A DNA stretch of 43,956 nt. Origin: an uncultured Bacteroidales bacterium. GTDB lineage: Bacteria > Bacteroidota > Bacteroidia > Bacteroidales > Paludibacteraceae. Every line of letters starts with the position of its first letter. Position 1 is the first letter of the stretch. The stretch is taken from the NCBI GenBank assembly GCA_902784425.1, contig CACZUS010000013.1, positions 1 to 43,956 on the forward strand, written 5' to 3'. Shown piece by piece: positions 1 to 43,956 of this stretch. The notes beneath the pieces were generated by a model. It searched no databases, was not told the DNA's origin, and saw only the letters and a program-made list of their open reading frames with translations. The position numbers were made by a program, and so were the translations under genes.

Positions 1-509
1 CCTCTCTTTTTAAGTACATGTTCCAACCCGTCAATTTTATACGAACTGATTTTTCTGGGCTGACACAACTCTATCCCTAATTGAGACTTATAAATATCAT
101 AAACAAGTTCAGAGCAATACCACTTTCCATTATTAAACTTGAAGGCAAGATCGTATGGTTTGCCCAAGTATTTTTCGTACTTGATTTTAACAGGCTTTTT
201 CAATACTCGTAATTTTTTCATCTCCACATTTTTGCCTCTTTTAATCCATGCTTTTAATGGGGTGAGTTTAACAACATTGGAGGCTTCTAGTACATACCAT
301 TGTTTATTCTTCTCGACGACGATACCACAATGCGACCATTTTGAACCAGTGGCTTGCTGGATGAAGGGTGATTGCCGACTACACGATACTTGAAATAGAA
401 TATCCCCCTCTTGGTATCCTCTTTTGGAGTGAAAGAAGTAAACACCGACAATCACAGTAATGATTGCCAGAGAGAAAATAACTATTTTCTTTTTCCCGTT
501 TTCTGCCAT
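1..509 (-). CDS. YiiX/YebB-like NlpC/P60-superfamily cysteine hydrolase, partial (3' end off window)
   Basis: The frame is open from an ATG at 509 to the window edge (169 codons seen), so the C-terminus is missing. Residues 9-25 form a single hydrophobic anchor. A 'SHCGIV' motif places the likely catalytic His at residue 60, and 'YCSELV' places the Cys at about 132. That order, His before Cys, is the permuted papain-like arrangement of the YiiX/DUF830 family, whose members are thought to cleave peptide or lipid-type amide bonds at the cell envelope. No substrate can be read from the sequence. It is transcribed away from the tRNA, on the same strand. Family assignment rests on the two motifs and general fold pattern. 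Confidence 0.75.
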   Translation of the reverse strand, partial: MAENGKKKIVIFSLAIITVIVGVYFFHSKRGYQEGDILFQVSCSRQSPFIQQATGSKWSHCGIVVEKNKQWYVLEASNVVKLTPLKAWIKRGKNVEMKKLRVLKKPVKIKYEKYLGKPYDLAFKFNNGKWYCSELVYDIYKSQLGIELCQPRKISSYKIDGLEHVLKKR

Positions 510-606
510 ATGATCTGTTATTTAAATAAAGAACCCTCCTCAAAAGAAATGCTCTTGTGATGTTGTCGCTAAATTTTCTTTCGGATTTTAATGTTGTTTC
601 TTTTTG

Positions 607-678
607 TAGTCGAGCCGGGAATCGAACCCGGATCTAAGGTTTAGGAAACCCGTATTCTATCCATTGAACTACTCAACC
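607..678 (-). tRNA. tRNA-Arg (anticodon CCT)
   Basis: The minus strand folds into a cloverleaf: a 7-bp acceptor stem (GGTTGAG with CTCGACT, including G-T pairs), a 4-bp D stem, an anticodon loop TTCCTAA giving anticodon CCT, and a perfect T arm with the GTTCGATTC-type loop. The discriminator is A at 607, and CCA is not encoded. The anticodon stem has one C/T mismatch at its base (27-43). CCT reads AGG arginine codons. Confidence 0.93.
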
Positions 679-702
679 CAACCTCTTGTTATTAAGATTT
701 TG

Positions 703-734
703 CAAATTTAATCGAAAAAAATCACTACCCCAAA
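703..734 (-). promoter_or_regulatory. Bacteroidota-type promoter for tRNA-Arg
   Basis: On the minus strand TTTG (734-731) is followed after exactly 20 bases by TAAATTTG (710-703). This matches the primary sigma-factor consensus of Bacteroidota (TTTG at -33, TAnnTTTG at -7), about 25 bases upstream of the tRNA 5' end. Confidence 0.7.
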
Positions 735-804
735 TTATTGGAAAGTTATTCGTGACGTGTTTGCGTTTTTTTATGCGCAATGTGAGGAATGTGATCTTTC
801 TCGT

Positions 805-836
805 TTTCGTCGTTTTTCTCTTTTTGTATAATTTTG
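805..836 (+). promoter_or_regulatory. Putative promoter of ravA-viaA
   Basis: TAATTTTG at 829-836 matches TAnnTTTG, with TTTC (three of four consensus bases) 20 bases upstream. It lies over an in-frame TTG at 834, which argues against that codon and for the ATG at 864 as the ravA start. Confidence 0.5.
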
Positions 837-863
837 TGCGGTCACATCTTACGTGTATGTATT

Positions 864-2408
864 ATGGAGAATAGGTATTTGCAATTGATAAAAGAGCTTT
901 CAGCTCATGTATATGAAAAAGACACGGAACTTAGTCTGGCTCTTTTGGCTGCCATGGCAGGTGAGAGTGTCTTGCTTTTGGGTCCTCCGGGTGTGGCGAA
1001 GTCATTGATAGCTCGCCGACTTAAATGTGCTTTCCAAAATGCTTCTGTTTTCGAATACCTGATGTCTCGGTTCTCTACCCCAGATGAGATTTTTGGTCCC
1101 GTGAGTATTTCACAACTTCGAGATGCAGATACCTACGAACGAAAGGTGGAGGGCTATTTGCCATCTGCCGAGATTGTCTTCCTTGATGAGGTGTGGAAGG
1201 CGGGCCCTGCCATTCAAAACTCCCTGTTAACAGTCATCAACGAGAAGACCTATCGGAATGGAGACCATGAGATACAGTTGCCTCTTAAATTGTTGATTGG
1301 TGCAAGTAATGAGTTGCCTACGGAGGGAGAGGGGTTGGAGGCACTATGGGATCGTTTCCTAATCCGAATTGTTTCGGACTGTGTCAAAGACCAACAATCG
1401 TTTGTGGATATGTTGTTGGATTCGGAGACGTCAGACAAAGTGTCGGTGAGTTGCCCTATCACGCAACAAGAGTATGAAGAGGCACAGCAACGGATTCCAC
1501 AGATAGCTTGTTCTCCGGAAGTGTTGGCAAGCATCCTCTATCTACGAAGTCAGCTTTCAGTTGATCGTGATCGCAGACGTGCTATTTATGTAAGCGATCG
1601 TCGATGGAAAAAGATTTTGCAACTCTTGCGCACCTCAGCCTACATGCATCAGCGTGAGCAGGTGATGCCTTCTGATCTCTTCCCACTCTGGCGTTGCTTG
1701 TGGAATGAACCTGAGGAACAAGAGATTGTCCGTGATTTTATGAAGAAATCACTCTTTGTTGGATTTGAAAACGAGATAGAATCCTTGCGTCAGGCTGTCT
1801 CTTCCGATTTAAAGATCGTGCAGGTGAGAGCTAGTGTTGAGGCTGATAAGAAAAGAGGCGACCATCGAAATGAGGGGTTGCTCTTGTGCAACCACTTCTT
1901 CTACCATGTGTTGAATCATGGAACAGGTCACACCTATATTTTTGCAGTTGATTTCCGTAATCTAAAAGAGTATGATCCGATGAATGCGCCAACACAAGCA
2001 GTGTTATACAAAGACCCATCATCACCCAAAAACATGATTATCCGTAATTATGCGGGAGATGCCATCTCCTCTGTCTACGGATCAGAGAAATCAGAGGCTG
2101 AGAAGGTTACCATTTATCGAAAAGGTCAATTCTTGTTTATCAACGGAGTGCGTTATGAAATAGAGAAATCGAAAAGTCCGTTGCTCTCTGATATCAATGT
2201 TGATACATTGCCCAAACCATCAGGTCGTAATTTCTATGAGGCATTGGAGACGAAGGTGCAGGAGGTCGGTCGCTTCTCAGAAGAACTTCAGACTAATATG
2301 TTCCTTTCTAAAGAAGATAAATCGGAGTTGCAATATATGTGTGAAGAGTTGCGTAAACAGTTTGCCTATTTAAGAATTGACATTGAAAAGTTAGAGTATG
2401 GCGAGTGA
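864..2408 (+). CDS. ravA: RavA: MoxR-family AAA+ ATPase
   Basis: This 514-residue protein matches the RavA family along its AAA+ part. Walker A is GPPGVAKS at residues 40-47, Walker B is VFLDEV near 105-110, and the run around 'FSTPDEIFGP' and 'YVSDRRWKK' is characteristic of RavA rather than of other MoxR ATPases. The C-terminal ~200 residues are less conserved and probably correspond to the LARA and triple-helical parts. In enterobacteria RavA forms hexamers, binds the VWA protein ViaA and acts on respiratory complexes and membrane lipids; here only the ATPase/ViaA pairing can be inferred. I chose ATG 864 because the upstream TTG at 834 falls inside the promoter. The stop overlaps the viaA start by 11 bases, so the two are likely translationally coupled. 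Confidence 0.92.
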   Translation: MENRYLQLIKELSAHVYEKDTELSLALLAAMAGESVLLLGPPGVAKSLIARRLKCAFQNASVFEYLMSRFSTPDEIFGPVSISQLRDADTYERKVEGYLPSAEIVFLDEVWKAGPAIQNSLLTVINEKTYRNGDHEIQLPLKLLIGASNELPTEGEGLEALWDRFLIRIVSDCVKDQQSFVDMLLDSETSDKVSVSCPITQQEYEEAQQRIPQIACSPEVLASILYLRSQLSVDRDRRRAIYVSDRRWKKILQLLRTSAYMHQREQVMPSDLFPLWRCLWNEPEEQEIVRDFMKKSLFVGFENEIESLRQAVSSDLKIVQVRASVEADKKRGDHRNEGLLLCNHFFYHVLNHGTGHTYIFAVDFRNLKEYDPMNAPTQAVLYKDPSSPKNMIIRNYAGDAISSVYGSEKSEAEKVTIYRKGQFLFINGVRYEIEKSKSPLLSDINVDTLPKPSGRNFYEALETKVQEVGRFSEELQTNMFLSKEDKSELQYMCEELRKQFAYLRIDIEKLEYGE

Positions 2409-3849
2409 TGAGAATGTGACCTCACCAGCAATCTATGTCAGTCTGTTGGATCAGTTTGTTGAGGCTGGCATATATGACAAGGAGGATAATCCCGACTTTG
2501 CGGGTGATCCTCTTTATGCATACCTTATGTCTATGATGCGCGACCCATGGCTTCGTAGCAGAGTGTTGAAAGACAGTGTGCAGTCTGCCGTGTTTTATAA
2601 TATCACGCTCGATTTCATCTTCCAACAATTGAAGATGTATCAATATCAATTTGCGAGAAACCAATCTATCCAAAATAAGATCAAGGAGGCGCATGAGTGG
2701 GAACTCAATAAGCGGCAGGATGGTTGGAGGGCTTTGATGCAGGAGGTGGAAGAACGCAATCCTGGTTTTACCTCCTATTATGGACAGAAGTTTCAGAAAG
2801 AGGAGAATCTTTCCGATGATATTCTGTGGCAACATTTCTTGGATGATTGGAAAGAGATGGAGATGAAACAGGTTATGCGACAGTGTCGTGAAGAGACGGA
2901 GCAGAGATGTCCGTCTGTTGCTCAACAGACAAGGGTGTCGATGCAGGAGGTGGAGGAGTATGTGAAGAAGAATAACATATCGGAGGAAGATTTTTTGCAA
3001 GCATGGAGTGCCATGAGTGGAATATGGAACTCAACACTGTTCGAACGGTTGCGTAAGATTATACAAGTACAGAAACGATACCCTGTGCTAAATCAGATAG
3101 CTAATAAGATGGGACGAATTGCCAGTGAGGAGAGTCATCATCAGATGACGGTTTCCAGTGGAAAGGTATATCAGATGACGCATGCCTCCAAGAGTGATGT
3201 GTCGGGGGTGACAGTGGGTAATGATTTGAATTCGATGTTGCCGTTGGAGGTGGCGCAAGCTTCGGATGAACGGTTGTCAGACTTGTTTCTTTATAAGTAT
3301 GCCTCACATCGTCTGCAGACCTTTTCATATCGTAGTGAGATCTACAAACCCATTCATCATTTAGTCACTCAGCCAGCGAAGCGTAAGGGACCCATGATAG
3401 TCTGTTTGGACACATCAGGAAGCATGATTGGGGAACCAGAAAAGATAAGCAACTCTTTGCTGTTGCGATTGTTGGAGATAGCAGATAGGCAACGACGAGA
3501 TCTATATCTGCTCTCATTTTCCGTATCAGTTTATCCAATAGATGTGAAGAAGGAGCGAGCGCGATTGTTTGATTATTTTAAGAAGAGTGCGTCGGGCGAC
3601 ACAAATGCGCGAAGTATGATGATAAAGATGTTTGAGTTATTGCATCATCATGCCGATTATATGAGTTCGGATGTGTTGTGGATTAGTGATTTCAAGATTC
3701 CGTTGGTGGAGCAAGCCTTGTTGGATGAGATGCGAGAGAGTCGACGTAATGGCACCTTTTTCTACGGATTGCAGATTGGAATGAATGCCCGTCAGGATTG
3801 GGATGCCTATTTTGACGAGAAGTATGAGTTGAAACTTTTGACTCGTTGA
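2398..3849 (+). CDS. viaA: ViaA: VWA-domain partner of RavA
   Basis: A 483-residue protein with a helical N-terminal part (about 1-325) and a C-terminal von Willebrand factor A domain. The metal-ion-dependent adhesion site is intact: 'CLDTSGSM' gives D338-x-S340-x-S342, and 'WISDF' near residue 430 is the typical later VWA strand. In RavA-ViaA systems the VWA protein recruits the MoxR ATPase to its client. The ORF begins inside the end of ravA (ATGGCGAGTGA), which fixes the start. The length matches enterobacterial ViaA (~480 residues). No terminator is obvious just downstream; the next 340 bases hold the carB leader. Confidence 0.9.
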   Translation: MASDENVTSPAIYVSLLDQFVEAGIYDKEDNPDFAGDPLYAYLMSMMRDPWLRSRVLKDSVQSAVFYNITLDFIFQQLKMYQYQFARNQSIQNKIKEAHEWELNKRQDGWRALMQEVEERNPGFTSYYGQKFQKEENLSDDILWQHFLDDWKEMEMKQVMRQCREETEQRCPSVAQQTRVSMQEVEEYVKKNNISEEDFLQAWSAMSGIWNSTLFERLRKIIQVQKRYPVLNQIANKMGRIASEESHHQMTVSSGKVYQMTHASKSDVSGVTVGNDLNSMLPLEVAQASDERLSDLFLYKYASHRLQTFSYRSEIYKPIHHLVTQPAKRKGPMIVCLDTSGSMIGEPEKISNSLLLRLLEIADRQRRDLYLLSFSVSVYPIDVKKERARLFDYFKKSASGDTNARSMMIKMFELLHHHADYMSSDVLWISDFKIPLVEQALLDEMRESRRNGTFFYGLQIGMNARQDWDAYFDEKYELKLLTR

Positions 3850-3965
3850 GAAGAAGGAAGATGAAAAACCATTTTGAGAGAAAATAATAGGGTAAAAAAG
3901 AAAAATTCATGCAAGTCCGATAAATACGCACTTTGTGATTTTTTTTGAAAAAAATTCATATTTCG

Positions 3966-3999
3966 CTTGCAAAGTGTAATGAAAAAAAGTGTAACTTTG
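3966..3999 (+). promoter_or_regulatory. Putative promoter of the carB leader transcript
   Basis: TAACTTTG at 3992-3999 matches TAnnTTTG. CTTG at 3966-3969 lies 22 bases upstream, slightly longer than the usual 19-20 spacing. Transcription would start near 4006, about 185 bases before the carB start codon. Confidence 0.55.
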
Positions 4000-4053
4000 C
4001 ACCCAATATAAAAAAACGAATTATTTAGAATCAAAGTAATAAAAAAAGAAAAT

Positions 4054-4122
4054 ATGTCCGTACCTCATTACATATACAAGAATTGGGATGATGTAAAGGC
4101 ATTGTTTTTTTATTCCTATTGA
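4054..4122 (+). CDS. Possible 22-residue leader peptide of carB
   Basis: ATG at 4054 opens a 22-codon frame rich in aromatic residues at its end (FFYSY, then TGA). It sits just after a good promoter and ends 9 bases before a terminator-like hairpin. A ribosome at the stop codon would cover the 5' arm of that hairpin. The last codons run through a T-rich stretch: 22 of the 31 bases at 4101-4131 are T. This is the arrangement of the enterobacterial pyrBI leader. I cannot show that it is translated, and no ribosome-binding site is obvious, which is normal in this phylum. Confidence 0.5.
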   Translation: MSVPHYIYKNWDDVKALFFYSY

Positions 4123-4131
4123 TTTTTTGTT

Positions 4132-4160
4132 GCGGTGGTTGTTACCTCCGCTTTTTTTTT
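4132..4160 (+). terminator. Terminator-like hairpin in the carB leader (candidate attenuator)
   Basis: GCGGTGGT (4132-4139) pairs with ACCTCCGC (4144-4151) with one mismatch over 8 positions and a 4-base loop. Nine T residues follow (4152-4160). It lies between the leader promoter and carB, so it would end carB transcripts early unless disrupted. Confidence 0.7.
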
Positions 4161-4190
4161 GTGTGAAAGTTATTTTAAGAGATTAGATAT

Positions 4191-7100
4191 ATGAAATCAC
4201 AGAAAGTTAAAAAGGTTATTTTGCTAGGATCCGGAGCTTTGAAAATCGGACAAGCCGGAGAGTTTGATTACTCTGGTTCACAAGCTCTGAAAGCTATGCG
4301 TGAAGAGGGTATCTCCACGGTGTTGATCAACCCTAATATCGCTACGATCCAAACGTCGGAGGGCGTTGCTGATAAGGTTTATTTCTTGCCGATCACTCCT
4401 TATTTCGTTGAGGAAGTTATAAAGAAAGAAAAACCAGATGGTATCTTGTTAGCTTTCGGTGGACAAACAGCCTTAAACTGTGGTACTGAGCTTTACACTT
4501 CAGGTACGTTAGAGAAGTATGGCGTTCAGGTGTTGGGTACTTCTGTAGATGCTATTATGATTACAGAGGATCGTGACTTGTTTGTTAAGAAATTGAATGA
4601 GATTCAAGCTAAGACTCCAGTATCTCAGGCTGTTGAGAATATGGACGATGCTTTGACTGTGGCACGTAGAATAGGTTATCCAGTGATGGTTCGTTCTGCA
4701 TACGCATTGGGAGGTCTTGGTTCAGGTATTTGTGCTAACGAAGAGGAGTTCGTTGAACTATGTGATAGCGCACTTGCACATTCCAAGCAAATCCTTGTAG
4801 AAGAGTCTTTGAAGGGATGGAAAGAGATCGAGTTTGAGGTGATTCGTGATAAGAATGATCACTGCTTCACGGTTGTTCCTATGGAGAATTTCGACCCACT
4901 AGGAATCCATACAGGAGAGAGTATCGTAGTGGCACCGATCATTTCATTGACAGAAGAACAAATCAACCTTTTGCAAGAGATTGCTAAGAAGGTGGTTCGT
5001 CATATTGGAATCGTTGGTGAGTGTAATATTCAGTTTGCCTTCAATGCTGAGACAAACGATTATCGTATTATCGAGATCAACGCTCGTTTGAGCCGTTCAT
5101 CAGCTTTGGCATCTAAGGCTTCTGGTTATCCATTGGCTTTCGTTGCCGCTAAGTTGGCATTGGGTTATTCATTGGATCAAATTGGAGAGATGGGTACGCC
5201 AAACTCTGCGTATGTAGCTCCATCAGTTGATTATATCATTGTTAAGATTCCACGTTGGGATTTGTCTAAGTTTGTCGGTGTTGATCGTGAGATTAACTCA
5301 TCCATGAAGTCTGTGGGTGAAATCATGTCAATCGGTAAATCGTTCGAAGAGATCATGCAAAAAGGTCTTCGTATGATTGGTCAGGGCATGCACGGATTTG
5401 TTGGAAACCATGATTTGGAATTCGATGATCTGGATAAGGAGTTGTCTCACCCAACAGATATGCGTATTTTCGCTATCGCTGCAGCTTTGGAGAAGGGCTA
5501 TTCTATCGAGAAGATCGTTGACCTTACTAAAATCGACAAGTGGTTTATTGGTAAGTTGAAGAATATTGTTGACTATACGAAAGTATTGGGTCAATACAAG
5601 AAGATCGAAGATATCCCTGCAGATGTGATGAAAGAGGCAAAACGCCTTGGATTCTCCGATTTCCAAATCGCTCGTTACACAGAGAACCCATCCAACAATA
5701 TGGAGAAGGAATCACTTCGTGTTCGTTCATTGCGTAAGAAACAAGGAATCACTCCGTTTGTTCGTCGTATCAACACCATCGCTTCTGAGCATCCTGAGTT
5801 GACCAACTACTTGTATATGACATACGGCGCAGACGAACATAGCATCGATTATTCATACAGAAACGATAAGAACATTGTCGTATTAGGTTCTGGTGCATAC
5901 AGAATTGGCTCGTCCGTAGAGTTTGACTGGTGTTCTGTAAATGCCGTTCAGACAGCTCGTAAGTTGGGTTACAAGTCTATCATGATCAACTACAACCCAG
6001 AGACTGTATCAACAGACTATGATATGTGCGACAGACTTTATTTCGATGAGTTGAGTTTTGAGCGTGTATTGGATGTGATTGATTTGGAAAATCCTAAGGG
6101 TGTGATTGTCTCTGTAGGAGGTCAGATTCCAAACAACTTGGCAATGAAGTTGTACCGTCAGAATGTTCCAGTATTAGGAACTTCACCAGTTTCCATCGAC
6201 CGTGCAGAAAACCGTCATAAGTTCTCTGCTATGTTGGATCAGTTGGGTATCGACCAGCCACGTTGGGGTGAGTTGACCAGTCCGGAAGATATCGACAACT
6301 TCATCAAGGAGGTAGGATTCCCAGTGTTGATTCGTCCATCTTACGTACTTTCTGGAGCTGCGATGAATGTATGTTACAACCGTGAGCAAATGGATACCTT
6401 CTTGAAGATGGCAGCTAAGGTGTCAAAAGAGTATCCAGTGGTAGTATCCTCATTCTTGCAGAATGCGAAAGAGGTTGAGTTTGATGCCGTTGCTAAGAAT
6501 GGTGAAATCATTGAATACGCTATTTCAGAGCACGTAGAGTTTGCTGGAGTACACTCAGGAGATGCCACATTGGTATTCCCAGCACAGAAGTTGTATTTAG
6601 AGACTGTACGTCAGATTAAGAAGGTAAGTAAGAAGATCGCTAAGGAGTTGAACATCAGTGGTCCGTTTAACATTCAATACTTGGCAAAGGAGAATGCTGT
6701 TAAGGTAATTGAGTGTAACCTTCGTTCATCACGTAGTTTCCCATTTGTATCTAAGATATTGAAGAGAAACTTCATCGAGACAGCCACTAAGATTATGTTG
6801 GATGTTCCAGTGGAGAAACCAGATTCATCAACATTCGACATTGAGTATGTAGGAGTTAAGGCATCTCAGTTCTCATTTGCACGTTTGCACAAGGCAGATC
6901 CTATCTTGGGTGTTGATATGTCATCTACAGGAGAGGTAGGATGCTTAGGAGCAGATTTCGATGAGGCATTGATTAATTCATTGACATCCGTAGGATATCA
7001 TGTACCAGAGAAGGGTATTTTGGTATCATCTGGAGATATCCGTGGAAAGGTTGATTTGTTGGATGCATGTAAATTATTAGATTCTCATGGTTATAAGATA

Positions 7101-7412
7101 TACGCTACAGAAGGAACTAGAAACTTCTTGGTAGAGCATGGAGTGAATGCCATTGCAGTAAGCTGGCCAGATGAGAATAATCACAATGTAAACATAATCT
7201 CTTTGTTACAAGAACATCAAGTGGATTTGGTTATCAACATACCAAAGAACCATACGAAGAGAGAGTTGACCAATGGATATAAGATTCGTCGTTCAGCTAT
7301 TGATCACAACATTCCGTTGATGACGAATGCGAGATTGGCAAGTGCGTTTATTAAAGCATTCTGCGAAAAATCAAAGCAAGATATCCAAATAAAGAGCTGG
7401 CAAGAGTATTAA
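4191..7412 (+). CDS. carB: Carbamoyl-phosphate synthase large subunit
   Basis: This 1073-residue protein has the same length as E. coli CarB and shows the full duplicated architecture: two carboxyphosphate/carbamate ATP-grasp halves (about 1-400 and 555-935), a helical oligomerisation part between them, and an MGS-like allosteric domain at the C-terminus (about 940-1073, with 'YATEGTRNFL'). It makes carbamoyl phosphate from bicarbonate, ATP and ammonia supplied by the small subunit CarA, feeding pyrimidine and arginine synthesis. No carA lies in the window, so the subunit genes are not adjacent here at least on this side. Regulation is probably through the upstream leader hairpin, and a strong terminator follows. 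There is no sign of truncation. Confidence 0.96.
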   Translation: MKSQKVKKVILLGSGALKIGQAGEFDYSGSQALKAMREEGISTVLINPNIATIQTSEGVADKVYFLPITPYFVEEVIKKEKPDGILLAFGGQTALNCGTELYTSGTLEKYGVQVLGTSVDAIMITEDRDLFVKKLNEIQAKTPVSQAVENMDDALTVARRIGYPVMVRSAYALGGLGSGICANEEEFVELCDSALAHSKQILVEESLKGWKEIEFEVIRDKNDHCFTVVPMENFDPLGIHTGESIVVAPIISLTEEQINLLQEIAKKVVRHIGIVGECNIQFAFNAETNDYRIIEINARLSRSSALASKASGYPLAFVAAKLALGYSLDQIGEMGTPNSAYVAPSVDYIIVKIPRWDLSKFVGVDREINSSMKSVGEIMSIGKSFEEIMQKGLRMIGQGMHGFVGNHDLEFDDLDKELSHPTDMRIFAIAAALEKGYSIEKIVDLTKIDKWFIGKLKNIVDYTKVLGQYKKIEDIPADVMKEAKRLGFSDFQIARYTENPSNNMEKESLRVRSLRKKQGITPFVRRINTIASEHPELTNYLYMTYGADEHSIDYSYRNDKNIVVLGSGAYRIGSSVEFDWCSVNAVQTARKLGYKSIMINYNPETVSTDYDMCDRLYFDELSFERVLDVIDLENPKGVIVSVGGQIPNNLAMKLYRQNVPVLGTSPVSIDRAENRHKFSAMLDQLGIDQPRWGELTSPEDIDNFIKEVGFPVLIRPSYVLSGAAMNVCYNREQMDTFLKMAAKVSKEYPVVVSSFLQNAKEVEFDAVAKNGEIIEYAISEHVEFAGVHSGDATLVFPAQKLYLETVRQIKKVSKKIAKELNISGPFNIQYLAKENAVKVIECNLRSSRSFPFVSKILKRNFIETATKIMLDVPVEKPDSSTFDIEYVGVKASQFSFARLHKADPILGVDMSSTGEVGCLGADFDEALINSLTSVGYHVPEKGILVSSGDIRGKVDLLDACKLLDSHGYKIYATEGTRNFLVEHGVNAIAVSWPDENNHNVNIISLLQEHQVDLVINIPKNHTKRELTNGYKIRRSAIDHNIPLMTNARLASAFIKAFCEKSKQDIQIKSWQEY

Positions 7413-7422
7413 TCTTGTCTTT

Positions 7423-7459
7423 AAAGGTGGCATTTGAGGCTACAAATGCCACCTTTTTT
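7423..7459 (+). terminator. Rho-independent terminator of carB
   Basis: A perfect 14-bp stem, AAAGGTGGCATTTG (7423-7436) with its complement at 7443-7456, has a 6-base loop and runs into six T residues. It starts 10 bases after the carB stop codon. Confidence 0.93.
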
Positions 7460-7556
7460 CATATGAAAAAAAATAAAACACTCTAATAATTCGTTAGTTA
7501 TCTGAATCGAACGTCATTTATTGCATATAAATGATGGTTAATTCGGAAATTTAACT

Positions 7557-7564
7557 TATTTTTG
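7557..7564 (+). promoter_or_regulatory. Putative -7 element upstream of the first GT2 gene
   Basis: TATTTTTG matches TAnnTTTG; no convincing TTTG is found at the -33 position. It overlaps an upstream in-frame start at 7562, which supports the downstream ATG at 7589 as the real start. Confidence 0.4.
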
Positions 7565-7588
7565 CTATTACTTTTAGAAAGCGAGAAT

Positions 7589-8299
7589 ATGGATTGTAGA
7601 GTGAGCGTATGTATGGCTACTTATAATGGGGAAAAGTACATACGAAGACAGATGGAAACTATATTATGTCAGTTGAATGAAGAGGACGAAGTGGTAGTCT
7701 CCGATGATTCTTCGACTGATGAAACACTTTCGATTATTGAGTCTTTTCATGATGAGAGAATTAAAGTGTTAAAAGGAAATAGGTTTCACAGTCCAATTTA
7801 TAATCTCGAGAATGCGTTAAAGCATGCTAAAGGTGAATTTGTTTTTTTGGCAGATCAGGATGATATTTGGATGGATGACAAGGTGAGAGAAATGCTGCCG
7901 TTGTTGAGAGATTATGATTTAGTAGTTTCGGACTGCGAGGTGGTGGATGCAGAAGAGCGTTTGTTGCAACCTTCGTTTTTCAAGCTACTTAACTCTGGAA
8001 GTGGATTTGTGAAAAATTTAATGAAAAACACTTATATTGGTTGCTGTATGGCATTTAAACGTGACGTTTTGTCGTACGTGCTTCCATTTCCTTCCAATAT
8101 TCCTATGCATGATGTGTGGATTGCGTTGAATGTGGAGTATAGAAGGAAAAAGATTTTATTTTTTGACAAACCATTAATCTTATATCGCAGACATGGTGAT
8201 AATGCATCTTCTTGCTCAGAACCTAGTCGGCGACCATTGAAAGACAAATTTTTAGATCGATGGCATTTGATTACGTCGATTTTTAAACATTCGAATTGA
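7589..8299 (+). CDS. Glycosyltransferase family 2 (GT-A fold)
   Basis: A 236-residue GT2 enzyme. The nucleotide-binding start is 'VSVCMATYNGEKYI' (residues 5-18), followed by 'SDDSSTDET' and a donor/metal motif 'ADQDD' at about 88-92. 'MHDVW' near residue 173 is the usual acceptor-loop motif of rhamnosyl- and related transferases of this subgroup. It would transfer one sugar from a nucleotide donor to a lipid-linked glycan at the inner face of the inner membrane. The donor and acceptor sugars cannot be read from the sequence. I start it at ATG 7589. It ends one base before the next GT2 gene, so the two are probably one operon. Confidence 0.88.
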   Translation: MDCRVSVCMATYNGEKYIRRQMETILCQLNEEDEVVVSDDSSTDETLSIIESFHDERIKVLKGNRFHSPIYNLENALKHAKGEFVFLADQDDIWMDDKVREMLPLLRDYDLVVSDCEVVDAEERLLQPSFFKLLNSGSGFVKNLMKNTYIGCCMAFKRDVLSYVLPFPSNIPMHDVWIALNVEYRRKKILFFDKPLILYRRHGDNASSCSEPSRRPLKDKFLDRWHLITSIFKHSN

Positions 8300-8300
8300 T

Positions 8301-9116
8301 ATGTACCAGGTAACGGCATCTATAGTTATATACAAAAACGACAGAGACGAATTGTTGAGGGCGATTCATTCATTTTTAAACACTAGAATGGATGTTAAAT
8401 TGTATTTGATTGATAATTCACCTTCTGATGAAGCAAAATCATTTGTTCCTCAAGATGATCGTATTGAGTACTCTTTTCAAGGAGAAAATTTGGGATTTGG
8501 AAAGGGCCATAATATTGCGATGCAAAAGGCGAAAGGTGAGTCCTTATATCATTTGGTCTTGAATCCTGACATCTTCTTTGAAGAGGGTGTTGTGGAGTCT
8601 TTGTGTGACTATATGGAGCAGAATCAGAATGTGGGACTTATCTCTCCTGATATCTTCCTTCCTAATGGAGAACGTGCTTATTCATGTCGATTGATACCTT
8701 CTCCTTCTACGTTAGTTAAACGTCGCTTGATGCCATCTTCTTCGAAGGATATCTATACAAAGTTGTCTTATACGAAACCTTTCAGCACACCTTGGGTGTA
8801 TGGTTGCTTTATGTTGATTCGTACCTCGGCATTTGACAAGATAGGATTGTTTGACGAACGCTATTTCATGTATTGTGAGGATTTGGACTACTCTAGACGT
8901 ATTCATTCAGAAGGAATGGATATTGTCTACTATCCATTGGTTAAGGCTATCCATATCTACCATAGAGATTCTGCTAAATCACTTAAGATGCTATTCGTTC
9001 ACATGGTTTCTGCCATCAAATACTTTAATAAATGGGGTTGGTTTAGTGACAAGGAACGTGATAAAATCAACCAAGAAACAATCAAAAAATTAGATGCTTC
9101 AGAATTATCCGAATAA
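8301..9116 (+). CDS. Glycosyltransferase family 2, rhamnosyltransferase (WbbL/RfbF)-like
   Basis: A 271-residue GT2 protein of the WbbL/RfbF type. Evidence is 'ASIVIYKND' at the N-terminus, 'ENLGFGKGHN' at about 62-71, 'LNPDI' carrying the DXD-like motif at about 90, and 'VYGCFMLIRTSAFDKIGLFDERYFMYCEDLDYSRRI', whose 'EDLD' carries the usual catalytic acid region. Such enzymes commonly add rhamnose to O-antigen or wall polysaccharide precursors, but sugar specificity is not predictable here. It follows the preceding GT2 gene after one base and converges with the minus-strand GT2 gene 9 bases downstream. No clear terminator separates them. Confidence 0.86.
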   Translation: MYQVTASIVIYKNDRDELLRAIHSFLNTRMDVKLYLIDNSPSDEAKSFVPQDDRIEYSFQGENLGFGKGHNIAMQKAKGESLYHLVLNPDIFFEEGVVESLCDYMEQNQNVGLISPDIFLPNGERAYSCRLIPSPSTLVKRRLMPSSSKDIYTKLSYTKPFSTPWVYGCFMLIRTSAFDKIGLFDERYFMYCEDLDYSRRIHSEGMDIVYYPLVKAIHIYHRDSAKSLKMLFVHMVSAIKYFNKWGWFSDKERDKINQETIKKLDASELSE

Positions 9117-9125
9117 TCTGAATGA

Positions 9126-9923
9126 TTAGTCTACATGTATTTCTTGCTCCTTCTTACCCTTGAATAGTTTTGTTATCCGAAAAATCACCACTTCAAATAT
9201 TTTAATTGGATATCTCAGGCATAGGAACAATGAATTGGAATAGATATTGTTCTCTTTTAATGCTTTCTTGTGCTCTGTAAATATAATTTTATGGGATGCA
9301 AAGTTCTTGTTGCTGATTCCTCCTATTCGCATGTATACCATCGTCTGTGGTATGTATTGATATTTAATCTTATGAATGCAGAAACAACGCAGGAGGAACT
9401 CAAAATCTGATGCTATTTTGTAGCTTTCATTGTATAGTCCGATTTCCTGAAATCTCTCCCTTTTCATATAGAAGGTGGGATGGGCTGGAATGAATCCAAA
9501 CTTCATCATCCATGGATTAAATGACTTACTGCTATAGTATCGAATCGGTAGGAACGGTTTGTCATGCGTGATGTAGCACACATCACCATAGATGGCGTCT
9601 GTATCCGTAGAAGAAAAATGATTGACTATAGACTCCACAATCGTGTCGGTGGCAAAGAAATCATCCGAATTGAGTATGCCTATGATATCGCCTTTGGCGG
9701 CTTTTATTCCTTTGTTAATGGCTTCGTACAATCCATTGTCAGACTCAGATATGATGTAGGAGACAGAGGGGTATTCTTTCGCTATTTCAACAGTATTGTC
9801 TTGAGAACCTCCATCTATGATGAGGTGCTCAATGTCGTCGTGCGTTTGCCTTGCTATGCTCTCAATTGTCGTTCTGATGGTCGACGCACTGTTATAGGTT
9901 GCTGTTATAATCGAAACTTTCAT
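9126..9923 (-). CDS. Glycosyltransferase family 2 (WcaA-like)
   Basis: A 265-residue GT2 enzyme with 'VSIITATYNS' at the N-terminus, 'IIDGGSQDNT', the DXD equivalent 'LNSDD' near residue 87, and 'YKIASDFEFLLR' (the conserved SDFEL-type motif of colanic-acid-type transferases). I chose ATG 9923 rather than a start 30 bases upstream because its ATGA overlaps the stop codon of the preceding gene by four bases, a typical coupling in this operon. It is the last gene of the minus-strand set that begins at 12811. The sugar transferred is unknown. Confidence 0.86.
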   Translation of the reverse strand: MKVSIITATYNSASTIRTTIESIARQTHDDIEHLIIDGGSQDNTVEIAKEYPSVSYIISESDNGLYEAINKGIKAAKGDIIGILNSDDFFATDTIVESIVNHFSSTDTDAIYGDVCYITHDKPFLPIRYYSSKSFNPWMMKFGFIPAHPTFYMKRERFQEIGLYNESYKIASDFEFLLRCFCIHKIKYQYIPQTMVYMRIGGISNKNFASHKIIFTEHKKALKENNIYSNSLFLCLRYPIKIFEVVIFRITKLFKGKKEQEIHVD

Positions 9924-10774
9924 TTTTGATCGTCCTTTTTTTGAAGTCTGCAATAGTTATAGTGATATTTTATTTTCAGCCACAGGTAATGAATATGCGA
10001 TGAAAAGCCCAATTTCTTTATCATGCGCCATTGTGCCTTGTTGTTTTTGACAACTGATTTTATTCCTTTGATGCGATGCGCCAAATAGGAATCGTTCTCG
10101 TTGATTGCTCCTATCACATTTCCTCTATGCTGCCTGTATAGCATGGTGGGAGTGGAGATGTAATCAACAATGCCTCCACTCTTCAAAATGGATAGGATAA
10201 TCCAGGAGTCATGCATTCTCACCTCTTCGCAGAAGGGGAGTGCACACTCCTTAGCCTTTCGATTTATCATCATGGTACACCCTGTGGCTGCTGGATGTAC
10301 ACATAAATCTTCAAACGTAGTCAATAATGAGGGGGCTATTTTGGAATATTCCCAAAAAGAGGGGTGAATCGTTTGCAACTCCTCATCCACCACTCTTAGG
10401 TCGGTATAGATTCCGATTGCCTTTTGTGGATTTCTCTCCTCAAGGTCCATCATCTTCTTTTTGCTTGTTTCTATTTTGGTAGGCAACCAAAAATCATCTT
10501 GGTCACAAAAGAAGATATAATCCGTATCACATTCTTGAATCAATGTTTCAAAAGAACGAACCACACCTACGTTCCTGTTTGAATCGATTTGCTTTATCTT
10601 GTCCGGATGTGATTGAACGTATTGGTTTATGATATTGCAAGTGTCGTCTGATGATCCGTCGTCTCGAATCAGTAACGTCCAGTCTTGGTCTGTCTGTGCT
10701 AAAATGGAATCAATCTGACAGGCCAGATATTTTTCACCATTATAGGTGGAAAGAAGTATGGATGAACTTGCCAT
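9920..10774 (-). CDS. Glycosyltransferase family 2
   Basis: A 284-residue GT2 protein closely similar in plan to the gene at 7589-8299: 'SILLSTYNGEKYL', 'RDDGSSDDT', 'FFCDQDDFW' with the DXD-type motif, 'AATGCTMMINR' and 'MHDSWI'. The shared 'DQDD' plus 'MHDxW' signature suggests that the two are paralogues in the same pathway. I chose ATG 10774, five bases after the stop of the upstream gene at 10780. A longer frame to 10858 would run inside that gene. The last bases overlap the next gene by four (ATGA). Confidence 0.86.
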   Translation of the reverse strand: MASSSILLSTYNGEKYLACQIDSILAQTDQDWTLLIRDDGSSDDTCNIINQYVQSHPDKIKQIDSNRNVGVVRSFETLIQECDTDYIFFCDQDDFWLPTKIETSKKKMMDLEERNPQKAIGIYTDLRVVDEELQTIHPSFWEYSKIAPSLLTTFEDLCVHPAATGCTMMINRKAKECALPFCEEVRMHDSWIILSILKSGGIVDYISTPTMLYRQHRGNVIGAINENDSYLAHRIKGIKSVVKNNKAQWRMIKKLGFSSHIHYLWLKIKYHYNYCRLQKKDDQK

Positions 10775-10779
10775 ATAAT

Positions 10780-11622
10780 CTATTCTTTGTAAAAAATTGC
10801 TGCAAATGTGGGTTTCAGAAGAGACCATTTTTGTGGGAAGAATAACATCTTCACACAACGTAGTAGCGTTCTGATTTTAAAAAACACTCGATGAGAGGAC
10901 TGTGTGTTGTAAGCGAATCGCGCACACGCCTTCATGTAATCGTGATATCGAGTCTTGCCCATTTTATGGGGCGACAAGATGGAAAGATTATGGGATATTG
11001 TGACATCGAGAATCTCAATGTCATACCTCCTCTTGTGAAATTGGTAAAAGTACCAACAGTCTAAATAATCGAGTGGAAATCGCTCGTCAAATCCACCAAT
11101 GCTTGCGATTGCTGCAGTACGGACGACTGAACAGGAGTTGATGGCATTGATGTATTTATTCTCTTTTATTGGTAGCTCGACGGGTTTCACACTCCCAAAC
11201 GGTCCTGCTATGTTGCTGTATTCGCTTGGTGAGATTACCTGTCCGTCGCTTATGATGTGAGGGACAATGGCAGCAACGTTCTTGTCGATCGTCTTGATTG
11301 CCTTACTCACCTGCTTGAAATAATCCGCATTGGGTTCACTGTCTTGATCAAACAACATAATCCAATCGTAATGCTCCTGTTGCGCCACTGTTAACGCGTG
11401 ATTGTATGCTTTTGCCAACATGCCGTTTTCTTGGGCATTGACAATGGTGGACTCTATGTCGGAGTGTGTGATGGCACATTCCGGGGAGTTGTTATACAAA
11501 ATGAGCTGATGGGGTTGCGCAAGATGAACCAGATTCTCCTTCAAACTATGGTAGGATCTGCTTTCCTCCAAACTTTGTCGGTAAAGGACAAGTATGATTA
11601 GTATTTTCTCAGATTCACTCAT
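10780..11622 (-). CDS. Glycosyltransferase family 2, rhamnosyltransferase-like
   Basis: A 280-residue GT2 protein. Visible motifs are 'ILIILVLYRQ' at the N-terminus, 'LILYNNSP', 'NGMLAKAYNHAL', the donor motif 'LFDQDSEP' (about 91-98) and 'INSCSVVRTAAIASIGGFDERFPLDYLDCWYF', as in rhamnosyltransferases of O-antigen clusters. It overlaps the upstream polymerase gene by 8 bases, which fixes its start at 11622. The role would be addition of a sugar to the repeat unit before flipping. Confidence 0.83.
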   Translation of the reverse strand: MSESEKILIILVLYRQSLEESRSYHSLKENLVHLAQPHQLILYNNSPECAITHSDIESTIVNAQENGMLAKAYNHALTVAQQEHYDWIMLFDQDSEPNADYFKQVSKAIKTIDKNVAAIVPHIISDGQVISPSEYSNIAGPFGSVKPVELPIKENKYINAINSCSVVRTAAIASIGGFDERFPLDYLDCWYFYQFHKRRYDIEILDVTISHNLSILSPHKMGKTRYHDYMKACARFAYNTQSSHRVFFKIRTLLRCVKMLFFPQKWSLLKPTFAAIFYKE

Positions 11623-12811
11623 TGCCCTTTATTTTATCCTTGATGATTAATAGATTATGTTTTGAACATAAGAATGGAATCAGAATGAAAACAAAGAGTT
11701 TCAGATTGCCGGACAGACTGGTGAAGAACAGGTCTGCGGCATATTGCATGAAAATGATGTTGATGACGAAAGCATAGATGATGATATGAAAATTGCTACC
11801 CATTTCAGCTTTCTTATAGAGCCATCCGTAGATTGCACCCATGAAGAGTGGGAATATAATCAGTCCAATCAATCCAAAATCCACGTAATAGGGGTACATG
11901 GCAGTGTAGGTATTTGTCTTGATGGGTTTTTCTATCCATTTAAGCAAGATATCCACTGGCTCGATGTTCGACCAGCCCATGTCGTTGAAAAAGGCGTAGA
12001 CAAAGCGGAATGTGTTCTCTCCGAAATGTTCAGTCGAGCATGGATCTAGCGTATCGAAGGCGGAAAGGTTGCTGACAATGTAGGTGACAAAGAAGTTGTC
12101 GTCCATATCGGAGAACTTGATGGCTTGTCGAATGGATTGTAACGAAAGAAAGAGAACCAGTAACACCCCGACTCCGCTAAGAAGATGTTTGAGGGAAATC
12201 TTCTTTTTGAAATATAAGATGGAGGTGCTGAAGAGGAACATGTTTAAGAAGGTGATTTTTGACATTGTGACAACTCCAAAACATGCGTATATGAAGGTGA
12301 TCAATGCGAGTCGCCACCATTTCTTCTTTTCAAAGCAGAGTACCTCCATCAGAAAGCATACTTGCCAGATGACCACAAATAAGCCTCCGAATGCCTCATC
12401 AAAACCGCTACCTTCTCCGATGGCAGCCAATCGAAGGTCCCATGCCCAGTTGCCACTTGTACCATTGGCAATGGCAGCTCTGGCAAAATCAATTAGCTTT
12501 GGAAAATAGATGACGGAGAGAATAAGGTATATGTTTCGAATTAATGTGCCAGGTTGGTCTAGTTTGGAATCCCTGTAGGTGGCAGCCTGCGTACAAAGTG
12601 AACTAAATGAGAGTCCCGAAATCCAACAAAAACTGCAAAGGTAAAAATTAAGACTCAATGGAGGCAGTTTCTGCCCTAACACCACAAATAGGATAAGGGC
12701 TGTGGCCCATATGGCTCCGGTAAGAACGGAAGGGGAAAATATATTGTTGTGGGAACATCTCATGCCCACGACAAATATAAAGAGACACCATATGATCAGA
12801 ACAAATACCAT
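11615..12811 (-). CDS. Wzy-like oligosaccharide repeat-unit polymerase
   Basis: A 398-residue, very hydrophobic protein with about ten or more predicted membrane spans. A long periplasmic loop (about residues 230-310) ends in 'NTYTAMYPYYVDFG', the motif seen in the O-antigen polymerase/oligosaccharide repeat-unit polymerase families of Bacteroidota and Gram-positive bacteria. It would join undecaprenyl-linked repeat units in the periplasm. It is the first gene of a four-gene minus-strand operon with three GT2 genes. Sequence conservation among Wzy proteins is poor, so the family call rests on topology, this motif and context. Confidence 0.75.
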   Translation of the reverse strand: MVFVLIIWCLFIFVVGMRCSHNNIFSPSVLTGAIWATALILFVVLGQKLPPLSLNFYLCSFCWISGLSFSSLCTQAATYRDSKLDQPGTLIRNIYLILSVIYFPKLIDFARAAIANGTSGNWAWDLRLAAIGEGSGFDEAFGGLFVVIWQVCFLMEVLCFEKKKWWRLALITFIYACFGVVTMSKITFLNMFLFSTSILYFKKKISLKHLLSGVGVLLVLFLSLQSIRQAIKFSDMDDNFFVTYIVSNLSAFDTLDPCSTEHFGENTFRFVYAFFNDMGWSNIEPVDILLKWIEKPIKTNTYTAMYPYYVDFGLIGLIIFPLFMGAIYGWLYKKAEMGSNFHIIIYAFVINIIFMQYAADLFFTSLSGNLKLFVFILIPFLCSKHNLLIIKDKIKGNE

Positions 12812-12828
12812 AACGCATAAATATCTTG

Positions 12829-12844
12829 CAAAAATACAAAAATA
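12829..12844 (-). promoter_or_regulatory. Putative promoter elements for the wzy-GT2 operon
   Basis: Two consecutive TATTTTTG copies on the minus strand (12844-12837 and 12836-12829) match TAnnTTTG, 18-33 bases upstream of the ATG at 12811. The -33 match is poor. Confidence 0.45.
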
Positions 12845-12898
12845 ATATTAAAATCTCTGACCAATCTGCGAACCTGTCTCCCTTTTTCCTCTTTCCTG

Positions 12899-12929
12899 TT
12901 TGCAGAAATACATTAATTTCGTACCTTTG
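12899..12929 (+). promoter_or_regulatory. Promoter for the lipoprotein/LtaS-like module
   Basis: TTTG (12899-12902), 19 bases, TACCTTTG (12922-12929): an exact match to the Bacteroidota consensus in sequence and spacing. Start of transcription would be near 12936, leaving an untranslated leader of about 137 bases. I see no convincing structured element in that leader. Confidence 0.7.
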
Positions 12930-13072
12930 CCACTTGGTTCTTATGCCATATGTGATTGATTGCTTGGGGACTTGAGGTCGCAAAGGATGCAAAATTTTCA
13001 TCATAAGGGGAATGAACTTTTGCTTCTTTCTCTAACAAATATTCCCAGGTTATGGTTTAATTTTAGTTGAAT

Positions 13073-13951
13073 ATGTTCATAAAAAAACTCTTTTATTTGT
13101 TCATAGTTTTGGGGAGCATGATTGCTTATTTTTCCTCTTGTGAAAATGAAGATGCGTGGGAGTGTTGTGGCATGGACCCTTTGCATGACACGGTCAATGA
13201 TACGATAATCCGTGTTGATACTGTTTGTTTGAAGGATACTGTATGTTTGAAAGATACTATTAAAGATACTGTGTACATTGGAGAGAATCCGTATGTGATT
13301 CACCCAGAATATCCTTCCTCCAAGATATGGTATCATGGTGCTAATTATGCGAATTCGGTGGCAGAGAGAAGTATGAAGTTTGAAGGACTTGAAATTGATA
13401 TAAATTATTCAAGCAGTACGGGAAAAATGTATGTCTGTCACAATATAGAGGATACGATAAAAAGTGTGACGCTTGAAGAGTGGTTTGAGATATTGCCGGA
13501 TCCGACTAGAAATTGGTATTGGTTGGATATGAAAAATATGACTGTCAACACAGCAGATGAGTTGGCAGAAAAAATAGGGGCTATCGCGCAAAAATACGGT
13601 ATTAAAGAGAGAATTTGGATAGAGTATTATGATGTTAATTCGCTTCAGATAATAAAAAAATATGGTTTCAATACGATTTTAACAGTTGAAAATTTGAATG
13701 CTCAGGTATATAGTGAGTATGTGTGGCAATATTTTTTGCTGGGAAAAATCAATTTGGTAAAACCATCAGCCATTGGATGTGATCATACCATGGCAAATTT
13801 GTTAAATCGTTATTTCTCTGATCAGGAGATATTCTTGTGGCATTCGACAATTATCTATACAGACGAGTATGCGGCAGAGACAAGAGCCTTGTGCAGTATC
13901 CCATCGGTGAAAGTTGTTTTGGTCGATTATGACGAACCAATAACCTATTAG
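13073..13951 (+). CDS. Lipoprotein with a GDPD/Menorin-like (PLC-type TIM barrel) domain
   Basis: A 292-residue protein starting at ATG 13073; an in-frame TTG six bases upstream is less likely. The signal peptide ends in a lipobox, 'YFSSC', with Cys23 as the lipidation site. A linker with repeated DTV/DTI units (residues 38-67) follows. The domain begins with 'WYHGAN' (His88), then 'GLEIDI' (Glu107, Asp109), 'VCHN' (His123), 'TLEEW' and 'WLDMKN' (Asp152, Lys154). This is the spacing of metal and catalytic residues in glycerophosphodiester phosphodiesterase-like barrels, and the opening also resembles the Menorin/FAM151 branch. Substrate is unknown. It precedes an LtaS-like enzyme, so cleavage of a phosphodiester-linked group on a surface glycan is a reasonable guess. 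Confidence 0.6.
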   Translation: MFIKKLFYLFIVLGSMIAYFSSCENEDAWECCGMDPLHDTVNDTIIRVDTVCLKDTVCLKDTIKDTVYIGENPYVIHPEYPSSKIWYHGANYANSVAERSMKFEGLEIDINYSSSTGKMYVCHNIEDTIKSVTLEEWFEILPDPTRNWYWLDMKNMTVNTADELAEKIGAIAQKYGIKERIWIEYYDVNSLQIIKKYGFNTILTVENLNAQVYSEYVWQYFLLGKINLVKPSAIGCDHTMANLLNRYFSDQEIFLWHSTIIYTDEYAAETRALCSIPSVKVVLVDYDEPITY

Positions 13952-14128
13952 TCCATTTTCTGAATCTTTTTTTAATTGTAGCTAATAAAATTTTATTGGT
14001 GAAACTCTTCGATGCATTGTTCGTTTGATTTCTTGCGAATTGCTTGTAAATGCCAATTTTTTTTGTGAAATTTGCAATTATCTTATGCATGTCTAAGCTA
14101 ATATAAGTTGTTTAATAGTTGCGTGTTT

Positions 14129-15109
14129 ATGAAAAAATTATTCGTTATTAAAGAGCATCCATTTGTTTTTATTGTCGCTTTAATCATCCTTCTGACTATA
14201 TTTCTTTTGATAATATTCCGTCCATCTCATCCTCATCGTTCTGATTTTGTAAATGAGGAGAATGTAGAGCAATCACTTCCTGATTATAAGGTGAGGGAGA
14301 TTGATAGTGGTGAGTGGAATAAAGGGGTATGTGTGGAATCAATAAATGGTGATGCTGTCGTTGGAAATACACTTTTGATTCCTGCATCGGATACGGTTGT
14401 GATGTATGGATGGGCGGTTGATATAGATCGAAAATGTCCGGCAAGTGAAATCTACATGGAGGTCAATGGTAAGTTTGTTAAGGGTGTGTACGGACTTCCT
14501 CGTATGGATATTCAAAAACAAGTGGCGGTTAAATGTTCGCCAAACGTTGGTTTCTACTTTTATTTTGATAGACGATTGCTTGGAAATGAACCAGAGCTAG
14601 CCACGGATGTTAAGTTTCATCTGATTGACAAGGAACAGATGATGGTTATCTCTGCTGTCGACTTCTCGCTTATGTATCAATCAAGTATTTCTGAAAAGCC
14701 AACAAGAATAGTCGAAACAGGCGGTTGGTTCAGTGGCATGGTGTTGGACTATTGTGGAGGTGGAACTATTCAATATGGTGCAACGAGACAGGTGGAATCT
14801 ATGACAAAAGAAAATCTTATCCGTATGATTGGTTGGGCGGTTGATCTAGATCATCGGTTGCCATTGAAATCTTTGTACCTATCTGTCAATGATGTGGTAT
14901 ATAAAATAGGTTATGGTACTACTAGTCGCATTGATGTGAAAGAGGCTATTGGTATTGAAGGATCAGACAGATTGGGCTTTGATATCACATTGCCAAGAAT
15001 CTTTTTCCAAAATGCGGATGGCACGTTGTGTGATCATATAGATTTCTATTTAGAGGATAAGAATGGTTACATAAGTGGACCAATTCGATATGATTGGGTG
15101 AATAATTAG
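14129..15109 (+). CDS. Membrane-anchored protein with a duplicated GWAVD domain
   Basis: A 326-residue protein of unknown function. Residues 11-30 form one membrane span near the N-terminus; the rest is predicted to be outside the cytoplasm. It contains two homologous domains of about 130 residues. Each opens with a 'GxWxxG' segment, then has GWAVDID (94-100) or GWAVDLD (235-241), a 'xExYxxVNxxxxKxGYG' strand, 'RxDVxxA' and a 'GF' strand. Similar GWxxD modules occur fused to or beside polysaccharide glycosyltransferases and polymerases in other bacteria, so a glycan-linked or binding role is possible. The ATG at 14129 is preferred to a TTG at 14108. It lies 19 bases upstream of the LtaS-like gene and is probably co-transcribed with it. 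Confidence 0.7.
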   Translation: MKKLFVIKEHPFVFIVALIILLTIFLLIIFRPSHPHRSDFVNEENVEQSLPDYKVREIDSGEWNKGVCVESINGDAVVGNTLLIPASDTVVMYGWAVDIDRKCPASEIYMEVNGKFVKGVYGLPRMDIQKQVAVKCSPNVGFYFYFDRRLLGNEPELATDVKFHLIDKEQMMVISAVDFSLMYQSSISEKPTRIVETGGWFSGMVLDYCGGGTIQYGATRQVESMTKENLIRMIGWAVDLDHRLPLKSLYLSVNDVVYKIGYGTTSRIDVKEAIGIEGSDRLGFDITLPRIFFQNADGTLCDHIDFYLEDKNGYISGPIRYDWVNN

Positions 15110-15128
15110 TCGGAAATAGATTGGATAA

Positions 15129-16868
15129 ATGGAAGTGAAAAGCATCATAGAAAAGTTACGAGAAAAAGGACATATTATTCTTTTCATAGTTTTTGTTTTG
15201 GGGGTATATTACAATGCTAAATATTTTAGTCGCGTGATGTGGCCTGATATGGAAACGGAATTTCTCACACATGATTTGCCTAAACTGGTGGCTGCCATTG
15301 CTGTGGGCGCACCCATTTTTTTGTGTAGACGTTTCTCAATATGGTATGCTTTGGTGGTCTCTCTTTTCATAGATGTTTGGATTATTGCCAATTTCATCTA
15401 TTTCAGATGTAATGGCGTTTTGATTAATTCAATGGCTTTGAGTATGGTCGGAAACATGGAGGGCTTTTGGAATAGTGTCTTCTTGTTTATGACTCCGAAA
15501 ATAGATGTGAAACCATTTTTAGTCACTTTGCTTTCGCTTTTGCCATTGATTATTATTAATGATAATAAGTTTATGCCTAAGACCTTTATATGCACTGTAT
15601 TATGTTTGTATCCATTGTCACTGTGTGCACATCATGCAGATGCTATTAGAGGAAAGGGATATGAGGATCTCTCCTTTACATATGAACCTAGTAATCTATG
15701 TAGGGTATTTTCATTAACTGAATATTCTGAGTATAACGGAAAATTGGGTCCTCAGGAGATGTTTGATGTGAATCCGGAACGAAATTCCGTCATACATTTG
15801 TTCGTTGACGATTTGCGTATGTTGCGTCATGTGAAAAAAGCTTCTGAAACGATAGATATGCCGTTGGAAGATGAGAGAAGATTGCAAAGCTTGGGGATTA
15901 CGAAGGGTTTGGAAATTGCATCTAAATATGACGACAAATTGGTGGTGATTCTGGTTGAGAGTATGGAGTGTTGGGCTTTGTCTCCTGAGTCAATGCCTAA
16001 TCTGTGGAATTTTATCCAAACACATAATCATCTTCGTGCAGAACGTATGACTTCGCAGATTAAACAGGGAGCCTCTTCTGATGGACAGATGATTTTGAAT
16101 ACAGGTTTGTTGCCATTGAAACAGGGTGCTGCTTGTTATGTTTTTCCGAATAACACCTATCCTTCGTTGCCTAAGTTGACCGACAACAAGTCGATTTGCG
16201 TTTTACCTCATGGACTCTCTGTGTGGAATCAGGTTGGAATGAGTCATGCCTATGCCTATGATGAGAATATATGCATGAGTTGGGATGATAAAGAATTGTT
16301 TGATAAATTAAATCGCTTGGTGGAAGAGGATGAATATAAGATGATACAGTTAATTACCATGTCTACGCATGCCAATTTTGAAGCTGTCTCGCCATTGTCA
16401 GATCTGAAGTTGCCTGATGATATGCCTGTCTACTCACAAAACTTTTTGAAGAGCTTTAATTATGTCGACAAATATATGGGTACATTCTTGGCAAAGATAG
16501 ATTCGTCGGAAGCCTTTAAAAATGTAACATTTGTTATTACTGGCGACCATATAATATTCCCACATGATAAGAGATTGGAGATGAAGGAGTATTCAATGAA
16601 TCACAATAATGTATATAATCCAGAATCTTATGTGAATGCGATTATCTATTCACCTAAAATAGATCGAACCATAGTCATATCGGATGTGACATATCAAATG
16701 GATTTATATCCAACGCTTACGGCTTTGTTGGGTGCTGGTTATTCGAACTATAGAGGTTTTGGTGTGAATCTATTAGATTCTGTCGCACGCGCGAATAGAA
16801 TCATCAGTCAGGATGAAGCGTTTGATCTTTCTGATAAAATACTTAGAAGTGATTTCTTTAAAGAGTAA
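15129..16868 (+). CDS. LtaS-like membrane phosphotransferase (sulfatase/alkaline phosphatase fold)
   Basis: A 579-residue protein with five or six membrane spans in the first 170 residues and an extracytoplasmic sulfatase-fold domain from about 265. The likely metal ligands are Glu277 in 'LVESME' and Asp473-His474 in 'TGDH'; His414 in 'MSTHANF' matches the conserved active-site His. The segment at 312-319, 'KQGASSDG', aligns with the lipoteichoic acid synthase 'GKTSD' nucleophile motif, but has Ser316 where Thr is usual. LtaS, phosphoglycerol and phosphoethanolamine transferases move a phospho-alcohol from a phospholipid to a glycan or growing chain. Gram-negative cells lack lipoteichoic acid, so decoration of a surface polysaccharide is more likely. 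It converges with the ligase gene 12 bases downstream. Confidence 0.83.
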   Translation: MEVKSIIEKLREKGHIILFIVFVLGVYYNAKYFSRVMWPDMETEFLTHDLPKLVAAIAVGAPIFLCRRFSIWYALVVSLFIDVWIIANFIYFRCNGVLINSMALSMVGNMEGFWNSVFLFMTPKIDVKPFLVTLLSLLPLIIINDNKFMPKTFICTVLCLYPLSLCAHHADAIRGKGYEDLSFTYEPSNLCRVFSLTEYSEYNGKLGPQEMFDVNPERNSVIHLFVDDLRMLRHVKKASETIDMPLEDERRLQSLGITKGLEIASKYDDKLVVILVESMECWALSPESMPNLWNFIQTHNHLRAERMTSQIKQGASSDGQMILNTGLLPLKQGAACYVFPNNTYPSLPKLTDNKSICVLPHGLSVWNQVGMSHAYAYDENICMSWDDKELFDKLNRLVEEDEYKMIQLITMSTHANFEAVSPLSDLKLPDDMPVYSQNFLKSFNYVDKYMGTFLAKIDSSEAFKNVTFVITGDHIIFPHDKRLEMKEYSMNHNNVYNPESYVNAIIYSPKIDRTIVISDVTYQMDLYPTLTALLGAGYSNYRGFGVNLLDSVARANRIISQDEAFDLSDKILRSDFFKE

Positions 16869-16884
16869 ATCCTTGTCTCTTTAA
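16858..16884. terminator. Weak bidirectional hairpin between convergent genes
   Basis: TTAAAGAG (16858-16865) pairs with CTCTTTAA (16877-16884), an 8-bp stem with an 11-base loop spanning the junction of the convergent LtaS-like and ligase genes. T-runs are short, so termination is uncertain. Confidence 0.3.
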
Positions 16885-18650
16885 GGGTGTGTCTGGGAAA
16901 CACCTTCTTTTATATTTATTCGTGGATTTTTCAGGTAAACGATTCCAGATTTTTCCTTGTATACTGCAGGTGAATGGATCTCAAAACAGAGGATTGTTTG
17001 CAGTCCTTTTGTCAGTTGCACTTGAAATTTTTGCCATTTCTCCTTTTGGTTAAGATCATAGATGCATAGGATCGGACAACTGCCGTCTTCTAGTTCTGAG
17101 GTGATGCAGAATGCTCTTCCGTTGAATTCTTCGGTCACATAGGTTTCCACCTCAAGGTATCCTGTTTGGTCGGACGTGAGGTTGGCTATCGCAAAGGGGG
17201 TGTATCCATGAATCTCATGGTTTAATACGAATGTATTTGGTCCGGTTGGATTGAAATGGAATGCTTTTTCCCCTTGGAAATCATCGTTGAAGAGTTGTGT
17301 GTTGATATGATGGGAGCCCTCTTGATGAAGGGATGAGATATATGCAGAAAGGAAGAAACAGATGGCTAAACCAGTAAGAATGGAGATGGGATAAGAGAGT
17401 ACGTTTGTGTTTTTCAGTCGAATTGGATTCTCTTCTTTTCTTGACAGTGATAGTAGAAGGAGGGTCATGCTGAATGTGGCGCATCCATTGTATCGATCCA
17501 GAAAGGATTCAAATAGAAAGGAGATGATCCATATGATAGTGATAGGTATAAACAGGTACTTCCGTTCGTCTCTTGGAGCGAATAGGAAGAGGGAACAAAG
17601 CAATACTAAGAAAAGGACAAGTCCAATGATACCGTATTCCAATTGAAATCCGATATATTGATTGTGGGTGTTGTATTCGTAGAAAGATCCGTCTATGAAT
17701 CCGGATTGAACGAATAGTTCTTTAAGAGGTTCTTCGAAATTGTTGGTTCCGTATCCGATAATGGGATGTTCGGGAATGAGCACTTTAGCTGATTCCCAAA
17801 TATGGATTCTGGGATTCTCTTTTATGTCGTTGTTTTCTGTGTTGAAGTTTTTGATGGTTTGTATGGTTCTATTGTCGGGGAAAAATAGAACCGTGATGGT
17901 GACGATGGCAATGATGGATGCTCCCATGTATATGGCAGCTTTTTTTGATTTAAAGAAGATACGTATGATGAAATAGAGGATGAGAAAGCCGAAAGCAATG
18001 GTCTCTCCTCGGGAATTATTGACGATGAGAAATAGCAAGGATGATATTGTGTAGAGTACGGATGTGATAATAAGAAATTTGTTGCTCCCTTTGCTCCATA
18101 GGAAGATGAGTCCGATGAATCCTAAAATAATATTTAGGTTGGAATAAGATCGATGAATGAGATCATGAAAAACGTCGGAACAATAGTAGAGAAAGTTAAT
18201 GTAGAGTCGAATCTCTGTCACCTTCCAATAGACGATGGCGACGTGTATGAATGAGACGAGAATAAAAGCAAGATTTCCGTAGATAAAGGCATAGATGAAG
18301 GTCTTTAAGTTAATTTTCTGACATCCGATAAGAATGGCGATGGGCACCAATAGAATACTCAATCGTTGTCCGAAGATTCGTTTGAGGGCAAGAGAACTAT
18401 CTGCCGCATAGATAACAGATATAAGAGCCAATACAGATAACGATAGCAATAGGACTGCAGGAATCTTTTCTTGTGTCCATGTAATCGTTAATTTCCTCTG
18501 GGTAATCAGTGTTATGAGAGTGTTGATAATCCAACAGCTACCCCATGTGACAAAAAAGATGGATGAGATCTTCTGTGGAAAGCAACAAAAGAAAGCAAAT
18601 AGATAGAGGGAGTATTCTTCAAAAGTGTCGGATATTTGCTTTACTGTCAT
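16881..18650 (-). CDS. O-antigen ligase (WaaL/Wzy_C family) with an extra C-terminal domain
   Basis: A 589-residue protein with about twelve membrane spans up to residue 440. The Wzy_C signature is present: Arg213 in 'NNSRGE', 'IHIWESAKVLIPEHPIIGYGTNNF' and His328 in 'NTHNQYIGFQLEYG'. Arg and His at these places are needed for catalysis in characterised WaaL ligases. These enzymes move finished polysaccharide from undecaprenyl pyrophosphate to lipid A-core on the periplasmic side. Beyond the last span, residues 441-589 form a soluble, strand-rich domain resembling a carbohydrate-binding or jelly-roll module, which ordinary ligases of about 400 residues lack. The ATG overlaps the upstream EpsG stop by four bases. 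A polymerase role cannot be excluded from sequence. Confidence 0.8.
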   Translation of the reverse strand: MTVKQISDTFEEYSLYLFAFFCCFPQKISSIFFVTWGSCWIINTLITLITQRKLTITWTQEKIPAVLLLSLSVLALISVIYAADSSLALKRIFGQRLSILLVPIAILIGCQKINLKTFIYAFIYGNLAFILVSFIHVAIVYWKVTEIRLYINFLYYCSDVFHDLIHRSYSNLNIILGFIGLIFLWSKGSNKFLIITSVLYTISSLLFLIVNNSRGETIAFGFLILYFIIRIFFKSKKAAIYMGASIIAIVTITVLFFPDNRTIQTIKNFNTENNDIKENPRIHIWESAKVLIPEHPIIGYGTNNFEEPLKELFVQSGFIDGSFYEYNTHNQYIGFQLEYGIIGLVLFLVLLCSLFLFAPRDERKYLFIPITIIWIISFLFESFLDRYNGCATFSMTLLLLSLSRKEENPIRLKNTNVLSYPISILTGLAICFFLSAYISSLHQEGSHHINTQLFNDDFQGEKAFHFNPTGPNTFVLNHEIHGYTPFAIANLTSDQTGYLEVETYVTEEFNGRAFCITSELEDGSCPILCIYDLNQKEKWQKFQVQLTKGLQTILCFEIHSPAVYKEKSGIVYLKNPRINIKEGVSQTHP

Positions 18651-19747
18651 AGTCTGAAGAGTTTATATTCTAGCACTAAATCTGAGTGGAACACGTTGAT
18701 GTAGAAAACTCCTAAACCGATGATTAGGACCAACGCTTCTGCCAGTGTTTTCGGTTTCATCACTTTGGCTATGAGCGGTATCAAAATGATGAGACTGCAA
18801 TTGAAGAGCTCACTTAGTCTCACTGCGAATCCTGGAATCTGTCCGAAAAAGACATAACAGCAGGAGGATAGGCAGCACATGTTTAACAGAATATTTAAGT
18901 ATTTATTGTGTTTCTCCATCTCCTTTTGATAGTAGAAGCAGATGATAATGATAATATTCTGAAGAATGAAAAGCACGTTAAGATAATTAAGTTCTACATT
19001 TTCACTGTCTTGTAGTTCAATGTAGGCTTTTAACTTATATTGGTAGAATTCGGATGGAATGATATTGATAATTTGCAGAATGTCGAATTGAGTGATGTTG
19101 ACAATCACGCAACCGACAAAGATGGCAGCCCATACTTTGGCGTCTGTTTTGAATCCTCGTAGGAGTAGTAGCAGAAATGCCATTAAAGCAGAGGTATGGA
19201 AGAAGGAGGCCAGTAGAATGAGAATTGAGAATTGGACAAATTTCCGTTCTTGTAGTTCTTTCAGGCTGATTAAAATGATACCGATGGCCACTCCCGCTCG
19301 AATCTGTGTCATCTCATGCAGTAGGAACATACTGGAGTAATAGATAAACAAGGCAAGGAATTCCTGGTCTGTTAATCGTTTGATGCCATATAGATTGGCT
19401 GCGACGCCAAGAATTGCATAGATAAAGAATATAATGAATAGATTATGGTCTCGTGTGTCACCATTCGTCTTTATCAGAGTGCATAGAGCGGAATAACTGA
19501 ATTCCGTTTTTATTTTACTGTTGTATTTTGAGATAGAACTTTTCAGTGTCTCGATAGGAGGGGCTTTTTCGTAGTGTACTTTATATACACGATAATCTCT
19601 GTTGATATGCCCATCTCTTAGTCCTACAAGTAGAATCAACCCAACACCAGCCACTATATACATGATAGTTTTGCTTCGCACGTTGAGCCTGGTCGAAAGA
19701 AGATAGAACGAAATGAGTATGATCGCTATGATTACGTATATTGCCAT
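18647..19747 (-). CDS. EpsG-family polysaccharide polymerase
   Basis: A 366-residue multi-span protein. 'GLRDG' (42-46) followed by 'NRDYRVY', and 'EMTQIRAGVAIGI' near 146-158, are the two signatures of the EpsG family of putative O-antigen or exopolysaccharide polymerases. It begins one base after the stop of the GT4 gene and overlaps the ligase by four bases. With the Wzy-like gene at 11615 this makes two polymerase candidates in one region. Confidence 0.82.
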   Translation of the reverse strand: MAIYVIIAIILISFYLLSTRLNVRSKTIMYIVAGVGLILLVGLRDGHINRDYRVYKVHYEKAPPIETLKSSISKYNSKIKTEFSYSALCTLIKTNGDTRDHNLFIIFFIYAILGVAANLYGIKRLTDQEFLALFIYYSSMFLLHEMTQIRAGVAIGIILISLKELQERKFVQFSILILLASFFHTSALMAFLLLLLRGFKTDAKVWAAIFVGCVIVNITQFDILQIINIIPSEFYQYKLKAYIELQDSENVELNYLNVLFILQNIIIIICFYYQKEMEKHNKYLNILLNMCCLSSCCYVFFGQIPGFAVRLSELFNCSLIILIPLIAKVMKPKTLAEALVLIIGLGVFYINVFHSDLVLEYKLFRL

Positions 19748-19748
19748 C

Positions 19749-20801
19749 TTATTCCTGTGTTATAATGGTTACTAACTGTGAATAGGAGGAGGCCAACGTG
19801 TATTTTTCTGCCTCGATTAGCCCGTTCTTTATAATCGTGTTACGAGCCTCTGTATCATTGATTAGTTGGACGAGACGATCCGCCAGCTGGTTGGCATCTT
19901 CGGCGGGTGCAAGAAAGGCGGTTTCTCCATCTTTCGCATATTCTTTATGTCCAGCGATGTCGGTACAGAGCAGTGCGCAACCACATTTCATGGCTTCTGT
20001 GCATGGAAGGTCCCATCCGTCGTTCACACTTGGCGACATATATATCTGAACCGAGTTGTATAGTCCGCAAAGATCCTTCGGCTCTTTATGGTAGTGAATC
20101 CATTCGGGTAGGTCGGAAGGTGGATTGAAGGTGCCGAACATCTCCACTTGTAGCTCTGGAACCCTCTTTTTTGCTATGTGTAATGCTTCTATGCCATACG
20201 AGGCACCTTTGTATACATGTTCAGAATACAACATCGCTACGGAGGCGTAAGGCCGTTGGTCTGAAGGCGTTTTCTGGAGGAAGACGGGACTGATAGAGTT
20301 TTTGACGATTGGGGGACGTTCGCCAGTGACTTTCTCGACAACATCAGCGAGAAAACTAGATATGACGATGTTTTGAGCCCCTGTTTTGTAAGAATTATGC
20401 AGATCGTCTGTATCCCCAAACCAAGTTTCATACCCTTGAATCAGATTGACGCGTTTCCCTTTGGAGTCTCCTAGTTTATTAAAATCAAGTACCTCTGCCC
20501 ATTGGGTGAGCATGTTAAAGTCTGCCTGTCGTATGTATTGACTTTCGATGCGAGGTATGTTGATTGTTTTTACTTTGTCGGAGATTTGAAACCATTTAGG
20601 ACGACTGTCGCTGTAGAATAATTTTGTGCGAATCATTCTCAACCAGTGAGGAATGTTGTATTTGAGTTTCTCGATGGTAGCGACATGGTATAATACAACA
20701 TCATGCCCATTTTCTGCAAAACAGTTGGCATATTCGTACATCACCTTGTAACCACCAGTGGGTTTGCCGGGTATGTTGGGTATGATGAAGTTTATTTTCA
20801 T
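19749..20801 (-). CDS. Glycosyltransferase family 4 (GT-B fold; WsaF-like)
   Basis: A 350-residue GT-B enzyme. The N-terminal half opens with 'INFIIPNIPGKPTGGYKVMYEYANCFAENGHDV' spread over residues 3-35 (acceptor-side Rossmann with the GG loop), as in WsaF-type rhamnosyltransferases. The C-terminal half has 'SEHVYKGASYGIEAL' and the donor-binding 'CTEAMKCGCALLCTD' with Glu269. The start at 20801 gives the ATGA overlap with the upstream flippase gene; the longer frame to 20912 would run inside that gene. It probably adds a sugar to the lipid-linked unit in the cytoplasm. Confidence 0.86.
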   Translation of the reverse strand: MKINFIIPNIPGKPTGGYKVMYEYANCFAENGHDVVLYHVATIEKLKYNIPHWLRMIRTKLFYSDSRPKWFQISDKVKTINIPRIESQYIRQADFNMLTQWAEVLDFNKLGDSKGKRVNLIQGYETWFGDTDDLHNSYKTGAQNIVISSFLADVVEKVTGERPPIVKNSISPVFLQKTPSDQRPYASVAMLYSEHVYKGASYGIEALHIAKKRVPELQVEMFGTFNPPSDLPEWIHYHKEPKDLCGLYNSVQIYMSPSVNDGWDLPCTEAMKCGCALLCTDIAGHKEYAKDGETAFLAPAEDANQLADRLVQLINDTEARNTIIKNGLIEAEKYTLASSYSQLVTIITQE

Positions 20802-22048
20802 ATGTGCTTGCTTTTTATATAGACAATTCCACCAGAAATAGAGATTTCGAGTGCTTGTGCTACAATCCATGAAATAGCGGCGCCATACATTCCGTATATA
20901 GGGATCAACCATAGATTCATAAGAACGCAGACTATGCCGATGCTAAGTCCCACGAATGGTGCATATCGTTGAAATCCTAATCCGTAAAGTCCTTGTATTG
21001 TACATAAACTTGCCGTGATGACAAGGAATGGGAGACAAGAAAAGACTTTAAGAAGTGGGATGGATGGCAAGAACTCTTCTCCCAATAGTATCTTTACAAG
21101 AATAGGACTGAAAAGGTAGGAGAGTATGCTGATCACAACAGATGCTAAGATAATATATTTTGCCATCTTTTTCAAATAATCCAATCCCTCTTTTTTCGAT
21201 TCCTCGAATTTTCTGCTGATAGAAGGGAATACGGCTATGTGAATAGGCATACTGGTTACCATGAGAATGCACATAATGATTTTGTGTGCTCCCGAATAAT
21301 ATCCTAATATGTCATCGCCTATAGGGAACATTCCCAAGATGGTGAGGTTGGCAATGGTATAGAATGTGGTGAAGAAGGTATTTAAAAAGATGGGGAGGGA
21401 TAGCTTGTTTTGTTCTATGATGGATTGCTTTGTGACGGATGCATTGCGCAAATTATATTTCTTGATAACATAGAAGAAGGCGAAGAATCCGAATACTGCG
21501 TAGGCTATGGAAGGCATACTGGCATAGATGAGATAATCGCCTGGGGATGTGACGAAGAAGACGGACATACCCGTTCCGAATAGTTTGATGAGAAAGTTGA
21601 TGATGGCCATGGTCTTCATATCTTCCAATCCTTGAAAAAGCCATGCGGGGAAGAAGGTGAAACCGATGTTTATTAGAAACAGACTGAGATAGAGTGGCAT
21701 GTCTTCTTGTATTCTTCCATAGAACATGGAGATGCCAAGGAATATGATGAACGCAATGATCAGAAGGAAAACTTTTGTCCAGATGACGCTCCAAAAGATC
21801 TCTTTCACTTTCTCGTGATTGTCTTTGTATATGGCGATTTGCCTTGTTGCTGAGTAATCGAAGCCAAAGGTGATGAGGATGGTAAAATATTGAATGATGT
21901 TTTGCGCATAGTTCACCTTTCCGACTGTTTCCACTCCCAGACTTCTTACGATGAATGGGATGACGATAATCGGAATCAGATAGTTGGCTATCTGAAGTAG
22001 GCTAAGGGAAGCCATGTTGCCTAATATTTTCTGATAGGATGATCTCAT
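20798..22048 (-). CDS. Wzx flippase (polysaccharide transport, MOP superfamily)
   Basis: A 416-residue protein with about twelve membrane spans. Its N-terminal 'NMASLSLLQIANYLIPIIVIPFIVRSLGVETVGKVNYA' region (residues 11-48) is the standard start of the polysaccharide biosynthesis/MOP flippase family, and 'FQGLEDMKTMAIINF' near 138-152 is the second conserved element. It would move undecaprenyl-linked repeat units across the inner membrane. Start and stop both overlap neighbours by four bases: upstream with a DjlA-like gene, downstream with the GT4 gene. Confidence 0.9.
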   Translation of the reverse strand: MRSSYQKILGNMASLSLLQIANYLIPIIVIPFIVRSLGVETVGKVNYAQNIIQYFTILITFGFDYSATRQIAIYKDNHEKVKEIFWSVIWTKVFLLIIAFIIFLGISMFYGRIQEDMPLYLSLFLINIGFTFFPAWLFQGLEDMKTMAIINFLIKLFGTGMSVFFVTSPGDYLIYASMPSIAYAVFGFFAFFYVIKKYNLRNASVTKQSIIEQNKLSLPIFLNTFFTTFYTIANLTILGMFPIGDDILGYYSGAHKIIMCILMVTSMPIHIAVFPSISRKFEESKKEGLDYLKKMAKYIILASVVISILSYLFSPILVKILLGEEFLPSIPLLKVFSCLPFLVITASLCTIQGLYGLGFQRYAPFVGLSIGIVCVLMNLWLIPIYGMYGAAISWIVAQALEISISGGIVYIKSKHI

Positions 22049-22896
22049 TTCTTTTCCATTAGAATGTCATAAGCACGATTGATATCTTTAATCCTTTCGG
22101 TGGCATATTTTATCTGTTCGTCGGATGCTCCTATTTGTTTATCTGGATGATATTGTTGTACTAAGGTGCGATATGTCTTTTTTATCTCCTTTTCAGAAGC
22201 ATTGGGGGACAGTCCCAATGTTTTGTAAGCCCAAGCTTCATCTGCGGACAGATTGTTGTTTTGGGTTGATGATTGTCCTCTCTGCTGATTCTGATTAGAT
22301 CTTTGTCCATTCTGATTCTCTTGCTCTTCTTCTTGCTCATATTGACGTTGCTTGTACTTGCTCCGTCTGTCTTTGTCTTCTTGCCATTGATACCCATAGG
22401 TGTAATATTGCTGCATATTGACAAAGTCGATTCTTCGAATGCAGGTGAATCGAGCATATTGTTGTACCAATTTAGCCTCTTCATCAGATATCATGCCATC
22501 GGCGACAGCTATTTGAAAGAGCATGGAGAGAAATGCCAACCGCTCTTTATAGTTCATCATTTGATTGATTCGGATACAGAAGAGACGGATGTCTTGCGCT
22601 GTTTCTTTGTCTATCTCTGGTAAGAGATCACGAAGCAAGAGAAGTCTTTCCTTTGCATCATCCTCGTCTTCGCAAGTCTTTAGCAGATAATTCTTTACGG
22701 CGCTCAATTCTCTTTTGGTCACCTTGCCATCAGCTTTCATCATACAAGCGATGATGCAAATGATGGATTGTTCATAGGAGGGTATGTTTCTATAATGACT
22801 TGAGTTTTCTTCTAGTTCTTTCGCCTTCCTTTCGTTAAAGGCAAGAACGCGTACCAAAAAAAAAGCAAGCATTAATATGATTAAAATAGCCTCCAT
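22045..22896 (-). CDS. DjlA-like membrane co-chaperone (TerB domain plus J domain)
   Basis: A 283-residue protein built as in DjlA: an N-terminal membrane span (about 3-19), a helical TerB-like domain (about 42-155, with acidic 'KADGKVTKRE' and 'ADGMISDEE' calcium-loop-like motifs), a Gln/Asn-rich linker (185-215) and a J domain at the C-terminus (221-283) with an intact HPD motif at 250-252. It should stimulate DnaK at the inner membrane. In E. coli DjlA is linked to the Rcs envelope-stress pathway and capsule control. Here it is translationally coupled to the flippase gene (four-base overlap) and 10 bases downstream of the beta-barrel gene, which fits a role in envelope assembly, but the client is unknown. 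Confidence 0.82.
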   Translation of the reverse strand: MEAILIILMLAFFLVRVLAFNERKAKELEENSSHYRNIPSYEQSIICIIACMMKADGKVTKRELSAVKNYLLKTCEDEDDAKERLLLLRDLLPEIDKETAQDIRLFCIRINQMMNYKERLAFLSMLFQIAVADGMISDEEAKLVQQYARFTCIRRIDFVNMQQYYTYGYQWQEDKDRRSKYKQRQYEQEEEQENQNGQRSNQNQQRGQSSTQNNNLSADEAWAYKTLGLSPNASEKEIKKTYRTLVQQYHPDKQIGASDEQIKYATERIKDINRAYDILMEKK

Positions 22897-22906
22897 TCTT
22901 TATCCG

Positions 22907-24661
22907 TTAAAATATAATGGTGGCGCCTCCCATTATGTTAAATCGATGACAAGTGTATCCATACCAGCTTTCGTATTCTTGGTTGATAATGTTGTCAAGG
23001 GTAAGGTAAAAGCTCAGCCATTTGAACAATCTGAAGTCGGCACCTGCCGTTAAATTGTGCGAGTCGGGAAGTGCTACGTTGGCATCCTTGACCAAAGCTC
23101 TTCTGCCGGTCTCTAATAGGTAACCAAGACGTATTTTCAGGAAGTCCGTTGCCAAATAGGAGGCATGTACGTCCATCTTCCATTTTGGCTTATGCCATGC
23201 CTCTTCGATATTAGCCAATGCCCACTTGTTGAATTCTCCATTGAATACCGCGCTGAAACGATCTTTGTATTGATAGGTTATTTGGATGCCTGCATTGAAT
23301 AGTCCTGCCTTTTCATCGTAAACCACATCAAAGGTATTTCTGATACGTTGCGTTAGTGTGTCGTAACGATTAACGAAGAAATAAGGGTTCTCGATTAGTT
23401 TGTATCCTGCATGAACGTCCATGTTTATTCTTTGGGCAATCCTTGTGTTGAGTCCTACGTATGCATCAATCGGCATGTAGGTGTCTTCCGCACGGGTGTC
23501 TGTTGATATGTATGGATTTATTCTCGTCATTAGCTGATAGTTGTTGACCATGTAGTCTCCGGTTACACCCGCATAAACATACAGAATGTTTCGAATCAAT
23601 CGCACTTTCCCGTAGACATCTGGTGTAACGGCACCTTTCTTTCCTTGGTTGATACAGAAGGCTCCGATTACTCCCACGTTGATTTCACCCAAATCGACTT
23701 CGAAATGGTAACGAGGTTTCAACTTGATCATCGTATAGTTGTTGAGTGTCTCACGATTCTCAAAAGTATAGATGCCATTACTCTCCGGCAATCCTAGGAT
23801 GATGTTGTGCATATCGTAGGTGAGGTGTAATGAGGAATTGTCGAATTTGTATGACCCTTGCAATAGGGTGTGTATGGTGTGCTCTTTTAGCTCGTCTTTT
23901 GTCTTCAACAATTGATAGTTGGCTTGGAAATCATAACTCCATCTGGAGCTATGGTTGCTTTCGAATCTGATGTTAGGCCATAGTCTGAAATAGGATTGTT
24001 TAAGGGAATCGTTATTCGTCTCTTTAATGCCGTCATTGGCAAGGTCTAACTTCTCATCATCAAATCCGTAGCGTTTGAAAAGTGTATAATCGCCTAATAT
24101 AAAAGTGCTTAACTTCATTTTTTTGAAATTATGGCTATAGGAGAGTTTTCCTTCAGAATCATTAAAGGTTGCTCTGCTTGTCAGTTCAGAAGGAAGTTCT
24201 TCGTATAATTTTGGCGTTAGTTTCACCTTTCCGAATGTGGAGTTGTGTTGAGCGTCAAATGATAATGTGTTTTTTCTGTCTTTGAAAAGATTTGTGTGGA
24301 GTCTGCCATAGAAGGAAGCATAATTGCCAAATCCTAATTTGGCATAGCCATCTTTGTCAAACTTCTTTTTCTCTGGCTCTACGGATGCAAAATCTAATGT
24401 CTGTGTTTCTCCCGCTTTGATTGGATAAGGAACAGTCCATACCGAGATGTCCGAATTTTTCTTTTCCGTTTTAATATCTTTCAATTCTGGCATTGTGCTG
24501 ATCTTACCCGATTCTTTGATAACAGGATTGTATTCTTTCACCACTTCAATATTTTTCAATATGGTGGTGTCTTGTTTCCCTGTTTGTTGAGCCTCTTCTT
24601 GTGCAAAAGAGATGGTTGCTAAGCTGAAAATGCTTAATGTGATGGACAATCGTAATCTCAT
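22907..24661 (-). CDS. Outer-membrane beta-barrel protein (TonB-receptor-like, no full plug)
   Basis: A 584-residue protein with a signal peptide (residues 1-21, ending 'SFAQ'). A short region, 'VVKEYNPVIKESGKI' (about 40-54), resembles that seen in Bacteroidota TonB-dependent-receptor-like proteins. From about residue 105 alternating amphipathic strands continue to the end, and the last residue is Phe after 'GATIIF', as expected for a BAM substrate. The plug domain of normal TonB receptors (which are 700-1100 residues) is absent or very short. It lies 8 bases downstream of the large TPR gene and is probably co-transcribed with it; the TPR/barrel pairing suggests a two-part envelope complex. 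The ligand is unknown. Confidence 0.75.
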   Translation of the reverse strand: MRLRLSITLSIFSLATISFAQEEAQQTGKQDTTILKNIEVVKEYNPVIKESGKISTMPELKDIKTEKKNSDISVWTVPYPIKAGETQTLDFASVEPEKKKFDKDGYAKLGFGNYASFYGRLHTNLFKDRKNTLSFDAQHNSTFGKVKLTPKLYEELPSELTSRATFNDSEGKLSYSHNFKKMKLSTFILGDYTLFKRYGFDDEKLDLANDGIKETNNDSLKQSYFRLWPNIRFESNHSSRWSYDFQANYQLLKTKDELKEHTIHTLLQGSYKFDNSSLHLTYDMHNIILGLPESNGIYTFENRETLNNYTMIKLKPRYHFEVDLGEINVGVIGAFCINQGKKGAVTPDVYGKVRLIRNILYVYAGVTGDYMVNNYQLMTRINPYISTDTRAEDTYMPIDAYVGLNTRIAQRINMDVHAGYKLIENPYFFVNRYDTLTQRIRNTFDVVYDEKAGLFNAGIQITYQYKDRFSAVFNGEFNKWALANIEEAWHKPKWKMDVHASYLATDFLKIRLGYLLETGRRALVKDANVALPDSHNLTAGADFRLFKWLSFYLTLDNIINQEYESWYGYTCHRFNIMGGATIIF

Positions 24662-24669
24662 AGGGCGTA

Positions 24670-27600
24670 TTATTTCTTTTCGTTAACAATTTTTTCTGCT
24701 TCTCTACTTTCGATTTGATCCAGACGAATCTTTATCTCTGTTGAGATGTCGTCTTTCCCTTTGTAGTTTTCACGAACACTCATTAGGTATTGTTTGGCTT
24801 CAAAGTCTCGTTGTTGCTTCACATAAATGTCAGACAATAGAATGAAGCTCTTGGCCAACCAATATTGATGTGGTGTGTTCTTGTCGATGAAGTCGAATAT
24901 CTCCTTCTCCGAACTTGCCAAATCGTTGCGACTGAAGTTGTATTCAGCGATTCGATATTTGGCTTCTGCACCATATTCATCCATGCAATTGTTCGCCAAT
25001 TCAAGGTAATCGTTGTATGCTTTGGCTGAGTCTTTGCTAATCTCGTATGCTTTTGCTCTTGTATAGTAGGCCTCACGTTGAACGTTAGGATCTAAAACGA
25101 AATCTCCTTTGATGATATTGGATGCGGCAAGAATGGTTTCGTCGGTCTTGCCCATTAGATTGTTGCATCTGAGAATACCAATCTTAGCTGCTTGCTTGTT
25201 TTCTGCATTCTGAGCGATACTGTCGAGCGTAGACATGGTGGCAACTGCCTTGGCATACTCTTGTGCGTCGTACTGAATCTCAGACAATCGGGTGAGTGCC
25301 TCTTCTCGTTTCGGCGATCCAATTTGGTTGGCGATGTATAGGTACTCCTCCTCAGCTTTGTCTTTTTTGCCTAATTTATAATAGCTGTTGGCCATGTTGA
25401 AGTGCGCTTGGTAAACAAAATAACTGTTAGGATATTTGTTGATGTAGTTGCTGAAACTTGCAACTGCACGCTCGTATTCTCCTTTCTCATAGAGTCGCTC
25501 GGCAGCTAAATAGGTAAGTGAATCTTGTTCCGATTTGTTGAATTTAGCCAATCCGTTCAGTGATTCCACATAATCGGCAAAACCTTGAATGTCATCCTTC
25601 TCAAAATAGATGTTTTTTAAACTCTCCAAGGCTGTTTTCGCCTCATCGCTGGATGGGAAGTTGCTGATGATCTCTTTATAGCAAGCCGATGCTTTCTCAA
25701 AATTGTTCATCTCATCGTAAAGCATACCTGTTTGCAATCTTCCTTTACGACTAAGTGGACTGTGAGGATACTCTTTGTTCAGTTTGTCGTATGTGGCAAT
25801 CGCTTTCTGTTTCTCTCCCAACATGACGTATGACCGACCAATCTCATACTGCGCGTCAGTTAGGTATTCTGATTGAGGGAAGGTTTTGATCAACTTATTC
25901 AATGTCGCAATTTTTCCATTGTAGTTCTTCTGCAATCCTTGAATGAAACCCTCTTGGAAACATGCATAGTCGGCACCTGGTCCTCGCAATGCGTATACCT
26001 TTGCATAATTCTTTTGCGCATTGTCAAAATCTCGGAAGTTGAAATAACAGTCTCCAATACGATTAGTGGCGTCTGCTATGAGTGGTTTGTTCTTTTCTTC
26101 TAGATTGATGTATTTTCTAAACCATGATAGCGCACTTTGGTAATTCTTCTGTGTGAAGTAGGTGTAACCCATGTTGTAGTGTGCTAGGTTGAACTCATCG
26201 CAACTCCTTGCGCCTACTGAATTGACAAATTGTGCAAAGTCGGCAGAAGCTTTGTCATACTCTTTCAGTTTATAATAAGCTTCACCACGCCAGAAAATGG
26301 TGGAGGCAGCCAACTGACTATTGTATTTGCCATCTTTGAGTGATTCGTCGAATGCCTTGATGGCATCTTCGTAATCACTGTTTGTGAAATACTGAACACC
26401 CAAACTGTAGGTGATGCGCTGACGTGCCTCGTATATTGGCAATGTCTTGTTCTCAATTTTCTGTATGGAGTTTAGCGCTTCGGAATAGTTCTTAGTCGTT
26501 AGGTAGAGGTTCACCATGTGATCATAGACACGGTCTTTGTACCTTGAATCTTTAAAGTTGGACAGGAAGTTTTCGAATGCTGTGATCGATTCGTTGAATG
26601 GGGAATATGACTGTTGGTAAACAATCATGGCATAGTTGTATTGTGCCTCCTCCTTCACGTTCTCTTCGAAATCCATTCGTCCTGCAGACTCAAAGCAGAG
26701 ACGTGCATTGTTGTAGTTCTTCTCTTTCACATAGCAGGCTCCTAAGTAGAGATATGCGTTCTGACTCATGGCATCTTCTACGGAGGTGACTGATTGGAAA
26801 CAATCGATCGCTTTTGCATATTCTCCAATTTGATAGTAGGAGATACCGAGCATGTACATGTTGTTGCGCACCACTTGGTCACTTTCCTGCTGATAGAGTG
26901 AAAGGTATTTAATGGTGTTGTTATAGTCCTTTTTCTCGTAATAACACTCTCCGAGGATTCTGTGCACCTCTTTGTTGTTCACATTCTGAGGATCGTTTTT
27001 CAGTATTGTTTCGCCTGCTGACAACACAGCATCGTAGTCTCTTTTAACATAATAGATTTGAAATAAATAATAAGGAATCACCTTCTCATAGCCCTGTTGA
27101 TTTTGCAATGAGAGAAAAACAGGAAGAGCCGCTTCGTAATCTTTTCTCACGTAGTCGACATACGCATTGTAGTATTGTGCAGACTGCTGATATTTGGAGG
27201 AATCTTTCAACAATTGAGAAAAATTCTCTTTTGCCTTTTCATAAGATCCATTCTCCAAATAGGTGTAACCTCTGCGAAAGAGCAAGTCCTGCTGCTCGTC
27301 TTTGCATAGCCTTGAAATGTCGCAATTCTCAAATTCTTGAATGGCACTAGAAAAATCCGCATCGTTGTAGAAAAGAGTACCTCTTAACAAATGAGCTCTT
27401 GTGGCAAAGATGGAGTTGGGATTGTGAGAGAGAAATGTGGCCAATTTTTTATTGGCATTTCGTTCACCCATTTCGTATGCACAGCATGCAATATAATATT
27501 CCGTTTCATCATAAAGAGGACTTCGATCTTTCTCAATTCCGTCTAAATAATTGTTAAATATTTGATAGGCAGCTCCATATTGTCGCATATCAAAGAAATC

Positions 27601-27708
27601 TTTTCCTTCAAAAAACAACTTGTCTGAATGCGTATAAGTTAATGTTTTTTGTGCATAACATACTGTTATACAAAACGTTGCAACTAAAGAGATGAATACT
27701 TTCCTCAT
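24670..27708 (-). CDS. Large tetratricopeptide-repeat envelope protein
   Basis: A 1012-residue protein. I start it at ATG 27708, where a clear signal peptide (1-20, 'CYAQ' at the cleavage site) begins; an upstream in-frame extension of 114 codons runs antisense through ftsY and is not real. From about residue 35 to 990 it is made of TPR units, with many 'YxxAxxxF' and 'AxYNxAxxY' patterns and YbgF-like segments such as 'YPHSPLSRKGRLQTGMLY' (split over 765-785). It is likely periplasmic and a scaffold for the co-encoded barrel protein. It is the first gene of a long minus-strand operon running on to the ligase at 16881. Confidence 0.85.
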   Translation of the reverse strand: MRKVFISLVATFCITVCYAQKTLTYTHSDKLFFEGKDFFDMRQYGAAYQIFNNYLDGIEKDRSPLYDETEYYIACCAYEMGERNANKKLATFLSHNPNSIFATRAHLLRGTLFYNDADFSSAIQEFENCDISRLCKDEQQDLLFRRGYTYLENGSYEKAKENFSQLLKDSSKYQQSAQYYNAYVDYVRKDYEAALPVFLSLQNQQGYEKVIPYYLFQIYYVKRDYDAVLSAGETILKNDPQNVNNKEVHRILGECYYEKKDYNNTIKYLSLYQQESDQVVRNNMYMLGISYYQIGEYAKAIDCFQSVTSVEDAMSQNAYLYLGACYVKEKNYNNARLCFESAGRMDFEENVKEEAQYNYAMIVYQQSYSPFNESITAFENFLSNFKDSRYKDRVYDHMVNLYLTTKNYSEALNSIQKIENKTLPIYEARQRITYSLGVQYFTNSDYEDAIKAFDESLKDGKYNSQLAASTIFWRGEAYYKLKEYDKASADFAQFVNSVGARSCDEFNLAHYNMGYTYFTQKNYQSALSWFRKYINLEEKNKPLIADATNRIGDCYFNFRDFDNAQKNYAKVYALRGPGADYACFQEGFIQGLQKNYNGKIATLNKLIKTFPQSEYLTDAQYEIGRSYVMLGEKQKAIATYDKLNKEYPHSPLSRKGRLQTGMLYDEMNNFEKASACYKEIISNFPSSDEAKTALESLKNIYFEKDDIQGFADYVESLNGLAKFNKSEQDSLTYLAAERLYEKGEYERAVASFSNYINKYPNSYFVYQAHFNMANSYYKLGKKDKAEEEYLYIANQIGSPKREEALTRLSEIQYDAQEYAKAVATMSTLDSIAQNAENKQAAKIGILRCNNLMGKTDETILAASNIIKGDFVLDPNVQREAYYTRAKAYEISKDSAKAYNDYLELANNCMDEYGAEAKYRIAEYNFSRNDLASSEKEIFDFIDKNTPHQYWLAKSFILLSDIYVKQQRDFEAKQYLMSVRENYKGKDDISTEIKIRLDQIESREAEKIVNEKK

Positions 27709-27733
27709 TTGTATAGTTAGAATTTGATTTATG

Positions 27734-27741
27734 CAAAGATA
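27734..27741 (-). promoter_or_regulatory. Putative promoter for the TPR-barrel-djlA-wzx operon
   Basis: TATCTTTG on the minus strand matches TAnnTTTG, 26 bases upstream of the ATG at 27708. The -33 position is weak. It is divergent from the ftsY promoter 52 bases away. Confidence 0.55.
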
Positions 27742-27792
27742 CGAAACAAAGTAAGATTCTGAGAAAGTGAGTGCTGAAAATTTAAAAATCAT

Positions 27793-27800
27793 TATCTTTG
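27793..27800 (+). promoter_or_regulatory. Putative promoter for ftsY-rimO
   Basis: TATCTTTG matches TAnnTTTG; transcription from about 27807 excludes the in-frame GTG at 27767 and supports the ATG at 27821 (or 27815) as the ftsY start. Confidence 0.55.
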
Positions 27801-27820
27801 TAACTGAAAAAAATATGTAT

Positions 27821-28771
27821 ATGGGCCTATTTAGTATTTTTTCTAAAGAGAAAAAGGAGACCTTGGATAAGGGTCTCGAAAAGACAAAAGAGAGTTTTCT
27901 CTCGAAGATCGCACGTGCCGTTGTGGGTAAAACAAAGGTGGACGATGAAGTGTTGGACAACCTCGAAGAGGTATTGATTACTTCGGATGTGGGTGTTGAT
28001 ACTACGCTTAAGATTATTGAGAGAATAGAAAAACGTGCTGCTGCCGACAAATATGTGGGTACGGATGAGTTGAATCATATTCTAAAGGAAGAGATTGCCG
28101 CCTTGTTGGAAGAAAACAATACGGTGGATGGATCTGACTTTGATGTGCCACAATCATCTGAACCGTATGTGATCATGGTGGTGGGTGTCAACGGTGTTGG
28201 TAAAACGACGACAATTGGAAAACTGGCTTACCAGTTTAAAAAAGCTGGAAAGAAAGTCTATCTGGGCGCTGCTGACACATTCCGCGCAGCTGCTGTTGAA
28301 CAGTTGGATATCTGGGGTGAACGTGTGGGTTGCCCTGTTATCAAGCAGAAAATGGGTGCCGACCCTGCTTCTGTGGCATTCGATACATTGTCTTCTGCTA
28401 AGGCAAACAATGCTGATGTCGTGATTATTGATACGGCGGGGCGTCTGCACAACAAAATCAATCTGATGAATGAGCTTTCGAAGATCAAACAGGTGATGCA
28501 AAAGATCATTCCTAATGCACCTCAAGAGGTTTTGCTGGTGTTGGATGGCTCAACGGGTCAGAATGCCTTTGAACAGGCTAAACAGTTTACCAAGGCAACG
28601 GAGGTGACGGCTTTAGCCATCACAAAATTGGATGGTACAGCCAAAGGTGGTGTCGTGATTGGTATCTCCGACCAATTTAAGATTCCTGTGAAGTATATCG
28701 GTGTGGGAGAAGGTATCGACCATTTGCAGGTGTTTAACAAAAAGGAATTCGTCGATTCTCTATTCAAATAA
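27821..28771 (+). CDS. ftsY: Signal recognition particle receptor FtsY
   Basis: A 316-residue SRP-family GTPase. The N-terminus 'MGLFSIFSKEKKETL' leads into the helical N domain (to about 100). The G domain has G1 GVNGVGKT (122-129), the SRP-specific 'AADTFRAAAVEQL' (150-162), G3 DTAGR (204-208), G4 TKLD (268-271) and a closing 'GVGEGIDHLQVF'. It docks ribosome-SRP complexes at the inner membrane for co-translational insertion. The long acidic A domain of E. coli FtsY is absent, as usual in this phylum. An ATG two codons upstream (27815) is possible. rimO follows after 3 bases. Confidence 0.95.
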   Translation: MGLFSIFSKEKKETLDKGLEKTKESFLSKIARAVVGKTKVDDEVLDNLEEVLITSDVGVDTTLKIIERIEKRAAADKYVGTDELNHILKEEIAALLEENNTVDGSDFDVPQSSEPYVIMVVGVNGVGKTTTIGKLAYQFKKAGKKVYLGAADTFRAAAVEQLDIWGERVGCPVIKQKMGADPASVAFDTLSSAKANNADVVIIDTAGRLHNKINLMNELSKIKQVMQKIIPNAPQEVLLVLDGSTGQNAFEQAKQFTKATEVTALAITKLDGTAKGGVVIGISDQFKIPVKYIGVGEGIDHLQVFNKKEFVDSLFK

Positions 28772-28774
28772 ACG

Positions 28775-30073
28775 ATGTCTGCTCAATCTTGTATTGATGT
28801 AATCAATATGGGCTGCTCCAAGAATCTGTTTGATTCTGAGTTGCTGGCCCGTCAGTTGGAGTTAGCTGGGTATAAAGTGACATTTGACCCGGATATCCCC
28901 AAGGCTAAAATTGTGGTGATTAATACGTGTGGCTTTATTGGTGACGCGAAAGAGGAATCGATCGAACAAATTCTGAAATTTGTTGAGGCTAAGAAAAAAG
29001 GGAAAGTGAAGAAGATTCTTGTGATGGGATGCTTGTCGGAACGTTACAAGAAGGATTTGGAAGTAGAGATCCCTGAAGTGGACAAATACTATGGTAAATT
29101 TGCTTGGAAGGAGATCATCTCTGATTTGGGGCACCAGTATCAGTCGGATTACTCTTTTCAACATAAGTTATCTACCCCTTCTCATTATGCCTATGTGAAG
29201 ATTTCCGAGGGTTGCAACCGCCATTGTGCGTATTGTGCCATCCCGTTGATTACGGGTAAACATACCTCTCGTCCCATCGAAGAGATTGTCGCCGAGGTGG
29301 AATGGCTGGTGTCTCAGGGTGTTAAGGAGTTTCAAATCATCGCCCAAGATCTTTCCTATTATGGGAAAGACCTATACGGAGAGTATTCCATAGCTAAGTT
29401 GGTTGAGAGAATATCGGATGTCAAAGGGGTGGAATGGATACGTTTGCATTATGCCTATCCTACGGATTTCCCATATGATCTGTTGCGTGTTATGCGTGAA
29501 CGGGAGAATGTATGCAACTATCTGGATCTCGCCTTCCAACATATTGATGACAAAGTACTTAAGGATATGCGTCGCCATATCACCAGCGAGGAGACCTATC
29601 GCCTTATCCAACGGATTCGTGAAGAGGTGCCTGGTATCCATCTTCGTACGACGTTGATGGTGGGATTCCCAGGTGAATCGGATGAACAGTTTAATAACTT
29701 GATGGATTTCGTCCGGAAGGTACGATTCGAACGCATGGGAGCTTTCCAATATTGTGAAGAGGAGGGAACTCCTGCTGCCAAACTGAAGGATGATGTGCCT
29801 CCTGAGGTGAAAGCTGCTCGTCTTGAACAACTGATGACTCTACAGGAGGGTATAGCTGAAGAATTGAATGCTGATAAGATCGGAAAGAAATTAAAAGTTA
29901 TCATAGACCGACAAGAGGGCGACTATTATTATGGACGAACCGAATATGATTCACCTGAGGTGGACCCTGAAGTGTTGATTCCTATGCAGGAAGGAGCGCT
30001 GACCATCGGAGAGTTTTATACCGTTGAAATTGTCGATTATGAGTATTTTGATTTAATAGGAAAGGTGATTTAA
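28775..30073 (+). CDS. rimO: Ribosomal protein S12 methylthiotransferase RimO
   Basis: A 432-residue radical SAM methylthiotransferase with the three expected parts. The UPF0004 domain has Cys14 ('MGCSKN'), Cys52 ('NTCGF') and a third Cys in 'VMGCLSERY'. The radical SAM domain carries 'CNRHCAYCAIP' (CxxxCxxC). A TRAM domain closes the protein. It adds a methylthio group to an Asp of ribosomal protein S12. Motifs such as 'MGCSKNLFDSE' separate RimO from the tRNA enzyme MiaB. It starts 3 bases after ftsY and ends one base before the acyltransferase gene, so these three are likely one operon. Confidence 0.95.
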   Translation: MSAQSCIDVINMGCSKNLFDSELLARQLELAGYKVTFDPDIPKAKIVVINTCGFIGDAKEESIEQILKFVEAKKKGKVKKILVMGCLSERYKKDLEVEIPEVDKYYGKFAWKEIISDLGHQYQSDYSFQHKLSTPSHYAYVKISEGCNRHCAYCAIPLITGKHTSRPIEEIVAEVEWLVSQGVKEFQIIAQDLSYYGKDLYGEYSIAKLVERISDVKGVEWIRLHYAYPTDFPYDLLRVMRERENVCNYLDLAFQHIDDKVLKDMRRHITSEETYRLIQRIREEVPGIHLRTTLMVGFPGESDEQFNNLMDFVRKVRFERMGAFQYCEEEGTPAAKLKDDVPPEVKAARLEQLMTLQEGIAEELNADKIGKKLKVIIDRQEGDYYYGRTEYDSPEVDPEVLIPMQEGALTIGEFYTVEIVDYEYFDLIGKVI

Positions 30074-30074
30074 T

Positions 30075-31073
30075 ATGAAAAAGATTGAAGTCTCATATCT
30101 TAGAATCATTGCCATGATGATGGTGGTGGTCTATCATTGTCTTTATCAGTTTTCGACAGGATACGAAATGTGCGTAAACACATTCCTTCATATAGATGGA
30201 TACCAACATCTTAATAAGTTTTTGAACTCTATTGATATGCCGATGTTTGTATTTGTATCGGGCTATCTATTCTCATATTTGAAGACGAAGTGTCAGAAAT
30301 ATTCCGATGGAAAAGAGTTCCTTCTAAAGAAGGTGAAAAGACTGCTGATCCCTTTCCTTCTGTGGGCTGTCGTGCTGGACTTGCTGATATTTGGAGGTGT
30401 TAATCCAACCCATTTCCTCTATCCTGCATGTCACTTATGGTTTTTATTGATGTTGATGTGGTGCTTCGTCTTTATCTTTATCACTCGTTTCTTGTGGGAG
30501 AAGCAATCGCTTATGTTGAATGTTTGTTTCTGCTTGGCATTCTCTGCATTGTATTTTGTGCTGGGCAAAATCGGATGTTTGTCTTCTTTCCTTTGTTTGG
30601 ATTCCTTTCTTGTCTATTTCCCTATTTTCTATTTGGGTGTTATCTGGGCAAGATTTTCTATACCTGAAAAATGGGCTCAGTTGAGTAAGCCGTTGTTATG
30701 GGGCGTTTTAGCTCTATTTGTTGCTTTAGTTGTTCTTTTCACTTACAACGGTTTCCGTTTCCACTCGGATTTATTGGCGAGAATAATGGGTGTATGTCTG
30801 ACGTTGACATTGTTTCAGTTGCTGTTTGTCCCTTCGGATACTAAAACGAATGGCATGTCTCCAATCCTCTCTTCGTTGGATGCTTCGGGTATGGGTATAT
30901 ATATCCTTCATCAGATAGTTATCATTCTGCTTTTGAACCAATCGATGGTTGCATCGTTTGTGAATGAACATGTGGTGATGGGACCTATACTCCTTTTCTG
31001 TGTTGTGTTTTTCGGATGTTGGGGAGTGGTTGCATTGATTAATAAAACAAAATTAAAATTTATCTTTGGGTGA
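30075..31073 (+). CDS. Acyltransferase-3 (OafA/WecH-like) membrane protein
   Basis: A 332-residue protein with about ten membrane spans. The start 'VSYLRIIAMMMVVVYHCLYQF' (residues 5-25) carries the conserved R-x(10)-H of the family (Arg10 and His21), and 'PMFVFVSGYLF' near 56-66 is the second signature. Members transfer acetyl or other acyl groups to sugars or lipids at the inner membrane, for example on O-antigen or enterobacterial common antigen. The acceptor here is unknown. It is one base downstream of rimO. Confidence 0.85.
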   Translation: MKKIEVSYLRIIAMMMVVVYHCLYQFSTGYEMCVNTFLHIDGYQHLNKFLNSIDMPMFVFVSGYLFSYLKTKCQKYSDGKEFLLKKVKRLLIPFLLWAVVLDLLIFGGVNPTHFLYPACHLWFLLMLMWCFVFIFITRFLWEKQSLMLNVCFCLAFSALYFVLGKIGCLSSFLCLDSFLVYFPIFYLGVIWARFSIPEKWAQLSKPLLWGVLALFVALVVLFTYNGFRFHSDLLARIMGVCLTLTLFQLLFVPSDTKTNGMSPILSSLDASGMGIYILHQIVIILLLNQSMVASFVNEHVVMGPILLFCVVFFGCWGVVALINKTKLKFIFG

Positions 31074-31170
31074 AAATTTGCCTTGATGAAAGAGGTGAGT
31101 ATAGAATCCACCGATATATGTAAAGTGCGTATAATTATGGGTTGAATCCCTATCTTAAATATTTATCGTT

Positions 31171-32199
31171 ATGAGAAAAAAACTTTTTTGGCTGATATGC
31201 ATTACTACTGCATTGACTTCTTGTAAAAAGGAGTATGTAACAAATGAATATATTACAAACGAGACTATTTATCAGGAGCAGTATTATCTCAGTCATGAGA
31301 TGGATCCTGTGAAGGATGATATTCGTCCTCCCTTTTTGAAGAAAGGGGATACGGTTGCTGTCTTTGCTTCTTCTAATAAGGTAACCAAGGATGGTCTTTC
31401 CAATGGTATATCGACATTGAAGTCGTGGGGACTAAACGTAGTTGAGGCTGACAACCTCTACAAAGATGATGGTCGTTATGCGGGAACACAGTCGGAGCGT
31501 ATAGCAGGATTACAGAAGTTGCTCGATAATCCTAACATCAAAGCGGTTATTGCAGCTCGTGGTGGATATGGTGCAGTGCAAGTGGGACCCTATATTGATT
31601 GGAAAAAATTCGAACAGAATCCTAAATGGTTGGTCGGTTTCAGCGACATCACCTATTTCCATGCTCTTCTGAATAATAAAGGTATTGAAACCATACACGG
31701 AGCCATGGTCAATAACTTTTCTAACAGCAACAGTGTGGAGTCATTGCGTAAGGCTCTCTTTGGTGAAACCACCTCTTATTCTATCAATACCAATTCTAAT
31801 TGCATAGAGGGAAAGAATGAAGGTCGCCTTGTGGGTGGTAACCTCTCTTTGATCTATAGTTTGGGTGGAACCATGTTCGATCTGAATGTGCGCGATGCTA
31901 TCTTGTTGATTGAAGATACGGGAGAGAACAATTACGAGATTGATCGTATGTTGAATAATTTGAAACAAAGTGCCAAATTGGATTGTGTGAAGGGTATTAT
32001 TGTTGGTCAGTTTACAAACATGACACAGGGAAGTGATGAACCGCTTAATAAGATCATAAAGAAGAGCGTGGAGCCATTGGGAATACCAGTCCTTTATGGT
32101 ATCAACATAGGCCATGATTCAGAGAACTTGGCAGTTTATTTAGGTCGTCAGATTCAACTTGAGGTGGGTCCGTCTAAATCGACAATAACTTTTAAATAA
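31171..32199 (+). CDS. LD-carboxypeptidase (peptidase S66) lipoprotein
   Basis: A 342-residue protein. The signal peptide ends in a lipobox 'LTSC' with Cys18 as the lipid anchor. The LdcA/MccF fold is shown by 'AARGGYGAVQ' (128-137), the nucleophile Ser158 in 'GFSDIT', Glu248 in 'LIEDTGE' and His315 in 'GHDSEN', which together make the Ser-Glu-His triad. LdcA enzymes remove the terminal D-Ala from murein tetrapeptides during cell-wall recycling. LdcA of E. coli is cytoplasmic, so a lipid-anchored, periplasmic version is a Bacteroidota-type variant. It is followed after 7 bases by radA. An intergenic stretch of 97 bases before it shows no clear promoter or terminator. Confidence 0.9.
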   Translation: MRKKLFWLICITTALTSCKKEYVTNEYITNETIYQEQYYLSHEMDPVKDDIRPPFLKKGDTVAVFASSNKVTKDGLSNGISTLKSWGLNVVEADNLYKDDGRYAGTQSERIAGLQKLLDNPNIKAVIAARGGYGAVQVGPYIDWKKFEQNPKWLVGFSDITYFHALLNNKGIETIHGAMVNNFSNSNSVESLRKALFGETTSYSINTNSNCIEGKNEGRLVGGNLSLIYSLGGTMFDLNVRDAILLIEDTGENNYEIDRMLNNLKQSAKLDCVKGIIVGQFTNMTQGSDEPLNKIIKKSVEPLGIPVLYGINIGHDSENLAVYLGRQIQLEVGPSKSTITFK

Positions 32200-32206
32200 T
32201 AGCTGC

Positions 32207-33571
32207 ATGGCAAAGACGAAGTCGGTATATGTTTGTCAGAACTGTGGCGCGGAGGCGGCCAAGTGGGTGGGTAAGTGTCCTGCTTGTGGCGAATGGAACA
32301 CCTATGTCGAGGAGATTATAAGGAAGGAGAAACCCTCCACGGTTGCCACAGGCTTTATCTCGCCCGAGAATGTGAAACCTCAGCGCATTCAGGAGGTGGT
32401 GGCTACTGAAGAGGTGCGTGATGATACGGGTAACAACGAGTTCAATCGCGTCTTGGGTGGTGGTATCGTACCAGGGTCTCTGACACTCATAGGAGGAGAA
32501 CCAGGCATTGGTAAATCGACGTTAGTCTTGCAGATTGTCTTAAATATTCAAGGGAAACGAACCCTCTACGTTTCTGGTGAGGAGAGTACGAAACAACTGA
32601 AACTTCGTGCTGATCGCCTGAATGTGCCAAACAATCCTGATTGCTTCATTGTGAGTGAAACCTCCTTGGAGCAGATCTTCGTGCATATTCAGAATGTGAA
32701 ACCCGATTTGGTCATCATTGATTCCATACAAACCATCTCCACCGAGATGGCTGAGTCATCGCCAGGTAGTGTCTCTCAGGTGCGTGAATGCTCGGCAGCA
32801 TTATTGAAGTTTGCCAAAGAGAGCAATATTCCTGTGATTCTGATTGGTCATATCAATAAGGAAGGAAACATAGCAGGACCAAAAGTGTTGGAACATATTG
32901 TTGATACAGTCCTTCAGTTTGAGGGAGACCAGCATTATATGTATCGAATACTCCGATCCATCAAAAACCGATTTGGAAGCACGGCAGAGTTGGGTATCTA
33001 TGAGATGCAACAATCAGGTCTCCGCGAAGTGAGCAATCCATCAGAGATGCTGCTCTCTAACAATCACGAAGGATTGAGCGGAACAGCCATCGGAGCTGCC
33101 ATTGAGGGTATACGTCCGTTTCTGATTGAGACTCAGGCGTTGGTCAGCACGGCTGCTTACGGAACGCCACAACGCTCGGCAACTGGATTTGACATCCGCC
33201 GACTCAATATGTTGCTGGCTGTGTTGGAGAAACGTGTGGGCTTCAAATTGGCGCAGAAGGATGTTTATCTCAATATTGCCGGCGGACTGAAGATCAACGA
33301 CCCTGCCATCGACCTTGCCATCATCAGTGCCATCCTCTCATCCAACATGGATATCGCAATTGATGAACAAACCTGCTTGGCGGGTGAGGTGGGACTTTCA
33401 GGAGAGATTCGCCCAATCAACAGGATTGAACAACGAATATCAGAAGCTGAAAAATTAGGTTTCAAGCGAATAATTATCCCTGAATACAAAAATATTTCGA
33501 TAAAAAATCGTTCTATAGAAGTGTGCTTCGCTCGTAAAGTGGAGGAGGCCTTTAAGTATCTTTTTGGATGA
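32207..33571 (+). CDS. radA: DNA repair/branch-migration protein RadA
   Basis: A 454-residue protein with the full RadA plan: a four-Cys zinc finger at the N-terminus (Cys10, Cys13, Cys24, Cys27), a RecA-like ATPase with Walker A 'GEPGIGKST' (97-105), the RadA-specific 'KNRFGS' motif (about 250-256), and a C-terminal Lon-protease-like domain without the protease dyad ('NIAGGLKINDPAIDLAI'). It drives branch migration in homologous recombination. It starts 7 bases after the carboxypeptidase gene. Confidence 0.96.
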   Translation: MAKTKSVYVCQNCGAEAAKWVGKCPACGEWNTYVEEIIRKEKPSTVATGFISPENVKPQRIQEVVATEEVRDDTGNNEFNRVLGGGIVPGSLTLIGGEPGIGKSTLVLQIVLNIQGKRTLYVSGEESTKQLKLRADRLNVPNNPDCFIVSETSLEQIFVHIQNVKPDLVIIDSIQTISTEMAESSPGSVSQVRECSAALLKFAKESNIPVILIGHINKEGNIAGPKVLEHIVDTVLQFEGDQHYMYRILRSIKNRFGSTAELGIYEMQQSGLREVSNPSEMLLSNNHEGLSGTAIGAAIEGIRPFLIETQALVSTAAYGTPQRSATGFDIRRLNMLLAVLEKRVGFKLAQKDVYLNIAGGLKINDPAIDLAIISAILSSNMDIAIDEQTCLAGEVGLSGEIRPINRIEQRISEAEKLGFKRIIIPEYKNISIKNRSIEVCFARKVEEAFKYLFG

Positions 33572-33607
33572 TGAGGGAGAGGGAAGGTGTTTGGATGGTA
33601 GGAGCTT

Positions 33608-33815
33608 ATTGAAATAAGGGCGAATGCAATTCGCATAGATGATGGAAGTGTAATTGAAATAAGGGCGAATGCAATTCGCATAGATGATGGAAGTGTATTG
33701 AAATAAGGGCGAATGCAATTCGCATAGAAGATGGAAGTGTAATTGAAATAAGGGCGAATGCAATTCGCATAGATGATGAAAGTGTAATTGAAATAAGGGC
33801 GAATGCAATTCGCCC
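33608..33815. repeat. Five-copy 45-bp tandem repeat built on a REP-like palindrome
   Basis: Copies of a unit beginning ATTGAAATAAGGGCG start at 33608, 33653, 33697, 33742 and 33787 (periods 45, 44, 45, 45) and are almost identical. Each holds GCGAAT-GCA-ATTCGC. In the last copy the arms are longer (GGGCGAAT-GCA-ATTCGCCC, 33797-33815), and it reads on into 'GTACAA', the form common as a dispersed intergenic repeat in Bacteroidota. The array fills most of the 264 bases between radA and the next gene. Minus-strand ORFs through it are artefacts of a period divisible by three. Confidence 0.92.
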
Positions 33816-33835
33816 GTACAACTGAAGAAAAGAGA

Positions 33836-35857
33836 ATGAGGAGAATTTTTAAGATAGTGATGTTCCTTGCTGTGATGGGAGTTGGATTTCCTTTAGGAGG
33901 TTTCTCTCAGATCAATACAGACCGTGTTTTGTCAATAGGACGTAATGCTTTGTATTTTGAGGATTATGTCTTGTCCATTCAATATTTCAATCAGGTGATA
34001 CGGGTGAAGCCCTATTTGCCAGAACCCTATTTCTACAGAGCTGTGGCAAAGATCAGTCTGGAGGATTTCAAAGGGGCGGAGGAGGATTGCTCTGCCGCAT
34101 TGGAAAGAAATCCGTTCTTGGTGGAGGCATATCGTTGTCGAGGCATAGCAAGAATCTATCAGAAGAAATATGATGAGGCAAAGGCCGATTTTGACAAGGG
34201 GTTAGAGTTCTCGCCCGAGAACAAGTTGTTGTTGATTTGTAAAGGTTACGTTTCTATTCAGCGAGAGGACTATAAACAAGCAGTAAAGGATTTTACTGTT
34301 GCTATAGAGAATAATCCCCGTTACAAGGATGCCTATCTGAATCGAGGATATGCCTACATGTCTGACGAAGACACGACCTCGGCCATGCAAGATTTTCAGA
34401 AGGTGTTGGATATCGATCCGTTTAGTTCGGACGGGCATGCCGCAAGGGGGTATGTCTATTACGCAAAAGGAGAGTACAAGCAAGCCCTTGCAGATTTTGA
34501 TGAGGCCATCCGTTTGGACCCTTATCGAACAGGGTATTATATCAACAGAAGTTTGGTGCGTTATCAACTACTCAATTTGAGAGGAGCTATGGACGACTAT
34601 GACCATGTGATTCAGTTGGATCCCTACAACACCATGGCCTACTACAACAGGGGTATCCTTCGTACTGAGATAGGTGACAAGAATCGTGCGGTGGAAGATT
34701 TTGACAGGGTGATAGAGATAGAACCAGACAACGATTTCGCCATATACAACAGAGCCCTTTTACAGAGTGAATTGGGCGCGTTGAATAAAGCCATCAAAGA
34801 TTTTAATACCATTATCGAGAAGTATCCGGATTTTTTCCCTGCCTACTACGGACGTGGTGAAGCAAAGATGAAAAAGTTTGATAAGTCTGGAGCCGAGAAA
34901 GATTTCAATACGGCTATGTTGCTGAGTCAGAGGAAACTGACCAAGAAGGATATTGAGCAAAAGACAAAGTCGAAATCCACTCGTAAGGAGTCGGATAAGA
35001 ATTTGCAGAATCACAATAAACTGGTGGTGGCCGATCGCGAGGAGGAGAACAAGCGTCTGACCTACAAAAATGAGTCGCGAGGAAGAGTGCAGAATGTCAA
35101 TTTCAATATCGACCCAGAAAAGAATATTGTTCTCACCTTCCATCCAGCAAAGAATTCGGAGGTGAAGAAGTCCATCTATTTTAATTCCTTGATTGATAAG
35201 TTGAATCAGTCTGGTGTGATGGGTGAGAAACTTTATCTCACCAATTCAGAACTCTCTTTTGATAATCAATTGGAATCCATTTTTAAGGAGATTGAAAAGG
35301 AGACCAACATCATTAAAGATAAGCCATCTGCTGCTAGTTATTTCCGACGTGCTTTGCTATTTGAATACATCTCAGATTATGATAGTGCCATAGAAGATTT
35401 GGGAAGAGCCATAGATATCTCTTCATCGTCGGATGTGTGGATCTATCGTTTCTCTCGAGGAAATTGTTGGATGAAAAAGTTGGAGTATGAACTCTCTATG
35501 ATGGATGAGGTGGAGGCCAATGAACGGAAGAAAAACACCGATCAGTATTACGAAGAGAAACTGAATTACGATTTGATGTTGAAAGATTATGAGGAGACCA
35601 ACAAGACAAATCCACAATTCCCGTTCTCATGGTTTAACAGAGGAAATGTATTCACACTTCAGAAGGATTATCGAAATGCCATTGCCAACTATACAAAAGC
35701 GATTGAATTGGAACATAATTTTGCAGAAGCTTATTTCAATAGGGGACTGTGCTATGTCTTAATTGGAGAGAATGCGAAAGGCATATCAGATTTGAGTAAG
35801 GCGGGTGAACTTGGCATATATGTCGCATATAACGTGATAAAACGTTTTCGCGAATAA
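33836..35857 (+). CDS. Secreted tetratricopeptide-repeat protein
   Basis: A 673-residue protein with a signal peptide (about 1-24, ending 'GGFSQ'). The start is ATG 33836; an ATG at 33803 lies inside the repeat palindrome and would put repeat sequence and no signal peptide at the N-terminus. Residues about 30-340 form roughly nine canonical TPR units ('AxxDFDxAIxLDPxxxxAYxNRG' type). A charged linker of about 150 residues follows, then three more TPRs at 500-670. It is probably periplasmic or surface-exposed and a protein-binding scaffold. Partner unknown; the DUF3078 gene follows 126 bases downstream with its own promoter. Confidence 0.85.
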   Translation: MRRIFKIVMFLAVMGVGFPLGGFSQINTDRVLSIGRNALYFEDYVLSIQYFNQVIRVKPYLPEPYFYRAVAKISLEDFKGAEEDCSAALERNPFLVEAYRCRGIARIYQKKYDEAKADFDKGLEFSPENKLLLICKGYVSIQREDYKQAVKDFTVAIENNPRYKDAYLNRGYAYMSDEDTTSAMQDFQKVLDIDPFSSDGHAARGYVYYAKGEYKQALADFDEAIRLDPYRTGYYINRSLVRYQLLNLRGAMDDYDHVIQLDPYNTMAYYNRGILRTEIGDKNRAVEDFDRVIEIEPDNDFAIYNRALLQSELGALNKAIKDFNTIIEKYPDFFPAYYGRGEAKMKKFDKSGAEKDFNTAMLLSQRKLTKKDIEQKTKSKSTRKESDKNLQNHNKLVVADREEENKRLTYKNESRGRVQNVNFNIDPEKNIVLTFHPAKNSEVKKSIYFNSLIDKLNQSGVMGEKLYLTNSELSFDNQLESIFKEIEKETNIIKDKPSAASYFRRALLFEYISDYDSAIEDLGRAIDISSSSDVWIYRFSRGNCWMKKLEYELSMMDEVEANERKKNTDQYYEEKLNYDLMLKDYEETNKTNPQFPFSWFNRGNVFTLQKDYRNAIANYTKAIELEHNFAEAYFNRGLCYVLIGENAKGISDLSKAGELGIYVAYNVIKRFRE

Positions 35858-35904
35858 TAATTGAAGGTGAGTTCTATATCCACGAAATGAATTTATAGAA
35901 TCCA

Positions 35905-35934
35905 TTTGAATGTTTTCTGAATCAATTATTTTTG
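35905..35934 (+). promoter_or_regulatory. Promoter for the DUF3078 gene
   Basis: TTTG (35905-35908), 18 bases, TATTTTTG (35927-35934). A second TACTTTTG follows at 35936-35943. The spacing is one base short of the usual 19-20. Confidence 0.55.
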
Positions 35935-35983
35935 ATACTTTTGTAAATGGTATGTTTTTTGTAGCTTGATGTGCAGAGAATAG

Positions 35984-37243
35984 ATGATAATGAAAGGTAG
36001 ATTATACGGTTCTTTGTGTTTGTTTTTCTTTTACTTCTTGTGTGTCTCCGTGATGCAGGCGCAAGAAGTGGATTCTTTATCCTTAAAAAATGGTGAAAAA
36101 AAACTGCTGTTTTTCCCTGTTATCTTCGATTCTATCAAGAATTCTGACTTCTTTCCTATCCTTGAAACACCCGTGTTGGATTATAAAAAAAACCAACCTT
36201 CGGTTTTTACAAGCACCAAATTTGAAAAGCAATGTGAGTTGATGATTCTGAATGAGAAGATTCGCCGAAAGGTGGTAAACCGTATTTCTGTTGAAACGCC
36301 TCATCTGATTGATTATTGTAACTTGAAGCCATACGATGAAGAGATGGAAAAGGCTCATGTGTTGGATCAAATGATTATTGTGAGCGGATTGGAACCTTCA
36401 ATGAAAGGAATCGTCGTGGAGGAGAAAAAAATTAACATACGTCAACGCGAAAATACGAATTGGACTTATGAAGGAAATTTGGCTATGCAATTTTCCCAAT
36501 ATTATGTGACAGACAACTGGTATAAGGGAGGTACGCCGAACGCTACACTCTTGTCGATATTGGAATATTCTGTTATCTATCGTAAGAATCGATTCATGTG
36601 GGATAACAACTTCGACATCAAGATAGGATTCTACAACACTGAGGTGGATACCATACGTGCCTTCCGTGTCAACAATGACTTGTTTGATGTGACAACAATG
36701 GTCGATTATCAGACCTGGTTCTCTAAAAAGGTCTATTATAGTGCTGCGGTAAATTTCAGGACATCCTTCTTTACAGGATATAAGAAGACCAATTCTGATG
36801 AGGTGGTCTCTGCTTTTTTGTCTCCTACCCGTATGTTCTTCAGTTTGGGAATGGAGTGCCGTTATAATAATAAGACCTCCATCCGTATATCCCCATTGGC
36901 TTATAAATTGCTTTTCAGTATTGACGATCGTATCAAACCGGAACATGTGGGATTGGATAGCACGGAGACCTATGTCACCTATCCAGGTTGCTTGCTTCAG
37001 GCAAAAATTGATTGGAAGGTATCGAAGGAGATTAATTTTCAGTCGAATGTGGATTTCTTCTCCTCCTATAAGGGCAAGAATATAGAATTCGACTGGGAGG
37101 TGGTCGGTAAGTTTGCCATCAACCGTTATCTGGGTACACGCCTTTCATTGATTATGCGATATGACAATACTCCGAAAGATGAGGATATAAAGGTACAGAT
37201 ACAAGAACAACTCTCGTTTGGCTTTAATTATACGTTTAGGTGA
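35984..37243 (+). CDS. DUF3078-type outer-membrane protein
   Basis: A 419-residue protein with a signal peptide ending 'MQAQ' near residue 27; ATG 35984 or 35990 could start it. The second half (from about 145) is a series of amphipathic strands with the DUF3078 hallmark 'NWYKGGTPNATLLSILEYSVIYRKNRFMWDNN' (split over 178-209), and ends 'FGFNYTFR'. DUF3078 proteins are predicted outer-membrane barrels of Bacteroidota without an assigned function. The N-terminal ~120 residues have no recognised domain. It is followed closely by the aldehyde dehydrogenase. Confidence 0.8.
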   Translation: MIMKGRLYGSLCLFFFYFLCVSVMQAQEVDSLSLKNGEKKLLFFPVIFDSIKNSDFFPILETPVLDYKKNQPSVFTSTKFEKQCELMILNEKIRRKVVNRISVETPHLIDYCNLKPYDEEMEKAHVLDQMIIVSGLEPSMKGIVVEEKKINIRQRENTNWTYEGNLAMQFSQYYVTDNWYKGGTPNATLLSILEYSVIYRKNRFMWDNNFDIKIGFYNTEVDTIRAFRVNNDLFDVTTMVDYQTWFSKKVYYSAAVNFRTSFFTGYKKTNSDEVVSAFLSPTRMFFSLGMECRYNNKTSIRISPLAYKLLFSIDDRIKPEHVGLDSTETYVTYPGCLLQAKIDWKVSKEINFQSNVDFFSSYKGKNIEFDWEVVGKFAINRYLGTRLSLIMRYDNTPKDEDIKVQIQEQLSFGFNYTFR

Positions 37244-37272
37244 CACATAAGCCACCACAATTAACGATAGAA

Positions 37273-38670
37273 ATGACAATTGAAAACACCACTGAACAAA
37301 AAATTCATGAGATACTCGTTTCTCAACGAAAATTCTTTCGTACAGGGACTACTCTTCCTGTGAAGTTCCGAAAGGAACAACTCAACAAGTTGTACAATGC
37401 ATTGGAACAATATCAGGATCGATTGACGGATGCCCTTTGGAGCGACCTTCATAAATCTTCTCAAGAGGCTTATCTCACTGAGATAGGATTGGTGAAAAGT
37501 GAGATCAAAGAGCACCTCAAGCAGGTGGCACGATGGGCACGCCGAAAGCGTAAGCATAGTCCACTGACTTTGTTTCCGTCCAGTTCTTACATTGTGAGTG
37601 AACCATTGGGACAGACACTTATCGTTTCTCCATGGAACTATCCTGTTCAGTTGTTGCTTAATCCGCTTGTGGGAGCGATTTCGGCAGGATGTACCGCCAT
37701 TCTCAAACCATCGCCCTATGTGCCTCAGGTGTCTACAGTCATTGGTGATATGATAAAGGACACCTTCTCGGAACATTACGTGGCTGTGGTGCAGGGTGAT
37801 CGGGAGGTCAACAAGAATCTCTTCGCATGTCGTTTCGATTTGATATTCTTTACGGGCAGTCCTGCGTTGGGTCGTAAGGTGATGGCTGCCGCGGCAGAGC
37901 ATCTCACACCTGTGATCCTTGAGTTGGGAGGTAAGAGCCCTTGTATCATAGATCGTACAGCCGATATTAAGATCGCTGCCCGTCGTATCGCATGGGGAAA
38001 AAGTCTTAATGCAGGTCAGACCTGCATAGCACCAGACTATATTCTTATCCATGAGGAGGTTAAAGAGGCCTTTGTTCGTGAGTTTGCTGCAAGCATCAAG
38101 GAGTTGCATGGGGATGACATTAAACAGTCGCCCCATTTTGTACGCATAGTGAATGATCGAGCCTTTGAACGGGTGACGAGTTATCTGCAGGATGGAGAGA
38201 TTGTCTATGGCGGTCGCACCGATGCGACAGAGCGATTTGTTGAGCCTACACTATTGGATCATGTACAGCCAGACGCTCCTGTGATGACAGAGGAGATATT
38301 CGGTCCCATCTTTCCAATGATCACTATTTCTGAAAAAGAGGGTTCATTTAAGGATCAGGTTATCACTTTTGTGAATGAGCGAGAGAAACCGCTTGCATTC
38401 TACTGGTTTGGCTGTGCGAATGATGGTTGGGATGTGATTAGGCACACCTCTTCGGGAGGTGGGTGCATCAATGATACGATTATGCACATAGCCAATGGAA
38501 ACGTACCATTTGGAGGAGTGGGGAACTCCGGTATGGGGCACTATCATGGCAAACTCTCGTTTGATGCCTTCACCCATCAGCGCTCCATCATTAAGGCACC
38601 TACATGGATAGACCTTCCATTCCGTTATATGCCGTACAAACTGTTTGGTTTGATAAAACGGATGTTGTAA
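37273..38670 (+). CDS. Aldehyde dehydrogenase (ALDH3-like)
   Basis: A 465-residue NAD(P)-dependent aldehyde dehydrogenase. 'VSPWNYPVQLLLNPLVGAISAGC' (118-140) binds the cofactor, 'FTGSPALG' is the phosphate loop, Glu217 in 'LELGGKSP' is the general base and Cys251 in 'GQTCIAPDY' is the nucleophile. 'EEIFGPIFP' and 'PFGGVGNSGMG' complete the family pattern. Length and the short N-terminus match class 3 (fatty or aromatic aldehyde) enzymes. The C-terminal hydrophobic stretch 'WIDLPFRYMPYKLFGLIKRML' might touch the membrane, as in fatty aldehyde dehydrogenases. I chose ATG 37273; an in-frame GTG at 37240 overlaps the end of the DUF3078 gene. Confidence 0.92.
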   Translation: MTIENTTEQKIHEILVSQRKFFRTGTTLPVKFRKEQLNKLYNALEQYQDRLTDALWSDLHKSSQEAYLTEIGLVKSEIKEHLKQVARWARRKRKHSPLTLFPSSSYIVSEPLGQTLIVSPWNYPVQLLLNPLVGAISAGCTAILKPSPYVPQVSTVIGDMIKDTFSEHYVAVVQGDREVNKNLFACRFDLIFFTGSPALGRKVMAAAAEHLTPVILELGGKSPCIIDRTADIKIAARRIAWGKSLNAGQTCIAPDYILIHEEVKEAFVREFAASIKELHGDDIKQSPHFVRIVNDRAFERVTSYLQDGEIVYGGRTDATERFVEPTLLDHVQPDAPVMTEEIFGPIFPMITISEKEGSFKDQVITFVNEREKPLAFYWFGCANDGWDVIRHTSSGGGCINDTIMHIANGNVPFGGVGNSGMGHYHGKLSFDAFTHQRSIIKAPTWIDLPFRYMPYKLFGLIKRML

Positions 38671-38716
38671 AGGTTCGTTCTATTGCGGTGTTTGCCTCTG
38701 GTTGGTAAGGAATATT

Positions 38717-39071
38717 TTATTCATTCAGCATCGGGTTATACATCATGATGGCGTTGTTCTCTGCTACCAGCTCTTCGGTCACTTCGCCTGTCTTACGATT
38801 GGTGATGCGCTTTAGAATGCGGTTGTGACGGGTGTAACTGCCCCACCATTGGACCTCAATGCGATGGTCGGTTTCCAACATCTTTCAACTTACGTAGAAG
38901 TGTTGATTTGTGTTCCATCCAGATATTGGTGAACTTGACGTTGTGGTCTATCTTCGAGAATTTCGTGCCTGAAAAGGGCCATTTCAAAAATCGCTTGGCT
39001 ATATAAAATTCACGACCGATTTTTCTTCTCAGTGGACTTCGTTCAATTGGTTTCTCTACTTGGTGTATCAT
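38717..39071 (-). pseudogene. VanW-family gene with a large internal deletion
   Basis: The minus strand from ATG 39071 reads the typical VanW N-terminus ('RSPLRRKIGREFYIAKRFLKW', 'FSGTKFSK', 'EHKSTLLRKLKDV') and then goes out of frame, stopping at 38856. Near 38885 a different frame takes over and reads 'ETDHRIEVQWWGSYTRHN', then 'VAENNAIMMYNPMLNE' and a stop at 38717-38719, which is the VanW C-terminus. About 110 codons remain of a family that is normally around 270 residues, so some 150 codons from the middle are missing and the join is frameshifted. VanW has no firmly known function. TATATTTG at 39100-39093 may be its old promoter. The identification of both ends is from memory of the family. 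Confidence 0.8.
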
Positions 39072-39275
39072 GTTGTTATAAATTTAGTAAAGCAAATATA
39101 GGGAAAAAAGGCAGTATCGAACGGAATGAATTGAGAATGATTTAGATATTTAGATAAAAATTTGGATTTCCGATACTATTTTCCTATTTTTGTCGATGGC
39201 TAAGGTGAGTCGAAAAAATTGTTGATTTAAGAATTGATAGACAATGGAAGGAAATTCTTAGTCGTTTTTATAGTA

Positions 39276-39283
39276 TATTTTTG
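39276..39283 (+). promoter_or_regulatory. Putative -7 element for the xylanase gene
   Basis: TATTTTTG matches TAnnTTTG about 84 bases upstream of the ATG; no good -33 element is visible, so an activator may be needed. Confidence 0.4.
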
Positions 39284-39366
39284 TATTACATCGTATTCAA
39301 TCATTGTATTAAATAGGGAGTTAATCATTACATTACACTAATAAACCATTACAAAAACACAAAATC

Positions 39367-41436
39367 ATGAATAAGAAAATTATTACACTTTTTGCGGCTG
39401 CGCTTATGGGCATAGGCATAGCAGACGCACAGTTAAACCAAAGCACTTGTAAGTTTTTGGGTAACATCACCACGCATGCTCAAATACAGCCAGGCGTCGG
39501 TAATTTGAAATATGAAGAACTGTGGGATCAGCTTACTTGCGAGAATGAGACCAAATGGGGTTCAATTGTCAACTGTTTGGTAAGCAGTGGGCAAGAGGGA
39601 GTTGAAAAATGGAATTGGAGAAGTGCCGATTCTCATTACAACTGGTGCAAGCAGCACGGCGTGTTGTTTAAATTCCATGCTCTTCTATGGACAAGCCAGT
39701 GGCCAGATAGAGTTGTAGATAAATGTTCTCCAGAAGAATTGAGAAAACAAGTTGAATATTGGTTTGACGCTGTTGCAATCAAGTATCCTGACTTAGCAAT
39801 AATTGATGTTGTGAATGAGGCTATACGAGGACATGCAGAAGAAGGTAACAGTAAGAATTTTAAGCAAACTTTGAGTCAGGCTTTAGGTAACAGTAACGAC
39901 CCATACGACTACAAATGGATTACAGAAGCATTCAAAATGGCTCGTGAGAGATTCCCGAACGCAGTGTTGATTTATAATGACTACAACACTCTTACTCATC
40001 AGAAATCTGATTTCATAAATCTTGTTTCTACTTTGGTAAAACAAGGTGCACCTATTGATGCTTATGGACACCAAACGCACGATTTGGATGACTATTATAG
40101 CGGTCACGGAAGTAGTATGTCTGGATTCGAAGCCAATTTGAAAGATATTCACGACCAAATCACGAGCAAAGCTGGTAGAGAGTTGCAGTGTTACATCACT
40201 GAGTATGATATCAACCAGTCTAATGACAATACTCAATTAGAGATTATGAAGGGTTCTTTCCCTATAATGTGGGAGTCTGAGTTTGTCTCTGGTGTTACTA
40301 TTTGGGGAATTGTGCAAGGTGGAACCTGGAGAAATGGTACTTGGATGGTGAGTAGTCAAGGTCAAGAACGTGCCAGCATGAAATGGTTACGTGAATATAT
40401 GGCATCGGATAAAGCTAAAAGCGTAAAGGCTAAATTCTGCGGTAAGGATGCTGGTGGTCCTGCAGGTCCATCTGCAAGCATCGAAGTAAGCAAATCTACG
40501 ATTGTACTTGGTAAGAGTGTCGATTTGAAGGTGAAAGTGAATAATGTTGAAGATGGCATTAAAAGCATAACCTACTACGATGGAGAAACAAAAATCGGTG
40601 AAGGCGAAAGCTTCACTTGGACTCCAGAAACTACAGGTAGTCATAAGATTAACGTAGAGGTAGTCACAAATGGTAATGAGACTGTGAAAGGTAGTACGAC
40701 TGTAACAGTGGTTGAGCCAAACCATCCTTATGGAGGTACAGCGGCAGTTATTCCTGGAAAGATTGAAGCAGAGAATTATGATGAAGGAGCTTCTGGCATG
40801 GCTTACTACGATAAGTCTGATGGTAACAAATGTGATAGTTACAACAATTATTATCGTAAAGATGATGTTGACCTCAAGGAAATCTCAAACGGTGTGGCAG
40901 TTGGATCATTCGAAGGTGATGAGTGGTTGTCTTATACCGTTGATGTGAAAGCAGATGGTGATTACGATGTGACATTGCGCTTGGGTGAAGGTAATAATTC
41001 TGGCTCATTGTCAGTAGAGTTTGATGAATCAAATGTGTCGTTCGATGTTAGTGTTAATAAAATAGGTGATTGGGGTGAATTTGATGAGGTGAAGTTGTCT
41101 AAGAAAGTCACTCTTAAGAAAGGCGTGCAGAACATGGTCATCAAAAATACAGGAAGCTATATTGATATAGACTGGATTAAGTTTGATGGCGACTTTGTCG
41201 GTCTTAATGACGCTGCTGTCACTCCTGTTTCAATTGCGCCTAACCCTGCATCGTCAGTGGTTGAGATTTATGGTGCAACACCAATCAGTGTCGAAATTAT
41301 CTCGACAACAGGTGCTGTGGTGAAGAAAGGCACAGGAAACACTATCTCCGTTGCTGATTTACAAGATGGTAATTATATGATTCGCATCATCACAGAAAAT
41401 GGTGTGACTATAAAGAAGTTTGTCGTTAAAAAGTAA
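39367..41436 (+). CDS. GH10 endo-1,4-beta-xylanase with Ig-like, CBM6 and T9SS sorting domains
   Basis: A 689-residue exported enzyme. Domains in order: signal peptide (1-21); GH10 catalytic barrel (about 25-350) with acid/base Glu151 in 'DVVNEA' and nucleophile Glu279 in 'ITEYDI', plus 'KFHALLW' and 'YGHQTHD'; an Ig-like domain (about 365-450); a CBM6-type carbohydrate-binding module (about 465-595, 'IPGKIEAENYDEG', 'DIDWIKF'); and a C-terminal T9SS type A sorting domain (about 620-689, 'APNPASS' to 'IKKFVVKK'). It should be carried across the outer membrane by the type IX system and fixed at the surface or released, where it cuts xylan. It stands alone, with no SusC/SusD pair next to it. 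Confidence 0.95.
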   Translation: MNKKIITLFAAALMGIGIADAQLNQSTCKFLGNITTHAQIQPGVGNLKYEELWDQLTCENETKWGSIVNCLVSSGQEGVEKWNWRSADSHYNWCKQHGVLFKFHALLWTSQWPDRVVDKCSPEELRKQVEYWFDAVAIKYPDLAIIDVVNEAIRGHAEEGNSKNFKQTLSQALGNSNDPYDYKWITEAFKMARERFPNAVLIYNDYNTLTHQKSDFINLVSTLVKQGAPIDAYGHQTHDLDDYYSGHGSSMSGFEANLKDIHDQITSKAGRELQCYITEYDINQSNDNTQLEIMKGSFPIMWESEFVSGVTIWGIVQGGTWRNGTWMVSSQGQERASMKWLREYMASDKAKSVKAKFCGKDAGGPAGPSASIEVSKSTIVLGKSVDLKVKVNNVEDGIKSITYYDGETKIGEGESFTWTPETTGSHKINVEVVTNGNETVKGSTTVTVVEPNHPYGGTAAVIPGKIEAENYDEGASGMAYYDKSDGNKCDSYNNYYRKDDVDLKEISNGVAVGSFEGDEWLSYTVDVKADGDYDVTLRLGEGNNSGSLSVEFDESNVSFDVSVNKIGDWGEFDEVKLSKKVTLKKGVQNMVIKNTGSYIDIDWIKFDGDFVGLNDAAVTPVSIAPNPASSVVEIYGATPISVEIISTTGAVVKKGTGNTISVADLQDGNYMIRIITENGVTIKKFVVKK

Positions 41437-41476
41437 AATACACTCTGTTATCACAGATTAGTATAATCTAATAATA

Positions 41477-41514
41477 CGAGGGCGTATCAAAATCTGATTT
41501 TTGATGCGCCCTCG
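41477..41514 (+). terminator. Hairpin terminator after the xylanase gene
   Basis: CGAGGGCGTATCAAAA (41477-41492) pairs along its full 16-bp length with 41499-41514, including one G-T pair, with a 6-base loop. The following T-run is broken by G (TTGTTG). The stem is nearly symmetric and could act in both directions, serving the minus-strand fragment next to it as well. Confidence 0.75.
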
Positions 41515-41545
41515 TTGTTGTGTTCTCAATCGTTTGCCAAAAATA

Positions 41546-41736
41546 TCACACGATAGGATCCGAGCAGAAATCTTTTCGTTTGCAAGTTTTGCAGTGTTTG
41601 CCCATCCATACTTCATCAAACTGGTTCATGGCTTGTTCGACGATTTGAGGGTCGTCGGTCAGTATTCCAGCTTCGAAGTTGCGAGTTGTTTCGGCTTTCA
41701 TACCGATACCTGCGCCTGTGAGGTTGGCGCTACCCA
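41546..41736 (-). pseudogene. 3'-end fragment of a phospholipase-D-like gene
   Basis: The minus strand encodes the last ~63 residues of the PLD-like protein found intact at 42471-42923: 'GSANLTGAGIGM', 'TRNFEAGILTDDP', 'FDEVWMGKHCKTC'. Homology to that gene begins exactly at 41736 and runs to the stop with no insertion or deletion. The two copies are about nine-tenths identical by eye, with most differences near the stop. The upstream catalytic HxK half is missing, so this is a remnant and not a functional gene. Confidence 0.88.
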
Positions 41737-41780
41737 TTCTAAAAAATGACAATTGCGTAAGGAAATCATCTATAATTGTG

Positions 41781-41788
41781 TATCTTTG
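41781..41788 (+). promoter_or_regulatory. Putative -7 element upstream of the four-helix-bundle gene
   Basis: TATCTTTG matches TAnnTTTG, 81 bases before the ATG at 41870; a TTG at 41753-41755 is too far upstream (25 bases) to be a good -33. Confidence 0.4.
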
Positions 41789-41792
41789 TGCT

Positions 41793-41818
41793 TGTTCGAG
41801 TTGCGTCGAGCATTTTTT
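41793..41818 (+). terminator. Small terminator-like hairpin in the leader of the four-helix-bundle gene
   Basis: TGTTCGA (41793-41799) pairs with TCGAGCA (41806-41812), 7 bp with one G-T pair and a 6-base loop, followed by six T residues. It sits at the predicted transcript start, so it may end read-through from upstream or be chance. Confidence 0.35.
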
Positions 41819-41869
41819 AGTTTGTCTAGTTATTAAGAAATATTATCTGATTTTGTTACATTAAGAAAT

Positions 41870-42445
41870 ATGGCATATACCCCCAAACCACAAGGGTTTC
41901 TACGAGGGAATGGAGATTGTAGAAACACCTACTTCTATAAAAAATCACAAGTGATTTACGATCTTACTTTTTTCTTTGCGCACAAATATCTGGTGCCAAA
42001 GGACAGAACCATTGATCAAATGATACAAGCTGCACGCTCTGGCAAGCAGAATTTTGTGGAGGGCATGGCTGATGGCGTGACTTCTACCGAGATGCAGATA
42101 AAACTTATGAATGTGGGGAAAAGCAGCTTGTTGGAACTCAGGGAAGATTATGAGGATTACCTGCGGACAAGAAACTTGACCATTTGGGATAGCTCTCATC
42201 CTCGTTACGCTTCTATGGTGAACTACTGCAAATACCACAATGAGCTGTCTCATTATCAGCCATTTTTTCAGAAATGGACTGCAGAGGAAATCTCTAACGT
42301 TGCCCTGACTTTGATTCACCAAACCGACAAAATGATGGAAAGTTATCTCTCCCGACTTGAGGATTTCTTTGTCAAAAATGGGGGCATCAGGGAGGCAATG
42401 GCCAAGGCAAGGCTTAACAAAAAGATGGGCAGAAGCATAAAATAA
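41870..42445 (+). CDS. Four-helix-bundle protein (23S rRNA IVS-protein superfamily, with suffix domain)
   Basis: A 191-residue, mostly helical, basic protein. The core from about 20 to 120 ('SQVIYDLTFFFAHKYL', 'TIDQMIQAARSGKQNFVEGM', 'LMNVGKSSLLELREDYEDYL') is the S23/IVS four-helix bundle, whose relatives are encoded in intervening sequences of bacterial 23S rRNA genes and near mobile DNA. The last 70 residues ('AEEISNVALTLIHQTDKMMESYL', 'FVKNGGIREAM') fit the four-helix-bundle suffix type found in Bacteroidota. The molecular role is unknown. It is flanked by two direct repeats of a PLD-like gene end and converges with the intact PLD-like gene 25 bases away. Confidence 0.85.
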   Translation: MAYTPKPQGFLRGNGDCRNTYFYKKSQVIYDLTFFFAHKYLVPKDRTIDQMIQAARSGKQNFVEGMADGVTSTEMQIKLMNVGKSSLLELREDYEDYLRTRNLTIWDSSHPRYASMVNYCKYHNELSHYQPFFQKWTAEEISNVALTLIHQTDKMMESYLSRLEDFFVKNGGIREAMAKARLNKKMGRSIK

Positions 42446-42470
42446 TGCTAAGCTTTTGCTCCCCAAAAAT

Positions 42471-42661
42471 TCACCCAATCGGATCCCCGCAATACTCCCT
42501 CCGTCTGCACGTTTTGCAGTGTTTGCCCATCCACACTTCATCAAACTGGTTCATGGCTTGTTCGACGATTTGCGGGTCGTCGGTCAGTATTCCGGCCTCG
42601 AAGTTGCGTGTTGTTTCGGATTTCATACCGATACCAGCGCCTGTGAGGTTGGCGCTACCCA
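42471..42661. repeat. Second copy of the direct repeat flanking the four-helix-bundle gene
   Basis: These 191 bases align without gaps to 41546-41736, in the same orientation, about 925 bases apart. The repeat is the 3' end of the PLD-like gene. By eye about 20 positions differ, so the duplication is not recent. Weaker similarity continues about 15 bases past the stop codon. Confidence 0.88.
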
Positions 42662-42923
42662 CGTAAACCTCTTTGCAGTCGAATACGAACATCTTGAAAT
42701 GAACTCTTGGGCAGAGCACTCGCTCCAGTCGGTCGTACAACACAGGGTATTTATCGAAGTCCTCACGAAAGTTCGGTCCCGGCTCTTTTGCATGGATCAG
42801 CCTCACCTCCACACCCCGGCGGATGAGTTGGGCAATAAGCGCCAGAAACGGTTTCTTCTCTTTGCCCACCTCCACATAGAGGTCTTTGATATCGGCGGTG
42901 CCAATCCATAGCGTGTGCTTCAC
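42471..42923 (-). CDS. Phospholipase-D-like protein (single HKD motif), start uncertain
   Basis: From GTG 42923 the frame gives 150 residues. One HKD-type motif is present (His75, Lys77, Asp82 in 'HFKMFVFD', followed by 'GSANLTGAG'). A C-terminal Cys cluster 'HCKTCRRREYC' could bind a metal. Single-HKD proteins of this type act as dimers on phosphodiesters, often DNA. Coding similarity to the family seems to extend 18 or more codons upstream of the GTG ('FIPNTVHYTEILSRVQSV'), but no ATG exists in that stretch, which is closed by a TAA at 43008-43010. So the gene has either a non-standard start or a damaged 5' end. The upstream DUF262 gene stops at that same TAA, in the same frame. Confidence 0.7.
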   Translation of the reverse strand: MKHTLWIGTADIKDLYVEVGKEKKPFLALIAQLIRRGVEVRLIHAKEPGPNFREDFDKYPVLYDRLERVLCPRVHFKMFVFDCKEVYVGSANLTGAGIGMKSETTRNFEAGILTDDPQIVEQAMNQFDEVWMGKHCKTCRRREYCGDPIG

Positions 42924-43007
42924 GGATTGAACCCGGGAAAGGATTTCGGTGTAGTGGACGGTGTTGGGGATGAAGGGGGAGCATAGAAAGAAAGATATGA
43001 TAAGGAT

Positions 43008-43956
43008 TTAAAAGCTGGATAACAGAGCATTTGTCTTGTCTATAACATTAGATTTTGACAAATCTCTCAATTCATATCGTTCTCCATTCCAATTTAATCC
43101 TTTAGATGATGCAATATCTTTCAAGTCTGTTTCAGTACAGCCTTTTCCTGGCCTTAAAAACAATTGTACATCCCAATCATCTACTTTTGTTCTGTTATAA
43201 TGAACATCAATTGCAACTTGAAATCCGTTCCATACTTTATCAAACACAAGCGCTGTCGATCTATATTCCCAAAGCCACATTTTCCAACCCTTATAATCAA
43301 TTCCGTCATTTTTACTTAATGCTATTGTATAACTATATGGCACAATACTACTTTTATAATCAAGATACAAACAGAATGTTTCAAGTTCCAAGTAGTTGCC
43401 TGCCTTTGCTTGTTGCTGCTTAACCAGGCAATAAGAATTGTCCCACTTTTGAATATTTTTATACTTACAATAAGCCAATAATTCCGGATGTTTTACGAAC
43501 CGATAGAATGCATCAGTATTATTTACAGGATTTTTTACATATTCATATATCATTTGTTGAAGTGTTTTGTCGTTGTTCAACAATTTGTCAAAGAAACTTT
43601 TGAATTTATCTTTGTTATCATTAATGAGAGCTTGCCAATCACTCCAATCCCAACCAAAACGATAATTTGTATTGCCTCTGAAAATACGTGGAAAATCCTT
43701 CATTCCTTGTGTCAATAATGCCCTACGAGTATTATCAATATTTGCGTTGCATTCACCTGCAAACACCTCTGCAAACTTTTCCCTATAGTTATTAAACTTG
43801 CCTAAATCGAAGTTGCCGTTCTCATCAGTTGCCCATTCTATCATAGGAAGAATCTCGCCAGACCAAATATTATGTTCCTGAGCTTTCCAAAATGCGACTT
43901 CCACTGGTTCTCTATCTATGCTGTTTTTAAGGATTTCAAGTTTTTTCTTTTCCTCA
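43008..43956 (-). CDS. DUF262-family (GmrSD-type) protein, C-terminal part; 5' end off window
   Basis: The frame is open to the window edge (316 codons seen). 'FWKAQEHNIWSGEILPMIEW' and 'RALLTQGMKDFPRIF' are typical of the C-terminal region of long DUF262/GmrSD-type proteins. The N-terminal DUF262 nuclease/NTPase domain, with its DGQQR motif, would lie outside the window and cannot be checked. GmrSD-type enzymes are modification-dependent defence nucleases, though many DUF262 proteins are uncharacterised. It ends 'NALLSSF' and a TAA, directly upstream of the PLD-like frame. Confidence 0.65.
   Translation of the reverse strand, partial: EEKKKLEILKNSIDREPVEVAFWKAQEHNIWSGEILPMIEWATDENGNFDLGKFNNYREKFAEVFAGECNANIDNTRRALLTQGMKDFPRIFRGNTNYRFGWDWSDWQALINDNKDKFKSFFDKLLNNDKTLQQMIYEYVKNPVNNTDAFYRFVKHPELLAYCKYKNIQKWDNSYCLVKQQQAKAGNYLELETFCLYLDYKSSIVPYSYTIALSKNDGIDYKGWKMWLWEYRSTALVFDKVWNGFQVAIDVHYNRTKVDDWDVQLFLRPGKGCTETDLKDIASSKGLNWNGERYELRDLSKSNVIDKTNALLSSF

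Follow-up and report, generated by a model that had tools for sequence, protein, structure and literature searches.

Architecture of the carB1 leader

The window, the whole stretch of 43,956 bases analyzed here, contains a carB gene preceded by a compact series of leader elements, all on the plus strand:

3992–3999, plus strand: Bacteroidota-type −7 promoter box TAACTTTG, matching TAnnTTTG
4054–4122, plus strand: leader ORF of 22 codons, MSVPHYIYKNWDDVKALFFYSY, with stop codon TGA
4101–4131, plus strand: U-rich tract (22 T in 31 bases) covering the last leader codons and the gap up to the hairpin, the presumed pause region of RNA polymerase
4132–4151, plus strand: hairpin of the predicted intrinsic terminator (attenuator), GCGGTGGT-tgtt-ACCTCCGC, with seven pairs and one U–U (T–T in the DNA) mismatch
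4152–4160, plus strand: T run of the terminator, nine T
4191–7412, plus strand: carB (carB1), large subunit of carbamoyl-phosphate synthase, 1073 amino acids, a solitary paralogue and the gene presumed to be controlled

The promoter-like box, the short ORF, the T-rich stretch and the nine T residues ahead of carB agree with a preliminary description of this DNA, as does the distance of 9 bases between the end of the leader stop codon and the hairpin. The hairpin reported there is also present, although its eight base pairs are in fact seven pairs and a T–T mismatch. TAACTTTG is the sole TAnnTTTG (consensus given in PMC9723704) within 3850–4190, and transcription would be expected to start a few bases 3′ of it. 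The architecture thus places an intrinsic terminator, at which termination is predicted, between the promoter and a pyrimidine gene.

With both strands of the window considered, equal T-richness over 31 bases occurs at one other place only (36009). The stretch at 36009–36043 encodes, as judged by eye, a hydrophobic N-terminal segment and is not an attenuator. The carB-leader hairpin is absent from the list produced by a generic terminator scan of the window, which we take to be caused by the T–T mismatch. In addition, a strong 14-pair terminator is located directly after the carB stop codon (7423–7456). No Rfam family reaches its gathering score within 3500–4700, and sub-threshold matches, such as L20_leader (25.7 against a threshold of 58.7), are taken as chance.

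Conservation of the hairpin among relatives

Among the best 80 carB relatives, which were kept for comparison, a terminator-like hairpin is found about 59–113 bases before the carB match in 42 loci, the distance being 59 in the window. The carriers are labelled Bacteroides, Phocaeicola, Parabacteroides, Tannerellaceae, Paludibacteraceae and unplaced Bacteroidales. Among the same 80 loci, the hairpin was not seen in those labelled Muribaculaceae (the doubtful L052 aside), Paraprevotella, Petrimonas and Proteiniphilum, nor in P. distasonis (L058), the Massilibacteroides loci and some Bacteroides and Phocaeicola. L052, with a T-rich hairpin 173 bases upstream, and L081, L097, L110 and other loci with a hairpin farther upstream were left out of the count; L104 has no upstream sequence and L065 only 117 bases of it. 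In L081, TATCTTTG is located between the hairpin and carB.

Within the genus, carB1 is present in 15 of the 16 genomes searched, and all 15 copies are preceded by the hairpin. Named relatives put the genus of the window in the rumen Bacteroidales, with several records labelled Paludibacteraceae. A fresh order-wide sample of 148 genomes yielded carB1 at no less than 77% identity in 16. The 14 upstream regions from this sample contain a hairpin in six cases by scan and in one more, L211, by eye; two of these seven leaders repeat L042 and L061. L219 was excluded, its match beginning inside the gene.

The stem itself shows covariation. In 22 aligned leaders, both sides of a pair are changed in 16 cells, compared with 4.0 in shuffles, and 94% of the cells are paired, compared with 27–49% in slid versions of the alignment. 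The three basal pairs are invariant. The model R1 matched the carB leaders in 14 of the 16 genus genomes and missed that of G015, which is seen in the upstream scan. Seven further R1 matches lie elsewhere, six of them at gene ends (some assigned by eye) and one, L258 (E 0.084), unplaced.

A leader reading frame kept open with a variable peptide

The 56 leaders fall into 37 clusters at 85% identity, L032 and L049 being omitted from the statistics as near-identical to leaders already in L005 and L010. An ORF with an ATG start, at least 18 codons and a stop from 15 bases before to 25 bases after the start of the 5′ arm occurs in 29 of the 37 clusters, against 5.69 ± 2.13 in dinucleotide shuffles. 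L056, a tRNA with its terminator, was dropped after this count, and L078 qualifies only through a 19-codon frame that is not conserved in its relatives, so that a strict view gives 27 of 36. The eight clusters failing the rule are of several kinds: the ORF of L007 continues past the hairpin; the frame of L014/L029 starts with GTG and is related to the peptide of L008; L075, L079, L089, L090 and L095 have ORFs of 8–15 codons; and L064 has neither a fitting ORF nor, even by a relaxed rule, a promoter box. Four of five further leaders from the order-wide sample conform, and in the fifth, L211, the ORF runs through the hairpin. Frames extending past the hairpin are found only in L007/L033, L010, L078 and L211. 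The leaders are usually 19–44 codons long, and most stops lie from −19 to +24 relative to the start of the 5′ arm.

Related leaders were compared in 19 pairs, which comprise 550 codons and are not all independent, and 111, 100 and 179 differences fall at codon positions 1, 2 and 3; in the same pairs, with the same reservation about independence, 189 codon changes are nonsynonymous and 74 synonymous. Many changes thus alter the peptide; by its substitution pattern, the reading frame appears to be kept and the peptide only loosely so. Peptides are partly conserved within groups and, judged by eye, look unrelated between groups, while the order and position of the elements persist. The leader ORF is therefore best described as an open frame, variable at the third position, that would bring a ribosome onto the terminator, and its translation is predicted. 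The preliminary description had named the absence of a conserved ORF or hairpin in relatives as evidence against an attenuator; the hairpin in 42 of 80 loci and the ORF in 29 of 37 clusters point the other way. The ORF count relative to shuffles and the covarying stem pairs indicate that both elements are more than chance.

The U tract is conserved without its amino acids

All 36 representatives were used for the U-tract statistics and the T-content comparison, and the 35 with an ORF for the frame test. The 40 bases before the hairpin contain on average 46.5% T and 23.8% A, and the preceding 50 bases 28.4% T; the T content rises into the last 40 bases in 33 of the 36 representatives (Wilcoxon p = 2.4e-6). 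For comparison, 63 gene-end terminators of the window and the 80 loci have 29.2% T on average in the corresponding 40 bases. At least 45% T precedes the hairpin in 23 of 36 leaders versus one of 63 gene-end terminators. The tract is weak in L060 (17% T), L095 (20% T) and L089 (30% T).

Codon choice within the tract is shifted in the same direction. Codons ending in a pyrimidine use T in 225 cases and C in 64, where the usage of the leaders' own carB genes predicts 141.6 T, and in the 5′ part of the leader ORFs the figures are 139 T and 78 C. Fourfold-degenerate codons of the tract are just slightly T-rich (77 T among 176, 66.1 expected). The triplets TTT and TTC (TTY) account for 76 of 450 in frame; out of frame, the counts are 68 of 447 and 95 of 436. 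The lack of a frame preference suggests that U is what is kept, and neither Phe nor Tyr. Moreover, the tract that ends in FFYSY in the window ends in VFCSC in its near relative L006 and in VVVVI in L046. By this comparison U appears conserved and the amino acid free. Sensing of Phe or Tyr supply, which the preliminary description had offered as an alternative on account of the FFYSY end, is disfavoured by this codon turnover together with the absent frame preference. The leaders carry a U-rich tract ahead of the terminator, in which pausing of RNA polymerase is predicted.

Pairing within the leader RNA

The test for a partner of the terminator 5′ arm covered 29 of the 36 representatives, and the tests for complementarity to the U tract covered all 36. 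No excess complementarity of the leader to the 5′ arm was detected in the 29 (mean z +0.26, Stouffer +1.38), and a trp-type antiterminator is therefore unlikely. All 36 leaders taken together show more complementarity between their 5′ part and the U tract than shuffled sequences do (mean z −1.21, Stouffer −7.26, 13 of 36 below −1.96), and the same test on the 63 gene-end terminators gave +1.06. When both halves were shuffled and other windows were used, the signal was weaker, with Stouffer −4.64 versus −1.64 for controls; E. coli pyrL has z −1.65 in this version. In the window, the tract at 4101–4131 is complementary to an A-rich stretch ahead of the leader start, and the leader folds with z −2.48. 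One such pairing joins about 4026–4050, in the 5′ part of the leader, with 4101–4128. In the predicted folds of many leaders, too, the U tract pairs with sequence around the leader start or ahead of it, and the tract may thus also close the leader start to ribosomes. This helix lacks support from covariation: 53 of 131 changed pairs are kept, and double changes comprise six kept and four broken. L059, L061, L066, L068, L073, L085 and L100 have a U-rich tract for which the windows tested gave no such complementarity. A hairpin that would pause the polymerase locally, just 5′ of the tract, was considered and rejected as weak overall (Stouffer −2.45), z being below −1.7 only in L059, L068, L070, L071 and L073.

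Promoters and regulators

A strict TAnnTTTG is located upstream of the hairpin in 24 of the 36 leader representatives and between the hairpin and carB in none of the 36. In 22 of 36 cases the relaxed promoter rule picks up the T run of the terminator itself; this rule was left unused. PyrR-dependent attenuators control pyr genes in Firmicutes. In none of 21 genomes did a PyrR profile score above cut-off (19 gave weak matches below it), while 6 of 14 controls did so, and a PyrR attenuator was rejected for this reason.

carB paralogues and other pyrimidine genes

The genome of the window contains a second carB with 64% identity to carB1, which sits in a glutamate-synthase/CTP-synthase cluster, gltB-gltD-pyrG-carA-carB-asnB (gene names read from translations). 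carA scores above cut-off in 17 of the 21 genomes, and in all 17 it is followed by the second-type carB. The carB of the window is the solitary type, apart from carA. In four genomes carB1 and its leader are present and carA gave no match at all (G002, 99% complete, and G030) or none above cut-off (G011 and G029); a CarB working without CarA is possible there, or carA may be missing from the assemblies. In L044 and L048, carA closely follows carB1, and in the genome of L044 (L156) the second carB also closely follows carB1-carA. One leader could control carB1, carA and the second carB in that genome.

The same hairpin scan was applied to the 170 bases upstream of other pyrimidine genes. No hairpin was found in this interval before carA (0 of 17), pyrD (0 of 18), pyrE (0 of 20) or pyrF (0 of 20); one was found before 1 of 14 second-type carB genes (L228) and before 7 of 21 pyrB genes, and the pyrB loci L116 and L117 were added by eye. 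L228, from the order sample, combines the second-type carB with a GTG-start, U-rich frame of 27 codons ending in the hairpin. In six genus genomes (L117, L119, L120, L121, L123 and L124), the pyrB leader has its hairpin 61–68 bases before the match, formed by a stem around AACCAATGCGA and followed by a T run. These pyrB leaders are A-rich, contain mini-ORFs of 6–11 codons with stops 9–18 bases before the hairpin, and are U-poor, with 6–9 T in the 40 bases before it. Sensing by a U tract can thus not account for every terminator leader in these bacteria. Upstream of pyrB in L113 and L114, the stop of a gene of about 100 codons lies 8–15 bases before a terminator hairpin.

Comparison with known attenuators

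The pyrBI leader of E. coli (pyrL) presents the same elements in the same order, namely promoter, leader ORF, T-rich stretch inside the ORF, intrinsic terminator and pyrimidine gene; a short ORF, a uridine-rich stretch overlapping it and control by UTP are reported for pyrBI (PMC3641672). The leader pyrL has 44 codons, and its start 89 bases before the 5′ arm is within the range of the Bacteroidales leaders. The pyrL frame passes through the hairpin, its stop lying 43 bases after the start of the arm, whereas most Bacteroidales stops lie between −19 and +24. A frame running through the terminator, as in E. coli, is thus not found in the window, and we treat this as a matter of geometry that does not define the mechanism. 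The two also differ in the 40 bases before the arm, which contain 14 T and 16 C in pyrL and 24 T and 3 C in the window. The present element stands on carB and in another phylum, and the likeness is one of anatomy; we claim no common descent.

Other systems share part of this anatomy. The intercistronic rph-pyrE attenuator of E. coli has an upstream frame that ends just before the terminator. The pyrB loci L113 and L114 resemble it, with the stop of the upstream gene close before the terminator that precedes pyrB, whereas the frame upstream of carB1 is a short leader and not a gene of normal size. Attenuators of the trp/his type also combine a leader ORF with a terminator and share a possible leader stem that a ribosome would open; unlike them, the carB leaders have no partner for the 5′ arm (29 leaders) and no repeated in-frame regulatory codon. 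The PyrR attenuators of Firmicutes are similar in placing terminators before pyr genes and differ in that no PyrR was found above cut-off in the 21 genomes. E. coli carAB encodes the same enzyme and is also partly UTP-responsive. Its promoter P1 is reported to use UTP-dependent reiterative transcription at initiation together with DNA-binding regulators, and P2 is described as not subject to attenuation (PMC6245113).

A putative translation-coupled attenuator

Taken together, our analysis leans, at somewhat better than even confidence, towards a translation-coupled attenuator on carB1 that would work like pyrBI, would probably sense UTP and would be common to many Bacteroidales. The comparison of leaders shows a conserved ORF, U tract and terminator in conserved order and spacing, with no conserved partner for the 5′ arm in 29 leaders; from this arrangement we infer that the leader is translated, that transcription can end at the hairpin, that the polymerase pauses and that UTP is the signal. 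Transcription would begin at TAnnTTTG, and a ribosome would translate the leader. Of its usually 19–44 codons, the last 10–15 lie in the U-rich tract, and the stop is placed directly ahead of the terminator or within it. When UTP is plentiful, the polymerase would cross the tract fast, the ribosome would lag, the hairpin would form and transcription would end before carB. When UTP is scarce, the polymerase would stall in the tract, and the ribosome would reach the stop codon and cover the 5′ arm, so that carB would be transcribed. In E. coli constructs, a terminator is described as repressed with a stop codon close by and as regaining full efficiency beyond about 27–30 bases (PMC4824070), and pyrL is reported to depend on tight coupling (PMC5021804). 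The main text of a study on runaway transcription leaves Bacteroidota unmentioned (PMC13323073). The pyrBI-type architecture proposed in the preliminary description thus gains strong comparative support, and the UTP sensing proposed with it fits as a probable function of a tract that may also engage in pairing. Two observations weigh against the UTP part: UTP pausing does not explain the U-poor pyrB terminator leader of the genus, and the U-richness of the carB leaders may be structural, given its complementarity to the leader 5′ part. Also counting against the attenuator as a whole are the merely slight T-richness of fourfold-degenerate codons, the many changes that alter the peptide, and those leaders in which the tract is weak, the ORF is short or absent, or the frame runs past the hairpin.

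The latter observation leads to a different reading, rather unlikely in our view, in which the U tract owes its retention to pairing within the RNA and not to UTP sensing. Once transcribed, it would pair with the purine-rich region around the leader start and shut out ribosomes; an early ribosome would open the way past the terminator and a late one would be locked out, so that the switch would read leader initiation or general polymerase speed. The excess complementarity in the 36 leaders (Stouffer −7.26), its absence from the 63 gene-end terminators, its persistence in weaker form with both halves shuffled (−4.64 versus −1.64 for controls), the folds that join start region and tract in many leaders and the folding of the window leader (z −2.48) all fit such a partner. 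The changed pairs, however, show no covariation (53 of 131 kept; double changes six kept and four broken), seven leaders (L059, L061, L066, L068, L073, L085 and L100) are U-rich without complementarity in the windows tested, and such pairing is in any case compatible with UTP sensing. It is improbable that the ribosome-coupled attenuator reads charged tRNA supply (Phe or Tyr) or general translation capacity and not UTP. TTY triplets are equally common out of frame, FFYSY in the window is replaced by VFCSC in L006 while the tract of L046 ends in VVVVI, and Trp-type attenuators require an antiterminator partner for the 5′ arm, of which there is no signal. Such sensing would nevertheless accommodate Phe as the commonest tract residue (76 of 450 codons) and the genus pyrB leader with its terminator and mini-ORFs and no U tract, and in Flavobacterium the regions preceding amino-acid operons are reported to give strong indications of leader-peptide attenuation (PMC9723704).

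The remaining readings detach the terminator from leader translation or from a metabolite. If the leader were a small gene or sRNA in its own right, ending at the hairpin as its gene-end terminator, carB would be transcribed from a separate promoter, yet a strict TAnnTTTG lies between hairpin and carB in none of the 36 representatives, the bases before the hairpin are far richer in T than those before gene-end terminators, and the peptides look unrelated between groups (by eye) while order and position persist. We regard this as very unlikely, even though R1 also matches similar stems at ordinary gene ends (six of the seven non-carB matches, some by eye) and the peptides are partly conserved within groups. 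Control of the terminator by an RNA-binding protein or riboswitch, with an incidental ORF, seems very unlikely as well: PyrR scores above cut-off in none of the 21 genomes (19 have weak matches below it, and 6 of 14 controls exceed it), no Rfam family reaches its gathering score within 3500–4700 and the ORF is kept open beyond chance, against which stand the precedent of PyrR attenuators at Firmicutes pyr genes and a leader that folds better than its shuffles. The terminator might finally be a fixed attenuator that sets a low basal level, with leader translation tuning read-through and no metabolite signal. Several leaders without a strong U tract would suit this arrangement, which we consider very improbable, as the tract is retained in most lineages despite codon turnover and, among the pyrimidine genes scanned, hairpins precede carB1 and some pyrB and not carA, pyrD, pyrE or pyrF.

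Beyond the translation-coupled attenuator itself, we offer a wider and distinctly tentative scenario. A pyrBI-like element would have originated independently in the Bacteroidales on carB1 and would have persisted across lineages that include Paludibacteraceae, Bacteroides and Parabacteroides. The U tract of this element would serve a double duty, slowing the polymerase at low UTP and pairing with the leader start, so that a late ribosome would be locked out and an early one would open carB. This would imply close coupling between the polymerase and the leading ribosome in Bacteroidota, and the genus pyrB would carry a second, U-poor attenuator.

Implications for pyrimidine regulation in Bacteroidales

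Our search of the available literature found no description of a pyrimidine attenuator in Bacteroidota. To our knowledge, ribosome-coupled UTP sensing is known from enterobacteria. The B. thetaiotaomicron transcriptome is reported to include long 5′ UTRs with short ORFs that recall the leader peptides of attenuators, in a paper whose main text does not use the word "pyrimidine" (PMC7366714), and the operons named in the Flavobacterium paper are amino-acid operons (PMC9723704). A conserved Bacteroidota counterpart, if confirmed, would represent convergent evolution of a regulatory principle. It would also provide a natural reporter that makes transcription–translation coupling testable in Bacteroidota. 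In addition, the attenuator would separate the two carB paralogues by regulation, and it would suggest how common gut bacteria in which PyrR is not detectable adjust the first step of pyrimidine synthesis.
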